From: an uncultured cyanobacterium
Lineage (GTDB): Bacteria; Cyanobacteriota; Cyanobacteriia; Cyanobacteriales; FACHB-T130
DNA: 51,568 bases
Assembly: GCA_936920195.1 (NCBI GenBank)
Contig: CAKZHE010000217.1
Coordinates: 1 to 51,568 of the forward strand
Direction: 5' to 3'
Shown: in pieces, positions 1-51,568 of the stretch
Layout of the letters: each line of letters starts with the position of its first letter
Numbering within the stretch: the stretch's first letter is position 1
The notes under the pieces: generated by a model
What the model was told of the DNA's origin: nothing
Databases searched by the model: none
Seen by the model: only the letters and a program-made list of their open reading frames with translations
Program-made: the position numbers and the translations under genes

Positions 1-20
1 ATAAATGAAAGAACGCAAAG

Positions 21-75
21 GTTCGTAGTTGGGCTTTAGCCCTCTCCGGATTAGGGCTAAAGCCCAACTACGAAC
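21..75. repeat. Long perfect palindrome (TAGTTGGGCTTTAGCC family)
   Basis: Arms at 21-43 and 53-75 are perfect 23-base inverted repeats with a 9-base loop. A second copy of the same family lies at 23197-23256, where it sits directly on a stop codon and acts as a likely terminator. This is a dispersed cyanobacterial intergenic palindrome, not a gene. Confidence 0.85.
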
Positions 76-125
76 TTTAGTTAACTGACCTGTCTTGGGT
101 GATAATTAATACTAACATAAATGAT

Positions 126-254
126 ATCAATGGCAATATTTGTAGGTTGGGTTGCGCGACAGCAAAACCCAACAAAATACTGGCAAATGTTGGGTTTCCA
201 CAGTTCGGCAGGCTCACTGTACCACTGTCGTTTCAACCCAACCTACGATTCACA
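126..254. repeat. MITE-like dispersed repeat, GTAGGTTGGGTTG family, copy A
   Basis: The segment begins with TCAATGGCAATATTTG followed by TAGGTTGGGTTG, and ends with CAACCCAACCTACG. These ends are inverted repeats, and an inner AACCCAACA/TGTTGGGTT pair is nested between them. The first 28 or so bases recur identically at 8953-8980, and related copies lie at 5086-5140 and 5717-5813. No coding sequence is supported here. The remaining bases of 1-287 hold only this repeat and the palindrome at 21-75. Confidence 0.75.
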
Positions 255-287
255 ACCAATCAACCGGAGATGATATCAGAAGTAGCG

Positions 288-2897
288 CTAAAGCCAATTT
301 CCCACTAAAACGTAAGGGGCCCAGTAGAGGGGATGTTGATAGCGCCGCTCTTTCATAATTGATAGTTGAGCGCGACGCAAGGCTTCGGCTTTGGTGACAG
401 ACGCATTGGAAAGTTGTTGATAGAATTCCACCATTAAGGGAGCGGTGGCAGCATCATCTACATACCAGAGAGTAGCCAAGGTACTACGAGCGCCTGCTCG
501 CACTGCGACTCCTGCTAATCCTAATGCGGCTCGCTTGTCACCTACAGCGGTTTGGCAGGCACTGAGAATTAATAATTCAATGGGGCGGCGTTGCTCTCTC
601 GATTGGAGTAAATTATTGAGTTGATTAACATTGATGCGGTCATCCCAGGTGAGAATAAAAGTGTCTTCAGCTTTGGAACTAAATTGTCCGTGGGTTGCCA
701 GGTGAATGACGGGGAAAGCTGAGGATTCAATGGCTTTTTGAATGGCAGCATCAGTAAAGGATTCATTCAATAACAATTGACCAGTTACTTGAGCATTAAT
801 TTTCTGTAATTCTACTCCGACACTGGGTAAGGAATTAAAGCCGCCGCGAGCTTCGGTGAGTCCGGCGGTAAGGGCGCTGAGATTGCCTCTAGTTAAGGGT
901 TGGGATTCTAATAATTGTAGGCCGGGAGTCAGGGCGATCGCATACTTTTCCAATAAAAATTGTTTCCCATCATGGAGGGTAGACATGGGTAAGTTCCGCA
1001 GGGAACCATCTAAGACAAATACTAAGGTTTTAATTTGATTTTTGGTCAGATCGGCTTCAGCGGGACGGATCAACCAATCATAAACTTTTTGAGATAGGGG
1101 TAAAAACCTTTTTGATGTACGAGTAACGAGGGCTTGACGCAATTGATCGGCGGTTTTGTCTACTTCGGTTTGGCTAAGATAGGTGGTGTAATGGCGTAGG
1201 GGTGCATCTGGGACTGAGAGAATGATTTCTAGTCGGTCTTCTAAAATGATCGGATAGATGACGGCGGCTTTGATATCAACTTGGTCGATTTTGACTTCTT
1301 TGGCATTTAAGCAAGCGGCACGAAAGAAGTTGACTAATTCGGCTAATTGTAAGGATTCAATGACTTCTCGCGCTTTGGAAAGGTTTTTTTGGCTAGTTTC
1401 AGCGGTTTTAGATTCCAGGAGCAAGCCCACTAATTGCCGATAAACTGGTTCGACGCTTTCCCGAAAGGAAAACTGCACATCTGGATTAACTGAGGCTAAG
1501 TCGTTGCGGAGAGCTTGCAGATTATTTACCGCTTCATTGTAAGCTGCGATCGCCTCTTCTCTTTTCCCTTCTCCTTTCAGCAATCGCCCTAACTGCCATT
1601 GCCAGCGATAGGCAATATCTGGAGCATTAATCGATTGGGCTAAAACTAAGGCTTGTTGAGTCAGTTGAATAGCACTGCCTCGCTGTTGAGTCATTTCGTA
1701 CAATCCCCCCAACTGCCCCAGAGCGTAGGATTGGGCGCGAGGATCTCCCAAACTTTGGGCTTGCTGAATTGCCACGGCTAAAATTTGGGCAATTTCTGGC
1801 AAGGCTGGAGTTTGGCTAGAATTATTTGCGCTTAATTTCATTAAGCTTTTGGCTAAGTTAATCCGGGCATCGACGGCGGCGCGACTGGGGGGTAATTCCG
1901 CGAGTTGCCCTTGAATTTGCTGCCAGAGGTTAAGGGCGGTTGATGCTTGTTTGCCCTCGGCTAGCAAGCTGAGTTGATTCAGTTGGGCTTGAATTTTGGT
2001 CAGGGGATAGTTGGCAGCGGCGGCAGCTTGTTGATAATAGGCGATCGCATCTTTATTATTCTGCTTTGCTCTGGCATTGTTACCTAAACTTAACAGGGCG
2101 CTGCTGGTATCCTGGGGTGAAGATAATTTCTCAGCAATTGTTAAACTTTGTTGCAAAACTTTCTCAGATTGATCTAAATCGCCAATTAATCTCAGGGCAT
2201 TGCCTAGGCTTCGCAATCCAGTTGCCTTCACTGTGGAATCGGGCTGATTTTGCAAATCGCTCTGCACCTGTTTGAGAGTTTCTAGGGCGCGGCGATAGAG
2301 TCCTTGGGCTTGTTGGGCTTGGGCTTGATTAATTTGGGCGCGGGTGACTCCCATCCCATCTCCCGCTTGGGCATAGGTGGCGGCGGCTTGCTGCCAGGTA
2401 ACTAAAGCTGGTTCCGCTTGTCCTTGGATAAACTGCCAGCGTCCTTGAATATCTAGGGCTTGGGCGAGTAATTTCAGGCGATCGCCTGTTTCTAAATTGA
2501 TCGATCCGTTCTGCAAAAGTTGTAAACTGGTGGCGATCGCATTTTCGGCTTCCGCCCACTGTCCCAATTGCTGATAGGCTAGGGAAAGATTGCTGAGAGC
2601 GATCGCTTGTTGAGCCTTGTCTCCTTGGTTTTTGAATACCTCAGATGCTTGTTGTAAAACTTGCACTGCCTGGAGAAATCGCCCCCCGTCATAAAAAGCC
2701 TTACCCTGTTGCAGCCAATCGGAGCTAACGCTGGTAGTTCCTGGAACCATTGGTGCTGATTGGTTTGCTGCCAATAATTCCGGCTGGAATCCTAGGGTGG
2801 TGAAACCAGCTAAGATTGTCACGGATAAAATCTTGGTTGACAGCCTGAAGCTACGCTTTTTCAACCTGAAGGAATTTAGGGGCTGTTTTTGAATCAT
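288..2897 (-). CDS. Secreted TPR-repeat CHAT-domain protein
   Basis: This 869-residue protein has an N-terminal basic and hydrophobic segment (about residues 12-45) that looks like a Sec signal peptide or anchor. Roughly ten TPR-like helical pairs follow (about 55-480), with motifs such as ALSNLSLAYQQLGQW and SALLSLGNNARAKQNNKDAI. The C-terminal CHAT domain (about 590-869) keeps the caspase-like dyad: His736 in ATHGQ and Cys781 in LSACQTA. CHAT proteins are caspase-HetF-associated cysteine proteases, and TPRs usually bind the activating partner. The start is supported by a GGAGGT Shine-Dalgarno just upstream. It is divergent from the NB-ARC gene at 3347 across a 449-base gap. The substrate is unknown, and export of a CHAT protease is noteworthy. 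Confidence 0.9.
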   Translation of the reverse strand: MIQKQPLNSFRLKKRSFRLSTKILSVTILAGFTTLGFQPELLAANQSAPMVPGTTSVSSDWLQQGKAFYDGGRFLQAVQVLQQASEVFKNQGDKAQQAIALSNLSLAYQQLGQWAEAENAIATSLQLLQNGSINLETGDRLKLLAQALDIQGRWQFIQGQAEPALVTWQQAAATYAQAGDGMGVTRAQINQAQAQQAQGLYRRALETLKQVQSDLQNQPDSTVKATGLRSLGNALRLIGDLDQSEKVLQQSLTIAEKLSSPQDTSSALLSLGNNARAKQNNKDAIAYYQQAAAAANYPLTKIQAQLNQLSLLAEGKQASTALNLWQQIQGQLAELPPSRAAVDARINLAKSLMKLSANNSSQTPALPEIAQILAVAIQQAQSLGDPRAQSYALGQLGGLYEMTQQRGSAIQLTQQALVLAQSINAPDIAYRWQWQLGRLLKGEGKREEAIAAYNEAVNNLQALRNDLASVNPDVQFSFRESVEPVYRQLVGLLLESKTAETSQKNLSKAREVIESLQLAELVNFFRAACLNAKEVKIDQVDIKAAVIYPIILEDRLEIILSVPDAPLRHYTTYLSQTEVDKTADQLRQALVTRTSKRFLPLSQKVYDWLIRPAEADLTKNQIKTLVFVLDGSLRNLPMSTLHDGKQFLLEKYAIALTPGLQLLESQPLTRGNLSALTAGLTEARGGFNSLPSVGVELQKINAQVTGQLLLNESFTDAAIQKAIESSAFPVIHLATHGQFSSKAEDTFILTWDDRINVNQLNNLLQSREQRRPIELLILSACQTAVGDKRAALGLAGVAVRAGARSTLATLWYVDDAATAPLMVEFYQQLSNASVTKAEALRRAQLSIMKERRYQHPLYWAPYVLVGNWL

Positions 2898-3270
2898 TTA
2901 GACCTCCGGCAAGACAATCATGGGGTAATCTTTGAGTTGAGCTTCCGGGTTGAGTAGAGAGGGAATATTCCCAAAAACTTCGATCTCATCCCTAAGATAG
3001 AGGACTTAGCCTATCATCTTTTAACTATTGGGCGATTTACGCCCTCTGGTGAATAAATCTATTTCTAAAATGAACTCTGATGCGGTAATATTATTTGCGA
3101 TTCCGGATAACAATCCTGGGTGGAGCGATCGCTTATTTCAGTCTAGCATCCCTCATCTCAGTAATTTAACTGAAAAGACGACCAAATTTCATCACTGCAT
3201 CTATAGATCATTTGTGGTTGCTAAACACCAAAATAATTTCACTGTTTATCGAAAAAAAAGTTATTAGGAC

Positions 3271-3300
3271 TTCACAAATTCTTCACAGAACATATATAAT
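3271..3300 (+). promoter_or_regulatory. Sigma-70-type promoter for the NB-ARC gene
   Basis: A TATAAT -10 box lies at 3295-3300 and a TTCACA -35 box at 3271-3276, spaced by 18 bases. A second TTCACA at 3282-3287 makes a short direct repeat inside the spacer, a possible operator. The rest of the 2898-3346 divergent gap shows no convincing gene. Confidence 0.55.
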
Positions 3301-3346
3301 GTAGACAAATGATTAGTGTGTTCCCTTTAACGACGAGGTTGGCATT

Positions 3347-4999
3347 TTGATTCCTCAAGACTTTCTCAAAGCGATTGCTACCGAACATGGAGTCTCTGAC
3401 ACCGAATATCAGGTGTTGTCCCAATCCATCGAAGGTGTCTCCGCAACCTTGATTGCCAAGAATTTAGGCACTCGCCCCGAAGTGATTCGCAATCGCATGG
3501 GCGAAGTGTACAAGAAATTTCACATTCCTGGGGCTGGACCTGGGAAATTGGCAAAATTACAGCAGATTCTAGTTTCGGCTTACCAAGCCCATCAGAGCGA
3601 CCAATCCCGGAATTTTTCCTCGCTGCATTATGCTCCTAGCACAGTGATTGAATCCGACGGTGGCGCTCCCCCACCACGGATTGATTGGAACGAAGCGCCT
3701 GATGTTTCGATTTTCTACGGACGAACTAGCGAATTGGCAGAATTGGAAGAATTAATCGTCAATCAAGGCAGTCGCCTAGTGGGACTGTTAGGAATGGCGG
3801 GAATTGGGAAAACTGCCCTATCGGTCAAATTGGCTAAACAAATCCAAGAGCCTTTTGAATATACCATTTGGCGATCGCTGCGTCATGCCCCATCCCTGAA
3901 AGACCTGCTGGGCAATTTGATTCAGTTCTTTGCTCACTCTTCCAGAACCTATTTACCAGACAATGCTAACGATCGCATCTCTCTGTTGATAGAGTTTCTG
4001 AGCAAGCATCGCTGCCTATTAATTCTGGACAACGCTGAAACAATTCTGCGTTCTGGCGAACTAGCTGGCAAATACCGCGAAGGTTATGAAGGCTACGGCG
4101 AGTTATTCCGCCGCATTGGTGAATCCCAACACCAAAGTTGTTTGGTAATTACCAGCCAAGAAAAACCCGAAGAAATTGCCCTCCTGGAAGGTGAAACTTT
4201 ACCAGTCCGCAGCTTGCAAGTAACTGGACTCAGTGCCGAAGAAGCGCAAGAAATCTTCAAATCCAAGGGTTTAGCCGATCCCGATCAATGGGATAAACTG
4301 GTAGAAATCTACCAAGGCAATCCTTTAGAGCTAAAAATCGCTGCAACTACCATTCAGGAACTGTTTAAAGGCAAGGTGGCTGAGTTCCTCAAACACAGCA
4401 CCTTAATTTTGAATCGGATTCGGGTGTTGCTAGAACAACAGTTCGAGCGCTTGTCGGACTTGGAAAAAGAGATCATGTACTGGTTAGCCATTGAGCGCAA
4501 ATCCGTCTCTTTGGAACAACTACAAACCAATCTCTGGCTGCCAGTTTCCCAAACTGAACTCTTTGACGTGCTGGAATCCCTGGGACGGCGATCGCTGATT
4601 GAGAATATTGTAGAAGGTGATAATACCCTATTTACTCTGCAAATGGTAGTCATGGAGTATGTCACCGAACAATTGATTGAGCAAGTACGCGCCGAAATTC
4701 TGGAAGCGATTAAAACTCAAAAAATCGACCATCTGGAATTAGTCCGCAGTCATGCTTTCTTCAAATCCCCAGCGGTGGAAAGTGGCATCAAACTTTTCCA
4801 ACTCCGTCCGTTGCTGGATATCATCAAAGACCGATTGCTGGTCGTTTTCCGCAGTGAAAATAAGGTAGAGGAGCAATTGAACAAAATTGTGGCTCTGCTG
4901 CCAGCGAAGTCTCCTCTAGAAGTAGGCTATGCGCCAGAGAATCTGCAACATCTGGTTTCTACTTTGAAAAAAGCAGAAGTTTCTGCCAGCGCCAAGTAG
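3347..4999 (+). CDS. NB-ARC (STAND) ATPase with N-terminal HTH-like region, no sensor repeats
   Basis: The 550-residue protein starts at TTG, preceded by GAGG at about 8 bases, and I see no better in-frame start. Residues 1-80 form a helical, winged-HTH-like region (VSATLIAKNLGTRPEVIRNR). The NB-ARC domain follows at about 120-400: P-loop GMAGIGKT at 149-156, Walker B CLLILDNAE near 223-231, an arginine/serine finger-like VITSQEKP, and GNPLEL. A winged-helix region and a 100-residue helical tail end the protein. STAND ATPases act as signalling switches that oligomerise on ligand binding. Most cyanobacterial relatives carry C-terminal WD40 or TPR sensors, and none is present here. It may be a regulator or an adaptor. 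Confidence 0.88.
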   Translation: MIPQDFLKAIATEHGVSDTEYQVLSQSIEGVSATLIAKNLGTRPEVIRNRMGEVYKKFHIPGAGPGKLAKLQQILVSAYQAHQSDQSRNFSSLHYAPSTVIESDGGAPPPRIDWNEAPDVSIFYGRTSELAELEELIVNQGSRLVGLLGMAGIGKTALSVKLAKQIQEPFEYTIWRSLRHAPSLKDLLGNLIQFFAHSSRTYLPDNANDRISLLIEFLSKHRCLLILDNAETILRSGELAGKYREGYEGYGELFRRIGESQHQSCLVITSQEKPEEIALLEGETLPVRSLQVTGLSAEEAQEIFKSKGLADPDQWDKLVEIYQGNPLELKIAATTIQELFKGKVAEFLKHSTLILNRIRVLLEQQFERLSDLEKEIMYWLAIERKSVSLEQLQTNLWLPVSQTELFDVLESLGRRSLIENIVEGDNTLFTLQMVVMEYVTEQLIEQVRAEILEAIKTQKIDHLELVRSHAFFKSPAVESGIKLFQLRPLLDIIKDRLLVVFRSENKVEEQLNKIVALLPAKSPLEVGYAPENLQHLVSTLKKAEVSASAK

Positions 5000-5014
5000 G
5001 AGGTAATCATTAGT

Positions 5015-5039
5015 AGAGACGTTCCGGTGGAACGTCTCT
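5015..5039. repeat. Perfect hairpin, GAGACGTTCC family
   Basis: An 11-bp perfect stem (5015-5025 with 5029-5039) closes a 3-base loop, 15 bases after the NB-ARC stop. There is no U-tract after it. It may act as an mRNA 3' end, but the sequence also resembles a dispersed cyanobacterial palindrome (GTAGAGACGTTCC type). Confidence 0.65.
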
Positions 5040-5085
5040 CACAGGACTCAGGTAGTAATTAGTCTGAAAAACCCAAAAAACCATT

Positions 5086-5191
5086 GATTAAGTGTTGGGT
5101 TTCCACTCTCGTTTCAACCCCACCTACGATTCACAACTACTATTTTGACTCCCCTTTGCGTTCTTTGCGCTCCCTTTGCGTCCTTTGCGTT
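5086..5191. repeat. Partial GTTGGGTT-family repeat followed by CTTTGCG repeats
   Basis: The end GTTTCAACCCCACCTACG plus ATTCACAAC matches the right end of copy A (230-256). It is followed at 5154-5191 by four CTTTGCG-type direct repeats. This is intergenic repeat DNA with no gene. Confidence 0.6.
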
Positions 5192-5200
5192 AAAAAAATC

Positions 5201-5291
5201 CAGGACTTACGCAGACCATCTACATATAGTGTTTTGTAGGGGCAATCCCCCCGTGGTTGCCCCTATTCCTAGGATAGTTGCGTAAGTCCTG
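5201..5291. mobile_element. MITE-like element with 13-bp terminal inverted repeats, copy 1
   Basis: The ends are CAGGACTTACGCA (5201-5213) and its exact complement (5279-5291). The 91-base element has no open reading frame and carries an inner GGGGCAA/TTGCCCC palindrome. A second element with the same 13-base ends lies at 34300-34394. No target-site duplication is obvious. Confidence 0.75.
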
Positions 5292-5303
5292 CCTACAATT
5301 AAA

Positions 5304-5340
5304 AAAAGGAGTCCGCGATATCGCTGGCTCCTTTTCTTTT
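5304..5340. terminator. Bidirectional Rho-independent terminator
   Basis: The stem AAAAGGAG / CTCCTTTT (5304-5311 with 5328-5335) encloses a self-complementary GCGATATCGC core. A T-rich run follows on the plus strand and an A-run precedes it, so it can stop both the rightward NB-ARC transcript and the leftward small-protein gene ending at 5361. Confidence 0.75.
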
Positions 5341-5360
5341 TCAAATTAAAAAAAATCAAC

Positions 5361-5567
5361 TTAAGGTAGGCGGGGGTTGCCGCATTTGGGATTGGGATTA
5401 TTTAGACAGATATAGCTTCCCGGCTCCCGGTCTTTGTCAGTAACAGTATAGGCATGAGCAGAAGCAAACAGCGATAAGATTCCGGTGCTGAGAACAGCAC
5501 TAGCTCCAGCAACTACTGCTACTTTCGCCAGTTGCTTGACTGAATTTTTAGTTGACAGTACGCTCAT
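5361..5567 (-). CDS. Small secreted or membrane-anchored protein, unknown function
   Basis: The start is placed at the ATG at 5567 (MSVLSTKNSVKQLAK), because GGAAAAATCAAC precedes it. A longer frame to 5609 only adds unsupported residues. The 68-residue product has a basic N-terminus and a hydrophobic segment (about 11-37, ending ASAHA), a credible signal peptide. The mature tail of about 30 residues carries two cysteines (YICLNNPNPKCGNPRLP) that could form a disulfide. I do not recognise a family. It is followed directly by a strong terminator, consistent with a monocistronic gene. Confidence 0.6.
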   Translation of the reverse strand: MSVLSTKNSVKQLAKVAVVAGASAVLSTGILSLFASAHAYTVTDKDREPGSYICLNNPNPKCGNPRLP

Positions 5568-5645
5568 GTTGATTTTTCCAAAATTAATTTCAATGAGTAC
5601 CGTCGTCAATTATACTGTTTTTAAAAACCAACGTCAAGTCGCTCC

Positions 5646-5670
5646 AATTCAAAATTCAAAATTCAAAATT
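5646..5670. repeat. AATTCAA heptanucleotide repeat cluster
   Basis: Tandem ATTCAAA/AATTCAA heptamers fill this short tract. It belongs to the heptamer family found near 5929, 11651, 37601, 45598, 47137, 48218 and 49890. Confidence 0.75.
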
Positions 5671-5716
5671 AAGGACAATTAGGAATGAAAAACAAATAAC
5701 TTGATTATAATCTTAA

Positions 5717-5881
5717 ATTGGGTTGAGCGATAGCGTTCGCGGAGCGTGCCGCAGGCGTAACCCAACAAAACATTGGTGAATGTTGGGTTTCGTTCCTCAA
5801 CCCAACCTACGGATATTGTCAGTTTTTGATGGTGAACCAGTGTTGCGATTAGTCACTGTATTGATTTTTCATTCCTTAGTG
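5717..5881. repeat. GTTGGGTT-family repeat, copy C, with nested palindrome
   Basis: The element runs from TTGGGTTGAGCG to CAACCCAACCTACG (5813) and contains a nested GCGTTCGCGGAGCGTGCC palindrome. The right flank ATTGATTTTTCATTCCTTAGTG (5860-5881, one mismatch) is shared with the copy near 9083. Nothing else is seen in 5568-5951 apart from heptamer repeats. Confidence 0.7.
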
Positions 5882-5928
5882 GGAGCTTGAACTCACCACT
5901 AATTGAAGACCGCCAAATCAAAGATTTC

Positions 5929-5992
5929 CAATTCAAAATTATTTCCATTCTTCATTTTGAATTTTGCATTTTGAATTTTGAATTCAAAAAAT
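5929..5992. repeat. TTTTGAA heptamer cluster overlapping the helicase 3' end
   Basis: Tandem TTTTGAA and related units start outside the helicase gene and continue into its last 14 or so codons, so the C-terminus (LNSKFKMQNSK) is repeat-encoded. Confidence 0.8.
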
Positions 5993-8201
5993 TGCCTGTT
6001 TTTAAAATTGCCTGCATTTCTGCCACATCTAAATAATCGCTGACAAAAGCTTTGCAGAGTAAATTGGGGGGAATAAATTCATCATATTTTTGCAATCTAG
6101 GTGCTTCTTGAGGAAATAATAGCTCGTTAGGAGTAATGGCGCGATCGCCTAAAGCAATTATTTCAGCCGACAAGTCAGCTAATTTACCTTTCTCTATCTG
6201 CAAAGTCAAAAAATAGGGCGATTTGCCGCTAATATTTCTGATGATTCCCGCCTCTCGCCCAAAGAGATTTAAACACCGCTCCAAAGTTCGGTAGGCAATT
6301 GTTCCCATCCAAGGGAAGAAGCAGTATTTATTGCCCGATATAGGCGCGATCGCATTTTGGTCTAATTGAGTATTTTTAGCAATAGTCCTTGCTGCTGCTA
6401 ATCTTTCTTTAGCATTACTTTGCAAATAGCTATACTGAAGCTCCTCAAATAAAACTTGCCGCATTCGTTGCAAAACTTTACTATGGATATTGCTACTGCG
6501 ATGGCTGTGCCAGGAAACGCTGGCTTCTCCTTGTCCTTCCTTCACCAAGACAATTTTATTTTTAAAGTCAATATCTACAACTTCCCAAATTCTGCCTGCC
6601 AAAGTAAATAACTTTCCCTTGGGGGGTGGCTTGACAATACTACCAATTTCTAGGATTTCCGTCCGCGCCACATATTCTGATTCCGCCGCAAAAACCGCAT
6701 AGAATTGAAAATTGCGGACAATTTTTTCTCCTACCACCCCAATAATTAATTCTCCCCGTTCAGTAATTTCAAGATGCTGAATTTCAATTAAATGACGCAA
6801 TAGTTGTTGAAAATCTCCTGGAGCAATATTAGTAAACGTAGGCAGAGTTAAAACTTCTTCAGCTAGCCTAGAGGGGGAAAGTTCACCCAAAGCCGCTAAA
6901 ATGCTCATAGTTTGGTGATACAACAAGCTGAAAGGGTAACGAGCAGGGGGAATTGGTTCAATCCATTTTTCTTCTAAATAAAGTTGAATAATGGCGATGC
7001 ACTGTAATAATTGCCAAGGAATTTGATTTGGTAAAGGCGCATCTGGTTCTGGTGTATCTTCCGCACAAATAAAGCGCATATCGGCAGGATTGCCTCTTCT
7101 GCCAGTTCGCCCTAAGCGTTGTAAAAAACTGGCAACAGACAGGGGCGCTTCTAATTGAATTACCCGCTCTAACTGACCGAGATCGATACCCAATTCTAGG
7201 GTAATTGTTGCCGCAATTACCGCCGGAGCCGATTCATAATTCTTAGCTCTACCCGAACTATAGCGCATAGCTCGTTCCGCTGTTTCTCTTAATTTGGCAG
7301 AAATACTGCCATGATGAACGTGATAAATATCGGGTAAATTATTAGCAGCGGCAATTTGTCTCAGAGTAGCGATCGCAGTTTCAGTTTCGGCTCGATTATT
7401 GGCAAAAATTAGGCATTTACGAGCCTTGCTAATTTCAAAAATATACTGATGGTAATCGCTAAATTTTAGTTCTTCCGTAACTTCAGGTTGTTGATGGCGA
7501 TAAAAATGCTCAACCGCCAAATGAATCTTACGCTGTCCCCCCAAAATTTCCGGTGTAATTGTAGTTTTATTCGTTCCTGCCGCCAACCAATTTTCCGCTA
7601 GTCGGCAATCTCCCAAAGTTGCCGACAAACCAATTCGTCTCGGTTGATTATTAGTCGCTTTAGCCAGACGAGATAATTGGCAAAGAATTTGATAACCTCG
7701 CTCCGAACCCATAAAAGCATGAATTTCGTCAATAATAATAAACCGCAAATCCCCAAATAAGCGGTTTAATTGACCATATTGATTAATTAACAAACTTTCC
7801 AAGGATTCCGGAGTAATTTGTAAAATTCCTTGGGCTTCCTTGAGGAGTTGTTTCTTGTGTTTAGCAGAGACATCCCCATGCCAATACCAAACTGGAATTT
7901 CCGCATCCTTTAAAATAGCATTTAAGCGATCGAATTGATCGTTAATTAAAGCCTTGATGGGACTAATATAAAGTATGCCCACGCTAGTTGAGGGTTGTTC
8001 GTGGAGCAAAGTTAACACAGGCAAAAAAGCCGCTTCAGTTTTCCCGGCTGCCGTACCCGCCGTAATTAACAGATGAGCATCAGTCTCAAAAATCACTTGA
8101 CTGGCAGCAATTTGGACTGGCTTTAGTTCCGTCCAATCCTGACTATAGATGTATTCTTGCAGAAATGGCGCTAATTTGGCAAAAAAGGTGCGATCGCCCA
8201 T
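5952..8201 (-). CDS. Lhr-like DEAD/DEAH-box (DEIH) superfamily 2 helicase
   Basis: The start is taken at the ATG at 8201 (MGDRTFFAKL), giving 749 residues. The open frame continues to 8354 but there encodes only a Pro/His read-through of a tandem repeat. Domains: Q-like region (LKPVQ), Walker A TAGTAAGKT at 47-55, DEIH at 158-161, GLSATLG near 191-197, and motif VI LQRLGRTGRRGNP in the second RecA domain. A winged-helix/Lhr-type C-terminal region completes it. Lhr-family helicases unwind DNA or RNA:DNA in repair. The protein is shorter than classical Lhr (about 1500 residues), like the core forms. The final residues derive from a heptamer repeat. The cellular role here is inferred only. Confidence 0.85.
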   Translation of the reverse strand: MGDRTFFAKLAPFLQEYIYSQDWTELKPVQIAASQVIFETDAHLLITAGTAAGKTEAAFLPVLTLLHEQPSTSVGILYISPIKALINDQFDRLNAILKDAEIPVWYWHGDVSAKHKKQLLKEAQGILQITPESLESLLINQYGQLNRLFGDLRFIIIDEIHAFMGSERGYQILCQLSRLAKATNNQPRRIGLSATLGDCRLAENWLAAGTNKTTITPEILGGQRKIHLAVEHFYRHQQPEVTEELKFSDYHQYIFEISKARKCLIFANNRAETETAIATLRQIAAANNLPDIYHVHHGSISAKLRETAERAMRYSSGRAKNYESAPAVIAATITLELGIDLGQLERVIQLEAPLSVASFLQRLGRTGRRGNPADMRFICAEDTPEPDAPLPNQIPWQLLQCIAIIQLYLEEKWIEPIPPARYPFSLLYHQTMSILAALGELSPSRLAEEVLTLPTFTNIAPGDFQQLLRHLIEIQHLEITERGELIIGVVGEKIVRNFQFYAVFAAESEYVARTEILEIGSIVKPPPKGKLFTLAGRIWEVVDIDFKNKIVLVKEGQGEASVSWHSHRSSNIHSKVLQRMRQVLFEELQYSYLQSNAKERLAAARTIAKNTQLDQNAIAPISGNKYCFFPWMGTIAYRTLERCLNLFGREAGIIRNISGKSPYFLTLQIEKGKLADLSAEIIALGDRAITPNELLFPQEAPRLQKYDEFIPPNLLCKAFVSDYLDVAEMQAILKTGNFLNSKFKMQNSK

Positions 8202-8210
8202 AGTTTGAGA

Positions 8211-8298
8211 GTGGGGAGGTGGGGTGATGGGGTGATGGGGTGATAGGGTGATGGGGTGATGGGGTGATGGGGTGATGGGGTGATAGGGTGGTGGGAGG
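8211..8298. repeat. (GTGATGGG)n 8-bp tandem repeat
   Basis: About nine units of GGGTGATG, with occasional GGTGATAG variants, lie immediately upstream of the helicase start. The unit length is not a multiple of three, so unit gain or loss would shift any upstream-initiated frame. That argues against coding across it. Confidence 0.9.
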
Positions 8299-8320
8299 GA
8301 AATTGATGAGTCATAGCATA

Positions 8321-8361
8321 TAACAGTTTCCAAGTTTCTATTAACAGTTTCCAAGTTTCTA
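8321..8361. repeat. Two perfect 20-bp direct repeats in tandem
   Basis: The sequence beginning TAACAGTTTCCAAG occurs at 8321-8340 and again at 8342-8361, one base apart (21-base period). It lies between the helicase and the divergent DUF1993 gene. A two-turn period on one DNA face would suit a regulator binding twice, but a simple duplication is equally possible. Confidence 0.85.
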
Positions 8362-8437
8362 TAACTTAGAAGGCGATCGCTATTGCCAAAATATTTTATA
8401 CTTGTCTGTAGTAGAGAATATTTTCGGCAAGAGAATT

Positions 8438-8947
8438 ATGACAATTTCCATGTATCAGGCTTCAGTCCCACCCCTAACTCGTTCCCTCAATAATCTGGCA
8501 GCAATTCTTGAAAAAGCCGCCACCCATGCTGAAGCCAAAAAAATTGATCCGGCAGTCTTAATTAACAGCCGATTATATCCTGATATGCTCCCCCTAGTCA
8601 AACAAATTCAAATTGCTTCAGATGTTGCCAGAAAAGGTGTGGCGCGACTGGCAGGTTTAGAAGCTCCAGTATTTGAAGACAATGAAACCACTTTTCCAGA
8701 ACTAATCTCTCGGCTTCAGAAAACTACTGCTTACCTAGGAACATTCACCGCCGAGCAAGTTGATGGCTCCGAAGAAAAATCAATTTCTCTTCCGATTAGA
8801 CAAGAAACTATGACTTTTCAGGGATTGCCCTTTCTGCTCTACTTTATTTTGCCCAATCTCTATTTTCACGTCACCACTGCCTATGGTATTCTCAGACATT
8901 CGGGTGTAGAACTGGGTAAAATGGACTATCTGGGCAACCCACAATAG
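8438..8947 (+). CDS. DUF1993 family protein
   Basis: The start is the ATG at 8438 (MTISMYQASVPPL) with AAGAGA upstream, rather than the TTG at 8402. The 169-residue protein matches the DUF1993 family: the N-terminal SMYQASVPPLTRSLNNLAAIL, the LINSRLYPDMLPL segment, and the C-terminal PNLYFHVTTAYGILRHSGVELGK. Family members are DinB-like four-helix-bundle proteins of unknown function, often stress-associated. A TATACT -10-like box is at 8397-8402. Confidence 0.85.
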   Translation: MTISMYQASVPPLTRSLNNLAAILEKAATHAEAKKIDPAVLINSRLYPDMLPLVKQIQIASDVARKGVARLAGLEAPVFEDNETTFPELISRLQKTTAYLGTFTAEQVDGSEEKSISLPIRQETMTFQGLPFLLYFILPNLYFHVTTAYGILRHSGVELGKMDYLGNPQ

Positions 8948-8950
8948 AAA

Positions 8951-9083
8951 TCAATGGCAATATTTGTAGGTTGGGTTGTAACGATAGTGAAAACCCAACA
9001 TTTATCAGTGGTTTGTTGGGTTTTGCCCTCTAGCAACCCAACCTACGATTATCATCAAGTTATTGATTTTTCAATCCTTAGTG
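8951..9083. repeat. MITE-like GTAGGTTGGGTTG repeat, copy B
   Basis: It starts a few bases after the DUF1993 stop with the same left end as copy A (TCAATGGCAATATTTG plus the inverted repeat). It runs to CAACCCAACCTACGATT near 9052. The TTGATTTTTCAATCCTTAG flank resembles that of copy C. The palindrome may serve as the 3' end of the DUF1993 mRNA. Confidence 0.75.
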
Positions 9084-9141
9084 CGATCGCCATTTATTTC
9101 ACTAATTTCATCAATTGACACCATAGGAGGTTTTTAATCAA

Positions 9142-9723
9142 ATGAACGCCAAACAATTTAGCAATTTAGCTCTCACAGGATTAGCCACCATTGTTTTAGG
9201 TGCAATTGGCAGTGGCATTGCCCTGGGGCAATCATCAATAAATCTAAGCACTATTCGTAATACTGCCCAATCTAAGCACAATGCCTATCGAGCTACCCAT
9301 CACAGTGCCAAGCTTACTCTGGCTAGATCTTTGAATACTACTGCTCAAAGTTGGGCGGAATACCTAGCCACTAACGCTCTATTTGAACACAGTTCTCCCG
9401 ACCAACGTAACAATGCTGGAGAAAATCTTTATGTCTACTACACTACAGGGTCTTCTATCTCCACAACCACTCTTGCCAATCAAACGGTTAAAGCTTGGTA
9501 TGACGAGGTGAAATATTATGATTATAACAATCCAGGGTTTTCTAGTCAAACTGGGCATTTTACCCAAGTTGTCTGGAAAAGCACTACTCAATTAGGCTGT
9601 GGTGCGGCACAAGGTAAGGCAACGCTTAATGGTACGGCATATAATGCGTTTTACGTTGTCTGTCATTATGCTCCGGCTGGTAACTTCACCGGGCAATTTC
9701 CCCAAAACGTTCTCAAACCTTAA
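9142..9723 (+). CDS. Secreted CAP/SCP-domain protein (PR-1-like)
   Basis: A strong AGGAGG Shine-Dalgarno stands 12 bases before the ATG. The 193-residue protein begins with a clear signal peptide (about 1-29, ending GIALG). The CAP fold follows: LARSLNTTAQSWAEYLA, GENLYVYY, HFTQVVWKST and FYVVCHYAPAGNF are the CAP signature motifs. CAP proteins act outside the cytoplasm, and some bind lipids or modify surfaces. The two cysteines (in GCGAA and VCHYA) could pair. Its stop overlaps by 4 bases the stop of the convergent anti-sigma gene. Confidence 0.92.
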   Translation: MNAKQFSNLALTGLATIVLGAIGSGIALGQSSINLSTIRNTAQSKHNAYRATHHSAKLTLARSLNTTAQSWAEYLATNALFEHSSPDQRNNAGENLYVYYTTGSSISTTTLANQTVKAWYDEVKYYDYNNPGFSSQTGHFTQVVWKSTTQLGCGAAQGKATLNGTAYNAFYVVCHYAPAGNFTGQFPQNVLKP

Positions 9724-10223
9724 TAACTTTTGACTTGGAAAGGGGTGGCTTTAAACTTGCGGCGAGCTGAAACTGGCGCTTTGGGAATTTTGACCGCCGG
9801 TTGATTCAGGGCAATCATTAAGGGTTCTGGAGCAGTTGTAGACTTGGCAAATTCAGATGAGAAGCGCGGCATCAAACTACCAGCCGCAGCGAGGAAAAGG
9901 GCAGCGATCGCCGTTCCTCCCCAGAATACCATCCGTCGATTCCGTATCCGATCTAAACGGGTTAAAACTTTTTCTGGCATTTGCTGTCCAGAAGAAGGTA
10001 CAGGCATGGCTTGCAAACTCTGACGTAGTTTCAACAATTGCCGATATTGCCGTTGTACGCTGGGATCTGTATCTAACCAAACTCTCACCTGTTGGCGTTC
10101 GGCTGCCGTCACCTCGCCATCCAGGTAGGCACTAAGTAACTCAAAGCGATCGCGTTGCAGGCTATCCATTTTTTCCACCCCGTTTTCCTGCCAATTATTA
10201 CTAGCGTTAAATTTAGGATTCAT
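9720..10223 (-). CDS. Anti-sigma factor (membrane-anchored), partner of SigG-like sigma
   Basis: The 167-residue protein follows the ECF sigma gene on the same strand after a 117-base gap. The N-terminal half (FELLSAYLDGEVTAAERQQVRVWL) is the anti-sigma-domain type that binds ECF sigma factors. It lacks the His-x3-Cys-x2-Cys zinc motif. One membrane segment (about 98-115, VFWGGTAIAALFLAAAG) is followed by a basic, proline-containing outer tail. Position and topology suggest it sequesters the sigma factor until an envelope signal arrives. An alternative ATG at 10169 (MDSLQRDRF) also has a good Shine-Dalgarno. Confidence 0.82.
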   Translation of the reverse strand: MNPKFNASNNWQENGVEKMDSLQRDRFELLSAYLDGEVTAAERQQVRVWLDTDPSVQRQYRQLLKLRQSLQAMPVPSSGQQMPEKVLTRLDRIRNRRMVFWGGTAIAALFLAAAGSLMPRFSSEFAKSTTAPEPLMIALNQPAVKIPKAPVSARRKFKATPFQVKSY

Positions 10224-10233
10224 TTTATTTTGC

Positions 10234-10264
10234 CATCCGTTCAGATTTTCGCATCCGTTCAGAT
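10234..10264. repeat. Direct repeat CATCCGTTCAGAT in sigma/anti-sigma gap
   Basis: Two identical 13-base copies (10234-10246 and 10252-10264), with an 18-base period, sit just upstream of the anti-sigma start. They may affect expression of the second gene. Confidence 0.6.
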
Positions 10265-10340
10265 CGAGTCATTGAGCCAATCTATGGGAACAACTAAGGA
10301 CGAGCCTAAGTACCAACCAAAATTTACTCCCTATCATAGA

Positions 10341-11006
10341 CTAAAGACTACCATCTAGATAAGTTTGTAGCTGAGATTGCAATCTTTGTCTAGCTCTGGC
10401 GATTCTAGATTTTACTGTTCCCAAAGAAACGCCAGTAATTTCAGCAATTTCTTCATAAGCCATCCCTTCAATTTCCCGGAGAACAATTGTAGTCCGAAAC
10501 ACTTCGGGTAAATCGGCGATCGCATCTCGCAGTTGTTCGTAAAACTCCCGTCTGGCTAAATCATCCTCTGGACTGGTATCATCTGCCGCAATTTCCCAAT
10601 CCATTTCCCCATCATCCATCATCCGGGGCGCATCCAAAGAGAGGGGACTGGCTACCCGCTTCCGCTTCCGTAACTCATCGTAAAACAAGTTAGTGGCAAT
10701 TCGACTCAACCAACCCCGGAACTTCACAGGTTCCTGCAAGCGATTAATATTCCGGTACACCCGAATCCACACTTCTTGGGCGAGGTCTGCCCGGTCTTGC
10801 CAATCGGGGGCAAGGTGGTACAAAATTTTATCAACATGGGATTGGTAGCGGCGGAGCAGTTCGGCAAAAGCTACTCGGTCAGGGCGAAGTTCTCCCTGGC
10901 AGCGTAAAATTAAATCGTAATTTGGTAGCTTTTCAGTGGGGATTGATGCGGTGGGTGACACCGTAGTTTCTGAGGTAGACCAAGATAGAGGCAAGGATTG
11001 GTTCAT
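10341..11006 (-). CDS. sigG: ECF (group 3) RNA polymerase sigma factor, SigG-like
   Basis: The protein has 221 residues. Region 2 spans about 45-115 (FAELLRRYQSHVDKILYHL, DLAQEVWIRVYRNI, FRGWLSRIATNLFYDELRKR) and region 4 about 160-215 (LPEVFRTTIVLREIEGMAYE, EIAEITGVSLGTVKSRIAR). An acidic linker joins them. Cyanobacterial SigG is an ECF factor tied to stress and the envelope. The assignment rests on the sequence pattern and on the ComFB-family and anti-sigma neighbours. An ECF-type promoter precedes the gene, implying autoregulation. The start ATG is accepted. Confidence 0.88.
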   Translation of the reverse strand: MNQSLPLSWSTSETTVSPTASIPTEKLPNYDLILRCQGELRPDRVAFAELLRRYQSHVDKILYHLAPDWQDRADLAQEVWIRVYRNINRLQEPVKFRGWLSRIATNLFYDELRKRKRVASPLSLDAPRMMDDGEMDWEIAADDTSPEDDLARREFYEQLRDAIADLPEVFRTTIVLREIEGMAYEEIAEITGVSLGTVKSRIARARQRLQSQLQTYLDGSL

Positions 11007-11042
11007 GGATGGGAGTATTTAATTTACAACATCCTTAAATTG

Positions 11043-11070
11043 TAGACCCCACTTTTGAGTCCAAGGTTCC
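11043..11070 (-). promoter_or_regulatory. Candidate ECF-sigma autoregulatory promoter upstream of sigG
   Basis: On the minus strand, GGAACC (11070-11065) is followed after 17 bases by GTCTA (11047-11043), the classical ECF layout of GGAAC at -35 and GTC/TCT at -10. The predicted start is near 11036, about 30 bases before the sigG ATG. It lies in the divergent gap with the L,D-transpeptidase gene. Confidence 0.55.
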
Positions 11071-11097
11071 CTGTTGTCCACTTAGAAAATTGCCATA

Positions 11098-11640
11098 ATG
11101 CGCCGGAATGAGTCTTTGACTGCTAGCATGATGCTGCTTTGCTTTGGAACTGCTTTGTTGTTAATCCCCAGCGTGAGAAAGCAATTACTGGCAATCAGAC
11201 TATCTCTGCCTGCGATGCCAGCATTGGCGCAAAGTGTCCCCCCAGATAGCGATCGCCTTCAATTAGTGGTTAAATTAAGCGATCGCCGTCTGTGGGTATA
11301 TCAAGAGGGTAAAACCATTGCCAGCTATCCCCTAGCGGTGGCAGAAGTTGGTTGGGAAACTCCGACAGGAACTTTTCGAGTTACAGAAATGCAAAAGTAT
11401 CCCCAATGGCGACATCCCATTACCGGGGAAGTTATCGACATTGGCAAAAATAATCCTTTAGGCGATCGCTGGATTGGTTTTTGGTCTAATGGAAGACAGC
11501 AAATTGGCTTTCATGGGACTAATCAAGAGGAATTGATTGGGCAAGCAGTTTCCCACGGTTGTCTGCGGATGCGGAATCGAGATATCCGGGAGCTTTATCA
11601 GCGGGTACACCTAGGTGCAGTAGTTGCCATCCATCCCTAA
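11098..11640 (+). CDS. L,D-transpeptidase (YkuD family), exported
   Basis: The protein has 180 residues. An N-terminal hydrophobic segment (about 9-45, ending PALAQ) is a signal peptide or anchor. The YkuD domain (about 52-180) has its catalytic motif intact: His139 in FHGT and His153-Gly-Cys155 in SHGCLRM. L,D-transpeptidases crosslink peptidoglycan 3-3 or attach proteins to it in the periplasm. It is divergent from sigG, and an M23 endopeptidase is nearby. The ATG at 11098 has no clear Shine-Dalgarno. An ATG at 11128 would shorten the signal peptide. Confidence 0.93.
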   Translation: MRRNESLTASMMLLCFGTALLLIPSVRKQLLAIRLSLPAMPALAQSVPPDSDRLQLVVKLSDRRLWVYQEGKTIASYPLAVAEVGWETPTGTFRVTEMQKYPQWRHPITGEVIDIGKNNPLGDRWIGFWSNGRQQIGFHGTNQEELIGQAVSHGCLRMRNRDIRELYQRVHLGAVVAIHP

Positions 11641-11650
11641 TCGCTTTGCT

Positions 11651-11818
11651 CCAATTCAAAACTCAAAATTATCAATTCAAAATTCTGATTTCGCTCGTTC
11701 CTAGGCTCTGCCTCGACGCTCTCCAAGCGAGGCAGAGCCTCTCGATCTCGGTTCCCAGGCAGAGCCTAGGAACCAGTTAATTTTGAATTTTGAATTTTGA
11801 ATTTTGAATTTTGAATTC
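11651..11818. repeat. Composite repeat: heptamers plus GGCAGAGCCT palindromes
   Basis: AATTCAAA heptamers (11651-11687) and TTTTGAA heptamers (11782-11818) bracket a three-part palindrome cluster (11697-11776) built of CTAGGCTCTGCCT, GAGGCAGAGCCTC and CCCAGGCAGAGCCTAGG. The same cluster recurs in the same order at 43509-43619, and shorter versions occur at 17615-17647 and 17978-18030. Confidence 0.85.
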
Positions 11819-12373
11819 CTACTCCTTGTGCTGACGAGATTTTGGCTCAAAATTTGGGGCATAGGCTTGCAACCAGGTATTTACCTGCTTGAGAACCTCC
11901 GTGCCAGAACTCTTGCCAATCGCTTGCCTTTCCGGGAAAAAGTCGGGACGATCTAAGTTGCGTCCAATGGCTGAACTTACTTGCTCGGTAATTAGCGATT
12001 GCAGTTCTTCCTTGGCACGCACCCGCTGATAGCTAGCTCCCTCCTCCGTCGTCGCATAGAGCGGCGGCAAGCGGTTGAGAGCATAGGCAGCAATATCGCC
12101 CACATCTAAAACGCGATCGCTAGTAGCTTCAATTTCCGCTACCCGAGCGATCGCTTCCGTTAGCACCAATTCTTCCATGACATTGATAAACTGCTTCCGA
12201 GGCACCGCCACCACTTCACCAGTTAGTAGCGACCCCATTAGCCGATCCAAGGCCATATATTCTTCAATTGAAAGCTCGGAAGCTGTATCGCAAATGCGAC
12301 CAACTTCCGCTTCCATCGCTGGCGTTAGATAGCCATCCTGTAGAGCTTGTTCGACAATCCTTTCAATACTCAT
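11819..12373 (-). CDS. ComFB-family protein (late competence/cyclic-dinucleotide receptor type)
   Basis: The 184-residue protein contains a ComFB domain at about 60-150, with the family signatures KQFINVMEELVLTEAIARV and VLDVGDIAAYALNRLPPLYAT. Cyanobacterial ComFB proteins have been reported as cyclic-di-nucleotide receptors that control cell size or motility and competence. From memory, a Nostoc homologue is also encoded a few genes from its SigG gene. The N-terminal 50 residues (ALQDGYLTPAMEAEVGRICD) and a polar tail flank the domain. The stop codon lies right next to a heptamer repeat cluster. Confidence 0.85.
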   Translation of the reverse strand: MSIERIVEQALQDGYLTPAMEAEVGRICDTASELSIEEYMALDRLMGSLLTGEVVAVPRKQFINVMEELVLTEAIARVAEIEATSDRVLDVGDIAAYALNRLPPLYATTEEGASYQRVRAKEELQSLITEQVSSAIGRNLDRPDFFPERQAIGKSSGTEVLKQVNTWLQAYAPNFEPKSRQHKE

Positions 12374-12492
12374 GACCTATGCTGGGCTGTGCGGTACCAT
12401 CTGGAATCAGCGACCTTGCCACAATCTTTCCTCAATACAACACAAAACGCATTCAACTAGCAAGGAAATTCCTCAAACTTTCCACCAATATA

Positions 12493-13512
12493 TTATTCAA
12501 TGTCTGACTCCAACCAGGGGATCGGATCTACAGATAGTCCGTTCACGTATAATCCCCAGTGCAAGTGAGGTCCGGTGGATGCACCTGTGGAACCAACTGC
12601 ACCAATTTTTTGACCGGCTTTAACAAAATCTCCTTCTTTCACGTCAATTCGGCTCAGATGCAGAAAAATTCCCTCTACACCTTGACCGTGGTCAATGCCC
12701 ACTACATTACCATGTATGCGGAAACCTTCTGATTCTCTGCCGACTAAAGCCACTCTGCCATCAGCAGGAGCAACGATGGGCGAACCCTCCGCGCCAGCAT
12801 AATCTATGCCTCGATGGTAATAATCTTGGGCAAACTCGCCGTTATAGTAGCGGCGCACCCCATAAATAGTTGAAACTCTACCCTTATTTGGCCTCCGTAG
12901 CGCGCCATTCCAGAATTTTTCTGGAGTTACCAATTGCTTAAAGGCGGCAACCCGACTAAGTTCAGTTTCGGAGGCTTCCACGCCAGATTTTCCCGGGGGG
13001 AGATTGATGCGCTGGACTGGAAAGGAGCGATTTTTTAGTTGCACAGCTAAATTTCTGACTGCGCCACTATGATTAACTTTAATGGTCAACTTGCCCGGTT
13101 TGTCTAAAGGCGTGGTGGGAATCAAGGCGCGATAGCGATCGCCGCTGATGGCAAAGGTAGGATAGGTTTTGTCCCCAACTGTTACTGTGGGGTTTTCTCC
13201 TCCAGGTGTTTCTATCGGTACAACCACCGAGATTGTCTCTCCCAGTCTAGGGGTAGCGGGGGAGATTTTGGTTTGTAACGAGAATCCCGGCAGGGCAGTT
13301 GCGAGGCAAAAGCCCAAAGCTAAGATAAACAGGACTGGGATGCTTACTTTTATGCCTGTGCCTGGGATTTTGGCAAAACTTAGCTTCACTCCTTTGAAGA
13401 ATTGCAACCGATCGCTCATATCCTTCCATTTACTCAGCGCGAACATCCTTAAATATCCCCCACGACGTTGCAAAAAAATATTCACCATTATACGCTCTTT
13501 TGGTAAAATCAC
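12493..13512 (-). CDS. M23 family peptidoglycan metallopeptidase (LytM-like)
   Basis: Taken as 339 residues; a second ATG at 13488 is equally plausible. A short cytoplasmic N-terminus is followed by one hydrophobic segment (about 55-75). A beta-rich immunoglobulin-like region comes next (about 80-165), then the M23 domain (about 205-335). The zinc ligands are visible: His233 and Asp237 in HRGIDYAG, with His316-Leu-His318 in GPHLHWG and His285 as the further catalytic His. The enzyme cleaves peptide crosslinks in the periplasm. It lies beside the ComFB gene on the same strand with a 119-base gap, so co-transcription is possible. Confidence 0.92.
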   Translation of the reverse strand: MILPKERIMVNIFLQRRGGYLRMFALSKWKDMSDRLQFFKGVKLSFAKIPGTGIKVSIPVLFILALGFCLATALPGFSLQTKISPATPRLGETISVVVPIETPGGENPTVTVGDKTYPTFAISGDRYRALIPTTPLDKPGKLTIKVNHSGAVRNLAVQLKNRSFPVQRINLPPGKSGVEASETELSRVAAFKQLVTPEKFWNGALRRPNKGRVSTIYGVRRYYNGEFAQDYYHRGIDYAGAEGSPIVAPADGRVALVGRESEGFRIHGNVVGIDHGQGVEGIFLHLSRIDVKEGDFVKAGQKIGAVGSTGASTGPHLHWGLYVNGLSVDPIPWLESDIE

Positions 13513-13672
13513 TTCGCTTTAACTAGGGTTGGTCAGCATCTTTTGATTAATGGGGGGATGCTGCATTTTTCTACCATCGAATAATCAGTCTTGGCAATAT
13601 AGGTCAAAATACCAAAGATTCGCCACGGGAAAACGCAAACTGTTTTGTTAGTTCTGGTGATTATTCTGAGTG

Positions 13673-13700
13673 TTGAATTCTGCCCCTAGGCTAATATAAT
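13673..13700 (+). promoter_or_regulatory. Promoter of the CPA2 antiporter gene
   Basis: TTGAAT (13673-13678) and TATAAT (13695-13700) are spaced by 16 bases. A second TATAAT lies at 13720-13725 but is too close to the GTG start for a normal leader. Confidence 0.5.
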
Positions 13701-13733
13701 CTAGCTTAATAGACTTGAATATAATCAAAATCG

Positions 13734-16088
13734 GTGCAAGAAGACTTCAGGCTGATAGTTGACTTAGTATCTGTCCTGGCGGCAGCTGCCTTGGGAGGAT
13801 TGTTCGCCGGACTCCTGCGACAACCACCATTGCTGGGGTATCTCCTGGGAGGAATGATTGTTGGTCCGGCAGGACTGGGATTAATCAAAGAGTTAATCCA
13901 AATAGAAACTCTAGCCCAATTTGGGGTGGCTTTTTTACTCTTTGCTCTGGGGGTAGAATTTTCCCTGGCAGAACTAAAAAAAGTCCAGGCGATCGCCTTG
14001 GGGGGAGGAGCCTTACAAATTACCCTCACTATTCTGGTAACTGCGCTAGTATCGCTGGGGGTAGGGTGGGTGACATCCCCCGCTCAAGGGGTATTTTTGG
14101 GCGCAATTCTATCCTTGTCTTCCACGGCAGTTGTCCTCAAGTGCTTGATGGAAAGCAACGAAATGAGTACCCCCCACGGACAGGTAATGTTGGGGATTTT
14201 GGTGGTACAGGATTTAGCCCTGGGGCTAATGTTAGCTGTCCTCCCCGCCCTAGATCGGCCTTTGGAAGAAATTGGCATAGCGGTAGCAACGGCGTTACTG
14301 CAAATTGGCTTATTTGCCGCTGGCGCGATCGCCGTTGGCATTTGGCTGATCCCCCCCCTGCTCCGCTTGCTTGCCAAAACCGAAAGTCGAGAATTATTTC
14401 TATTGGGGGTAGTCACCCTCTGTTTAGGCATCGCCCTATTGACAGAATACCTAGGGCTATCCATTGAAATGGGAGCTTTCGTGGCGGGGTTAATGATTTC
14501 TGAGGTGGAGTACGCCGACCAAACTTTAACCTATGTAGAACCGCTCCGAGACATCTTTGCGGCCTTATTTTTTGCCGCCATCGGAATGCTGATCGATCCG
14601 GTGTTCCTGTGGAAAAATTTGGAATTAATTTTGGGCTTAGTTGCCCTAGTATTAGCCGGGAAATTCCTGATTGTGGTTCCCGTGGTCAAAGTTTTTCGCT
14701 ATCCTTGGAAAACTGCCTTGATTGCTGGGGTGGGATTAGCCCAAATTGGAGAATTTTCCTTTGTTTTAGCCAGTGAGGGACAATCTCTGGGATTGGTTTC
14801 CCGGCAAGTTTATCTGTTGATTTTGGGGACAACAGCAGTCACTCTGGTAGTTACACCCTTTCTGCTGGGAGTTATGCCCCAATTGCTGACTTGGGCAGAA
14901 TCCCTACCGGAATTGAAAAAATATTTGGAACCAGCAGATTTGCCTATGGCAGTTTCCGCTGACTTGCCAGAAAAAAATCATGTAGTGGTTTGCGGTTATG
15001 GCAGAGTAGGGCGGAATTTGGTACGATTGCTGCTGAAGTCCGATTATCCAGTTTTGGTAATCGATCAATCAGAAAGTCGGATTCAGCAGGTACGAGATGC
15101 CGGGATTCCCTACGTTTATGGCAATGCGGCGAGTTTGTATGTTTTGGAAAAAGCTGGAGTCCAACAAGCGCAGGCAATGGCGATCGCTCTTCCCGATGCC
15201 ATGAATACCAGACTATGCTTGAAAAGAGCCTTAGAATTAGATCCGGACTTGGAAGTAGTAGTTCGCGCCACTAAAGAGAAGGATATTGAATTACTATACC
15301 AATTGGGCGCGAGGGAAGTTGTTCAACCAGAATTTGAAGCCAGTTTAGAACTGGTAACGCACTTATTAACCGCGATGGGAGTGCCGCTTTCCCAAGTCCA
15401 ACAAGATATCGCTCAAGTTCGCAACAGTCATTACCTAGAATTGCGTCCAGAATTGCCTGCCTATCAAGTGGCGCGGGATTTGGAAGTGGCAGCCAAAGGG
15501 ATGAATAGTCGTTGGTTGGCGCTGCCAGAGGGTTCGCCGTTAGCTGGGATGACGTTGGAAGAAGCGGATATGCGCCGCCTGACGGGAGTCAGTTTGATGG
15601 CAATTCGGCGCAATAGTGGGGAAGAAGTGGATTATCCCGATGCCCAAACTATTTTAGAAGTAGGCGATCGCCTTTTGGTAGTGGGGGAATCGGAAGAATT
15701 AGCCGCCTTTGATGAATTAGCCATTGGGGAGGCAGTTGTTCCCAAGGAAAACGCTTCTTGTCAGTGGATGATGCTACCTACCAATAGTCCGGCGATTGGC
15801 AAAACCCTAGCCGACTTAGAGATGATCGACGAATGCGGCATCCAAGTCCAGGCCATTCGCCGGGATGGTAAATATCTGCGCTTCCCCGATAGTAACGTTG
15901 ATTTACGGGCTAAAGACCGTTTATTACTCTGCGGCAACTATTACCATTTGAATAAATTATCCGAGTTTTTATCCCCCGAAGTTCCCCTAGAGATTGCCGC
16001 GCTCCCCATTCTCAGCGTTCAAGTCAGCGAAGCGATGCAGGAATTTTTGCCCCCGGATACCAAGATGGAAATTAGCGATCGCAGTTAG
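13734..16088 (+). CDS. CPA2 cation:proton antiporter with TrkA-N and TrkA-C domains
   Basis: This 784-residue protein starts at GTG. About 12 hydrophobic helices (5-390) carry the CPA2 exchanger fold (GVAFLLFALGVEFSL, LSLSSTAVVLKCLM, LVVQDLALGLMLAVLP). A RCK/TrkA-N domain follows (about 412-530) with the nucleotide-binding GYGRVGRNL and a downstream acidic VID. Two TrkA-C-like domains (about 565-640 and 655-740) end the protein. The layout is that of KefB/YbaL-type K+ or Na+/H+ transporters gated by NAD(H) or ligand. The substrate ion cannot be read from the sequence. Its stop overlaps the hfq stop by 4 bases. Confidence 0.92.
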   Translation: MQEDFRLIVDLVSVLAAAALGGLFAGLLRQPPLLGYLLGGMIVGPAGLGLIKELIQIETLAQFGVAFLLFALGVEFSLAELKKVQAIALGGGALQITLTILVTALVSLGVGWVTSPAQGVFLGAILSLSSTAVVLKCLMESNEMSTPHGQVMLGILVVQDLALGLMLAVLPALDRPLEEIGIAVATALLQIGLFAAGAIAVGIWLIPPLLRLLAKTESRELFLLGVVTLCLGIALLTEYLGLSIEMGAFVAGLMISEVEYADQTLTYVEPLRDIFAALFFAAIGMLIDPVFLWKNLELILGLVALVLAGKFLIVVPVVKVFRYPWKTALIAGVGLAQIGEFSFVLASEGQSLGLVSRQVYLLILGTTAVTLVVTPFLLGVMPQLLTWAESLPELKKYLEPADLPMAVSADLPEKNHVVVCGYGRVGRNLVRLLLKSDYPVLVIDQSESRIQQVRDAGIPYVYGNAASLYVLEKAGVQQAQAMAIALPDAMNTRLCLKRALELDPDLEVVVRATKEKDIELLYQLGAREVVQPEFEASLELVTHLLTAMGVPLSQVQQDIAQVRNSHYLELRPELPAYQVARDLEVAAKGMNSRWLALPEGSPLAGMTLEEADMRRLTGVSLMAIRRNSGEEVDYPDAQTILEVGDRLLVVGESEELAAFDELAIGEAVVPKENASCQWMMLPTNSPAIGKTLADLEMIDECGIQVQAIRRDGKYLRFPDSNVDLRAKDRLLLCGNYYHLNKLSEFLSPEVPLEIAALPILSVQVSEAMQEFLPPDTKMEISDRS

Positions 16089-16300
16089 CTTTTGGCCTTA
16101 ATGTAAGCTAATGCGGAACGCCAAATTAAAGTTGGCTGTTCAGCGGCATCCACTAAAGAAAGACAGTAGGGATCTTGCCAAACCACTGTGCCAGTCAGTA
16201 ATTCATTCGTTACCAGCTTTAGCTCCACTGGCGTTTTCTCGCGAATAAAAGTTTGAATCAGGCGAATGCTGGGCAACCCAGTTTCCAATTCACTAGCCAT
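16085..16300 (-). CDS. hfq: Cyanobacterial Hfq-like RNA-binding protein
   Basis: At 71 residues it is the size of cyanobacterial Hfq. It shows a Sm-like pattern: LIQTFIREKTPVELKLVTNE (Sm1) and TGTVVWQDPYCLSLV followed by TLIWRSALAYIKA (Sm2). The enterobacterial KH motif is replaced by YIKA, as in other cyanobacteria. These Hfq proteins bind RNA poorly, and in Synechocystis Hfq associates with the pilus ATPase PilB and is needed for motility. It is convergent with the antiporter. Confidence 0.9.
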   Translation of the reverse strand: MASELETGLPSIRLIQTFIREKTPVELKLVTNELLTGTVVWQDPYCLSLVDAAEQPTLIWRSALAYIKAKS

Positions 16301-16369
16301 AAATTAGGGAGTCCTTGAGTTTAAAAAAAGCAGCCAGATCTATTTTCTACTATGCGATCGCGAAAATTT

Positions 16370-17569
16370 ATGCGAACTATTGCCGAAATCAATGCCAAAA
16401 TCAAGGCTGGACGGGTGGTGGTCTGGACTGTGGAAGAATTAAAAGCCCGAGTAGTCGAAATTGGGGTTAAACAAGCTGCCAAGGAAGTAGATGTAATTAC
16501 TACTGGCACTTTTGAGCCAATGGAGTCCTCTGGGGCAATTATTAATTTAGGACATACTGACCCGCCGATCAAAATTCGTCAATGCTGGTTGGATGGCGTG
16601 CCTGCTTATGCTGGGTTTGGGGCAGTAGATTTATATCTGGGGGCAACTCAGATGGTGGAATACTCCAATAATAGCGAAACCCCCGATGGAGAGGAATCCA
16701 AAGATCGCGGTGGCGGTCATGTGATTGAAGACTTGATTGCGGGTAAACCCGTTCACCTCCGTGCCATTGGACAAGTAACTGATTGCTATCCCCGCGCTTC
16801 CTTTGAGACGACGATTACCAAGCAGACAGTTAATCAATTGTATCTGTTCAATCCCCGCAATCTTTATCAAAATTTTGTGGTGGGGGTAAATGGCGGCGAT
16901 CGCCCTTTATTTACCTACCTGGGTGTGCTACAACCCAGACTAGGTAATGCTGTCTACTCTAATCCCGGTGGGATTTCCCCCCTGCTCAACGACCCAGATT
17001 TGCAGTTAATTGGGATTGGTACGCGAATTTTTCTGGGTGGTGGCATTGGTTATGTGGCTTGGGAAGGCACGCAACACTTCCCTTTACAAAAACGCTTGCC
17101 CAATCGTACTCCCGTCGGTCCAGCGGCTACTCTGGCGCTCATTGGCGATGCTAAACAAATGAATCCCCGCTGGGTACGAGGGTGTTATTTCAAAAATTAT
17201 GGTCCTTCGATCATGTTAGGTGCGGGTATCCCGCTGCCAGTGCTGCACGAAGAAGTCGTAGCGCGGTGTGCTGTCCAAGACAAAGAATTAGTTGCACCAA
17301 TTATTGATTTTTCCATTCCTAGGCGGGTTCGTCCCACCTTCGGATTAGTGAGTTATGCCCAATTAAAATCAAGTCGGATTGTGATTGATGGCAAAACAGT
17401 TCGAGTTGCGCCCCTTGCCAGCATTTATTTATCCCGACAAGTGGCATTGGAATTAAAGCAATGGATTGAATCAGGTCAGTTTACCCTGACTGAACCTGTG
17501 GCGGCTATTCCGATGGATCGAAATTTTTTACCCCAAGATCGTTGGGGTTCGCAAATGACTTTAGAGTAG
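16370..17569 (+). CDS. Homocysteine biosynthesis protein (HcyBio, DUF39)
   Basis: The start is set at the ATG at 16370 (MRTIAEINAKI), which matches the family N-terminus; an upstream ATG at 16352 would add six residues. The 399-residue protein matches the HcyBio/DUF39 family: VITTGTFEPMESSGAIINLG, IKIRQCWLDGVPAYAG, IFLGGGIGYVAWEGTQH and MNPRWVRGCYFKNYG. HcyBio is implicated in making homocysteine from aspartate semialdehyde and sulfide, usually with ferredoxin-type partners. No such partner or CBS domain is present here. The Cys in RQCW is a candidate active residue. Confidence 0.9.
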   Translation: MRTIAEINAKIKAGRVVVWTVEELKARVVEIGVKQAAKEVDVITTGTFEPMESSGAIINLGHTDPPIKIRQCWLDGVPAYAGFGAVDLYLGATQMVEYSNNSETPDGEESKDRGGGHVIEDLIAGKPVHLRAIGQVTDCYPRASFETTITKQTVNQLYLFNPRNLYQNFVVGVNGGDRPLFTYLGVLQPRLGNAVYSNPGGISPLLNDPDLQLIGIGTRIFLGGGIGYVAWEGTQHFPLQKRLPNRTPVGPAATLALIGDAKQMNPRWVRGCYFKNYGPSIMLGAGIPLPVLHEEVVARCAVQDKELVAPIIDFSIPRRVRPTFGLVSYAQLKSSRIVIDGKTVRVAPLASIYLSRQVALELKQWIESGQFTLTEPVAAIPMDRNFLPQDRWGSQMTLE

Positions 17570-17585
17570 GAGAAATGGGATCGCC

Positions 17586-17612
17586 AATGATCTATTTTTT
17601 TAGCACTTTTTT
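17586..17612. repeat. Copy of the sucD 3' end (27-bp direct repeat)
   Basis: The 27 bases starting AATGATCTATTTTTTTAG are identical to 18032-18058, which contains the stop and last codons of the SucD-like gene. The two copies bracket about 420 bases of palindromic repeats. Confidence 0.8.
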
Positions 17613-17614
17613 TG

Positions 17615-17647
17615 AACTGGTTCCCAGGCTCTGCCTGGGAACCAGTT
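17615..17647. repeat. AACTGGTTCCCAGG palindrome
   Basis: Perfect 14-bp arms (17615-17628 with 17634-17647) and a 5-base loop. It belongs to the CCCAGGCTCTGCCTGGG family and may terminate the HcyBio mRNA. Confidence 0.8.
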
Positions 17648-17709
17648 TAGGAAATATCAGACACAGTTATTATACTGGGTCTAAATCATTAACCCAAGTC
17701 TGTAGTTTG

Positions 17710-17875
17710 TAGGGGCGGGTTAACTCAGATCTTTGATCCCCACCAACAAATGATCTAAACCCGCCCCATACACCCTCAAATTTACCATTAATTGACTTCA
17801 TCGATGCCGTCGGGGGCGGGTTTATTCAGGTTATTGGTGAATATTAAAATTCATCCCCAAACCCGCCCCTACATC
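17710..17875. repeat. GTAGGGGCGGGTT repeat pair
   Basis: Two inverted GGGGCGGGTT / AACCCGCCCC pairs occur in tandem. The part at 17818-17850 (GGGCGGGTTTATTCAGG, then TTATTGGTG) recurs in inverted orientation at 43405-43443. The 17570-18037 gap holds only repeats and no gene. Confidence 0.8.
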
Positions 17876-17977
17876 AATCATGGTCAATCAAAAGGACTTG
17901 GTATTGGTTGAAAATCTCGCAACTGACTACCTAAAAACTGCATGAATAAAAAACCCATAAAAACGCCCAAAGTCAAT

Positions 17978-18030
17978 GGCCTAGGCAGAGCCTCTCAATA
18001 GGCATTCCCAGGCAGAGCCTGGGAATGAGT
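17978..18030. repeat. CATTCCCAGGC palindrome and half palindrome
   Basis: Perfect 11-bp arms (18003-18013 with 18017-18027) follow a CTAGGCAGAGCCTC half-unit. Same family as 11697-11776 and 43509-43619. Confidence 0.8.
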
Positions 18031-18037
18031 AAATGAT

Positions 18038-18928
18038 CTATTTTTTTAGCACTTTTTTGACTAAATCTGGAATTTGTGCTGGCTGTTCGGCGAGGGGAAT
18101 TTTGGCTTCCTTAAAAGCGAGCATCTTTTCTTGAGCAGTGGTATTATCAACAATAGGTAATGCCATCTGAGCCGCAATTAAACCGCCAAGATCGCTGAGG
18201 GGGGTTTCACCCAGAAATTGCCGCCCCACAAAATAGGCGATCGCTGGTTTATCAATCTTCTCAGTAATATATTGGGCGAGTTTTTCTTCCCCTTTATAGC
18301 CCGCTTGACTAATTAATACAATGGCTTTGGTATTTTTATTCGCTGCCAGTATCGGCAACCAAGTTTCATAGGTAGAAGCAATCATGGCATCGCAACCCAA
18401 ACTAATACTCATGGATTGTCCTAATCCTGCCTGATTGAGCGCTAAAGCTACTTCATAAACTAGGTTGCCGCAGCGACTGATTAAACCTACTTCTCCTGGG
18501 GTATAAAATCGGCTTTCTTGAGTACCGAGTAATAACTTATCGGGAATAATAATTCCCAAACTGCCCGAACCTAAAATAGTTGTTCCCGTCACTGCTGCCT
18601 TGCGAAGCAGAAAAACCATATCTAAGGGGGGAATACCATTGGTCACCAAAATGATTTGGCGAATGCCAGCGGCAATGGCTTCTAAGGCGGCATCCAGGGC
18701 GCTGTAGGGCTGGGTAAAGATAATGCTGATATCGATGGAGCCAACGGCGACTAGAGCTTGTTCTACTAAATCAAAAATGGGGATGTCTTGGAGCAGTTGC
18801 CCCCCTTTTCCTGGACTAACTCCAGCGACAATCTGAGTGCCATAGCTCTGCATCCGCACAGCAGAAAGCGCCCCCAACGGTTCGGCAATTCCCTGGATTA
18901 AAACTTTACTATCTGGGGCTAAATTCAT
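18038..18928 (-). CDS. sucD: Succinyl-CoA synthetase alpha-like (SucD-like) CoA-binding protein, active-site His and Glu replaced
   Basis: The protein has 296 residues, close to the family length of 289. The CoA-binding half (VAGVSPGKGG, FDLVEQALVAVG, ILVTNGIPPLDM) and the ligase half (PGEVGLISRCGNLVYE) align along their whole length with E. coli SucD. At the catalytic positions, E. coli His246 (in GKRMGHAGAII) corresponds to Asp246 in ETPLSDLGGLI, and Glu208 (in IGEIGG) to Gln208 in ISQAGY. The conserved GPNCPG loop is GSGSLG. The phosphohistidine mechanism therefore should not work as usual. It follows the SucC-like gene by 41 bases and is presumably co-transcribed. Its 3' end is duplicated at 17586. 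Confidence 0.82.
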   Translation of the reverse strand: MNLAPDSKVLIQGIAEPLGALSAVRMQSYGTQIVAGVSPGKGGQLLQDIPIFDLVEQALVAVGSIDISIIFTQPYSALDAALEAIAAGIRQIILVTNGIPPLDMVFLLRKAAVTGTTILGSGSLGIIIPDKLLLGTQESRFYTPGEVGLISRCGNLVYEVALALNQAGLGQSMSISLGCDAMIASTYETWLPILAANKNTKAIVLISQAGYKGEEKLAQYITEKIDKPAIAYFVGRQFLGETPLSDLGGLIAAQMALPIVDNTTAQEKMLAFKEAKIPLAEQPAQIPDLVKKVLKK

Positions 18929-18969
18929 AAAACATTACTGGGAAGCGATGCGAGGTGGTTCTGAGTAGC

Positions 18970-20235
18970 TTAATTTCTAGCGGGGGATTTTTTGGCTAAA
19001 GACACCGCTTGGGCGATCGCTTCATTTAAGTCACTTACCCAGTGTACAGGCATTCCCACCAGTTGTTCTTGAAGGCGATCGCTATTTTCCCCCAATAACC
19101 GCAGGACTAACTGGGGATAGAGACGTTCTGGCATTTGATGGCGGCGGGGATGGGGACGTTGTTCGCGGTCAGCAACTCTTTTTAATTCTCGCAGATCTGT
19201 TGCCGCTGACACCCCCAATTCCCTCAGTTGGCGCTGATAATTGGCAGCTAGAACTTCGGCAATTTCTAGTCCTAGGGGGCGCTCTTGATCGCTATCTGCC
19301 GCCACAATGTTAATTAACAGGACTTTCATCCCCTTATCCTGCACTACTCGTTCTAAACCCCGTTCTAATTGCTCTCGCCGTACTGCCGGGGGTAAATAGC
19401 TGCTCCCTTCCCAATCTAAAATTAGACAATGGGCGGGTTTACTGCCAGCAGCGGCAAGTAAATCGGCGATCGCCATCCCCAAACCCTCACCGTTGCAGAG
19501 AATACTAATATTACCATCCCGTTCCAAGGGCTTCAACTCCAATAGAGAAACTCCTGTTTCCGGAGACTGAAGGTTGGTTTTCGCCCCAAACAAGGCTAAA
19601 TTAGGATGGCGACCCAGAGCCGCATCGTTAGCAGTGACTTTGCCATCCAAGGCCATTAAATCCCCAGTGGAACTCACCCCCAAGGGATTGATTTCCACCA
19701 AGTCCAAATCTTTCAGGACAAACAGTTGGTACATTTTCTCTACTACCGCACTGACTGACTGAATCAATGCCCCTTGCAACCCCATTTTCAGCATCAACCG
19801 CCGTGCATAAAAAGGGGAAAATTCTTGATCGACAACCACTGTTTGCATTTGGGCGCGGACTGCTTCCAAATCCATTCCCCCCTCAATCGAGCCTAGCAGT
19901 ACCGGGCGTTGGCTAGCATAGTCCATGACCACAGCCAAATATAATTCCCGTTCAGCATTATATTTAGCCTCTGCCAACACCACTTGGGGATATTCGCCCA
20001 AAATTGGTAAATTAAAGATTGTCCGAGCCGCAGCGATCGCGTCAATAGTATTTTCCACAAACCGCACCCCTCCAGCTTTCCCCCTCCCCCCTGCCCGCAC
20101 CTGAGATTTCAGGGCTACCGGATAGGGAATCTGCAAAGCTTTAATTTCCCTAGGATTGTCAATTTTTTGGGAGGGCAGCACAGGGATGCCCATTTCGCTA
20201 AATAATTCCTTAGCCTGATATTCTAATAAATCCAT
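18970..20235 (-). CDS. sucC: Succinyl-CoA synthetase beta-like (SucC-like) ATP-grasp protein
   Basis: The protein has 421 residues against about 388 in the family. The ATP-grasp half is well kept: MDLLEYQAKELFSEMGIPV, KSQVRAGGRGKAGGV, LVEINPL and ALDGKV. The C-terminal half is divergent. The glycine loop DVGGGAT is replaced by DWEGSSYLPP, and NIFGGIVRCD by NIVAADSDQE. There is also an insertion around 340-370 (basic, RPHPRRHQM). Canonical SucC with SucD links succinyl-CoA hydrolysis to ATP or GTP formation in the TCA cycle. Together with the altered SucD this may be a divergent acyl-CoA ligase or a non-catalytic paralogue. Confidence 0.82.
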   Translation of the reverse strand: MDLLEYQAKELFSEMGIPVLPSQKIDNPREIKALQIPYPVALKSQVRAGGRGKAGGVRFVENTIDAIAAARTIFNLPILGEYPQVVLAEAKYNAERELYLAVVMDYASQRPVLLGSIEGGMDLEAVRAQMQTVVVDQEFSPFYARRLMLKMGLQGALIQSVSAVVEKMYQLFVLKDLDLVEINPLGVSSTGDLMALDGKVTANDAALGRHPNLALFGAKTNLQSPETGVSLLELKPLERDGNISILCNGEGLGMAIADLLAAAGSKPAHCLILDWEGSSYLPPAVRREQLERGLERVVQDKGMKVLLINIVAADSDQERPLGLEIAEVLAANYQRQLRELGVSAATDLRELKRVADREQRPHPRRHQMPERLYPQLVLRLLGENSDRLQEQLVGMPVHWVSDLNEAIAQAVSLAKKSPARN

Positions 20236-20372
20236 AAAAAAATTAATCGGGAGTGGTTAAAACCAAGCCGTCAGTAAACAGGTTGTTGTTTTAGTTTAAA
20301 TGCGAATGCCTCGATCGCGCTACTTGAAACTAGGCGATCGCCTACCGATGATCGAGTCATTCGCACCCGACG

Positions 20373-21317
20373 CTACTGATTTTGCAACCACATTACTAAA
20401 TCATCTACACTGCTGAAATCTAATAACTCTTCACCCAACACCTCTAATTGCTCCACAGACAACTTTTGAATTTGTTCTTGTAATTGAGAAGTCAACAAAC
20501 CACAACGGCGGTTGAGTTGGCGGAAAATCATTGATACTGCCTCTTGTTGCCTTCCTTGTTGCCTTCCTTGTTGAAGTCCTTGTTGAAGTCCTTGTTGAAT
20601 ACCTGTTTCCATCCAACTGGTGACTATTTCCATAACTCCCTCCTGCTGCACTGGCTCAATTCTAGCAAGCTCTCGATCAAAGCTTGCTTGTTCGGCAGTA
20701 TTCAACTTCAGGTAAATATCAATGAATCCAGAGATTAGTTGCAATTGAGCCGGGTTTAGTCCCAAACTTGATAACAATTGCAAAGATACTAATTTGACGG
20801 TTGGACGCTCCTGAATATCCATTTGCATTTTGGACATCAAGGCACTGGCGATGGGATTGGGTTGATTGACAAAATCTCGCCAGTTCAGTCGATTTAACTG
20901 AATGACTCGATAGTTGAACTCCAGCACTCTCCAGCCGGGAAAATCAATGGTATAACTGGTGGGTTCGGGGCGATGAGGAGCATCAAAAGAAAAAATGACA
21001 ACCGGATAAATCGGCAAGGCATATTTTTCGTGCAGCCGAGCGAAGTAACGAAACATTCGCTGGTTAAAATCTGCTTCTGAATAGGATTGGTGTTCGAGAT
21101 GGATGATAAACAGCGAGTCCTGATTCTGGAATCGCCCTTGGACAACTAAATCAGCCTCGTAGCGCTCTCCAGCCGTAACATCAGTAAATATTTCCTGATT
21201 GAGGAAAATTAGGGAGTTCGGCTCTAGATAGGTGGCGACATCGGGTAAAAATAACGCCACAAACTCTGGAAAGAAGGTAGAGAGAAGTTCTTTGAATAAG
21301 CGATCGTGGTTAATCAT
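20373..21317 (-). CDS. Rpn family recombination-promoting nuclease / putative transposase-like protein
   Basis: The 314-residue protein starts MINHDRLFKELLSTFFPEF, typical of cyanobacterial Rpn (PD-(D/E)XK) proteins. The nuclease core spans about 50-100 (ERYEADLVVQGRF, LFIIHLEHQSYSEADF). A helical region with repeats (GLQQGLQQGRQQGRQQ, about 240-256) leads to a C-terminal DUF4351-like helical domain (MIFRQLNRRCGLL, VEQLEVLGEELLDFSSVDDL). Rpn proteins promote RecA-independent recombination and are highly amplified in cyanobacteria. It is flanked by ordinary chromosomal genes. Confidence 0.88.
   Translation of the reverse strand: MINHDRLFKELLSTFFPEFVALFLPDVATYLEPNSLIFLNQEIFTDVTAGERYEADLVVQGRFQNQDSLFIIHLEHQSYSEADFNQRMFRYFARLHEKYALPIYPVVIFSFDAPHRPEPTSYTIDFPGWRVLEFNYRVIQLNRLNWRDFVNQPNPIASALMSKMQMDIQERPTVKLVSLQLLSSLGLNPAQLQLISGFIDIYLKLNTAEQASFDRELARIEPVQQEGVMEIVTSWMETGIQQGLQQGLQQGRQQGRQQEAVSMIFRQLNRRCGLLTSQLQEQIQKLSVEQLEVLGEELLDFSSVDDLVMWLQNQ
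20543..20602. repeat. 12-bp tandem coding repeat inside the Rpn gene
   Basis: Five 12-base units in a row (CTTGTTGCCTTC twice, CTTGTTGAAGTC twice, CTTGTTGAATAC once) encode the Q-rich linker. The unit is a multiple of three, so the linker can lengthen or shorten without frameshift. Confidence 0.9.
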
Positions 21318-21458
21318 CAGATGATTTTGCCATGAGTTTGCCTGTTCGTGAAGGATATTGGCTAAATTGTCAGGCCGGATATGGATTTTCAGGGAAGTCT
21401 TGAGTTATTGTGGTTTTGGAGAAACCCTCAACTCGGATAAATCCCCCCCAATCGAGTT

Positions 21459-23198
21459 ATGCAAACAGCCGTACAACTGGACGAAAAGCTTTTAGAGCAA
21501 CTTCTGCAAGACCATTTGCAGCTAGAATTGCCCGATTTATCTGCCTTAAATCTGCGGTGTGCCTATAAGGATGGTAAGCTGGTCATTTTAGTCCAGCACC
21601 CGATAGAGTCCATACCGGATAAGCAATCGGTGTTTAGTTTGCTGGAACGGGCAGTAAGAGCCGAAAATTTGAGTGCTGTTGCTCAGGCACAGATGTATCT
21701 CCGGGCAGAGGGAGAAAAACGACCCTACGCTACTCAAACATTTTCTTTGGATGTGCCAGTTGGGGAAGCAGCAGAAAAAAACTTTGGTTGGACAAAGTTT
21801 CCCCCGATGCCAGAAACGATTGGGGAAGAAATTACTGATGAGATTCCAGAGGTAATATCAGCAGAGGCAACTCCCGAAGAGAAACAGGAGGATGCCCCTG
21901 CCTTGCCTTGGCGGGCTTGGTTGCCAGCAGTTGTGGGCAGCATCAGTATTGTGGGGATATTGTGTTTGGGCAGTCTCTATGTGATGACAAGTCCTTGTAC
22001 TTCAGGAACTTGTAAAGAAATTTCTAATGCCCAACAATTAAGCAAAAATTCAGCGCAAAATCTTCAACGCCCCAAATCTGGACAAGATATTTTAAAGGCT
22101 CGCCAGCAATTGCAAGAGGCCATTCAAAATTTACAAAGTATTCCTTTTTGGTCAAGTCAGCATCAAAATGCTCAACAGATGTTGAAGACTTATCAGGTGC
22201 AGGCGAATGCTCTCGAAGAAGTATTGAAGGGATTAGGGAAGGCAGAACAAGCTTCGCAAAAAAGCCAAAATCCCCCTCATTCGGAGGCAGAATGGCTAGA
22301 AATTCAAAAACTCTGGCAGGAAGCGATCGCCCAATTACAAAAAACTTCCCAAAGTAGTAGCGCCTATTCCCTATCTCAACAAAAGTTGAAGTTGTATAAA
22401 GGTTATTTGGCAGCGGTTAATCAGCGTCTAACTGAAGAACAGCAGGCCAAAAAACAGTTAGTCTCGGCGCAAAGTGCCGCAAAAATTGCTGAAACTCGCC
22501 AAGGCATTGCCCAATCTTTGGAAAGCTGGCAGTTGGTAGAAACGACTTGGGAAACAGCAATGAAAGAGTTGCAAAAGATTCGCCCAGGAACAACGGCTTA
22601 TCAAGATGCTCAACAGTTAATTAATGCCTACAAACCAAAGTTGAATGAAGTGCGCGATCGCCAAGTTCAAGAAAAGTTTGCGGCAAACGCCTATAATCAA
22701 AGTTTGCAAATTGCCCAACAAGCCCAAAATTTTGGCACAAATAATCAATGGGGACAAGCAACTGGTAGTTGGCGCAATGCTTTAAGCTATCTCAAACAAG
22801 TTCCCAAAGGAACTTACTATTATGGGCAAGCCCAAAGTTTGGTTCCTTCTTATGCTGATGCCTTGAAACAGGCTGAAGGTAAGCTACAAATTTTCACTGC
22901 CTTGCAGCAAGCCAGTAAGGATTTAGATAAAGTTTGTGCAGGTACGCCCAAGGTTTGTAGTTACACCATTACTACCAGCGAAATTAAAGTTTATCTGACT
23001 ACCGCTTACGCCCAAAAAATTAAGCAAACTGCGTTGGAAGCCCAAGGAAAAGGGGATTATAAGACTCAAGTTGGGGTTGTCAGTCATGTCTATTCTCTGG
23101 GAGAATCTTTTGGTGCAGTGAGCGATAATGCCCGAATTCGGATGGAGATCTATGGACCAGATGGGGTGTTACTGGAAACCCACGAACCGAAAATATAA
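21459..23198 (+). CDS. Single-pass membrane protein with four W-x6-W helical repeats, unknown function
   Basis: The protein has 579 residues. Residues 1-150 form a cytoplasmic-looking domain (LDEKLLEQLLQDHL, VILVQHPIES, VFSLLERAVRAENL), and 150-178 is one membrane helix (WLPAVVGSISIVGILCLGSL). The outer part carries four repeats of about 40-45 residues, with a pattern of paired hydrophobic or Trp positions, then A-I/M-x2-L and Y-x-A/S-Q-x-L at the end. These cover about 212-255, 287-330, 354-395 and 425-468, with examples TWETAMKELQKI and SWRNALSYLKQV. A C-terminal beta-rich domain (SYTITTSEIKVYLTTAY) ends it. I recognise no named family. It is followed immediately by a terminator hairpin. 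Confidence 0.8.
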   Translation: MQTAVQLDEKLLEQLLQDHLQLELPDLSALNLRCAYKDGKLVILVQHPIESIPDKQSVFSLLERAVRAENLSAVAQAQMYLRAEGEKRPYATQTFSLDVPVGEAAEKNFGWTKFPPMPETIGEEITDEIPEVISAEATPEEKQEDAPALPWRAWLPAVVGSISIVGILCLGSLYVMTSPCTSGTCKEISNAQQLSKNSAQNLQRPKSGQDILKARQQLQEAIQNLQSIPFWSSQHQNAQQMLKTYQVQANALEEVLKGLGKAEQASQKSQNPPHSEAEWLEIQKLWQEAIAQLQKTSQSSSAYSLSQQKLKLYKGYLAAVNQRLTEEQQAKKQLVSAQSAAKIAETRQGIAQSLESWQLVETTWETAMKELQKIRPGTTAYQDAQQLINAYKPKLNEVRDRQVQEKFAANAYNQSLQIAQQAQNFGTNNQWGQATGSWRNALSYLKQVPKGTYYYGQAQSLVPSYADALKQAEGKLQIFTALQQASKDLDKVCAGTPKVCSYTITTSEIKVYLTTAYAQKIKQTALEAQGKGDYKTQVGVVSHVYSLGESFGAVSDNARIRMEIYGPDGVLLETHEPKI

Positions 23199-23258
23199 AG
23201 TTCGTAGTTGGGCTTTAGCCCTAATCCGGAGGGGCTAAAGCCCAACTACAAACTTTTT
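23197..23258 (+). terminator. Hairpin terminator built from the TAGTTGGGCTTTAGCC palindrome
   Basis: A 25-base stem (23197-23221 with 23232-23256, one mismatch) is followed by a T-run. It begins within the stop codon of the 579-residue gene. It is a copy of the palindrome at 21-75 and here has the form of an intrinsic terminator. Confidence 0.75.
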
Positions 23259-23375
23259 AATAAGGTATGGATAAACTTGAAGATCGATCGCCAGTGCTAA
23301 AATATGCTCATCACTGGATAGAAATTAAGTGAAGTAGCACATCGTTCAAACTGAGGAGTCATCAAAATTATAATT

Positions 23376-23831
23376 ATGTGGCAAAGTTCAATTACAGCTT
23401 ATCTGCATTACTTAGGCTTCATGCTGAGTTTTGCTGCCCTCACCGTAGAGGTTTTCAATTTAAAAACTGAAATGACTCTGAATGAAACTAAAAAAGTGAT
23501 ATTTGCCGATCTCACCTATGGATTAGCAGCGATCGCTATTCTAGTTACAGGAATTTTGCGAGTTCTTTACTTTGGCAAGGGGACTGACTACTATCTCTAT
23601 AATCCATTTTTCCATGCCAAAATGGGTGTTTTTATCCTACTGAGTTTATTATCACTTTATCCTACATACACTTTTTTGACCTGGATTAAAGATTTTCGCA
23701 ACGGCAAGCCACCCACCCTGGAGGTTGCTAAAATCAACAGACTATCCTGGTTGATTAAAGGCGAATTAGTGGCTTTTATTTTGCTGCCGTTACTAGCAGC
23801 AATTATGGCAAGAATGAATAGTTGGAGTTAA
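23376..23831 (+). CDS. DUF2214 family membrane protein
   Basis: The protein has 151 residues and four hydrophobic helices (about 8-25, 42-62, 84-103 and 128-146), matching DUF2214: SITAYLHYLGFMLSFAALTVE, ADLTYGLAAIAILVTGILRV, and a conserved His-rich stretch (FFHAKMGVF). It is an inner-membrane protein of unknown function. The His and Glu residues in helices 1-3 might bind a cofactor, but that is conjecture. Confidence 0.88.
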   Translation: MWQSSITAYLHYLGFMLSFAALTVEVFNLKTEMTLNETKKVIFADLTYGLAAIAILVTGILRVLYFGKGTDYYLYNPFFHAKMGVFILLSLLSLYPTYTFLTWIKDFRNGKPPTLEVAKINRLSWLIKGELVAFILLPLLAAIMARMNSWS

Positions 23832-23909
23832 TCAAGCGGGTAGAGTAATTTTCCCCAAATTCCCAACCCAATCCATAGCTAAGTTTTTGCTCACCTATTT
23901 CCTAACTTT

Positions 23910-24605
23910 ATGATCCAACAACTATCTCCCCAAATTACCCCAGAAATTATCTACCCCGATAGCGATGGAGAACCAATGGCAGATAATACCGAACAGTTTA
24001 AATGGATTGTTTTGATTAAAGAAAACTTAGAAATTTGGTTTGCTACTGATGTGAATGTATTCGTAGCCGGAAATTTACTTTGGTATCCAGTCAAAGGCAA
24101 TGAAAAACTGCGGCAAGCTCCAGATATCATGGTAGTCTTGGGAAGACCAAAAGGCAAACGGGGTTCTTACCAGCAATGGCAAGAGGAGAATGTAATTCCC
24201 CAAGTAGTGTTTGAAATTCTCTCTCCGGGGAATCGCTCCAAACAAATGTTTGAAAAACTGTTGTTTTATCAACGCTATGGAGTACAAGAATATTATATTT
24301 ACGATCCGGAGAGGAATGAATTAACAGGGTTTGTCCGTTCTGAAGATTGGTTAGAACCAATTGAAAAAATCAATGGCTGGAGCAGTCCGCTATTACAAAT
24401 CCGCTTTGAACTGATAGAAAACAACTTGGAAATTTATCGTCCTGATGGGCGACGATTTCTGAGTCCAGTCGAACTAGAGCAACGAGCGGAAGAAGAACAT
24501 CAACGAGCAGAAGAAGCGATCGCACAACTAGCAAAAGAACAACAACTTTATCAAGACTTACTAGCTAAATTACGAGATCGCGGTATCGATCCCGAACAGC
24601 TATAG
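23910..24605 (+). CDS. Uma2 family putative restriction endonuclease
   Basis: The protein has 231 residues with a PD-(D/E)XK-type core at about 30-150: APDIMVVLGRPKG, QVVFEILSPGNRSKQM, KLLFYQRYGVQEYYIYDP. A coiled-coil Glu-rich tail (EQRAEEEHQRAEEAIAQL) follows. Uma2 proteins are highly paralogous in cyanobacteria and of largely unknown function. It is convergent with the YdeI gene, with a 6-base gap. Confidence 0.9.
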   Translation: MIQQLSPQITPEIIYPDSDGEPMADNTEQFKWIVLIKENLEIWFATDVNVFVAGNLLWYPVKGNEKLRQAPDIMVVLGRPKGKRGSYQQWQEENVIPQVVFEILSPGNRSKQMFEKLLFYQRYGVQEYYIYDPERNELTGFVRSEDWLEPIEKINGWSSPLLQIRFELIENNLEIYRPDGRRFLSPVELEQRAEEEHQRAEEAIAQLAKEQQLYQDLLAKLRDRGIDPEQL

Positions 24606-24611
24606 TCCATC

Positions 24612-25205
24612 TCACCATCGACTCAGGGGATTGATATTCTGTGCCGCTGCATCAATGGTTCGCTCAATTCTTTTCAACCTGGTTTCTGGACGTTTGGCGC
24701 TATCAATCCAATATAAAATATTTTTCTTGGCTGAATTACTAAAGGCGGCAAAATTAGCTTTAGCAATTTGGTTAACTTCTAGAGCTTGCTGCAAATCTCT
24801 GGGAATTGTCAAGGCTTCAATGGCATCCAAGGAGTTCCAAGAACCATTTTCTTGGGCAATTTGAATTTTTGCTAGTCCTGCCTTAGTCATCAATCCTGCG
24901 GCAATTAATTCCTCAATATATTGCTTATTTAATTTTGACCAGACGCTTTTGGGTTTGCGGGGAGTAAAAATCTGTTGATAGCTTTCTGCATCTAGGGATT
25001 TTACTTTACTATCAATCCAACCAAAACATAAGGCTTCTTTAACTGCTTCGCTGTAACGAACGCTCGGTTTGCCGCTTTTGACTTTATAATAAATTAACCA
25101 TATCCCCGGTAAGGTATGATGGTTCTTTTCTAGCCATTCTCGCCATGTTTGGCGATCGCACGCATAAAAAGTTTCTAATTGGTCATCAAACTTCGACATC
25201 AGCAA
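24612..25205 (-). CDS. YdeI/OmpD-associated family protein
   Basis: The protein has 197 residues (or 195 from the second ATG at 25199). It matches the YdeI family: REWLEKNHHTLPGIWLIYYK, SVRYSEAVKEALCFGWIDSKV, YQQIFTPRKPKSVWSKLNK, and the C-terminal TRLKRIERTIDAAAQN. Family members are linked to bacteriocin or antimicrobial peptide tolerance in some bacteria. The role here is not known. It is separated from the cpc operon by the terminator at 25239-25301. Confidence 0.9.
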   Translation of the reverse strand: MLMSKFDDQLETFYACDRQTWREWLEKNHHTLPGIWLIYYKVKSGKPSVRYSEAVKEALCFGWIDSKVKSLDAESYQQIFTPRKPKSVWSKLNKQYIEELIAAGLMTKAGLAKIQIAQENGSWNSLDAIEALTIPRDLQQALEVNQIAKANFAAFSNSAKKNILYWIDSAKRPETRLKRIERTIDAAAQNINPLSRW

Positions 25206-25238
25206 AATTGGTAAACAGAATCAGTTTTTAAAAACCAA

Positions 25239-25301
25239 TGGGTCTAGTTTTTGCCCTCACTAACAATTACCTATTGTTTGCCAGAGCGAAAACTAGACCC
25301 A
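25239..25301 (-). terminator. Terminator of the cpc operon
   Basis: On the minus strand, 13-bp perfect arms (25289-25301 with 25239-25251) carry TGGGTCTAGTTTT and its complement. A second small hairpin (25262-25278, AACAAT/ATTGTT) is nested in the loop. A TTTTT run follows. It lies just past the last cpcG stop. Confidence 0.75.
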
Positions 25302-25329
25302 CTTAGAAACTAGCCCCTAATCTTTAGGA

Positions 25330-26088
25330 TTAGCGGCGGCGATTGGGTACTAAACTTAGATAGTCTAAGTCAAAAGAAGAAACATTTTGAGCATAGTTGC
25401 CTTGGGGCGCGATCGCTGCTGCCAATTCCAAGAATTTGCCAGGATCGCCTTCTTGCAAGCGCCGAGTTTTGGCCTTGGAAGAGTAGAAATTCTGAACGGT
25501 AAACTGCCAATCGGTTTTGACAGTTCCCACCGATTCTTGGTAATCTTCACCGTAACGAGGAGTCACCAAGTTAAAGGGACGGCCTTCCATCCGCTTCCGT
25601 TGGTAAGGTACGGTGTAATCGCCAAAGCTTTGGGTATATTCATCGCTATCAATCACGGCATCCACAAAGCCGTAGAAACCAGCCGTACCAATCTTGATCG
25701 ACCAGGCAATCTTTTCATCCTCATTATAAGCAGCGCGGCCTAACAAGCGCTTGAGCGTAATGTCTACCAAGCGATAGTTATTATTAGCAGCCACCACTAA
25801 ACGATAGAAAGGCTCTGATTTTGCTAATCCCCGGATGAAATCGCGGACAGTAATTGATTTATTGGCAAACCGAGTTTCTAAAGTCACCTGACGGTTAGAT
25901 TTGAGAATTTCGTGTTCGCTGTAAACTTGGCGATAGGCAGCCCAAATCAATTGCTTGATTTCACCAGGAGAACTATAGTCTTCGATGCGATAGATATAGG
26001 GGGTATCTTCATTGAGATCGGAACTTCCAAAACTAGCCACCCGATTGTTTTGCGTACTAGGTTTGTAATCGAGCAAAGACAGTGCCAT
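25330..26088 (-). CDS. cpcG: Phycobilisome rod-core linker CpcG (second copy)
   Basis: The start is the ATG at 26088 ([19 protein letters not shown]), with GGAGATTTTTGGC upstream. The longer frame to 26190 adds a non-homologous leader. The 252-residue protein has one PBS-linker domain (about 20-160: [53 protein letters not shown]) and a C-terminal rod/core region ending [13 protein letters not shown]. It lacks the C-terminal hydrophobic helix of CpcL, so it should attach rods to the allophycocyanin core. It is the last gene of the operon. Confidence 0.93.
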
Positions 26089-26224
26089 GCCAAAAATCTC
26101 CTTAATTATGTTATTGTTCCCTGATTCAGGATCGCGAGGGGGATCGGAGTTAAAACTTGAAAAAAACTGATTCCCTTCGTTAATTATCATCTGTCGTTGC
26201 GACAGAAATTTACCAAATTGCGAT

Positions 26225-27058
26225 CTAGTTATTCGTCGGTAGATAGCGGTAAGGTAAGGCTACTTTCGTCCGAGTCACCGTTGCAGGGATGGTAGCATCT
26301 TGGCGAGTAGTGTCTACCAAGGGGTTGTTGGCGATTTGGGAAGTAACGGTGGCAATTGTCCGCTGATAATTCCGTTCCGTCGGCAGAATGCTTTGCGCCA
26401 TGCTGAGGAAATTCGCTGGAATCCCTTCTCGAATCACTTCTTTCCGCACTGCGCCCTCATAATAGGTGCGGACAGGTGAAGAAATGCCTTCTTTGATGCC
26501 TTGTTCGCGAATCCGCCAATAGAGGCCGTAGCGGGGGTTAACTAGGTTAAAGGGACGCTCGTTGAAGCGGCGGCGCTGATAAGGTACAATGTCATCGCCA
26601 AAGTTGGCGATGTATTCGGGACTATCGACAATGGCATCAATAAATCCGGGTAAGCCGCGATTGACGATGACAATTGACCAAGCAATTTGTTCTTCTTGGT
26701 TATAGGTAGCCCGACCTAAAAACCGCTTGAAGGTAATATCAACTAGGCGATAGTTGGAGTTGGTATCAAAAACTAACTTGCGGTAAACTTCAGATTTTCC
26801 TAAAGCGCGGATAAAATCTTGCACGCTGATCGCCCGATTGCGAAGTTGGGATTCTAAGGCAATTTGACGGTAGCTGGCTAAAACCAAATGTTCGCTGAAG
26901 ATTTGCCGATAGGCTGCCCAGATTAAGTTAGAAACGTCTTCATCGGTGGTGGCTTCGACTAACCGATAAGCCTGGGGAGTGTCTTCGTTAGGAACTTCAT
27001 AACCTGCAACGCGCTGGTTTTGGGTTTGGGGTTTAACGTCTAGGAGTGGCAGGGACAT
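26225..27058 (-). CDS. cpcG: Phycobilisome rod-core linker CpcG (first copy)
   Basis: The protein has 277 residues. It starts [17 protein letters not shown], with one PBS-linker domain (about 25-160: [54 protein letters not shown]). The tail contains [16 protein letters not shown] and ends [10 protein letters not shown]; it is longer and more divergent than in the other copy. The two CpcG copies differ enough ([12 protein letters not shown] against [13 protein letters not shown]) to suggest distinct rod-attachment sites. It follows cpcF by 35 bases. Confidence 0.93.
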
Positions 27059-27093
27059 TTTTTAAGTAGTAGTTGTTTAGTTGTTATGTTGAT

Positions 27094-27723
27094 TTAGTTG
27101 AAGGCCATTTGGCAAGCTAGTTGCACTCTGGCAAGAACGGCGGGGTCGGTTTCGGACTGAACCATTTGTTGCAAGTGGCTCAGGATTTGCGGCCTAATTT
27201 CTGGTTGCGCTCCCAAGGCTTGCAGGCCGACGATGGCAGCATAGCGAATTGACCAGTCGGGGTCTTGGGCAATTTTCTGCAACGCTCTGGCAGCTTGGGC
27301 TTGAGCGGCAGAAATTTGTTCGACAGGCAGTTGTTGCCAGTGCAGCTTACCTAGTCCTTTGGCAGCGGCGCGGCGGACGCTGGGGGCAAAGTCGTTTTCG
27401 GCAGCTTGCAGGAGGCGATCGAGGGCGCGGGGATCGGCGATCGCGGCTAGGGCGCGAAGGTTGTAGGCACGCGCTCCGTAATTATACCCATCAATGTTTT
27501 CCAGCAGGGGTACTACTGCTGTTGTTCCCATAGCGATTAGTCCGTTCATGGCGATCGCGGCTGCCCCTGGGTTGTTATATCCCAAGGCGGCAATCAGAGT
27601 GGCGATCCCAGCTTCTAAACGGGCATCGGCGAGGGCGCGGACGGCGCTAATTAGGCGTTCGGGAGCATCGGCTTGGGTGACGGCCTGAATTAATTTTTGG
27701 GTGTGGGTAGTGTCGATACTCAA
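27094..27723 (-). CDS. cpcF: Phycocyanin alpha phycocyanobilin lyase subunit CpcF
   Basis: The protein has 209 residues and HEAT/E-Z-type repeats: ALADARLEAGIATLIAALGY, LRALAAIADPRALDRLLQAA, VRRAAAKGLGKLHW and IRYAAIVGLQALGA. CpcE and CpcF form a heterodimer that attaches phycocyanobilin to Cys84 of CpcA, and this gene follows cpcE by 10 bases. The order and size are the family standard. Confidence 0.94.
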   Translation of the reverse strand: MSIDTTHTQKLIQAVTQADAPERLISAVRALADARLEAGIATLIAALGYNNPGAAAIAMNGLIAMGTTAVVPLLENIDGYNYGARAYNLRALAAIADPRALDRLLQAAENDFAPSVRRAAAKGLGKLHWQQLPVEQISAAQAQAARALQKIAQDPDWSIRYAAIVGLQALGAQPEIRPQILSHLQQMVQSETDPAVLARVQLACQMAFN

Positions 27724-27733
27724 AACTCAAATC

Positions 27734-28549
27734 TTATAAAAGGGTATCCATCAGTTCCATGACTTGCATCGCATCGGCGGACAGTTCCTGATTGGGATGG
27801 AGTTGGTGTTGCAGTATCCCTTTGAGGGAAAACAACTTGAAGCTATTTTCCACTGTCGCATGGGCGATCGCATGGGCAGCGGGCAAATAACCAATTGCCC
27901 CCAAATCAGAAAGCGCTCCCCGGCGCAGGTTAACATCTGGGCTGGCTAGCGCTTCAACGAGCAACTGGGCATAAATTGGGTCTTGCACCAGTTGGTACAT
28001 GGCTCTGGCGGCGGCATATTTCACCCGTTCAACGTTGTGAGTCAAGAAGGGCTGAATTAAGTCTACCGCTGCCCGGGCTTGTAGCGCTCCCAGGGCTTCG
28101 ATAATCGCTTCGCAGGGTTGCACTAGGTGGGGTCGTCCGAAAACTCGCTCGCCTGCTGTTAATCCCCCAGCTATCAGGCTCATTAATACCGGAATGGCGG
28201 CGGGATCGCCTAACATTCCTAGGGACTGAGCCGCCGCTTCCCGAACGTAAAAATCCGGGCAATCTAGGCATTTAATTAGTTGGGGGACGGCGCGGCGATC
28301 GCCTAATTTTCCTAGGGCGCGAGCGGCATTTCGCCGGAGGGGATATCCTCCCAGTTCTGTCCGGTCAGATTCATCTTCCAAGGCTAAAATCAGGGCATCA
28401 ATAGCCGCTGGTTCCCGCACCTGAAATTTCCCCAACCACCAAGCGGCATAGTAGCGCAGACTTAAATCTTCGTGCTGCAAATTGGCGATCGCGCCTGCAA
28501 CTGTCAGCGCCGCCACTTCACCATCAGGGGACTGAATAGATTCCTGCAT
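27734..28549 (-). CDS. cpcE: Phycocyanin alpha phycocyanobilin lyase subunit CpcE
   Basis: The protein has 271 residues of armadillo/HEAT repeats: LRYYAAWWLGKFQVREPAAI, LRRNAARALGKLGDRRAVP, VREAAAQSLGMLGDPAAIP and RVKYAAARAMYQLV. The loop GERVFGRPHLVQPCEAIIEA is characteristic of CpcE. It forms the lyase with CpcF. It is preceded by cpcD with a 77-base gap. Confidence 0.94.
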   Translation of the reverse strand: MQESIQSPDGEVAALTVAGAIANLQHEDLSLRYYAAWWLGKFQVREPAAIDALILALEDESDRTELGGYPLRRNAARALGKLGDRRAVPQLIKCLDCPDFYVREAAAQSLGMLGDPAAIPVLMSLIAGGLTAGERVFGRPHLVQPCEAIIEALGALQARAAVDLIQPFLTHNVERVKYAAARAMYQLVQDPIYAQLLVEALASPDVNLRRGALSDLGAIGYLPAAHAIAHATVENSFKLFSLKGILQHQLHPNQELSADAMQVMELMDTLL

Positions 28550-28626
28550 AAGATTCAGTTTGGTCGGTATCAGAGCAATGGCTTTTGACTAATATCAAAA
28601 CTTACTGCTCTCTCAGCATCCTGAGC

Positions 28627-28845
28627 TTAACCTTGGGTCAATGGTTTCAGGCTGACAATTTTGCCACCCAAGCGGGTAATGCGCTGCATTTCTTCGTTCA
28701 AGCGGCTGTATGGCACGTTAATAACGATGCTGCCACTCTGACGGATTTGATAGCTATTTTTATCGCTTTCGTCATTTTGGCGCAAGCCTACTACTTCGTA
28801 TTGAAATACTCGGCTGTTAGCACCGCTGGTTGTTTGTCCGTACAT
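28627..28845 (-). CDS. cpcD: Phycobilisome rod-capping linker CpcD
   Basis: The protein has 72 residues. It is a single CpcD domain: SRVFQYEVVGLRQNDESDK, YQIRQSGSIVINVPYSRL and IVSLKPLTQG. It caps the distal end of the phycocyanin rod and limits rod length. It resembles the C-terminal domain of CpcC and lies 98 bases after it, beyond a 12-bp hairpin. Confidence 0.94.
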   Translation of the reverse strand: MYGQTTSGANSRVFQYEVVGLRQNDESDKNSYQIRQSGSIVINVPYSRLNEEMQRITRLGGKIVSLKPLTQG

Positions 28846-28880
28846 AGCTGTTTTACCTTCTAATTGGGGAATCGGGGATT

Positions 28881-28937
28881 GGGAATGGGGAATAAAAAAT
28901 CGGGTGATGGCAACTTTTCCTTTTTTTCCCCATTCCC
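28881..28937 (-). promoter_or_regulatory. Intercistronic hairpin between cpcC and cpcD
   Basis: Perfect 12-bp arms (28881-28892 with 28926-28937) of GGGAATGGGGAA and its complement start a few bases after the cpcC stop. There is no U-tract on the minus strand after the stem. It may attenuate or stabilise mRNA ends to set the linker ratio. Confidence 0.6.
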
Positions 28938-28943
28938 TTTAGC

Positions 28944-29807
28944 CTAAGCTGGCTTGACGCTGACAATTTTGCCGCCAGTGCGGTGAATTTGTTGCATCTT
29001 GCTTAATAGCTGTTCGTAGGGAATCAGGTAAGCAGTGCTGCTGCGGCGCAAACCGGGATAACCGGGTTGGCGAATGCCTGCTACTTCGAGGCGGTAAATT
29101 CTGCCGCTTTCGCCGTAGGAACCACCCAAACAGCTGTTGGGGGCTACATCGCTGGAACCGCGATAGTAAGACCAGCCGCCATCGTTACCCGAAGGTTGGA
29201 CAATGGTGGAAGCTTTATTTTGCGCTAGTTCGACAGCTAGACGAGAGTTGCTGCCTTCGGCTTGAGAGCGATCGCTGTTGGCATAGCCCCGGTACAACCG
29301 GAAGAGCCGACTAAACCCAACGCTTCTGGCTCCGGGTTCAAAATCAAATCCCCGATAGTAGGGAACTACATTGTCGCCAAAGTGAGTTTGATACTCTTCA
29401 GAGTCGATATAAGAATCGATATCTGCTTCGTACCCTTGGGTTTCGTACAAATCTAGATGATAAATCACCTCAGATTCTTCGTAGGGGGCGCGGCCTAAGA
29501 GGTGTTTATAATTCAACTCAATTAGGCGGGTTTGGAAACTGCTGTAGAAAAACTTGGTTTTGTACAGTTCCGATTTGGCGACGGCCCGAACGAATTCGCG
29601 GACGGTAATGTTGCGATCGCGGAGAAGCGATTCTGCACTCACTAGGCGTTCTGAAGCCATTAAATAGTCGTTGCCTAATACCTGCCGATAAACGGCGCGG
29701 ATGACGGCATCAACATCTTGTCTGCTAGCAGTGGGGCGCAGTTCTATCCGCGCCGCCCCACTAAATGCTTCAGTCCCTAGTCTGGAAGCTGCTGCTGTAA
29801 TTGCCAA
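28944..29807 (-). CDS. cpcC: Phycobilisome rod linker CpcC, TTG start
   Basis: Homology begins at [14 protein letters not shown], directly after a TTG at 29807 preceded by GGGGGAAAATCC, so the TTG start is chosen over the longer frame. The 287-residue protein has a PBS-linker domain (about 15-155: [38 protein letters not shown]) and a C-terminal CpcD-like domain (about 230-285: [29 protein letters not shown]). It links phycocyanin hexamers within the rod. Only one CpcC is present. Confidence 0.93.
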
Positions 29808-29870
29808 GGATTTTCCCCCAATGTCACAATCAGGATTTAAAAGAGTTTTCTGCTGATATAGATACGACAA

Positions 29871-29931
29871 AGCCCGGAGGGATAAACACTTGCGAGCTTC
29901 AATGCCCAGCAACTGCCTACCTCTCCGGGCT
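29871..29931 (-). promoter_or_regulatory. Hairpin between cpcA and cpcC
   Basis: A 9-bp perfect stem (29871-29879 with 29923-29931; AGCCCGGAG) closes a 43-base loop after the cpcA stop. It has no U-run. It is a candidate partial terminator or mRNA-stabilising end separating the abundant cpcBA message from linker genes. Confidence 0.5.
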
Positions 29932-29943
29932 AAATGCTTTCAA

Positions 29944-30432
29944 CTAGCTCAGAGCGTTGATTGCATAGTCGATGTAGGAGTTGGCTTCAACAGCAACTTG
30001 TCCAGATTGACCGTGGTTGGCTTTGATCCATTTCAGCGCTTCGATGTACCAGCTGGGAGCTAGGTCGAAGGTGCTGTTGATTTCGCTCAAACCAGCAATC
30101 AGGAACTCATCCAAAGGACCTGTGCCACCAGCTACTAGGCTGTAGCTGATAATCCGCACATAGTAGCCGATGTCGCGGGCGCACTTGGCTTTGCCTTCTG
30201 GGGTAGAAGCAAAGTTAGAGCCAGCTTGTTGGGTGGTGTAAGGGAATTTTGCGTAAACAGCGTTGGCTGCACCTTCCACCAGCTTGGCGGCGTTGTCTGT
30301 CAAAGCGCGAGCAGCTTGTAGAGCAACTTCTGCGCGCTCGTAGCTACCGTACACTTGGTGTAATTCGGCGGTGCTTAGAAAACGGCCTTGGGTATCGGCG
30401 GCGGCGATCGCTTCGGTAATCGGGGTCTTCAT
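29944..30432 (-). CDS. cpcA: C-phycocyanin alpha subunit CpcA
   Basis: The protein has 162 residues, the exact family length. It starts [18 protein letters not shown]. The chromophore Cys84 is intact in [14 protein letters not shown]. The globin-like helices and the end [14 protein letters not shown] are typical. It binds phycocyanobilin and pairs with CpcB to form the rod disc. A GGGAGA Shine-Dalgarno precedes the ATG. It is 85 bases downstream of cpcB. Confidence 0.97.
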
Positions 30433-30517
30433 TGTTGCGTTATCTCCCTAACACTTTTGAGCTTCGAGTTTTTCAGTTCAGCGTTTTTAAAGTTACAAGC
30501 GGATGCTTGGTTTTAAA

Positions 30518-31039
30518 TTAGGCAACAGCGGCGGCGGCGCGGTCGAAGTAGCCAGCTAATTCAGAGATTAGTGCGCTGCAATCACCTTTGGTGATGCCGT
30601 TGGGGTCGTTAGCAACTCCGATAGCAGCTTCTTTCATCTTGCCAATAGCAACTGCTACGGAACCACCAGGTACACCTAGAGCTTGGTAGGTTTCGCGCAA
30701 GCCATTCAAGCAGCGGTCATCTAGGACGCTGGAATCACCGGCTAGGGCTGCGTAGGTGACATAGCGCAGAACGATTTCTAGGTCGCGCAAGCAAGCAGCG
30801 GCGCGACGGTTGGTGTAGGCATTACCACCAGGGGCAATCAACTGAGGCTGTTCTGCCCACAGAGAACGAGCAGCGCTGGCAACGATACCGGAAGCACCAG
30901 CAGTGATGCGGTTAACTACATCTAAGCGCTTGTTGCCTTCTTTAGCTAGAGCGGCGAGAGCATCAAACTGAGCGCTGCTAAGGAATTCACCCTTGGCATC
31001 AGCCTGAGAAACAACCTTGGCGAATGCGTCTAATACCAT
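30518..31039 (-). CDS. cpcB: C-phycocyanin beta subunit CpcB
   Basis: The protein has 173 residues. It starts [16 protein letters not shown], with the two chromophore cysteines at Cys83 ([11 protein letters not shown]) and Cys154 (TKGDCSAL), numbered one or two beyond the standard. The methylatable Asn73 in GGNAYT is present. AGGAGATTGAGTTC before the ATG is a strong Shine-Dalgarno. It is first in the operon, preceded by a long leader. Confidence 0.97.
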
Positions 31040-31523
31040 GAACTCAATCTCCTAATGAATTTGGTTGAGTGGAGTTTCGACAAAGAACAGATTTTGTTAT
31101 AGAACGCGCTTTCAATGCTCTCGATCCATTCTGCCTGAAGTATCTAAACTCCAAGTGACAGAAAGGAAAACAGAATTATGAGAAAACTCCATCTGGATTA
31201 TGAGAGACTTGAAAACTTGCTCAATCCGCGATTCGTTTAACTTTGGTCTGTCATCGATCGCTTCCAGGTTTTTTTATACAACGCCATTGGTGCTTTATTG
31301 TCTTAAGATTTATTACAGAAAGTTAAGCGGGGTTTGTAAAGGTTCAACTCTTTTAACCGTAAGGGCTTTGAGCCTCTAAGCGCAAAATATTTCGTTACAT
31401 TTAGTATAAGCATTTATACGCATGAAGGCAGTCAATCGTCTGACAGCTTTGGCAACTTCAATCGCTACAATTCCTTCCAGGCAAGGCTTACAGGCACACA
31501 AACTTTCTGTATCATTCATCACA
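31040..31523 (-). promoter_or_regulatory. cpc operon promoter and leader region
   Basis: This 484-base gap between cpcB and the RluD-type gene contains no gene. On the minus strand a TATACT -10 candidate lies at 31408-31403, with TTGACT about 21 bases upstream and an alternative GTATAAAT nearer it. If correct, the leader is about 350 bases. Another TGTATAAAA is at 31280-31272. Long leaders with high expression are usual for cpc operons. Exact starts cannot be fixed by eye. Confidence 0.5.
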
Positions 31524-32504
31524 TTATGTATATCTTTGTAAAGAATCCGGGGATAATAATTTTGGATTTTGGGCAGAAATTCTTTTTCGTAACACTTCCA
31601 AGAGGGTCATAAATGCCGGGGGAGGGGATGCGATCGCCTGAATTAATTCTCCAGTGATGGGATGTTGGAGGCTTAATCGCCAAGCGTGGAGGGCTTGTCC
31701 TGCCAAGTTTACCCCTAGGGAATGACCGGAACCATAAACGGGGTCGCCAATAATCGGATGACCGATAAAGGCGCTGTGGACGCGAATTTGATGGGTGCGA
31801 CCTGTTTCTAGTTGGAAGTGCATCAAGCTGTAGTTCCCCAAGCGTTCCTGAACTTGCCAGCGGGTAATGGAAGCCCTTCCGCCCTGTTCTTCCGAAACTA
31901 CTGCCATTTTTTTGCGGTCAACTAAATGGCGACCGATGGGTTGGTCAATTCTGCCGCTGCTGGTGGCGGGAGAACCATAAACTAAGCCGAGATATTCCCT
32001 TTGAGCAGTTTTGGCTTTTAACTGGGCTTGCAGATGTTGGTGCGCTTGGTCAGTTTTGGCAATAGCGATCGCGCCACTGGTATTTTTATCTAGACGGTGG
32101 ACAATCCCCGGACGCTGCACGCCGCCGATACCTGCCAAGTTGGGGCAGTGGGCGAGCAGCGCATTAACGAGAGTGCCATCCCAATGTCCGGCGGCGGGAT
32201 GGACGACTAAACCGACGGGTTTGTTAACAATAATTAATGAATCATCTTCATAGAGAATTTCTAAAGGGATATTTTCAGCTTTGATATCTAGGGGGAGAAC
32301 TTCGGGAAGATTAATTTGCAAGCGATCGCCTATTTTGACCGCAATTTTTTTAGAAGTGCAAACTTGCTGATTGACCTGGACGTGGCCTTCGGCAATTAAT
32401 TTTTGCAACCGAGAACGAGAAATATCTGGCAAGCGATCGCTTAACCACTTGTCTAGGCGATCGCTGCTGTGGGCGGTTACTTCTAAATTGATTTCGGTTG
32501 TCAT
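31524..32504 (-). CDS. rluD: RluA/RluD family 23S rRNA pseudouridine synthase
   Basis: The protein has 326 residues. An N-terminal S4 RNA-binding domain (about 14-65: RLDKWLSDRLPDISRSRLQ) is followed by the synthase domain, with catalytic Asp139 in PGIVHRLDKNTSG and the motif GRTHQIRVHSAFIGHPIIGD. RluD acts on positions 1911/1915/1917 of 23S rRNA. Specificity within the family is inferred. The start ATG at 32504 is copied with the upstream region at 33463-33525. Confidence 0.92.
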   Translation of the reverse strand: MTTEINLEVTAHSSDRLDKWLSDRLPDISRSRLQKLIAEGHVQVNQQVCTSKKIAVKIGDRLQINLPEVLPLDIKAENIPLEILYEDDSLIIVNKPVGLVVHPAAGHWDGTLVNALLAHCPNLAGIGGVQRPGIVHRLDKNTSGAIAIAKTDQAHQHLQAQLKAKTAQREYLGLVYGSPATSSGRIDQPIGRHLVDRKKMAVVSEEQGGRASITRWQVQERLGNYSLMHFQLETGRTHQIRVHSAFIGHPIIGDPVYGSGHSLGVNLAGQALHAWRLSLQHPITGELIQAIASPPPAFMTLLEVLRKRISAQNPKLLSPDSLQRYT

Positions 32505-32538
32505 TTTGACTAGCTTGAGATAAAATATTTTTGTTGGT
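32476..32538. repeat. rluD 5' end and promoter, original copy of a 63-bp direct repeat
   Basis: This segment covers the first codons of the rluD-type gene and its upstream region. It repeats in the same orientation at 33463-33525 with 59 of 63 bases identical by eye. The copies bracket the Mrr-like and UPF0175 genes. Confidence 0.85.
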
Positions 32539-32560
32539 TATTTTATTATATCTTAAAATC

Positions 32561-33091
32561 ATGCTGGAAATCCAACCAGATTGGCAAAAATACGAAAATT
32601 ACACTGTTACTATTCTTAATGATAAAATCTTAAGAAAATATATTAGCGATTGTTTTAAGCTACACAATTTTGAAGTACATCCAAAAGAAAAGCTTCTGGG
32701 TGAAAAAACAAAAACAAGTTGGGAAATAGATGCTCTCGGCTATGACGAAAACAGAAATTTAGTTCTGATTGAATGCAAATATTATTCCTCTGCCAGAGTA
32801 GACCAAAATACTCTGGCTGCATTTGCTTATATTATCAAAGATACAGGTGCATATCGTGGGATAGTTGTCACAACTTTGGGTCTTCAGGAAGGTGCTAAAA
32901 AAATAGCAGAAACTGAGGGCATAGAACTAATTGAATTGGCCTATAATTCTACAGACAAAAATTTCTATATTCGCTTTAGTAGTTGCAAGAAAAAGGAATG
33001 TAGTGCTGTTGGTTTATTCACTGATAATTTGCCAGGTGCAATAAGTGCCATACACGGAGCATCAATATCAACACAATACGACCTGGAATAA
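32561..33091 (+). CDS. Mrr-like restriction endonuclease-fold protein
   Basis: The start ATG is at 32561 (MLEIQPDWQKY). The 176-residue protein has a PD-(D/E)XK core: SWEIDALGYDENRNLVLIEC followed by KYYSSARVDQ, with Asp and Glu-x-Lys of the catalytic triad present. It then has LAAFAYIIKDTGAYRGIVV and EGAKKIAETEGIELIEL. Mrr-type proteins cut methylated DNA, and some are Holliday-junction-like resolvases. It is divergent from rluD by 56 bases. No adjacent methylase was seen. Confidence 0.8.
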   Translation: MLEIQPDWQKYENYTVTILNDKILRKYISDCFKLHNFEVHPKEKLLGEKTKTSWEIDALGYDENRNLVLIECKYYSSARVDQNTLAAFAYIIKDTGAYRGIVVTTLGLQEGAKKIAETEGIELIELAYNSTDKNFYIRFSSCKKKECSAVGLFTDNLPGAISAIHGASISTQYDLE

Positions 33092-33133
33092 CTGTAGCCT
33101 GTTGCAAACAAGGTGAAGTATTACTTACTATCG

Positions 33134-33379
33134 TTATTGCCAACCAGTTTTCTCCAAAATTTTCAGGTCTTCTTGAAATTCCGCTACATCGTAGTGAACG
33201 CAAATTGCTCGATCTGCTAACAGCTTTTGAAATTCCATCCGATGCAGCCCCACCAATTCGCTAGCTTTTCCCAAACTAATTTTATTTTGGCAGAAAAGCA
33301 TTACTACAATTTCCAATAATAATTCGCCTTCCGACAAATCACTAGCTCTCAAGATTTCATCTGAAATTACCAAACTCAT
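33134..33379 (-). CDS. UPF0175 family protein (orphan antitoxin-like)
   Basis: The protein has 81 residues. It matches UPF0175: EGELLLEIVVMLFCQNKISL, GKASELVGLHRMEFQKLLAD and a polar end (LEKTGWQ). Such proteins usually pair with a PIN-type (DUF3368) toxin encoded next door. No such gene is seen downstream, where the Mrr-like gene is convergent. Confidence 0.85.
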   Translation of the reverse strand: MSLVISDEILRASDLSEGELLLEIVVMLFCQNKISLGKASELVGLHRMEFQKLLADRAICVHYDVAEFQEDLKILEKTGWQ

Positions 33380-33462
33380 GGTTATTCCTCTAAATTTTAA
33401 CTCTGCTGCTTAGATAGATAGTAGCATTTGCCTGCCTGGAATGGCTATCTTCACCGCGCTCT

Positions 33463-33525
33463 GTTACTTCTAAGTTAATTTCGGTTGTCATTTTGACTAA
33501 ATTGAGATAAAATATTTTTGTTGGT
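33463..33525. repeat. Duplicated rluD 5' end
   Basis: Contains a second copy of the rluD start region in the same orientation as 32476-32538 (four mismatches). The frame from its start codon ends soon, so it is a vestige rather than a gene. Confidence 0.85.
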
Positions 33526-33566
33526 AGTGACGAAAAAAAGATTGGAATTGAAAATAGGGGAAAGTG

Positions 33567-33788
33567 ATGTCAACAGTCTACCGTTTAAAAGCCAGCGAAC
33601 TAGATGGTAATTTTCTAGAACAAATCAAAGCAACTTTTGGAGATAAAGAAATCGAAATAATTGTTTCTGAATTTGATGAAACTGAATATCTTTTTAAATC
33701 AGAAGCCAACAAAAACAAACTTTTGAGAGCAGTCGAGAATCTTAAAAATGGTAAAAGTTTAGTTGAAGTTAACTTACAGGATTTGTAA
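33567..33788 (+). CDS. RelB-like antitoxin of a YoeB-type module
   Basis: The start is the ATG at 33567, with AGGGGAAA just before, rather than the GTG at 33564. The 73-residue protein has a beta-alpha start (STVYRLKASELDGNFLEQIK) and an acidic, helical C-terminal half (KNKLLRAVENLKNGKSLVE) of the kind that wraps a toxin. Its stop overlaps the toxin start (TAATG), a standard coupled arrangement. The N-terminal fold is not a close YefM match. Confidence 0.8.
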   Translation: MSTVYRLKASELDGNFLEQIKATFGDKEIEIIVSEFDETEYLFKSEANKNKLLRAVENLKNGKSLVEVNLQDL

Positions 33789-34054
33789 TGAGCAGAAGAA
33801 TCGCCTTTGAATCCTCTGCGTTTGCAGATTTTAGTGAATGGGCAAAATTGGACAAGAAAATTCATCGCAAAATTGTTGAATTAATTAAAGATATAGACCG
33901 CTCTCCATTTGAGGGATTGGGTAAACCTGAACCTCTAAAATACGAGTTAAGTGGTTTTTGGTCAAGGCGGATTGATAATGAAGATCGTTTAATTTACCAA
34001 GTTTCCGATGAAGAAATTGTGATTGTGGCTTGTAAATATCATTATTCTGAATAG
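33788..34054 (+). CDS. YoeB/Txe family toxin (mRNA interferase)
   Basis: The protein has 88 residues. RelE/YoeB-superfamily signatures are FADFSEWAKLDKKIHRKIVE, DIDRSPFEGLGKPEPLKYEL and GFWSRRIDNEDRLIYQV. The C-terminal catalytic KYHYSE has the expected His-Tyr pair. YoeB-type enzymes cleave mRNA at the ribosome and are blocked by the partner antitoxin. Translationally coupled to the upstream gene. Confidence 0.92.
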   Translation: MSRRIAFESSAFADFSEWAKLDKKIHRKIVELIKDIDRSPFEGLGKPEPLKYELSGFWSRRIDNEDRLIYQVSDEEIVIVACKYHYSE

Positions 34055-34080
34055 ATTTTATAACTTATTTCGTGCATTTG

Positions 34081-34285
34081 CGATCGCAGTGGGGAATATC
34101 ACTGCTCCCCCGAAAGGAACTTTAGATCCAGAAATTTTAATATTGAGCAGTTGATTTTAATTGCTGAAGGTTCATTTGATGATGAGTATCAAGATAGAAT
34201 AGAATTTCTACCGCTCTTTTGACAAATTGAGATATTAGGCGGAATTTGTTCTCTAGCTTGTCGATTAAAAACTTTTATATTATGA
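34081..34285 (+). pseudogene. Decayed protein fragment with a frameshift and an in-frame stop
   Basis: One frame reads AVGNITAPPKGTLDPEIL from about 34090-34138. The next frame continues NIEQLILIAEGSFDDEYQD (34139 on), then EFLPLF, a TGA, and QIEILGGICSLACRLKTFIL. Joining the frames gives a coherent protein-like sequence with one frameshift and one TGA where Trp would fit. I do not recognise the family. It lies just upstream of the MITE-like element at 34300. Confidence 0.5.
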
Positions 34286-34299
34286 GGTTCAGAAAAATT

Positions 34300-34394
34300 C
34301 AGGACTTACGCAGTCACTATAGATATAGATAGATTTGATGGTGCGTTACGCTGCGCTAACACACCCTACTGATAGAGGTGTTGCGTAAGTCCTG
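34300..34394. mobile_element. MITE-like element with 13-bp terminal inverted repeats, copy 2
   Basis: The ends are CAGGACTTACGCA (34300-34312) and its complement (34382-34394). A nested GGTGCGTTACGCTG / CGCTAACACACC palindrome lies at 34340-34369, which also occurs at 35943-35976 and 45555-45585. Apart from this and the decayed fragment, 34055-34774 shows no gene. Confidence 0.75.
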
Positions 34395-34774
34395 TCTAAG
34401 TTATTGCCGGATTAATGACGAGACAGTATCAAATTTATGAATATTTAGTTTTTATATCATTTTCTTATATTAGTTTGTTTTATGGGAAATTTTGCCCTTT
34501 GTGAAGCGATCGATCTACTAGCAGGAGCAGTTGCTCACTATTCTTAAACTATCAAAAGTATTAGTTTTCTTTTGATTAAGGCGCTAATTTGTAGTGAAAA
34601 TAGCATTTTTAGAGACTTGACAACAGCCAAGTGTTATCCTGAAGTGATAGATTCAGTTAAGTTTTCCTAATAACTGGTTAGTCATTAACAATAAATTATT
34701 ACGTCTTAAGACAGAGTTGCGTTTAAAAGTTGGAATGGATAGAATATAAAAATATTGAATCTCGGCTTGATCCT

Positions 34775-35041
34775 ATGAATGACAAACAAGATAAATTAAC
34801 CGCTCAAGAGTTACGCGCCTCTCAGCAGCAAATCCAACTGCTGGAAATGCTGAGAAAATTCAATAAAAATGGCAACCAATCTGAAAATATTTTGTCCCAG
34901 AAAATTAACAAAGTAGAGTATTGGCAGCGCCTTAGCAATGCCAGCCAAGCTAGATTGCCGCTGACGGAAAATGCTGAAAGCAATGCTGACAAGCAGGTTG
35001 ACACCCCCTCCTCCATCCAACCGCCCCTAGGAGAGTGTTAA
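34775..35041 (+). CDS. Small hydrophilic protein, unknown function
   Basis: The start is the ATG at 34775 (MNDKQDKLTAQEL); a TTG at 34730 is an alternative. The 88-residue product has an amphipathic helical half (RASQQQIQLLEMLRKF) and a polar, low-complexity C-terminal half. No family is recognised and no Shine-Dalgarno is clear, so this may not be a gene. The next 304 bases (35042-35345) hold nothing that I can support. Confidence 0.35.
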   Translation: MNDKQDKLTAQELRASQQQIQLLEMLRKFNKNGNQSENILSQKINKVEYWQRLSNASQARLPLTENAESNADKQVDTPSSIQPPLGEC

Positions 35042-35345
35042 AAAAGGTTCCCTAAAGGTGCAAAGTGCTAATTTGCCAGAGAAGTCTATTTTAGGATAGA
35101 TGGGTAGACTCGTTTGTTAAGTGTTTCAAGTCTCCCGGTTTTTGGCAGTAGGCGATCGCTTATGCGGTACTTTAGGATAATAGCCCGAAAATTTTGCCTA
35201 GAGCGTGGCGATCGCTGGGAGCATCTCTTGTATTGGGCAAATATATCCAAATAGCCTCGCCAAGCTAGATACAAGCGATGAAACTGGACACTTTTTTATC
35301 GGTACAGATCTTGTAGATATAGATCTATGAACTTGAATTGGGCAA

Positions 35346-35909
35346 CTATTCCATTAACCAACTGCATAGTTGTCCAATAGTAAGATTAAATGATTCAGCA
35401 AAGGATGGTACAGGTAGGCGATCGCCCTCTTCTTCAAAGACTGCCAGAGTGCGATCGCTAAAATAAACAAATACCAGTTTTTCTTCAGGATCGATTAACC
35501 AACCCATCTGAGTACCGTGGGCAAGACAATGGAGAATTTTGCGAACCACTTTAGTTTGGCTTTGATTGGGGGAGAGAATTTCAATTGTCCAATCAGGAGC
35601 AGTGGTAAAGGTATTAGACACTTCTCCATTTTCATCCCGGGGAATTCTCCCCCAAATAAAGACTGCCACATCAGGAACAATTGATTTTCCGCCAAAGGTG
35701 CAACGTAATTCCGAATAGGCGCGAGCAATATGTTCGGGTTTCAGAACTAGGTTGATGCTAGCCCCAAGGTCAAGCTGAACTGTGCTATGTTTTCCTTGGG
35801 GGATATGCTTCTGAATAATTTGCCCATCAATAAATTCACTGGCGGGTTTAGTTTCCGGCAGTTGCAGAAATTCTTCAATGGTTAAGGGTTTAGTGACAGT
35901 TTGAACCAT
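35346..35909 (-). CDS. Uma2 family putative restriction endonuclease
   Basis: The start is the ATG at 35909 (MVQTVTKPLTIEEFL), with AGGGGTGAA upstream. The 187-residue protein has the Uma2 core: LTIEEFLQLPETKPASEFID, IVPDVAVFIWGRIP and TIEILSPNQSQTKVV. It is shorter than the paralogue at 23910 and lacks its coiled-coil tail. Function is not known. Confidence 0.9.
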   Translation of the reverse strand: MVQTVTKPLTIEEFLQLPETKPASEFIDGQIIQKHIPQGKHSTVQLDLGASINLVLKPEHIARAYSELRCTFGGKSIVPDVAVFIWGRIPRDENGEVSNTFTTAPDWTIEILSPNQSQTKVVRKILHCLAHGTQMGWLIDPEEKLVFVYFSDRTLAVFEEEGDRLPVPSFAESFNLTIGQLCSWLME

Positions 35910-35942
35910 TTCACCCCTACTGAAAATCAATATCTATATCTA

Positions 35943-35976
35943 GTAGGGTGCGTTAGCGATAGCGTAACGCACCGCA
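35943..35976. repeat. GTGCGTTAGCG palindrome
   Basis: A GGTGCGTTAGCG / CGTAACGCACC inverted repeat sits between the Uma2 gene and prfA. The same family is nested in the MITE-like element at 34300 and lies at 45555-45585. Confidence 0.7.
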
Positions 35977-36008
35977 AACCAAGGAGATCCTGTCAATCCT
36001 GAAAATCA

Positions 36009-37118
36009 TTAGACTGAAGTCGGTACAGAAGTGGTAGCCGCTAATTCCGCTAATCGCTCCTGTTGATCCTGGGAAATACAAGATTGAATTAGTGTTTCAA
36101 TATCCCCTTCCAAAACCGGATTCAGACTATAATTCTGTCCTAGACGGTGGTCAGTCACTCGGTTATCTTTATAGTTGTAGGTACGAATCTTTTCCGAACG
36201 AGAACCAGTCCCTACCTGCGATCGCCGCATAGAAGTTACCTCTTCTTGTTGTTCCCGCAACTTCATTTCATAGAGTTTAGCTCGCAAAATCTGCATAGCG
36301 CGCTCTTTGTTTTGTAGCTGCGATCGCTCCTCAGTACAAAAGATCCGAATTCCCGTCGGTTTGTGGATCAAATCCGCCGCCGTTTCCACCTTGTTAACGT
36401 TTTGTCCCCCAGCCCCACCAGAACGGGCTGTAGTTAGGATAATATCCTTGGGGTCAATGTGGATTTCCACCTCATCCACTTCCGGCATAATTGCCACCGT
36501 TGCCGTCGAGGTATGGACTCTCCCCCCCGCCTCCGTTACCGGAACTCGCTGCACCCGATGAACTCCCGCCTCAAATTTCAGCTTGCTATAAACGCTATCC
36601 CCTTGAATTTCCAGAATAGCCTCTTTAAAGCCCCCCATATCTGCCAGGGATTCGCTGATTAGTTTGACGCGCCAATGTTGGGTTTCTGCATAGCGGGAAT
36701 ACATCCGCACCAAATCCCCCGCCCAAATGCTGGCTTCGTCGCCGCCCGTGCCAGCCCGAATTTCCAGCATAATGTTCTTATCGTCGTTGGGATCGCGGGG
36801 CAGCAGCAGAATTTTCAGGCGAGTCTCTAATTCCTGAATTTGCCCTTCCAATTCCGCCACTTCCAGGGCTGCCATTTCGTGCATTTCCGGATCGCTACTG
36901 GCTTCCTTCAGTACCTGCCGCGCTCCGATTAAATCCTCTTGAGCCTTCTTCCAAATATCAAAAGTGTTTACCACATCCTCCAAAGAAGAACGAGCCTTGG
37001 CTATCCGCTGCATTTCATTCGGATCTTTAGTAATATCCGGATCGGCTAGACGGCGAGTCAACTCATAGAAGGTTTGCTCAACGGATTTTAATTTCTCCAG
37101 TAGGTAAGTTTCAGCCAC
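36009..37118 (-). CDS. prfA: Peptide chain release factor 1
   Basis: The protein has 369 residues. GGQ at 237-239 ([11 protein letters not shown]) triggers peptidyl-tRNA hydrolysis. Pro193-Val-Thr195 (RVPVTEAGG) is the PxT tripeptide that reads UAA/UAG in RF1. Domain 1 is helical, and the acidic C-terminus is typical. It is the last gene in the minus-strand series starting at rpsS and lies 100 bases after rpmE. Confidence 0.96.
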
Positions 37119-37218
37119 GATCGCGATCGCTCCTTAAAAAAATAGTAGGTTGGCTCATGCTCAAATTCCGACAGCATCGGAACTCAGTTACTAGTTGGTT
37201 TACTAGCCAGCCACCTTG

Positions 37219-37500
37219 CTACTTTTTCTTTTTAGTTCCAGTGGTTCTCTTCGGAGCCGCCGAACCAGTTTCCACTGGAGTTTCTTCTCCACCTTCCAGC
37301 ATCCCATATTTCCGCAAGAACCGTTCCACCCGGCCTTCGGTGTCAATAATTTTTTGAGTCCCAGTAAAAAATGGGTGATTGCCAGACCACACATCCACGT
37401 GCAGTTCTGGGACAGTGGAACCCACGGTCATTACTACTTCACCATTGCAGTAAACCTTTGCTTCTGGATACCATGTTGGGTGAATACCTGGTTTAGCCAC
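37219..37500 (-). CDS. rpmE: 50S ribosomal protein bL31
   Basis: The start is a GTG at 37500, preceded by AAGGAG, giving 93 residues (MAKPGIHPTWYPEAKVY). The upstream in-frame ATG at 37524 is not supported. Only one cysteine (YCNGEVV) is present, so this is a form without the full zinc CxxC site. The C-terminal tail (KRTTGTKKKK) is longer than in the 70-residue type. Confidence 0.93.
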   Translation of the reverse strand: MAKPGIHPTWYPEAKVYCNGEVVMTVGSTVPELHVDVWSGNHPFFTGTQKIIDTEGRVERFLRKYGMLEGGEETPVETGSAAPKRTTGTKKKK

Positions 37501-37600
37501 GATCGCCTTCTCCTTAAAAATCAAAATCTTAAACGTTTGTTGTAGTTGTTAGATTAAACCTTGCCTAACAACTATTCTAGCGCCTACCACCTCTGGGTGG

Positions 37601-37665
37601 CAATTCAAAATTCAAAATTATCAATTCAAAAATTTTTGAATTCTGAATTTTGAATTTTGAATTGA
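37601..37665. repeat. AATTCAAA heptamer cluster between rpsI and rpmE
   Basis: AATTCAAA and TTTTGAA units form an inverted, AT-rich tract, one of several heptamer clusters in the ribosomal region. Confidence 0.8.
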
Positions 37666-37672
37666 TGTAATC

Positions 37673-38089
37673 CTAACGTTTCGAGTATTGTGGAGCCTTC
37701 CGAGCTTTATGCAAGCCGTATTTCTTCCGTTCCTTGGCTCTGGGATCGCGAGTTAAATAACCTTCAGTTTTCAGTGGCTTGCGGTTATCAGGATCTAGCT
37801 GACATAAGGCTCTGGCTACGCCCAACTTCACCGAATCAGATTGTCCAGTTAGGCCGCCACCTTCAGCTTTGACCAGAATATCGTACTGATTTTCTAATCC
37901 CAAAGTTTCCAGAGGAGCTTTGGCAGCCGAAATATAATTCTGGTTGAATTGGAAATACAAGTCCCCAGGATGTCCATTAACTACGAATTTCCCATCCCCT
38001 GGCACTAAACGTACTCTAGCAACGGCAGATTTCCGCCGACCAGTACCCCAATAAACGGCTTTTCCGCTTTGTTGTTCTAAGGCTTGCAT
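37673..38089 (-). CDS. rpsI: 30S ribosomal protein uS9
   Basis: The protein has 138 residues. It contains [38 protein letters not shown] and the C-terminal RKAPQYSKR that reaches the P site. Its start shares base 38089 with the last base of the rplM stop, so the two are translationally coupled. Confidence 0.97.
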
Positions 38090-38544
38090 TAATTATTTCC
38101 TCCAGGAATAGTCACGAGTTTCAATTCTTCAGGTTGTTGAGATTGATGGGGATGGCTGGGTCCAGCATAAACTTTCAGCTTGGTAAATAGGTGACGACCC
38201 AAAGTATTTTTGGGCAGCATCCCGGTGACAGCTTTTTCAATAATTCTTTCAGGCAACCGGGCTTGCAATTGGGTAAAGGTTTCGATCTTTTTACCGCCGG
38301 GACGACCAGAATGGCGCATATAAATCTTTTGGCTGCGCTTTTTGCCCGTGACTGCAATTTTTTCCGCATTAACCACAATTACAAAGTCACCAGTATCCAT
38401 GTGGGGGGTATAGGTGGCTTTATTTTTGCCTCGGAGAATCCGAGCAATTTCGCTGGCTAATCTTCCTAAACGCTGGTCGGCGGCATCAATCAGATACCAC
38501 TTTTGGTTTAAGGTGTCTTTGGTAGGCAGAGGAGTTTTGTTCAT
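38089..38544 (-). CDS. rplM: 50S ribosomal protein uL13
   Basis: The protein has 151 residues. Signatures are [53 protein letters not shown] and [19 protein letters not shown]. Its stop overlaps the rpsI start by one base. Confidence 0.97.
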
Positions 38545-38550
38545 TGCTAG

Positions 38551-38660
38551 ATATCAATTCAAAATTCAAAATTATCAACTTTACTGTTCCCTATTCCCTA
38601 TTCCCTATTCCCTATTCCCTGTTCCCTGTTCCCTGTTCCCTGTTCCCTATTCCCTATCCC
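38551..38660. repeat. AATTCAAA heptamers plus (TTCCCTA/G)n tandem repeat
   Basis: The tract starts with AATTCAAA units and then carries ten or more heptamers TTCCCTA/TTCCCTG (38583-38660) in the truA-rplM gap. The same heptamer, in the opposite orientation (GGGAACA), lies at 51440-51568. Confidence 0.9.
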
Positions 38661-38664
38661 CTCT

Positions 38665-39477
38665 CTACCACAAGAATTGTTTCGGTTGGGTATCGAACCA
38701 AACTTCGGGAGGAAAGGGAAAATCTGGATAGCCCACGCGCAGCAAACAGAGTCCTTTGGCTGGCGCGGCATACTTTACTTGCTCTCGAAGTTCTTGCTTC
38801 CAGATTTCCGTAAAGTTCTCCAGCGATCGCATTCCCGTCCCCACCTGAACTAGCATCCCCACTAGCAGGCGCACCATACCGTACAAAAACCCGTTGGCCT
38901 GGATTTCAATATAAATAAACGGTCCTTGGCGCTGGCACTCTGCCGCTTGGACATCTACCCAGGAATGCGTCCGCGAGGATTTAGCGCGATGAAAAGCTGC
39001 TAGATGGTGATGTCCAATCAGAGGTTCCAGAGCTTTTTGGATTAGTGACTCATTTAGGGGCGCATGATAATAATGCCAACTAAAGGGCTTAACAAACAAG
39101 TTGGGGCGCTGTTCCGAATACAAGGTATAGCGGTAGCGCCGCCAACTAGCCGAGAAGCGAGCGTGCCAGCGACGATCTACTTGCGCCGATGCCCGAATTA
39201 AAATGTCTTCTGGCAATTGGCTGTTGAGAATCGTTGCCCACTTTTCGGCGGGAATGGGACTAGCAACATCAAAATGGGCAACTTGGGCAGCGGCATGAAC
39301 TCCGCTATCGGTGCGCCCTGCTCCGGTAACGGTAACTGGTTGCCCCAATTGTCTTGCCAAGACAGTTTCAATTTCCGCTTGGACTGTCCGCCCCCTAGCT
39401 TGGCGCTGCCACCCATAAAAGTTGGTGCCGAGGTATTGGATTACCAGAGCAACCCGCTGGGTTTCGGCGATCGCCAT
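38665..39477 (-). CDS. truA: tRNA pseudouridine(38-40) synthase TruA
   Basis: The protein has 270 residues. The catalytic Asp57 is in GAGRTDSGVHA, and LVIQYLGTNFYGWQRQ and FLYGMVRLLVGMLVQVG are the TruA signatures. It modifies positions 38-40 of tRNA anticodon arms. It is located 6 bases after rplQ in the minus-strand operon. Confidence 0.96.
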   Translation of the reverse strand: MAIAETQRVALVIQYLGTNFYGWQRQARGRTVQAEIETVLARQLGQPVTVTGAGRTDSGVHAAAQVAHFDVASPIPAEKWATILNSQLPEDILIRASAQVDRRWHARFSASWRRYRYTLYSEQRPNLFVKPFSWHYYHAPLNESLIQKALEPLIGHHHLAAFHRAKSSRTHSWVDVQAAECQRQGPFIYIEIQANGFLYGMVRLLVGMLVQVGTGMRSLENFTEIWKQELREQVKYAAPAKGLCLLRVGYPDFPFPPEVWFDTQPKQFLW

Positions 39478-39483
39478 TGCCCC

Positions 39484-39834
39484 TTAAACTAGCTCCAGGA
39501 CTGCCATTTCAGAATTATCACCCCGACGGCGGATTGTCCGGGCAATCCGAGTATAGCCGCCATTGCGATCGCCATAGCGTTCTTTGGCTTGGTCAAATAA
39601 GGCGCGGACGAGTTTTTCATCGTAGATATACCCCAGCGCCTGACGGCGAGCCGACAAAGAGCCATCTTTGGCTAGGGTAATCATTTTTTCGACTTGCGAT
39701 CGCACGGCTTTGGCTCGTACCTTAGTAGTAGTAATCCGTCCGTGGCGAATTACTTCCGTGGTTAGGGATCTCAGGAGCGCTCGGCGTTGGTCTGCCGGCA
39801 GACTTAGTTGATGAACGCGACAGCGGTGACGCAT
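39484..39834 (-). CDS. rplQ: 50S ribosomal protein bL17
   Basis: The protein has 116 residues, family length. [40 protein letters not shown] and [10 protein letters not shown] are diagnostic. It follows rpoA by 83 bases. Confidence 0.97.
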
Positions 39835-39917
39835 AATAATCTAGTAGGTGTAGTTAGTAGACCAGAATCCGCAGGTCATAGGCAACAGAAATTTCCCCTT
39901 CCCTATGACTTACCGTT

Positions 39918-40865
39918 TCAAGTGGGTTTGGGTGACTTTTCGTGGGGTAGGGTAATCCCCAACCGCCGCTGCAAAGCTTCAATTACTTCCTCAGCGGATT
40001 TCTGCCCAAAGTTTTTAATCTCTAGCAGGTCTTCCTGGGTATAATCCAACAGATCTGCCACCGAGTTGATCTGCGCCCGCTTCAGACAGTTATAAGCCCT
40101 GACAGACAGTTGCAGTTCTTCAATGGGAATTTGACTGGTGGGGTCTTCATCATCTGGATAGTCATCTTTCAATGCTTCCAGCGTAATATCCTTCAAGGGA
40201 CTAAATAAATCCACCAGTAAATGTGCGGCTTGGGATAAAGCCTCTTGGGGACTGATGCTACCGTTTGTCCAAACTTCCAGAATTAGTCTGTCCCGTTCTA
40301 CAGACCCATCAATTCGGGCATCTTCAACGCTGTAATTTACCTTATATACGGGCATAAATACAGCATCGATTTGCAGGAAGTCCAAAGCCGCCGATTCTTC
40401 CCGGCTTTTGTCCACCGAACGATAGCCCTTGCCTTTTTCAATCCGGAATTCCATCTCCAATCTGGCTCCCTCAGCTAAGGTAGCCACATATTGATTGGGA
40501 TTCACCGCCTCTACTTCCGAAGGCAGGTCAAATCGCTCGGCGGTGGCGATTCCCGGCCCTTGAAGTAACAGCCGCCCAATTTGGGGTTGGGAAGTATAGC
40601 TTTTGAGGACGATTTCCTTCATATTTAAAAGGATTTCTAATACGTCCTCCCGCACCCCCGGAATTGTGGCAAACTCGTGGTTAACCCCAGCAATCCGGAC
40701 TGATGTCACGGCTGCCCCTTCCAGGTTCGATAGCAGAACTCGTCTGAGGGCGTTGCCCACAGTTGTCCCTTGACCGCGTTCCAGAGGCTCTAGGACAAAT
40801 TTGCTATATTGACTTTGATTCTTTTCAACTTTGGACTCTAAGCATTCAATCTGAAACTGCGCCAC
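39918..40865 (-). CDS. rpoA: RNA polymerase alpha subunit, GTG start
   Basis: Homology begins at AQFQIECLESKVEK, and a GTG at 40865 with GGGAGGT before it is chosen over the upstream ATG at 40934, giving 315 residues. The alpha-NTD (about 1-225: VLEPLERGQGTTVGNALRRV) mediates assembly. The alpha-CTD (about 245-305: ELQLSVRAYNCLKRAQINSV, EDLLEIKNFGQKSAEEVI) contacts UP elements and activators. Confidence 0.95.
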   Translation of the reverse strand: MAQFQIECLESKVEKNQSQYSKFVLEPLERGQGTTVGNALRRVLLSNLEGAAVTSVRIAGVNHEFATIPGVREDVLEILLNMKEIVLKSYTSQPQIGRLLLQGPGIATAERFDLPSEVEAVNPNQYVATLAEGARLEMEFRIEKGKGYRSVDKSREESAALDFLQIDAVFMPVYKVNYSVEDARIDGSVERDRLILEVWTNGSISPQEALSQAAHLLVDLFSPLKDITLEALKDDYPDDEDPTSQIPIEELQLSVRAYNCLKRAQINSVADLLDYTQEDLLEIKNFGQKSAEEVIEALQRRLGITLPHEKSPKPT

Positions 40866-41053
40866 GGAGTGACCTCCCTTCTTCATAAGACCCCTAGAAA
40901 GCATTTCCCGGCTTTCCATCGTTGCTCTTGACAAATTTTTCCCTTTGACGATGCCAATTTCAATTTCCCATGCTGAGAATTTTCGGCAGACCTAGATCTA
41001 CATCGTTGGGAGCCAAAGAGCGCTGACACTCCTGGTCTAGCAACGGCATGGTG

Positions 41054-41449
41054 CTAGACTCGACGACGTTTGGGCGGACGGCAGCCGTTATGGGGAATGG
41101 GGGTCACATCCCGAATCAGGGTAATTTCTAGTCCTGCCCCTTGCAGCGCTCGAATGGCTGTTTCTCGACCAGCCCCAGGTCCGCTGACCATGACTTCCAC
41201 TTGGCGCATTCCCTGGTCTATGGCTCGACGAGCGGCGCTTTCGGCAGCGGTTTGAGCTGCGAAGGGAGTACCTTTTTTAGCTCCTTTAAATCCGCTTGAG
41301 CCGGAAGATGCCCAAGAAATCACATCCCCGTTAATGTCAGAAATAGTGACGATAGTGTTGTTAAATGTGGACTGGATGAAGCCAATGCCATTCGGTACGT
41401 TGCGTTTTTGCTTTTTGGGGCCAGTCTTTTTTGTCGGTTGTCGGGCCAT
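41054..41449 (-). CDS. rpsK: 30S ribosomal protein uS11
   Basis: The protein has 131 residues. It contains [38 protein letters not shown] and [18 protein letters not shown], an intact C-terminus. It comes 114 bases after rpsM and 188 before rpoA. Confidence 0.97.
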
Positions 41450-41563
41450 GTCAGTCTAGTTAGTTTGAGTGATAATAGAGTTGGTTGAGTTGGGCGATCG
41501 CTCGGTAAAATAAGTCTGGTAGCTGCCAGTTATGCCACCAAAGACACCGGGCGAACTGCCAAC

Positions 41564-41947
41564 TTATTTCGGGCCTGGAGCCTTTTTCTTCCCTGCCACT
41601 GTCGCCCGCCGTCCCCGGCGCGTCCGAGCATTGGTTCTCGTCCGCTGTCCGCGCACTGGCAAGCCCATCCGATGCCGACGACCCCGATAAGAGCCAATAT
41701 CAATCAGGCGCTTAATGTTCATTGCTTCCCAGCGCCTTAAGTCCCCTTCCACCTGATAGTCGCTTTCGACAGCTTCTCGTAGGGCAGCTACGTCAGCATC
41801 AGATAAATTTTTGACGCGAGTATCAGGATTAACTCCTGTTGATGCCAAAATCTCCTGGGCTCGCGCCAACCCAATTCCATAAATGTATGTTAGACCAATC
41901 TCAATTCGCTTATCGCGAGGAAGGTCTACCCCAGCAATCCGTGCCAC
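41564..41947 (-). CDS. rpsM: 30S ribosomal protein uS13
   Basis: The protein has 127 residues. It starts [20 protein letters not shown] helix-two-turn-helix ([17 protein letters not shown]) and the C-terminal [18 protein letters not shown] are typical. It follows rpmJ by 60 bases. Confidence 0.97.
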
Positions 41948-42007
41948 GCTTTTTGTCTCCCTAAATATCCATTTTTGCTACAAAGCTTTGTTTGAATCGC
42001 AACTCTG

Positions 42008-42121
42008 TTAACCTTGCCGTTGCTTGTGTTTGGGGTTAGAACAGATCACCATGACGCGACCGCGCCGTCTGATGACGCGGCATTTTTCACAAATTTTCTT
42101 TACAGATGCTCGAACTTTCAT
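42008..42121 (-). CDS. rpmJ: 50S ribosomal protein bL36
   Basis: The protein has 37 residues ([19 protein letters not shown] onward). It keeps the zinc-type ligands Cys-Glu-Lys-Cys, Cys (VICSNPKHK) and His. The longer frame to 42271 is not supported. It is preceded by a 190-base leader and a promoter. Confidence 0.95.
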
Positions 42122-42319
42122 AAGAAAACATGGGATGTTTGGAAAATCAGTCGCTTTCTTTAGCGCTGAGAGGAAAAACGACGCAAGCAGTTCGACGATG
42201 CTCGCTGACCACGGTTTGAACCGTTTTGAATCTTGTAGTAGTGCTGCTGGCGCAGCCTGAAGCACCGTCACTTCAGTTCAGAGTGCTAACACCTCTTTGG
42301 ACAATACTGCAAGCTCTGT

Positions 42320-42349
42320 ATTATATCAATTTTTGGTCGCTTTTGTCAG
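42320..42349 (-). promoter_or_regulatory. Internal promoter before rpmJ-rpsM-rpsK-rpoA
   Basis: On the minus strand CTGACA (42349-42344) and TATAAT (42325-42320) are separated by 18 bases. The predicted start is near 42313, about 190 bases upstream of rpmJ. The leader includes a possible hairpin around 42230-42266. The promoter lies after infA within the superoperon. Confidence 0.6.
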
Positions 42350-42393
42350 CTTGTAAAGATCTGCTATTTTAATTTAAGAAAATATTCCTAAAC

Positions 42394-42618
42394 TTACTTC
42401 TTCCGCAAGCGATATGTAATGCGTCCCTTGGTCAAGTCGTAGGGGGTTAGCTCCACTTTGACCCGATCTCCTGGCAAAATTTTGATATAGTTGCGCCGGA
42501 TTTTCCCCGAAATATGTGCTAAAACATTAAAACCATTGTCTAGGTCTACCCTAAACATGGCATTAGGCAAGGATTCTGTCACTGTGCCTTCCATTTCAAT
42601 CAAGTCTTGTTTAGCCAA
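42394..42618 (-). CDS. infA: Translation initiation factor IF-1, TTG start
   Basis: The start is a TTG at 42618 ([16 protein letters not shown]), with GAGGACAATT upstream; the frame to 42693 adds non-homologous residues. The 74-residue product is one S1-like OB fold: [40 protein letters not shown] and [20 protein letters not shown]. Confidence 0.94.
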
Positions 42619-42763
42619 TTGTAATTGTCCTCGTATTTGCGTACTTGCCGAATCAAACTCAGAGGCCGCCTTTGGCACTGGGCTTCGCCCCATCGTCCTC
42701 TACTACCCCTCCCACTCACTAATCAAGGGGCTGTAACATATTTTATCAAATTTTCAGCTAGTT

Positions 42764-43318
42764 TTAAACCGGAACTAGCTGTTTGAGGGTGGCGGTCACT
42801 TCATCCAACAGTTGATTGCCATCTACTAAATGTAATTGATGGCGATCGCCATAAAACTTAATCAAGGGAGCCGTCTGTTGGCGGTAAACCTCTAAACGGC
42901 GGCGAATGGTAGTTTCATTATCATCAGTTCTGCCCCGCTCCAGCATCCGAGCCACTAATACTTCATCGGGAACATCTAAATTTACTACCCCATCAAACTC
43001 TTGGTGCAATTCTTGCAACAAGCTATCCAGAAACTCCGCTTGACTGACATTCCGGGGAAAGCCATCTAAAATCCAACCTGCTTGGGCATCAGCTTCTCCC
43101 AATCGTTCCCGAATCAAATCCAGAATTAGGGAATCTGGCACTAACTCGCCCCTATCCATATAACCTTGAGCTTTTTGACCGAGGGGAGTTCCCTGAGCTT
43201 TAGCATTCCTTAAAATATCTCCCGTAGAGATATGGGGAATCTGACGAATATCAGCCAAAATTTTAGCTTGAGTGCCTTTACCCGCACCGGGTGGTCCCAA
43301 AAATATTAATCGCGTCAC
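42764..43318 (-). CDS. adk: Adenylate kinase
   Basis: The protein has 184 residues. It starts [20 protein letters not shown] (P-loop GPPGAGKGT). AMP-binding and core motifs are [24 protein letters not shown] and [16 protein letters not shown]. The lid is short and lacks the four-cysteine zinc site, as in the short bacterial type. It is separated from secY by a 335-base repeat block. Confidence 0.96.
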
Positions 43319-43378
43319 GAAATAACTACCTCAACAACAAACATCTAAATTTTAGATTTCAGACTTTGGGGAAAATCT

Positions 43379-43492
43379 CGTAGGGGCGGGTTTGGCGATA
43401 AGTTTTAATACCCACCAATAGCCTGAATAAACCCGCCCCCCTCTTGGCGATGAAGATTAATTCTCACCAATAACCTTTATCAACCCGCCCAT
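43379..43492. repeat. GTAGGGGCGGGTTT repeat pair in the secY-adk gap
   Basis: GTAGGGGCGGGTTTGG begins the block, and AATAAACCCGCCCCC and CAACCCGCCC follow. The stretch 43405-43443 is the inverted counterpart of 17818-17850 (CAATAGCCTGAATAAACCC). Confidence 0.8.
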
Positions 43493-43508
43493 AAATATTT
43501 CTGCTTGC

Positions 43509-43619
43509 TCGTTCCCAGGCTCTGCCTGGGAATGCCCATTGAGAGGCTCTGCCTCGTATGAGCGCCAAGCGAGGCAGAGCCTCTGGATATCGGTTCCCAG
43601 GCAGAGCCTAGGAACCAGT
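43509..43619. repeat. GGCAGAGCCT palindrome cluster in the secY-adk gap
   Basis: Three palindromes (TTCCCAGGCTCTGCCTGGGA, GAGGCTCTGCCTC, CCCAGGCAGAGCCTAGG) occur in the same order as at 11697-11776. The remaining parts of the 43319-43653 gap carry no gene. Confidence 0.85.
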
Positions 43620-43653
43620 TTAACCCGTTTAAAATCGGCAACCTAAAATTTAG

Positions 43654-44997
43654 CTACTGCTTTACCATCCCTTCATAACGTTGGGAAATCACGTAGGTTT
43701 GAATTTGCTTTGCCGTATCAATGGCCACACCCACCAAAATTAGCAAAGAAGTTGCCCCTAAACCCCTAAAGGTTGTTACCCCAATCGTTCCTTCCACGGC
43801 TGTTGGCACAATTGCCACCAACCCCAGAAAGATTGCCCCCAAAAAAGTCAAGCGATTTAAAACTCGCTCCACATAATCAGTAGTTGCTCTCCCCGGACGA
43901 ATCCCCGGAATACTAGCTCCCATCTTTTTCAGGTTCTGGGATAAATCGACTGGGTTGACAATCAGAGAAGCGTAGAAATAACTGAAAAAGACGATCATTA
44001 ACAGGTAAACGATCGCATAAATCCAGGGGGTTTGTCCGTCCGGCCTCAAATAGCCAGACAATTGCAGGAAAAATTGATGAACTTGTCCCAGCAACTGGTT
44101 ATCACCGCTATTCTTAGTCGCTTCTACCAAAAAACCTGGTAGAATCAACACCGAAGAAGCAAAAATAATCGGCATTACGCCCCCTTGATTGAGGCGCAAA
44201 GGCAGATAACTTGTCCGTTCCCGGTACAGCCGCCGCCCAACCTGCCGACGAGCCGAAATAATTGGAATCCGGCGAGTCCCTTCTTGGACAAACACAATCC
44301 CGACAATCATCACCAAGAATACCAACAACAGGATAATCACCCGTCCGATAATTTCTCGGTTGCCAACTTGAGCTAATTCAATGGTTTTTGATAAAGACTG
44401 GGGCAATGTGGCAACAATATTGACAAAGATCAATAAAGAAGCACCATTACCAATACCGCGCTCGGTAATTAGCTCCGACACCCACATCACAAACATTGAG
44501 CCAGCGGTTAAAGCTAAAGCCGTTTGTAAAACAAAAACTGCACCGGGCGTAGTGGCGTAGGGCTGAAGCACTTTCAACGGAATCCCAACACTATAAATTA
44601 CCGTCCATCCCAAAGCGACGTAGCGGGTAATTTGGGAAATTTTCCGCCGTCCGGCTTCGCCTTCTTCTTTCTGTAATTTTTCTAAAGACGGAATCGCTGC
44701 TGTTAGTAGTTGTAGGATGATGGAGGCATTAATAAAGGGGAGAATTCCCAGGGCAAAAATCCCTACTGCCGAAATTCCACCGCCAGAAAAGATGTCTAAA
44801 AACCCACTGACTGGGTTATTTTGAAAATCCGCCGCAAATCTTGCCCGGTCAACATTGGGAATCGGAATGTGGATACCTAGGCGGACTAAAATCATTAAGC
44901 CAATGGTGACGAGCAGCCGACCTCTGAGGCCAGCTGCTTGCGCCATCTGCATAAAAGTTTCTTGAGCGGTTGGGGCTTTGTCTCGACTGACAACCAT
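43654..44997 (-). CDS. secY: Preprotein translocase subunit SecY
   Basis: The start is the ATG at 44997 with GAGG at 5 bases. The 447-residue protein shows the ten transmembrane helices of SecY. Signatures: MVVSRDKAPTAQETFMQMAQ at the N-terminus, the plug-region FLDIFSGGGISAVGIFALG, NGASLLIFVNI and PGIRPGRATTDYVERVLNRL. It forms the SecYEG channel. It follows rplO by 82 bases. Confidence 0.97.
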   Translation of the reverse strand: MVVSRDKAPTAQETFMQMAQAAGLRGRLLVTIGLMILVRLGIHIPIPNVDRARFAADFQNNPVSGFLDIFSGGGISAVGIFALGILPFINASIILQLLTAAIPSLEKLQKEEGEAGRRKISQITRYVALGWTVIYSVGIPLKVLQPYATTPGAVFVLQTALALTAGSMFVMWVSELITERGIGNGASLLIFVNIVATLPQSLSKTIELAQVGNREIIGRVIILLLVFLVMIVGIVFVQEGTRRIPIISARRQVGRRLYRERTSYLPLRLNQGGVMPIIFASSVLILPGFLVEATKNSGDNQLLGQVHQFFLQLSGYLRPDGQTPWIYAIVYLLMIVFFSYFYASLIVNPVDLSQNLKKMGASIPGIRPGRATTDYVERVLNRLTFLGAIFLGLVAIVPTAVEGTIGVTTFRGLGATSLLILVGVAIDTAKQIQTYVISQRYEGMVKQ

Positions 44998-45011
44998 ATT
45001 CACCTCAAAAT

Positions 45012-45081
45012 AGTTTTGAGTTTCGAGTTTTGAGCAGTCAGTTAGAAGTCACAGGGAACTCAAAACTTAGGACTCAAAACT
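45012..45081. repeat. Imperfect inverted repeat between rplO and secY
   Basis: AGTTTTGAGT, four bases, AGTTTTGAG at 45012-45034 pairs with the complementary arm at 45059-45081, except for the four bases in the middle. The second arm overlaps the rplO stop. Confidence 0.75.
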
Positions 45082-45526
45082 ACTCAATTACTTCGCAACT
45101 TCCCCCGGCGGCTTCGATTTTTTGACGAGCGCCGGTAGTAAAAGCAACTGCTTGAACTTTGAGCGCCACATTCAATTCGCCATCGCCCAAAATTTTCAGG
45201 GGATTTTTACTGCTAGTGACAATACCTGCGGCAGTCAAAGAGGCTAAATTGACCTCACTATTTGCAGGGAGATCGGCGAGCTTCTTTACGTTGATCGTAG
45301 TGTACTCTTGCCGGTTTATGACGGGAAAATGCTTCAATTTCGGCAAGCGACGGTACAAAGGCATTTGTCCGCCTTCAAACCCTGGTCTGGTGCCACCACC
45401 GGAACGGGATTTTTGACCCCGCATTCCTAGGCCAGCGCTCGCGCCCTGACCAGCGGAAATGCCGCGCCCAACTCGGCGACGGCGCTTTTTCGATCCCTTT
45501 TGGGGGACTGCATCTGCTAATCTCAT
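45080..45526 (-). CDS. rplO: 50S ribosomal protein uL15
   Basis: The protein has 148 residues. Its N-terminus is glycine- and arginine-rich ([38 protein letters not shown]), and the C-terminal [13 protein letters not shown] closes the fold. It lies 132 bases after rpsE. Confidence 0.97.
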
Positions 45527-45554
45527 CTGAATTACCTCGCGACCAACTGTTGGT

Positions 45555-45661
45555 GGTGCGTTACGCTGGCGCTAACACACCCTACGGACTACGGATTCAA
45601 TTCAAAATTCAACAACGGATATCCGTTGATCAAAACTTTGAACTTTTGAATTTTGAATTCA
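45555..45661. repeat. GTGCGTTACGC palindrome and heptamer cluster between rpsE and rplO
   Basis: GGTGCGTTACGCTGG / CGCTAACACACC lies at 45555-45585. AATTCAAAATTC and TTTTGAATTC tracts follow up to 45661. The TGA in TTGAATTC at 45659-45661 is the rpsE stop. Confidence 0.85.
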
Positions 45662-46183
45662 AGCGTAGAGGGTTTCAATGGCAACGCCTCGTTCTTCCGC
45701 CACTTCTGCAAAGGTTCGCAGGGTAGTTAGGGCATTGACTGCGGCTCTGGCGTTGTTTAAGGGGTTGCTGGAACCTAGTTGCTTGGCGAGGACGTTGCGG
45801 ACTCCGGCTAGTTCCAGGACGGTGCGAACTGCACCCCCGGCAATTACCCCCGTACCTGGGGCAGCAGGCCGCACCATCACCTTAGCTCCCCCACCAGTAC
45901 CATTGGCAGGATGGGGAATGGAATTGGATTTGGTCAAAGGCACTTCAATCAAGTGCTTTTTGCCATCGGCTACGCCTTTGCGAACCGCGCCAATAACATC
46001 GCTGGCTTTGCCAACTCCCACTCCGACTTGACCCCGTTCGTTACCGACGACGACAATCGCCCGGAAACTCAGTTTTTTACCACCTTTGACTACTTTGCTG
46101 ACGCGGCGAATCTGAATGACTCGCTCTTGCCAAGTAGTCTCTTTTTCTTTGGCGCGATTGCCCTTGCGACGCTCTTTTGCCAT
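45659..46183 (-). CDS. rpsE: 30S ribosomal protein uS5
   Basis: The protein has 174 residues. Signatures: [40 protein letters not shown] and [19 protein letters not shown]. It ends ETLYA, with its TGA supplied by a repeat unit. Confidence 0.97.
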
Positions 46184-46212
46184 CGTGATTGTCCTTTTTG
46201 GGATAATTTGAC

Positions 46213-46575
46213 CTAAAAATCTAAACCTGCTTCCCTAGCGGCCTCTGCCAAGGCTTTGACGCGACCGTGGTAGAGGTTCCCACCCCGGTCGAATACCACT
46301 TGGGCAATGCCGATGGCGATCGCTCTCTGAGCCACTAATTTACCTACTTCGGTAGATGCGTCGCAGGTAGCCCCGCTTGCCAATTTTTCCCGCAGTTCCG
46401 GTTCCAGGGTAGAAGCCGCTGCCAAAGTGTGCTGTTTGCTATCGTCAATCACCTGGGCATAGATATGCTGGTTGGAACGAAATACTGCCAACCTAGGCCG
46501 CTCTGTGGTGCCATTCACGTGGCGGCGCACCCGCCGATGCCGACGACGAATTGATGCTTTCCGAGTCAATTTCAT
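46213..46575 (-). CDS. rplR: 50S ribosomal protein uL18
   Basis: The protein has 120 residues. [40 protein letters not shown] and [20 protein letters not shown] are typical. It lies 3 bases after rplF and 29 before rpsE. Confidence 0.97.
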
Positions 46576-46578
46576 GTT

Positions 46579-47118
46579 TTATTTCTTCCCTGCCTTCCCA
46601 GCCTTACGTCTCACCACTTCACCCGCATAGCGGATGCCCTTGCCCTTATAGACTTCCGGCGGACGGACGGCGCGAATCTGGGCGGCAATGTTGCCCACCA
46701 CTTCTTTGTCAATGCCGCTCACGACCACGTTGGTATTGTTTTCCACTGCCAACTGCACGCCCTCCGGCGGGTCAATCTGCACTGGATGGCTGTAACCCAT
46801 GTTCAGCACCAAGTTCCGACCCTGGACTTGGGCGCGATAGCCCACTCCCTGAATCTCCAATCGCCGTTGAAATCCCTGGGAAACCCCTTCCACCATATTC
46901 GCTACTAGGGTACGGCACAGACCATGCCGCTGCCGTGCCGGACGGGATTCGTTACGACGGGTAACGGTAATGGTCGTCCCATCCTGTTCCACCAGCACTT
47001 CCGCTGGCAGCACCCTTGCCAGTTCTCCCTTGGGTCCCTTGACTGCGACCCTTTGACCCTCAATTGCCACCGTCACCTTGTTGGGAATAGCAATCGGACG
47101 CTTGCCGATACGAGACAT
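46579..47118 (-). CDS. rplF: 50S ribosomal protein uL6
   Basis: The start is the ATG at 47118 with AGGAGG about 8 bases upstream. The 179-residue protein begins [20 protein letters not shown] and contains the C-terminal signature [20 protein letters not shown]. It follows rpsH by 84 bases of repeat. Confidence 0.97.
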
Positions 47119-47136
47119 AACCAAATCCTCCTAACT

Positions 47137-47200
47137 ATCAATTCAAAGTTCAAAATTATCAATTCAAAAATTTTGAATTTTGAATTCTGAAATTTTGAAT
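47137..47200. repeat. AATTCAAA heptamer cluster between rpsH and rplF
   Basis: AATTCAAAG, AATTCAAAAA and TTTTGAATTT form a palindromic AT-rich block that nearly fills the gap. Confidence 0.85.
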
Positions 47201-47202
47201 TG

Positions 47203-47601
47203 TTACCAGACGTAGCACAGCACTTCCCCACCCAATCCCTGACGGCGAGCATCCCGGTCAGTCATAATCCCGCTGGAGGTGGAGATGATGGCAATGCCAA
47301 TGCCGCCTAATACTCTGGGTAATTCCTTGCGGTTGGCATAAACCCGCAATCCCGGCTTGCTAATCCGCTTCAGCGCCCCAATCAAAGGCTTGCGGTTCTT
47401 CTTGTACTTCAGCGCCAGCACCAACTGCCGCTTCACTCCCTCGCCACTTTCTTCAAAGTCCGCAATAAACCCCTCTTGTTTCAAGACTTGGGCAATACTG
47501 CGAGTCATTTTGGTCGAGGGCATTGTCGTCGTCTGATGCCGCGCCAGGTTCGCATTCCGAATCCGGGTTAGCATATCTGAAATTGTGTCGTTCGCCGCCA
47601 T
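47203..47601 (-). CDS. rpsH: 30S ribosomal protein uS8
   Basis: The protein has 132 residues. [20 protein letters not shown], the central [18 protein letters not shown], and the C-terminal [20 protein letters not shown] are diagnostic. It lies 23 bases after rplE. Confidence 0.97.
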
Positions 47602-47624
47602 TATTTTCTCCTTACAGTCCGACC

Positions 47625-48170
47625 CTAGTTATCTCGAAATGGCATACCCATCTCTTTCAGCAAGGCGCGACCCTCTTCATCTGTGTTAGCCGTGGTGATG
47701 ATGGAAATATCCATCCCCCGAATCTGGTCAATGCTGTCGTACTCTATCTCTGGGAAAATTAACTGCTCTCTGATGCCCAGGCTGTAGTTGCCCCGCCCAT
47801 CAAAGCTCTTGGGACTAATCCCGCGAAAATCCCGGATTCTGGGCAACGACAGGTTGATTAATCGGTCTAAAAAGGCATACATCCGGTCGGCTCGCAGCGT
47901 TACCATTACTCCCACGGGCATCCCTTGACGAATTTTGAAGCCTGCGATCGCTTTTTTTGCCCTAGTCACCACTGGTTTTTGTCCAGTAATCTGCCCAATC
48001 TCGTTCAAGGAAGATTCCAGCGCTTTGGCGTTGGAAGATGCCTCTCCCAAACCCCGATTAACTGTAATTTTTACAACTTTCGGAACCTGATGGATATTTG
48101 TGTAATGGAACTGTTCCATCAGTTTGGGAACAATCGTTTCTTGATATATTGTTTTCAGTCGCTGTGCCAT
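47625..48170 (-). CDS. rplE: 50S ribosomal protein uL5
   Basis: The protein has 181 residues. Signatures: [60 protein letters not shown] and [20 protein letters not shown]. It binds 5S rRNA. Confidence 0.97.
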
Positions 48171-48217
48171 GATGTTTCCTGTGGGTCCCTGGGCTTGGTC
48201 AGGGTTGATAAAGTGAA

Positions 48218-48264
48218 TTCAAAATTATCAATTCAAAAATTTTGAATTTTGAATTTTGAATTGC
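48218..48264. repeat. AATTCAAA heptamer cluster between rplX and rplE
   Basis: AATTCAAAATTATC and repeated TTTTGAA units occupy the centre of the 94-base gap. Confidence 0.8.
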
Positions 48265-48624
48265 CTAGTCAATAATTTCGCCAGTTGCTTTTAGCTGCCG
48301 CACCTTCCGACCATCCTCCGTAAAGGTGTAGCAAACCCGGCTCGCCTTCTTTTGCTTGGTCGAATACAGCATCACATTGGAACTGTGAATCGGAGCCTCA
48401 ATCGTCAGGATTTGCCCCTTTTCCCCCTCCTGCTGGGGTTTGACGTGCTTGGTCTTGATATTCACGCCCTTAATCAGCACCTGACTAGATTTTGGTAAAG
48501 CTTGGAGAATTTCTCCCACCTTGCCCTTATCCCGACCCGCAATCACTTGCACTGTGTCGCCCTTTTTCACGTGCATCTTGTAGCGTGCGGGCTTATTCTT
48601 GTCGCCGCCGTGCAGTTTTGCCAT
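48265..48624 (-). CDS. rplX: 50S ribosomal protein uL24
   Basis: The protein has 119 residues. The KOW motif [20 protein letters not shown] opens it. It starts [19 protein letters not shown] and comes 2 bases after rplN. Confidence 0.97.
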
Positions 48625-48626
48625 CT

Positions 48627-48995
48627 TTACAGTACCTCCGGAGCCAAGGAAACAATTTTGGTGAAGCTCTTATCTCGCAGTTCCCGGGCTACTGGACCAA
48701 ACACCCGCGTCCCCCTGGGATTGCCATCGGCATTCACAATCACCGCCGCATTGTCGTCAAAGCGAATGCTCATCCCGCTGTCCCGGCGCATCGCCTTGGT
48801 CGTGCGGACAATCACCGCTCGCACCACATCGGACTTCTTCACTGCCATATTGGGAATGGCATCCTTCACCACCGCAATAATCACGTCGCCCACTCCGCCA
48901 TAACGACGGTTGCCTGCGCCAATGACCCGGATGCACATCAGTCGGCGCGCGCCGCTGTTGTCTGCCACATTCAAATAAGTTTGGGGTTGGATCAC
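48627..48995 (-). CDS. rplN: 50S ribosomal protein uL14
   Basis: The protein has 122 residues, exact family length. [36 protein letters not shown] and the ending [18 protein letters not shown] are diagnostic. Its start overlaps the rpsQ stop by 4 bases. Confidence 0.98.
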
Positions 48996-49243
48996 GACTT
49001 GCTCTCCCGGTTGAATATTTCCGCCACCATCCAGCGTTTAGTGCGGCTCAGGGGTCTGGTTTCCTGGATGCGGACGCGATCGCCCTCTTTGCACAGATTT
49101 TCCTCATCGTGAGCCTTGTAGCGCTTAGTCCGAACCACGATTTTGCCGTATTTCCCGTGGGGCGAACGGCTTTCCACCGCCACCACCACCGTCTTGTTCA
49201 TCTTGTCGCTTACTACCACACCCACTTGTTCTTTGATTGCCAT
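48992..49243 (-). CDS. rpsQ: 30S ribosomal protein uS17
   Basis: The protein has 83 residues. [40 protein letters not shown] and [16 protein letters not shown] are typical. Overlapping junctions with rpmC and rplN show tight coupling. Confidence 0.97.
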
Positions 49244-49467
49244 CAGCTATTCTCCTCCGATGATGTTTTTGCCCGTTGGCGTTCTGCTTCCACCGTAATC
49301 AGTTGGGCGAGACGGTGGCGAGCGTGTTTAAATTGGTGTGGTTTCTCCAAGCGGCGGGTAGCCTTTTGCAACCGCAGTTCAAATAACTGCCGCTTCACCG
49401 CCACAATCTCCTCCGCTAGTTCCCCATCTCCCAAACTTCTGGCATCCGCAATCTTTGGTAAGGCCAT
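49243..49467 (-). CDS. rpmC: 50S ribosomal protein uL29
   Basis: The protein has 74 residues, slightly longer than the usual 65. [20 protein letters not shown] and [19 protein letters not shown] form the two-helix hairpin. The tail [11 protein letters not shown] is an extension. It lies 3 bases after rplP. Confidence 0.95.
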
Positions 49468-49470
49468 AAC

Positions 49471-49890
49471 TTACACCGTCCCTTCTTCGCGCACAATGAA
49501 CTTGGTCTTGATGGGCAACTTCTGCGAGGCTAGGCGCATAGCTTCCCGGGCAATCTCTTCCGATACGCCAGAGATTTCAAACAAAATTCTCCCCGGCTTC
49601 ACCACCGCTACCCAGAACTCCGGCGAGCCTTTCCCGGAACCCATCCGGGTTTCTGCCGCTCTCATTGTCACAGGTTTGTCTGGGAAAACCCGAATCCAGA
49701 TCTTGCCCCCCCGTCGAATGTACCGATTCATCGCCCGACGGCTGGCTTCAATTTGGCGGGAGGTAATCCAGGCTGGTTCCACTGCTTGCAGGGCAAACTC
49801 TCCGAAATTGAAGGAACTGCCCCTGGTGGCTAGTCCTCCCATCCGTCCCCGCTGTTGTTTGCGGAATTTAGTTCTTCTGGGACTTAACAT
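49471..49890 (-). CDS. rplP: 50S ribosomal protein uL16
   Basis: The protein has 139 residues. [40 protein letters not shown] and [20 protein letters not shown] are diagnostic. It follows rpsC across a gap filled by a heptamer cluster. Confidence 0.97.
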
Positions 49891-49997
49891 AATTCAAAGT
49901 TCAAAGTTCAAAATTCAAAGTTCAAAATTCAAAGTTCAAAATTCAAAATTCAAAAAAACTATTCATTTTGAATTAATAATTTTGAATTTTGAATTCA
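49890..49997. repeat. Long heptamer cluster between rpsC and rplP
   Basis: About a hundred bases of TTCAAAG, TTCAAAA and TTTTGAA units fill the whole gap. The last unit, TTGAATTCATTC, ends with the rpsC stop (TGA of TGAATTC, 49995-49997). Confidence 0.9.
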
Positions 49998-50717
49998 TTC
50001 GGAACGATCCTCAAATTGCTGGCGGCGGCGCTGTTGGCGGCGGCGAGGTTGAGCCGTCGGTGCGGGAGCCTCCACCTGTCCGGGAATGATTTCTCCCTTG
50101 AAAATCCACACTTTTACGCCTAAGATGCCGTAAATGGTTTTGGCAGTGCAGTAGGAGTAGTCAATATCTGCTCGCAGGGTATGCAGCGGCACTCGACCTT
50201 CCCGCGTCCACTCAGTCCGGGCAATTTCCGCTCCGTTTAACCGTCCGCTCACCTGGATTTTGATGCCTTGGACTTCTGCCCGTTGCGCCCTTTGGATGGC
50301 TTGGCGGACAACGCGCCGGAAGGATACCCGCCGCTCTAGTTGTTGGGCAATATATTCCGCAATCAGCGTCGCATCTGCATCTACCCTCGCCACTTCAATC
50401 ACATTGATCCGAATTTGGCGATTGCTGTTGCCTAGGGAAGCTTGCAGTCCGGCTCGCAGGGTTTCTATCCCCGTGCCGCCGCGACCTACCACTACACCGG
50501 GGCGAGCGGTATGCACTTCCAAGTCAATTTGGTCGGCTTTGCGCTCAATCCGCACGCTGGAAATCCCTGCATTGCTGAGATTTTTGGTCACGTATTGGCG
50601 GATTTTCCGGTCTTCTTGCAGCAGTTCTGGGTAGTGTTTGGCATCTGCATACCAACGCGAACGATGCTCTTGGGTAATCCCCAGTCGAAAACCAATTGGA
50701 TGAATCTTCTGTCCCAC
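49995..50717 (-). CDS. rpsC: 30S ribosomal protein uS3
   Basis: The protein has 240 residues. [20 protein letters not shown], the KH motif [19 protein letters not shown] and [20 protein letters not shown] are diagnostic. The basic, glutamine-rich tail ([18 protein letters not shown]) is a common cyanobacterial extension. Confidence 0.97.
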
Positions 50718-50756
50718 AGATATTTCCTCAAGTCAAATTTGAATGACGGTTAGGCT

Positions 50757-51116
50757 TTATTCTTCCAACTCGGCTGCCACTGCCACGGTAATGTGGCAAG
50801 TGGGTTTGCGAATCTGGTAGGCTCGGCCTTGGGCGCGGGGGCGGAAGCGTTTCAGAATCGGTCCCTGGTCGGCAAACGCCTTGGAAACTATCAGCGTTCC
50901 CCGGTCTAGCCCGCCGTTATGCTCGGCATTGGCCGCCGCCGAGCGCAACACCTTCCGCACGGGGTCGCAAGCCCGATAGGGCATGAATTCCAGGATGATT
51001 AACGCCTCGCGATAGGAACGTCCCCGGATTTGGTCTAGCACCCGCCTTACCTTGTGGGGGGACATTCGGATGTAGCGAGCGATCGCTTTTACTTCTGTAT
51101 CTGTATCCACTGGCAT
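50757..51116 (-). CDS. rplV: 50S ribosomal protein uL22
   Basis: The protein has 119 residues. [40 protein letters not shown] and [13 protein letters not shown] are typical. It lies 45 bases after rpsS. Confidence 0.97.
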
Positions 51117-51161
51117 AAATTTCTCCTAGCCATTAGTTATAAGTAGGGGCAAATGCCATTT

Positions 51162-51434
51162 CTAGCGACCCGATTTTTTATCGCTCTTGGCGTGTCCTCG
51201 GAAAGTCCGAGTGGGAGCAAATTCTCCCAATTTATGACCCACCATTTGCTCGTTCACATAGACGGGGACGTGCTGCCGTCCGTTGTGGACTGCGATCGTG
51301 TAGCCGACCATTTGGGGCAGAATTGTGGAAGCTCGCGACCAAGTTTTGATTACTTGTTTTTCGCCTTTGAGTTTTTCCAGTTTTTTCAACAGGTGGTCCG
51401 CAACGAAGGGACCTTTTTTGAGTGAACGACCCAT
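51162..51434 (-). CDS. rpsS: 30S ribosomal protein uS19
   Basis: The protein has 90 residues. [40 protein letters not shown] and [17 protein letters not shown] are diagnostic. It is the most upstream complete gene of the superoperon in the window. Confidence 0.97.
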
Positions 51435-51439
51435 AATTT

Positions 51440-51568
51440 TAAAGTAGGGAACAGGGAATTAAAGGGAACAGGGAACAGGGAATTAAAGGGAACAGGGAAC
51501 AGGGAACAGGGAACAGGGAACAGGGAAGAGAGGGAAGAGAGGGAAGAGAGGGAAGAGAGGGAGCAGGG
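51440..51568. repeat. (GGGAACA)n and (GGGAAGAGA)n tandem repeats upstream of rpsS
   Basis: Runs of GGGAACA heptamers interrupted by GGGAATTAAA, then GGGAAGAGA nonamers, reach the window end. The block lies in the gap between rpsS and the gene expected next (rplB), inside an essential operon. Confidence 0.9.

Follow-up and report, generated by a model that had tools for sequence, protein, structure and literature searches.

A cyanobacterial SucC/SucD-like gene pair without the catalytic Glu208/His246 dyad of succinyl-CoA synthetase, retained under purifying selection

The sites for ATP and CoA in succinyl-CoA synthetase (SCS) lie far apart and are joined by a swinging His loop. The swing of this loop is described in passages of PMC10342173, where Glu208 of the alpha subunit is named as the partner of the phosphohistidine. 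According to passages of PMC8556138, Pat-type acetyltransferases sense acetyl-CoA through acyl-CoA synthetase domains that are devoid of the catalytic His. For Synechocystis, statements in three papers (PMC7133116, PMC9175036 and PMC9855186) call SucC/SucD succinyl-CoA synthetase. Here, we analyzed a SucC/SucD-like pair found in a 51,568-nucleotide stretch of DNA from an uncultured cyanobacterium, the whole of which is referred to as the window. Databases would name this pair succinyl-CoA synthetase. Its features were as follows:

18038..18928, minus strand: SucD-like (alpha) gene, 296 aa, without in-frame stop; the modeled fold is that of SCS alpha chains
18191..18193, minus strand: codon of alpha Asp246, where the catalytic phosphohistidine His246 would sit (alignments and translated codon)
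18305..18307, minus strand: codon of alpha Gln208, where Glu208 would sit (alignments and translated codon)
18554..18571, minus strand: GSGSLG (alpha residues 120-125), replacing GPNCPG (alignment and translation)
18970..20235, minus strand: SucC-like (beta) gene encoding 421 aa, separated from the downstream alpha gene by 41 bases
19282..19311, minus strand: NIVAADSDQE (beta residues 309-318), replacing NIFGGIVRCD of E. coli beta (alignment and translation)
19645..19647, minus strand: codon of beta Asp197 (Asp213 of E. coli beta), retained; Asn in the Nostoc-type clade (alignment)
19678..20229, minus strand: ATP-grasp_2 domain (PF08442) spanning residues 3-186 of beta, with the active-site residues retained (Pfam and alignment)
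19693..19695, minus strand: codon of beta Glu181 (Glu197 of E. coli beta, the site-II glutamate), retained (alignment and translation)

The best solved relative in a fold search was 3ufx, with 38% identity. The pair is similar to SucCD of E. coli and Thermus in fold, domain order, two-gene layout, the ATP-grasp residues of beta and Lys42 of alpha, but lacks His246, Glu208, GPNCPG, most of TGxxG, LDVGGGAT and GGIVRCD. We take Lys42 to be a CoA-site residue and TGxxG to be the CoA-binding loop, where the window alpha reads AEPLG. HMMER alignments to the solved SCS alphas 3ufx, 1oi7 and 2yv2 placed Asp246 on the catalytic His and Gln208 on the Glu in all three cases, with no gap beside either position, and MAFFT alignments gave the same placing. 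Together with the translated codons, these alignments confirmed Asp246, Gln208 and GSGSLG, which the first-pass annotation had read from the sequence. Misalignment around 246, named there as a possible refutation, is ruled out by relatives at 52-63% identity, which align gap-free at this point and carry Asp, Asn, Gln or Pro. Moreover, the entire alpha protein contains zero histidines, so phosphohistidine chemistry is impossible in it, and the earlier claim that the standard mechanism cannot operate was upheld. The alpha model (pLDDT 84) had a TM-score of 0.89 to 3ufx_A, as expected for the SCS alpha fold; its segment 237-262, where residue 246 sits, was unconfident (pLDDT <50).

The window beta retains K46, G53, R54, E99, E107, E197, N199 and D213 (E. 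coli numbering), which we take to be the ATP-grasp site of SCS beta. The alignment showed LILDWEGS in place of LDVGGGAT, and NIVAADSDQE occupies the position of the NIFGGIVRCD loop, presumably the succinate site; the annotated retention of ATP-grasp residues and loss of the DVGGGAT and GGIVRCD loops was thus correct. The beta model was poor (pLDDT 70.7, pTM 0.45), and its PDB matches back the family name only. Pfam searches of the pair (E up to 1) returned CoA_binding, Ligase_CoA, Succ_CoA_lig and ATP-grasp models, and no acetyltransferase (GNAT) domain. Pat-type inactive NDP-forming acyl-CoA synthetase domains share with the pair a related fold, the missing catalytic His and retention of the protein, but they are fused to GNAT, whereas the window pair consists of two separate subunits. 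Citryl-CoA synthetase and ATP-citrate lyase belong to the same fold superfamily, and in the fold search they showed 22-26% identity to alpha and scored below SCS chains.

The source genome, 95% complete, contained a single PF00549 (Ligase_CoA) match, the window pair, and the query P0001 likewise had one match there; the proposed search for a canonical SucCD therefore left this pair as the sole SucCD-like one found. The suggestion of a dead paralogue was not supported: the pair is orthologous to the one SucCD of cyanobacteria rather than an additional copy, and purifying selection acts on its clade. Orthologues that keep Glu208 and His246, with up to 59% identity and a beta partner, were found in Gloeocapsopsis, Aliterella, Leptolyngbya and Microcoleus, among others. 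They differ from the window pair in having the dyad; most also lack Gly17 of TGxxG and Lys42, and their GGIVRCD loop is often altered (Gly321 in 38 of 88 betas). Gly17 was kept in 5/190 alphas of the window's class versus 18/18 read from other classes of the phylum, and Lys42 in 6/190 of the former, the window included.

Next, homologues were aligned at positions 208 and 246, as the first-pass annotation had proposed, and the losses proved recurrent. His246 was kept in 8 of 48 SucD relatives from the window's order versus 51 of 57 alphas in a class sample outside it, and the SucD of other classes in the phylum were canonical (18/18 read). L001 and L072 (duplicate, partial) were removed from the alignments before counting, and the partial alpha of G218 (L202) stood outside the counts. 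The trait columns were left out in building a tree, on which the outgroup formed one side of a branch; Fitch mapping on it gave two main losses, of 25 rows (support 100) and 35 rows (97); a second tree left out 9 very divergent alphas, all His-less. The Nostoc-type clade had Gln208/Gln246 in 23 of 25 alphas, and beta Asp213 was replaced (D213N) in all 17 betas read, of 25 rows. The window's clade, which takes in genomes whose gene order resembles that of Synechocystis, mostly had Asp or Asn at 246 and retained the ATP site of beta; Asp, Asn, Pro, His and Glu all occurred at this position, with His in 4 of 35 rows.

The dyad loss is less clean than a two-clade picture, which is a point against the reading preferred below. 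Glu208 and His246 were also lost separately (S, K, Q or H208 with His246; E208 without His246), and an independent-pairs test for coupled loss on supported branches, with 6 and 5 pairs, gave no significance; the coupling is seen in the clade pattern alone and is not strict. L134 has a His one residue off position 246, so its scoring as His-less depends on the alignment. A shared second catalytic His nearby was rejected, since the aligned segment contained a His in only 20 of the 69 His-less alphas; L134 is one of these 20, and the window is not. Columns parting cyanobacterial from canonical proteins at 85% numbered only 2 in alpha and 4 in beta, and family-specific conserved residues were thus uninformative as a sign of new function.

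On balance, we favor the explanation that the sole SucC/SucD orthologue found here is not an SCS but a selectively kept, ligand-binding pseudoenzyme of the SCS fold. We infer that the two subunits form an alpha-beta complex of this fold; the His246/Glu208 dyad is gone, as is a large part of the site for CoA and succinate. The beta subunit, with the Mg-ATP site intact in the window clade, would bind ATP/ADP, and alpha would bind a partner protein or a metabolite (possibly acyl-CoA). Together they would report or scaffold without a phosphohistidine step, probably as a ligand-binding regulator or scaffold. The His-less acetyl-CoA sensors of Pat-type acetyltransferases provide a precedent. This loss is repeated in many cyanobacteria and selection still maintains the genes, so the job of the pair probably differs from its name. 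If so, a widely kept gene pair has a function other than SCS, open to deletion tests in model strains. If ATP were only bound, it would be surprising for beta to retain Glu197 and Asp213, which is a point against this explanation. The unconfident 237-262 segment of the alpha model and the poor beta model count against it too.

A less likely explanation, to which we give a low probability, is that the pair is a decaying relic, SCS having become dispensable after the loss of 2-oxoglutarate dehydrogenase (OGDH) and the genes being on their way out. Among the succinyl-CoA uses tested in the source genome, none was seen: OGDH E1, homoserine succinyltransferase and DapD had no match, and 5-aminolevulinate synthase matched only below the cut-off. 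Strong alpha and beta matches fell in the same 76 of 194 class genomes (the class count covers 76/76), and the absence of a strong match to either subunit from the remaining 118 is also in line with decay, as are two TGA codons in one stretch of the G007 beta match and the TAG counted inside the beta matches of G266 and G268, though their extracted frames have none. However, both genes are co-retained and the alpha frames are intact, with inner stops in 0/161 and one frame ending at a contig end. Selection was estimated only from pairs that had an aligned beta and met 0.05 < dS < 1, and dN/dS was well below 1 in every group: for alpha, 0.09-0.10 in the Nostoc type (23 pairs), 0.09-0.10 in Glu/His keepers (63 pairs) and 0.20-0.24 in the window clade (9 pairs). 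The higher value of the window clade, together with its variable 240-260 segment, would fit a partial relaxation of constraint, which speaks for decay. On the other hand, the catalytic columns are both among the few lost. Glu/His keepers share 115 conserved alpha columns, of which the Nostoc type has lost 9 and the window clade 7, with 208 and 246 in both sets (naive chance of including the two, 0.0055 and 0.0032, respectively); the corresponding set in beta comprises 127 columns, and the 3 lost from the window clade all lie in the second domain. In addition, passages of PMC9175036 report SucC and SucD proteins as detected and regulated in Synechocystis 6803, which argues against a relic.

The possibility that the pair is a ligase with changed chemistry was also judged unlikely. 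Here, the ATP-grasp of beta would phosphorylate a carboxylate directly, to an acyl or carbamoyl-type phosphate, and alpha would hand it to CoA or another acceptor without phosphohistidine. ATP-grasp ligases commonly form acyl phosphate directly on a carboxylate. In the His-less lineages except the Nostoc type, K46, R54, E99, E107, E197, N199 and D213 were kept in all readable betas (41 or 42 of 42), which speaks for this chemistry, and Gly53 was Asn in one. Likewise, the ATP-grasp part of beta was more constrained in the window clade (dN/dS 0.12) than alpha. ATP-site changes alone are no mark of lost function, because some Glu/His keepers have them (G53E in 6/96 betas and E197V in 2/96), which weighs against the pseudoenzyme explanation. 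Against a direct ligase, the two sites that the swinging His loop links in SCS are far apart, and alpha Pro124, Thr155 and Gly207 are lost together with the succinate loop of beta. Moreover, position 246 drifts within one clade and has thus not settled on a new catalytic residue, and the ATP site is altered in the Nostoc type as well. In that type, with the ATP site changed and the pair still selected, phosphotransfer is an unlikely function.

A working SCS of ordinary or slightly altered means, for example with Asp246 as phospho-acceptor, is very improbable: the SCS fold, the intact ATP-grasp residues, Lys42, the pairing with beta and a habit of annotation in the literature (a passage of PMC7133116 has SucC/SucD 'probably' catalyzing the conversion) speak for it, but alpha has no His, same-clade relatives carry Asn or Pro at 246, unfit as phospho-acceptors, and the scores are far below the curated NCBIfam SCS cut-offs (alpha 203 vs 353 bits, beta 222 vs 376 bits). 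Asp246 as a general phospho-acceptor was rejected, with Asn or Pro in clade members and Gln in the Nostoc type.

Extending the pseudoenzyme explanation, we tentatively propose, at somewhat less than even chances, that much cyanobacterial 'SucCD', with the Synechocystis-like and Nostoc types included, makes up a new class of alpha-beta proteins that derive from SCS and work without phosphohistidine. One branch would use its intact ATP-grasp site for new chemistry or ATP-dependent signaling; in the Nostoc type, with both catalytic centers gone, a purely regulatory or structural role would be left. If true, cyanobacterial metabolic models with an SCS step by these genes are wrong, and if the pair is barred from phosphohistidine chemistry in a sizeable fraction of cyanobacteria, their succinyl-CoA node has to be redrawn. 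The conversion of a TCA enzyme to something other than SCS would also be a natural experiment performed more than once, one dyad being lost by two routes, with and without loss of the ATP site.

The first-pass annotation had suggested that, as the only SucCD in the genome, the pair would bear on how the TCA cycle closes. It is the only pair found, but its bearing on the cycle is weak. With OGDH E1 unmatched, succinyl-CoA would not be made via the OGDH route here, and a usual cyanobacterial bypass, according to passages of papers, consists of 2-oxoglutarate decarboxylase and succinic semialdehyde dehydrogenase; loss of SCS therefore need not break the cycle. Clustering of ORFs of at least 90 aa around 81 alpha copies (80 named loci and the window) revealed no conserved neighbor besides beta that points to a pathway, the commonest other cluster occurring in 17 loci, and no operon clue beyond the alpha-beta pair. 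Beta lay within the flank of alpha in 71 of the 80 named loci and was present in 13 of 13 genomes checked, 11 of them without adjacent beta. Apart from the pair, the source genome encodes a 924-aa protein of fused, Pat-type build, in which an SHTG motif is present.

The SucC-like gene (beta) and the SucD-like gene (alpha) were located with the following neighbours:

16352-17569, plus strand, HcyBio-family homocysteine-biosynthesis gene (PF01837, E 3e-149), convergent with the alpha/beta pair
18038-18928, minus strand, alpha, SucD-like gene, 296 aa, 41 bases 3' of beta
18970-20235, minus strand, beta, SucC-like gene, 421 aa
20373-21317, minus strand, DUF4351 protein that weakly matches a YhgA-like transposase, shortly upstream of beta

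Downstream of alpha, at 17619-17643 and 18003-18027, lie palindromic sequences of 25 bases each that resemble one another (CCCAGGC...GCCTGGG type) and look like a small dispersed repeat. Pfam assigned CoA_binding and Ligase_CoA domains to alpha and ATP-grasp_2 to beta, the Ligase_CoA match of beta falling below cut-off. The NCBIfam models of succinyl-CoA synthetase (SCS) aligned with alpha over most of its length and with beta over residues 1-311, scoring just over half of the curated cut-offs (203/353 and 222/376 bits, respectively). Among solved structures, SCS subunits were the nearest relatives of both proteins, and the predicted alpha structure (pLDDT 84) gave a TM-score of 0.89 to Thermus SCS alpha; residues 237-262, including position 246, were its sole long stretch with pLDDT <50.

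The first-pass annotation had claimed that alpha carries Asp246 and Gln208 for the His246 and Glu208 of SCS (E. coli numbering) and GSGSLG for GPNCPG, and that beta keeps ATP-grasp residues without two glycine loops. All of this was borne out: Asp occupied the position of the phosphohistidine and Gln that of its Glu partner, with no gap adjoining either site, GSGSLG stood where expected, and beta retained all ATP-grasp residues checked and had lost both glycine loops of its second domain. The claim was slightly understated, as the entire alpha protein contains no histidine. In addition, AEPLG replaced TGxxG, which we take to be the CoA loop motif of SCS alpha, and Lys42 was present, though it is missing from most relatives. 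The roles of His246 and Glu208 in alpha and Glu197 in beta follow excerpts of PMC10342173.

When the genome (95% complete) was searched for a canonical SucCD, the window alpha was the sole PF00549 match, and E. coli SucD as query retrieved one extra weak match, a 924-aa NDP-forming acyl-CoA synthetase/GNAT acetyltransferase fusion elsewhere in the genome, directly adjoining an acetate kinase gene (locus L228, G000:C258:1500-8000; 1065-5068). This fusion contains SHTG, presumably the motif type bearing the catalytic His in its family. Searches of the same genome gave no match for 2-oxoglutarate dehydrogenase E1, homoserine succinyltransferase or DapD, and matches below threshold only for 5-aminolevulinate synthase and succinic semialdehyde dehydrogenase; no clear succinyl-CoA source or consumer was found among the enzymes tested for. 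The HcyBio neighbour fits with the result for homoserine succinyltransferase. Published accounts conflict on basics: of two reviews read in excerpts, one has SucC/SucD probably converting succinate and succinyl-CoA into each other (PMC7133116), and the other refers to SCS as absent from cyanobacteria (PMC11546870). Among the matches listed from the open-access literature, a scope that leaves most subscription papers outside, neither the titles and opening lines of abstracts nor the excerpts mentioned that cyanobacterial SucCD can lack catalytic residues.

Of 194 genomes of the window's class, 76 contained a strong alpha relative (E ≤ 1e-36), and exactly these 76 also contained a strong beta (E ≤ 1e-56). 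Cyanobacterial homologues were then compared at positions 208 and 246: all 76 alphas were examined, and His246 was found in 56, together with Glu208 in 52, while 20 had no His. In a second draw, from the window's own order, alpha was present in 48 of 50 genomes (19 of the 48 also belonging to the first draw), and only 8 of the 48 alphas retained His246, against 51 of the 57 class-sample alphas from outside the order. In other classes of the phylum, Glu208, His246, TGxxG and Lys42 were present in 18/18 alphas examined. Within the window's class, the 190 alphas included 5 that retained Gly17 of TGxxG and 6 that retained Lys42, so the drift from canonical SCS seems to have started before the loss of Glu208 and His246. 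The 80 named loci, the best 80 of 472 passing, are those nearest to the query and thus a biased sample, excluded from these frequencies. Six genomes of one family (f21: G010, G059, G045, G070, G081, G093) had a remoter beta-like match (E 2e-12 to 3e-49) and no strong alpha relative.

Next, the His state was mapped on a quick 200-row tree, with trait columns removed, nine very divergent His-less rows left out and the root placed on 19 outgroup rows, all on one side of a branch. Parsimony gave 8 changes, and 9 on an earlier 162-row tree. Two large losses were obtained, of 25 rows (support 100) and 35 rows (support 97), branch support being SH-aLRT alone. The first, here the Nostoc type (Nostoc, Calothrix, Spirirestis and family f6), groups with keepers of Glu208 and His246, namely Gloeocapsopsis, Gloeocapsa, Aliterella, Chlorogloea and Chroococcus. 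The second, the window clade, comprises the window, Coleofasciculaceae, Aphanothece and several further families, with His in 4/35. The remainder consisted of single losses and two apparent regains of His, which may be mapping artefacts.

The ATP site of beta separated the two clades. In 17/17 Nostoc-type betas examined, from the clade of 25 rows, Asp213 was replaced by Asn, and in 16/17 Gly53 by Glu or Asp. Elsewhere among the His-less lineages, every readable beta (41 or 42 of 42) retained Lys46, Arg54, Glu99, Glu107, Glu197, Asn199 and Asp213. Betas of relatives keeping Glu208 and His246 had Asp213 in 96/96, with Gly53 changed to Glu in 6 and Glu197 to Val in 2; because these two positions also vary there, their changes are weak markers by themselves. 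Among 115 alpha columns conserved in those relatives, 9 were lost in the Nostoc type and 7 in the window clade, both sets including 208 and 246 and the latter also P124, T155 and G207. The naive chance of both catalytic columns being among those lost was 0.0055 and 0.0032, respectively, a guide only, given the kinship among sequences. Of 127 conserved beta columns, 12 were lost in the Nostoc type and 3 in the window clade, all 3 in the second domain. One TAG was counted inside the beta match in G266 and G268 (L239, L240), and for G007 the count was two TGA within a single stretch; these betas may be decaying, or the match may overrun the gene end.

Selection was assessed by pairwise Nei-Gojobori dN/dS (0.05 < dS < 1), a crude method applied to non-independent pairs, none including the window. 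For alpha, the Nostoc type gave 0.09-0.10 (23 pairs) and looked nothing like neutral decay; the relatives keeping Glu208 and His246 gave 0.09-0.10 as well (63 pairs). The window clade gave 0.20-0.24 (9 pairs), and 0.12 in the ATP-grasp part of beta, indicating that constraint is relaxed yet present; the reading that SCS became needless and the gene pair decays is unlikely. The second domain of beta evolved fast in all groups (0.23-0.29).

We lean, with modest confidence, towards a non-catalytic role of the alpha-beta pair. In the Nostoc type both catalytic centres are altered, yet constraint equals that of catalytic-looking relatives, and this pair probably serves a function other than phosphotransfer. 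The simplest shared function would be binding, with the complex acting as a ligand-responsive protein or scaffold. In the window clade, the retained ATP site suggests that ATP/ADP would be one ligand, or that ATP-grasp chemistry may continue on a different acceptor; the latter is one option under which the pair would be a direct ligase, a reading that we consider improbable. Residual SCS activity of the window pair is hardly to be expected. E. coli SCS variants altered at His246 and Glu208 have been described as being without overall activity. A binding role would have a parallel in Pat-type acetyltransferases, where, according to excerpts of PMC8556138, acyl-CoA synthetase domains without the catalytic His are acetyl-CoA sensors; these lack the catalytic His, like the window alpha, but, unlike the window pair, are GNAT fusions.

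Two window-clade loci, L209 and L211, encode alphas with Gln208 and Asp246. A domain scan placed a type 2 isopentenyl-diphosphate isomerase gene directly upstream of alpha in L209, L211 showed a near-identical start, and a mannose-1-phosphate guanylyltransferase-like gene lay downstream of alpha in both. We take K01823 to be the number of this isomerase. In excerpts of PMC8385029, Synechocystis 6803 sll1556, adjoining sucD (sll1557) in number, carries K01823, so both loci are probably from Synechocystis or close kin, judged from gene order and not from PCC 6803 sequence. SucC and SucD proteins were detected in Synechocystis and decreased under light-activated heterotrophy (excerpts of PMC9175036).
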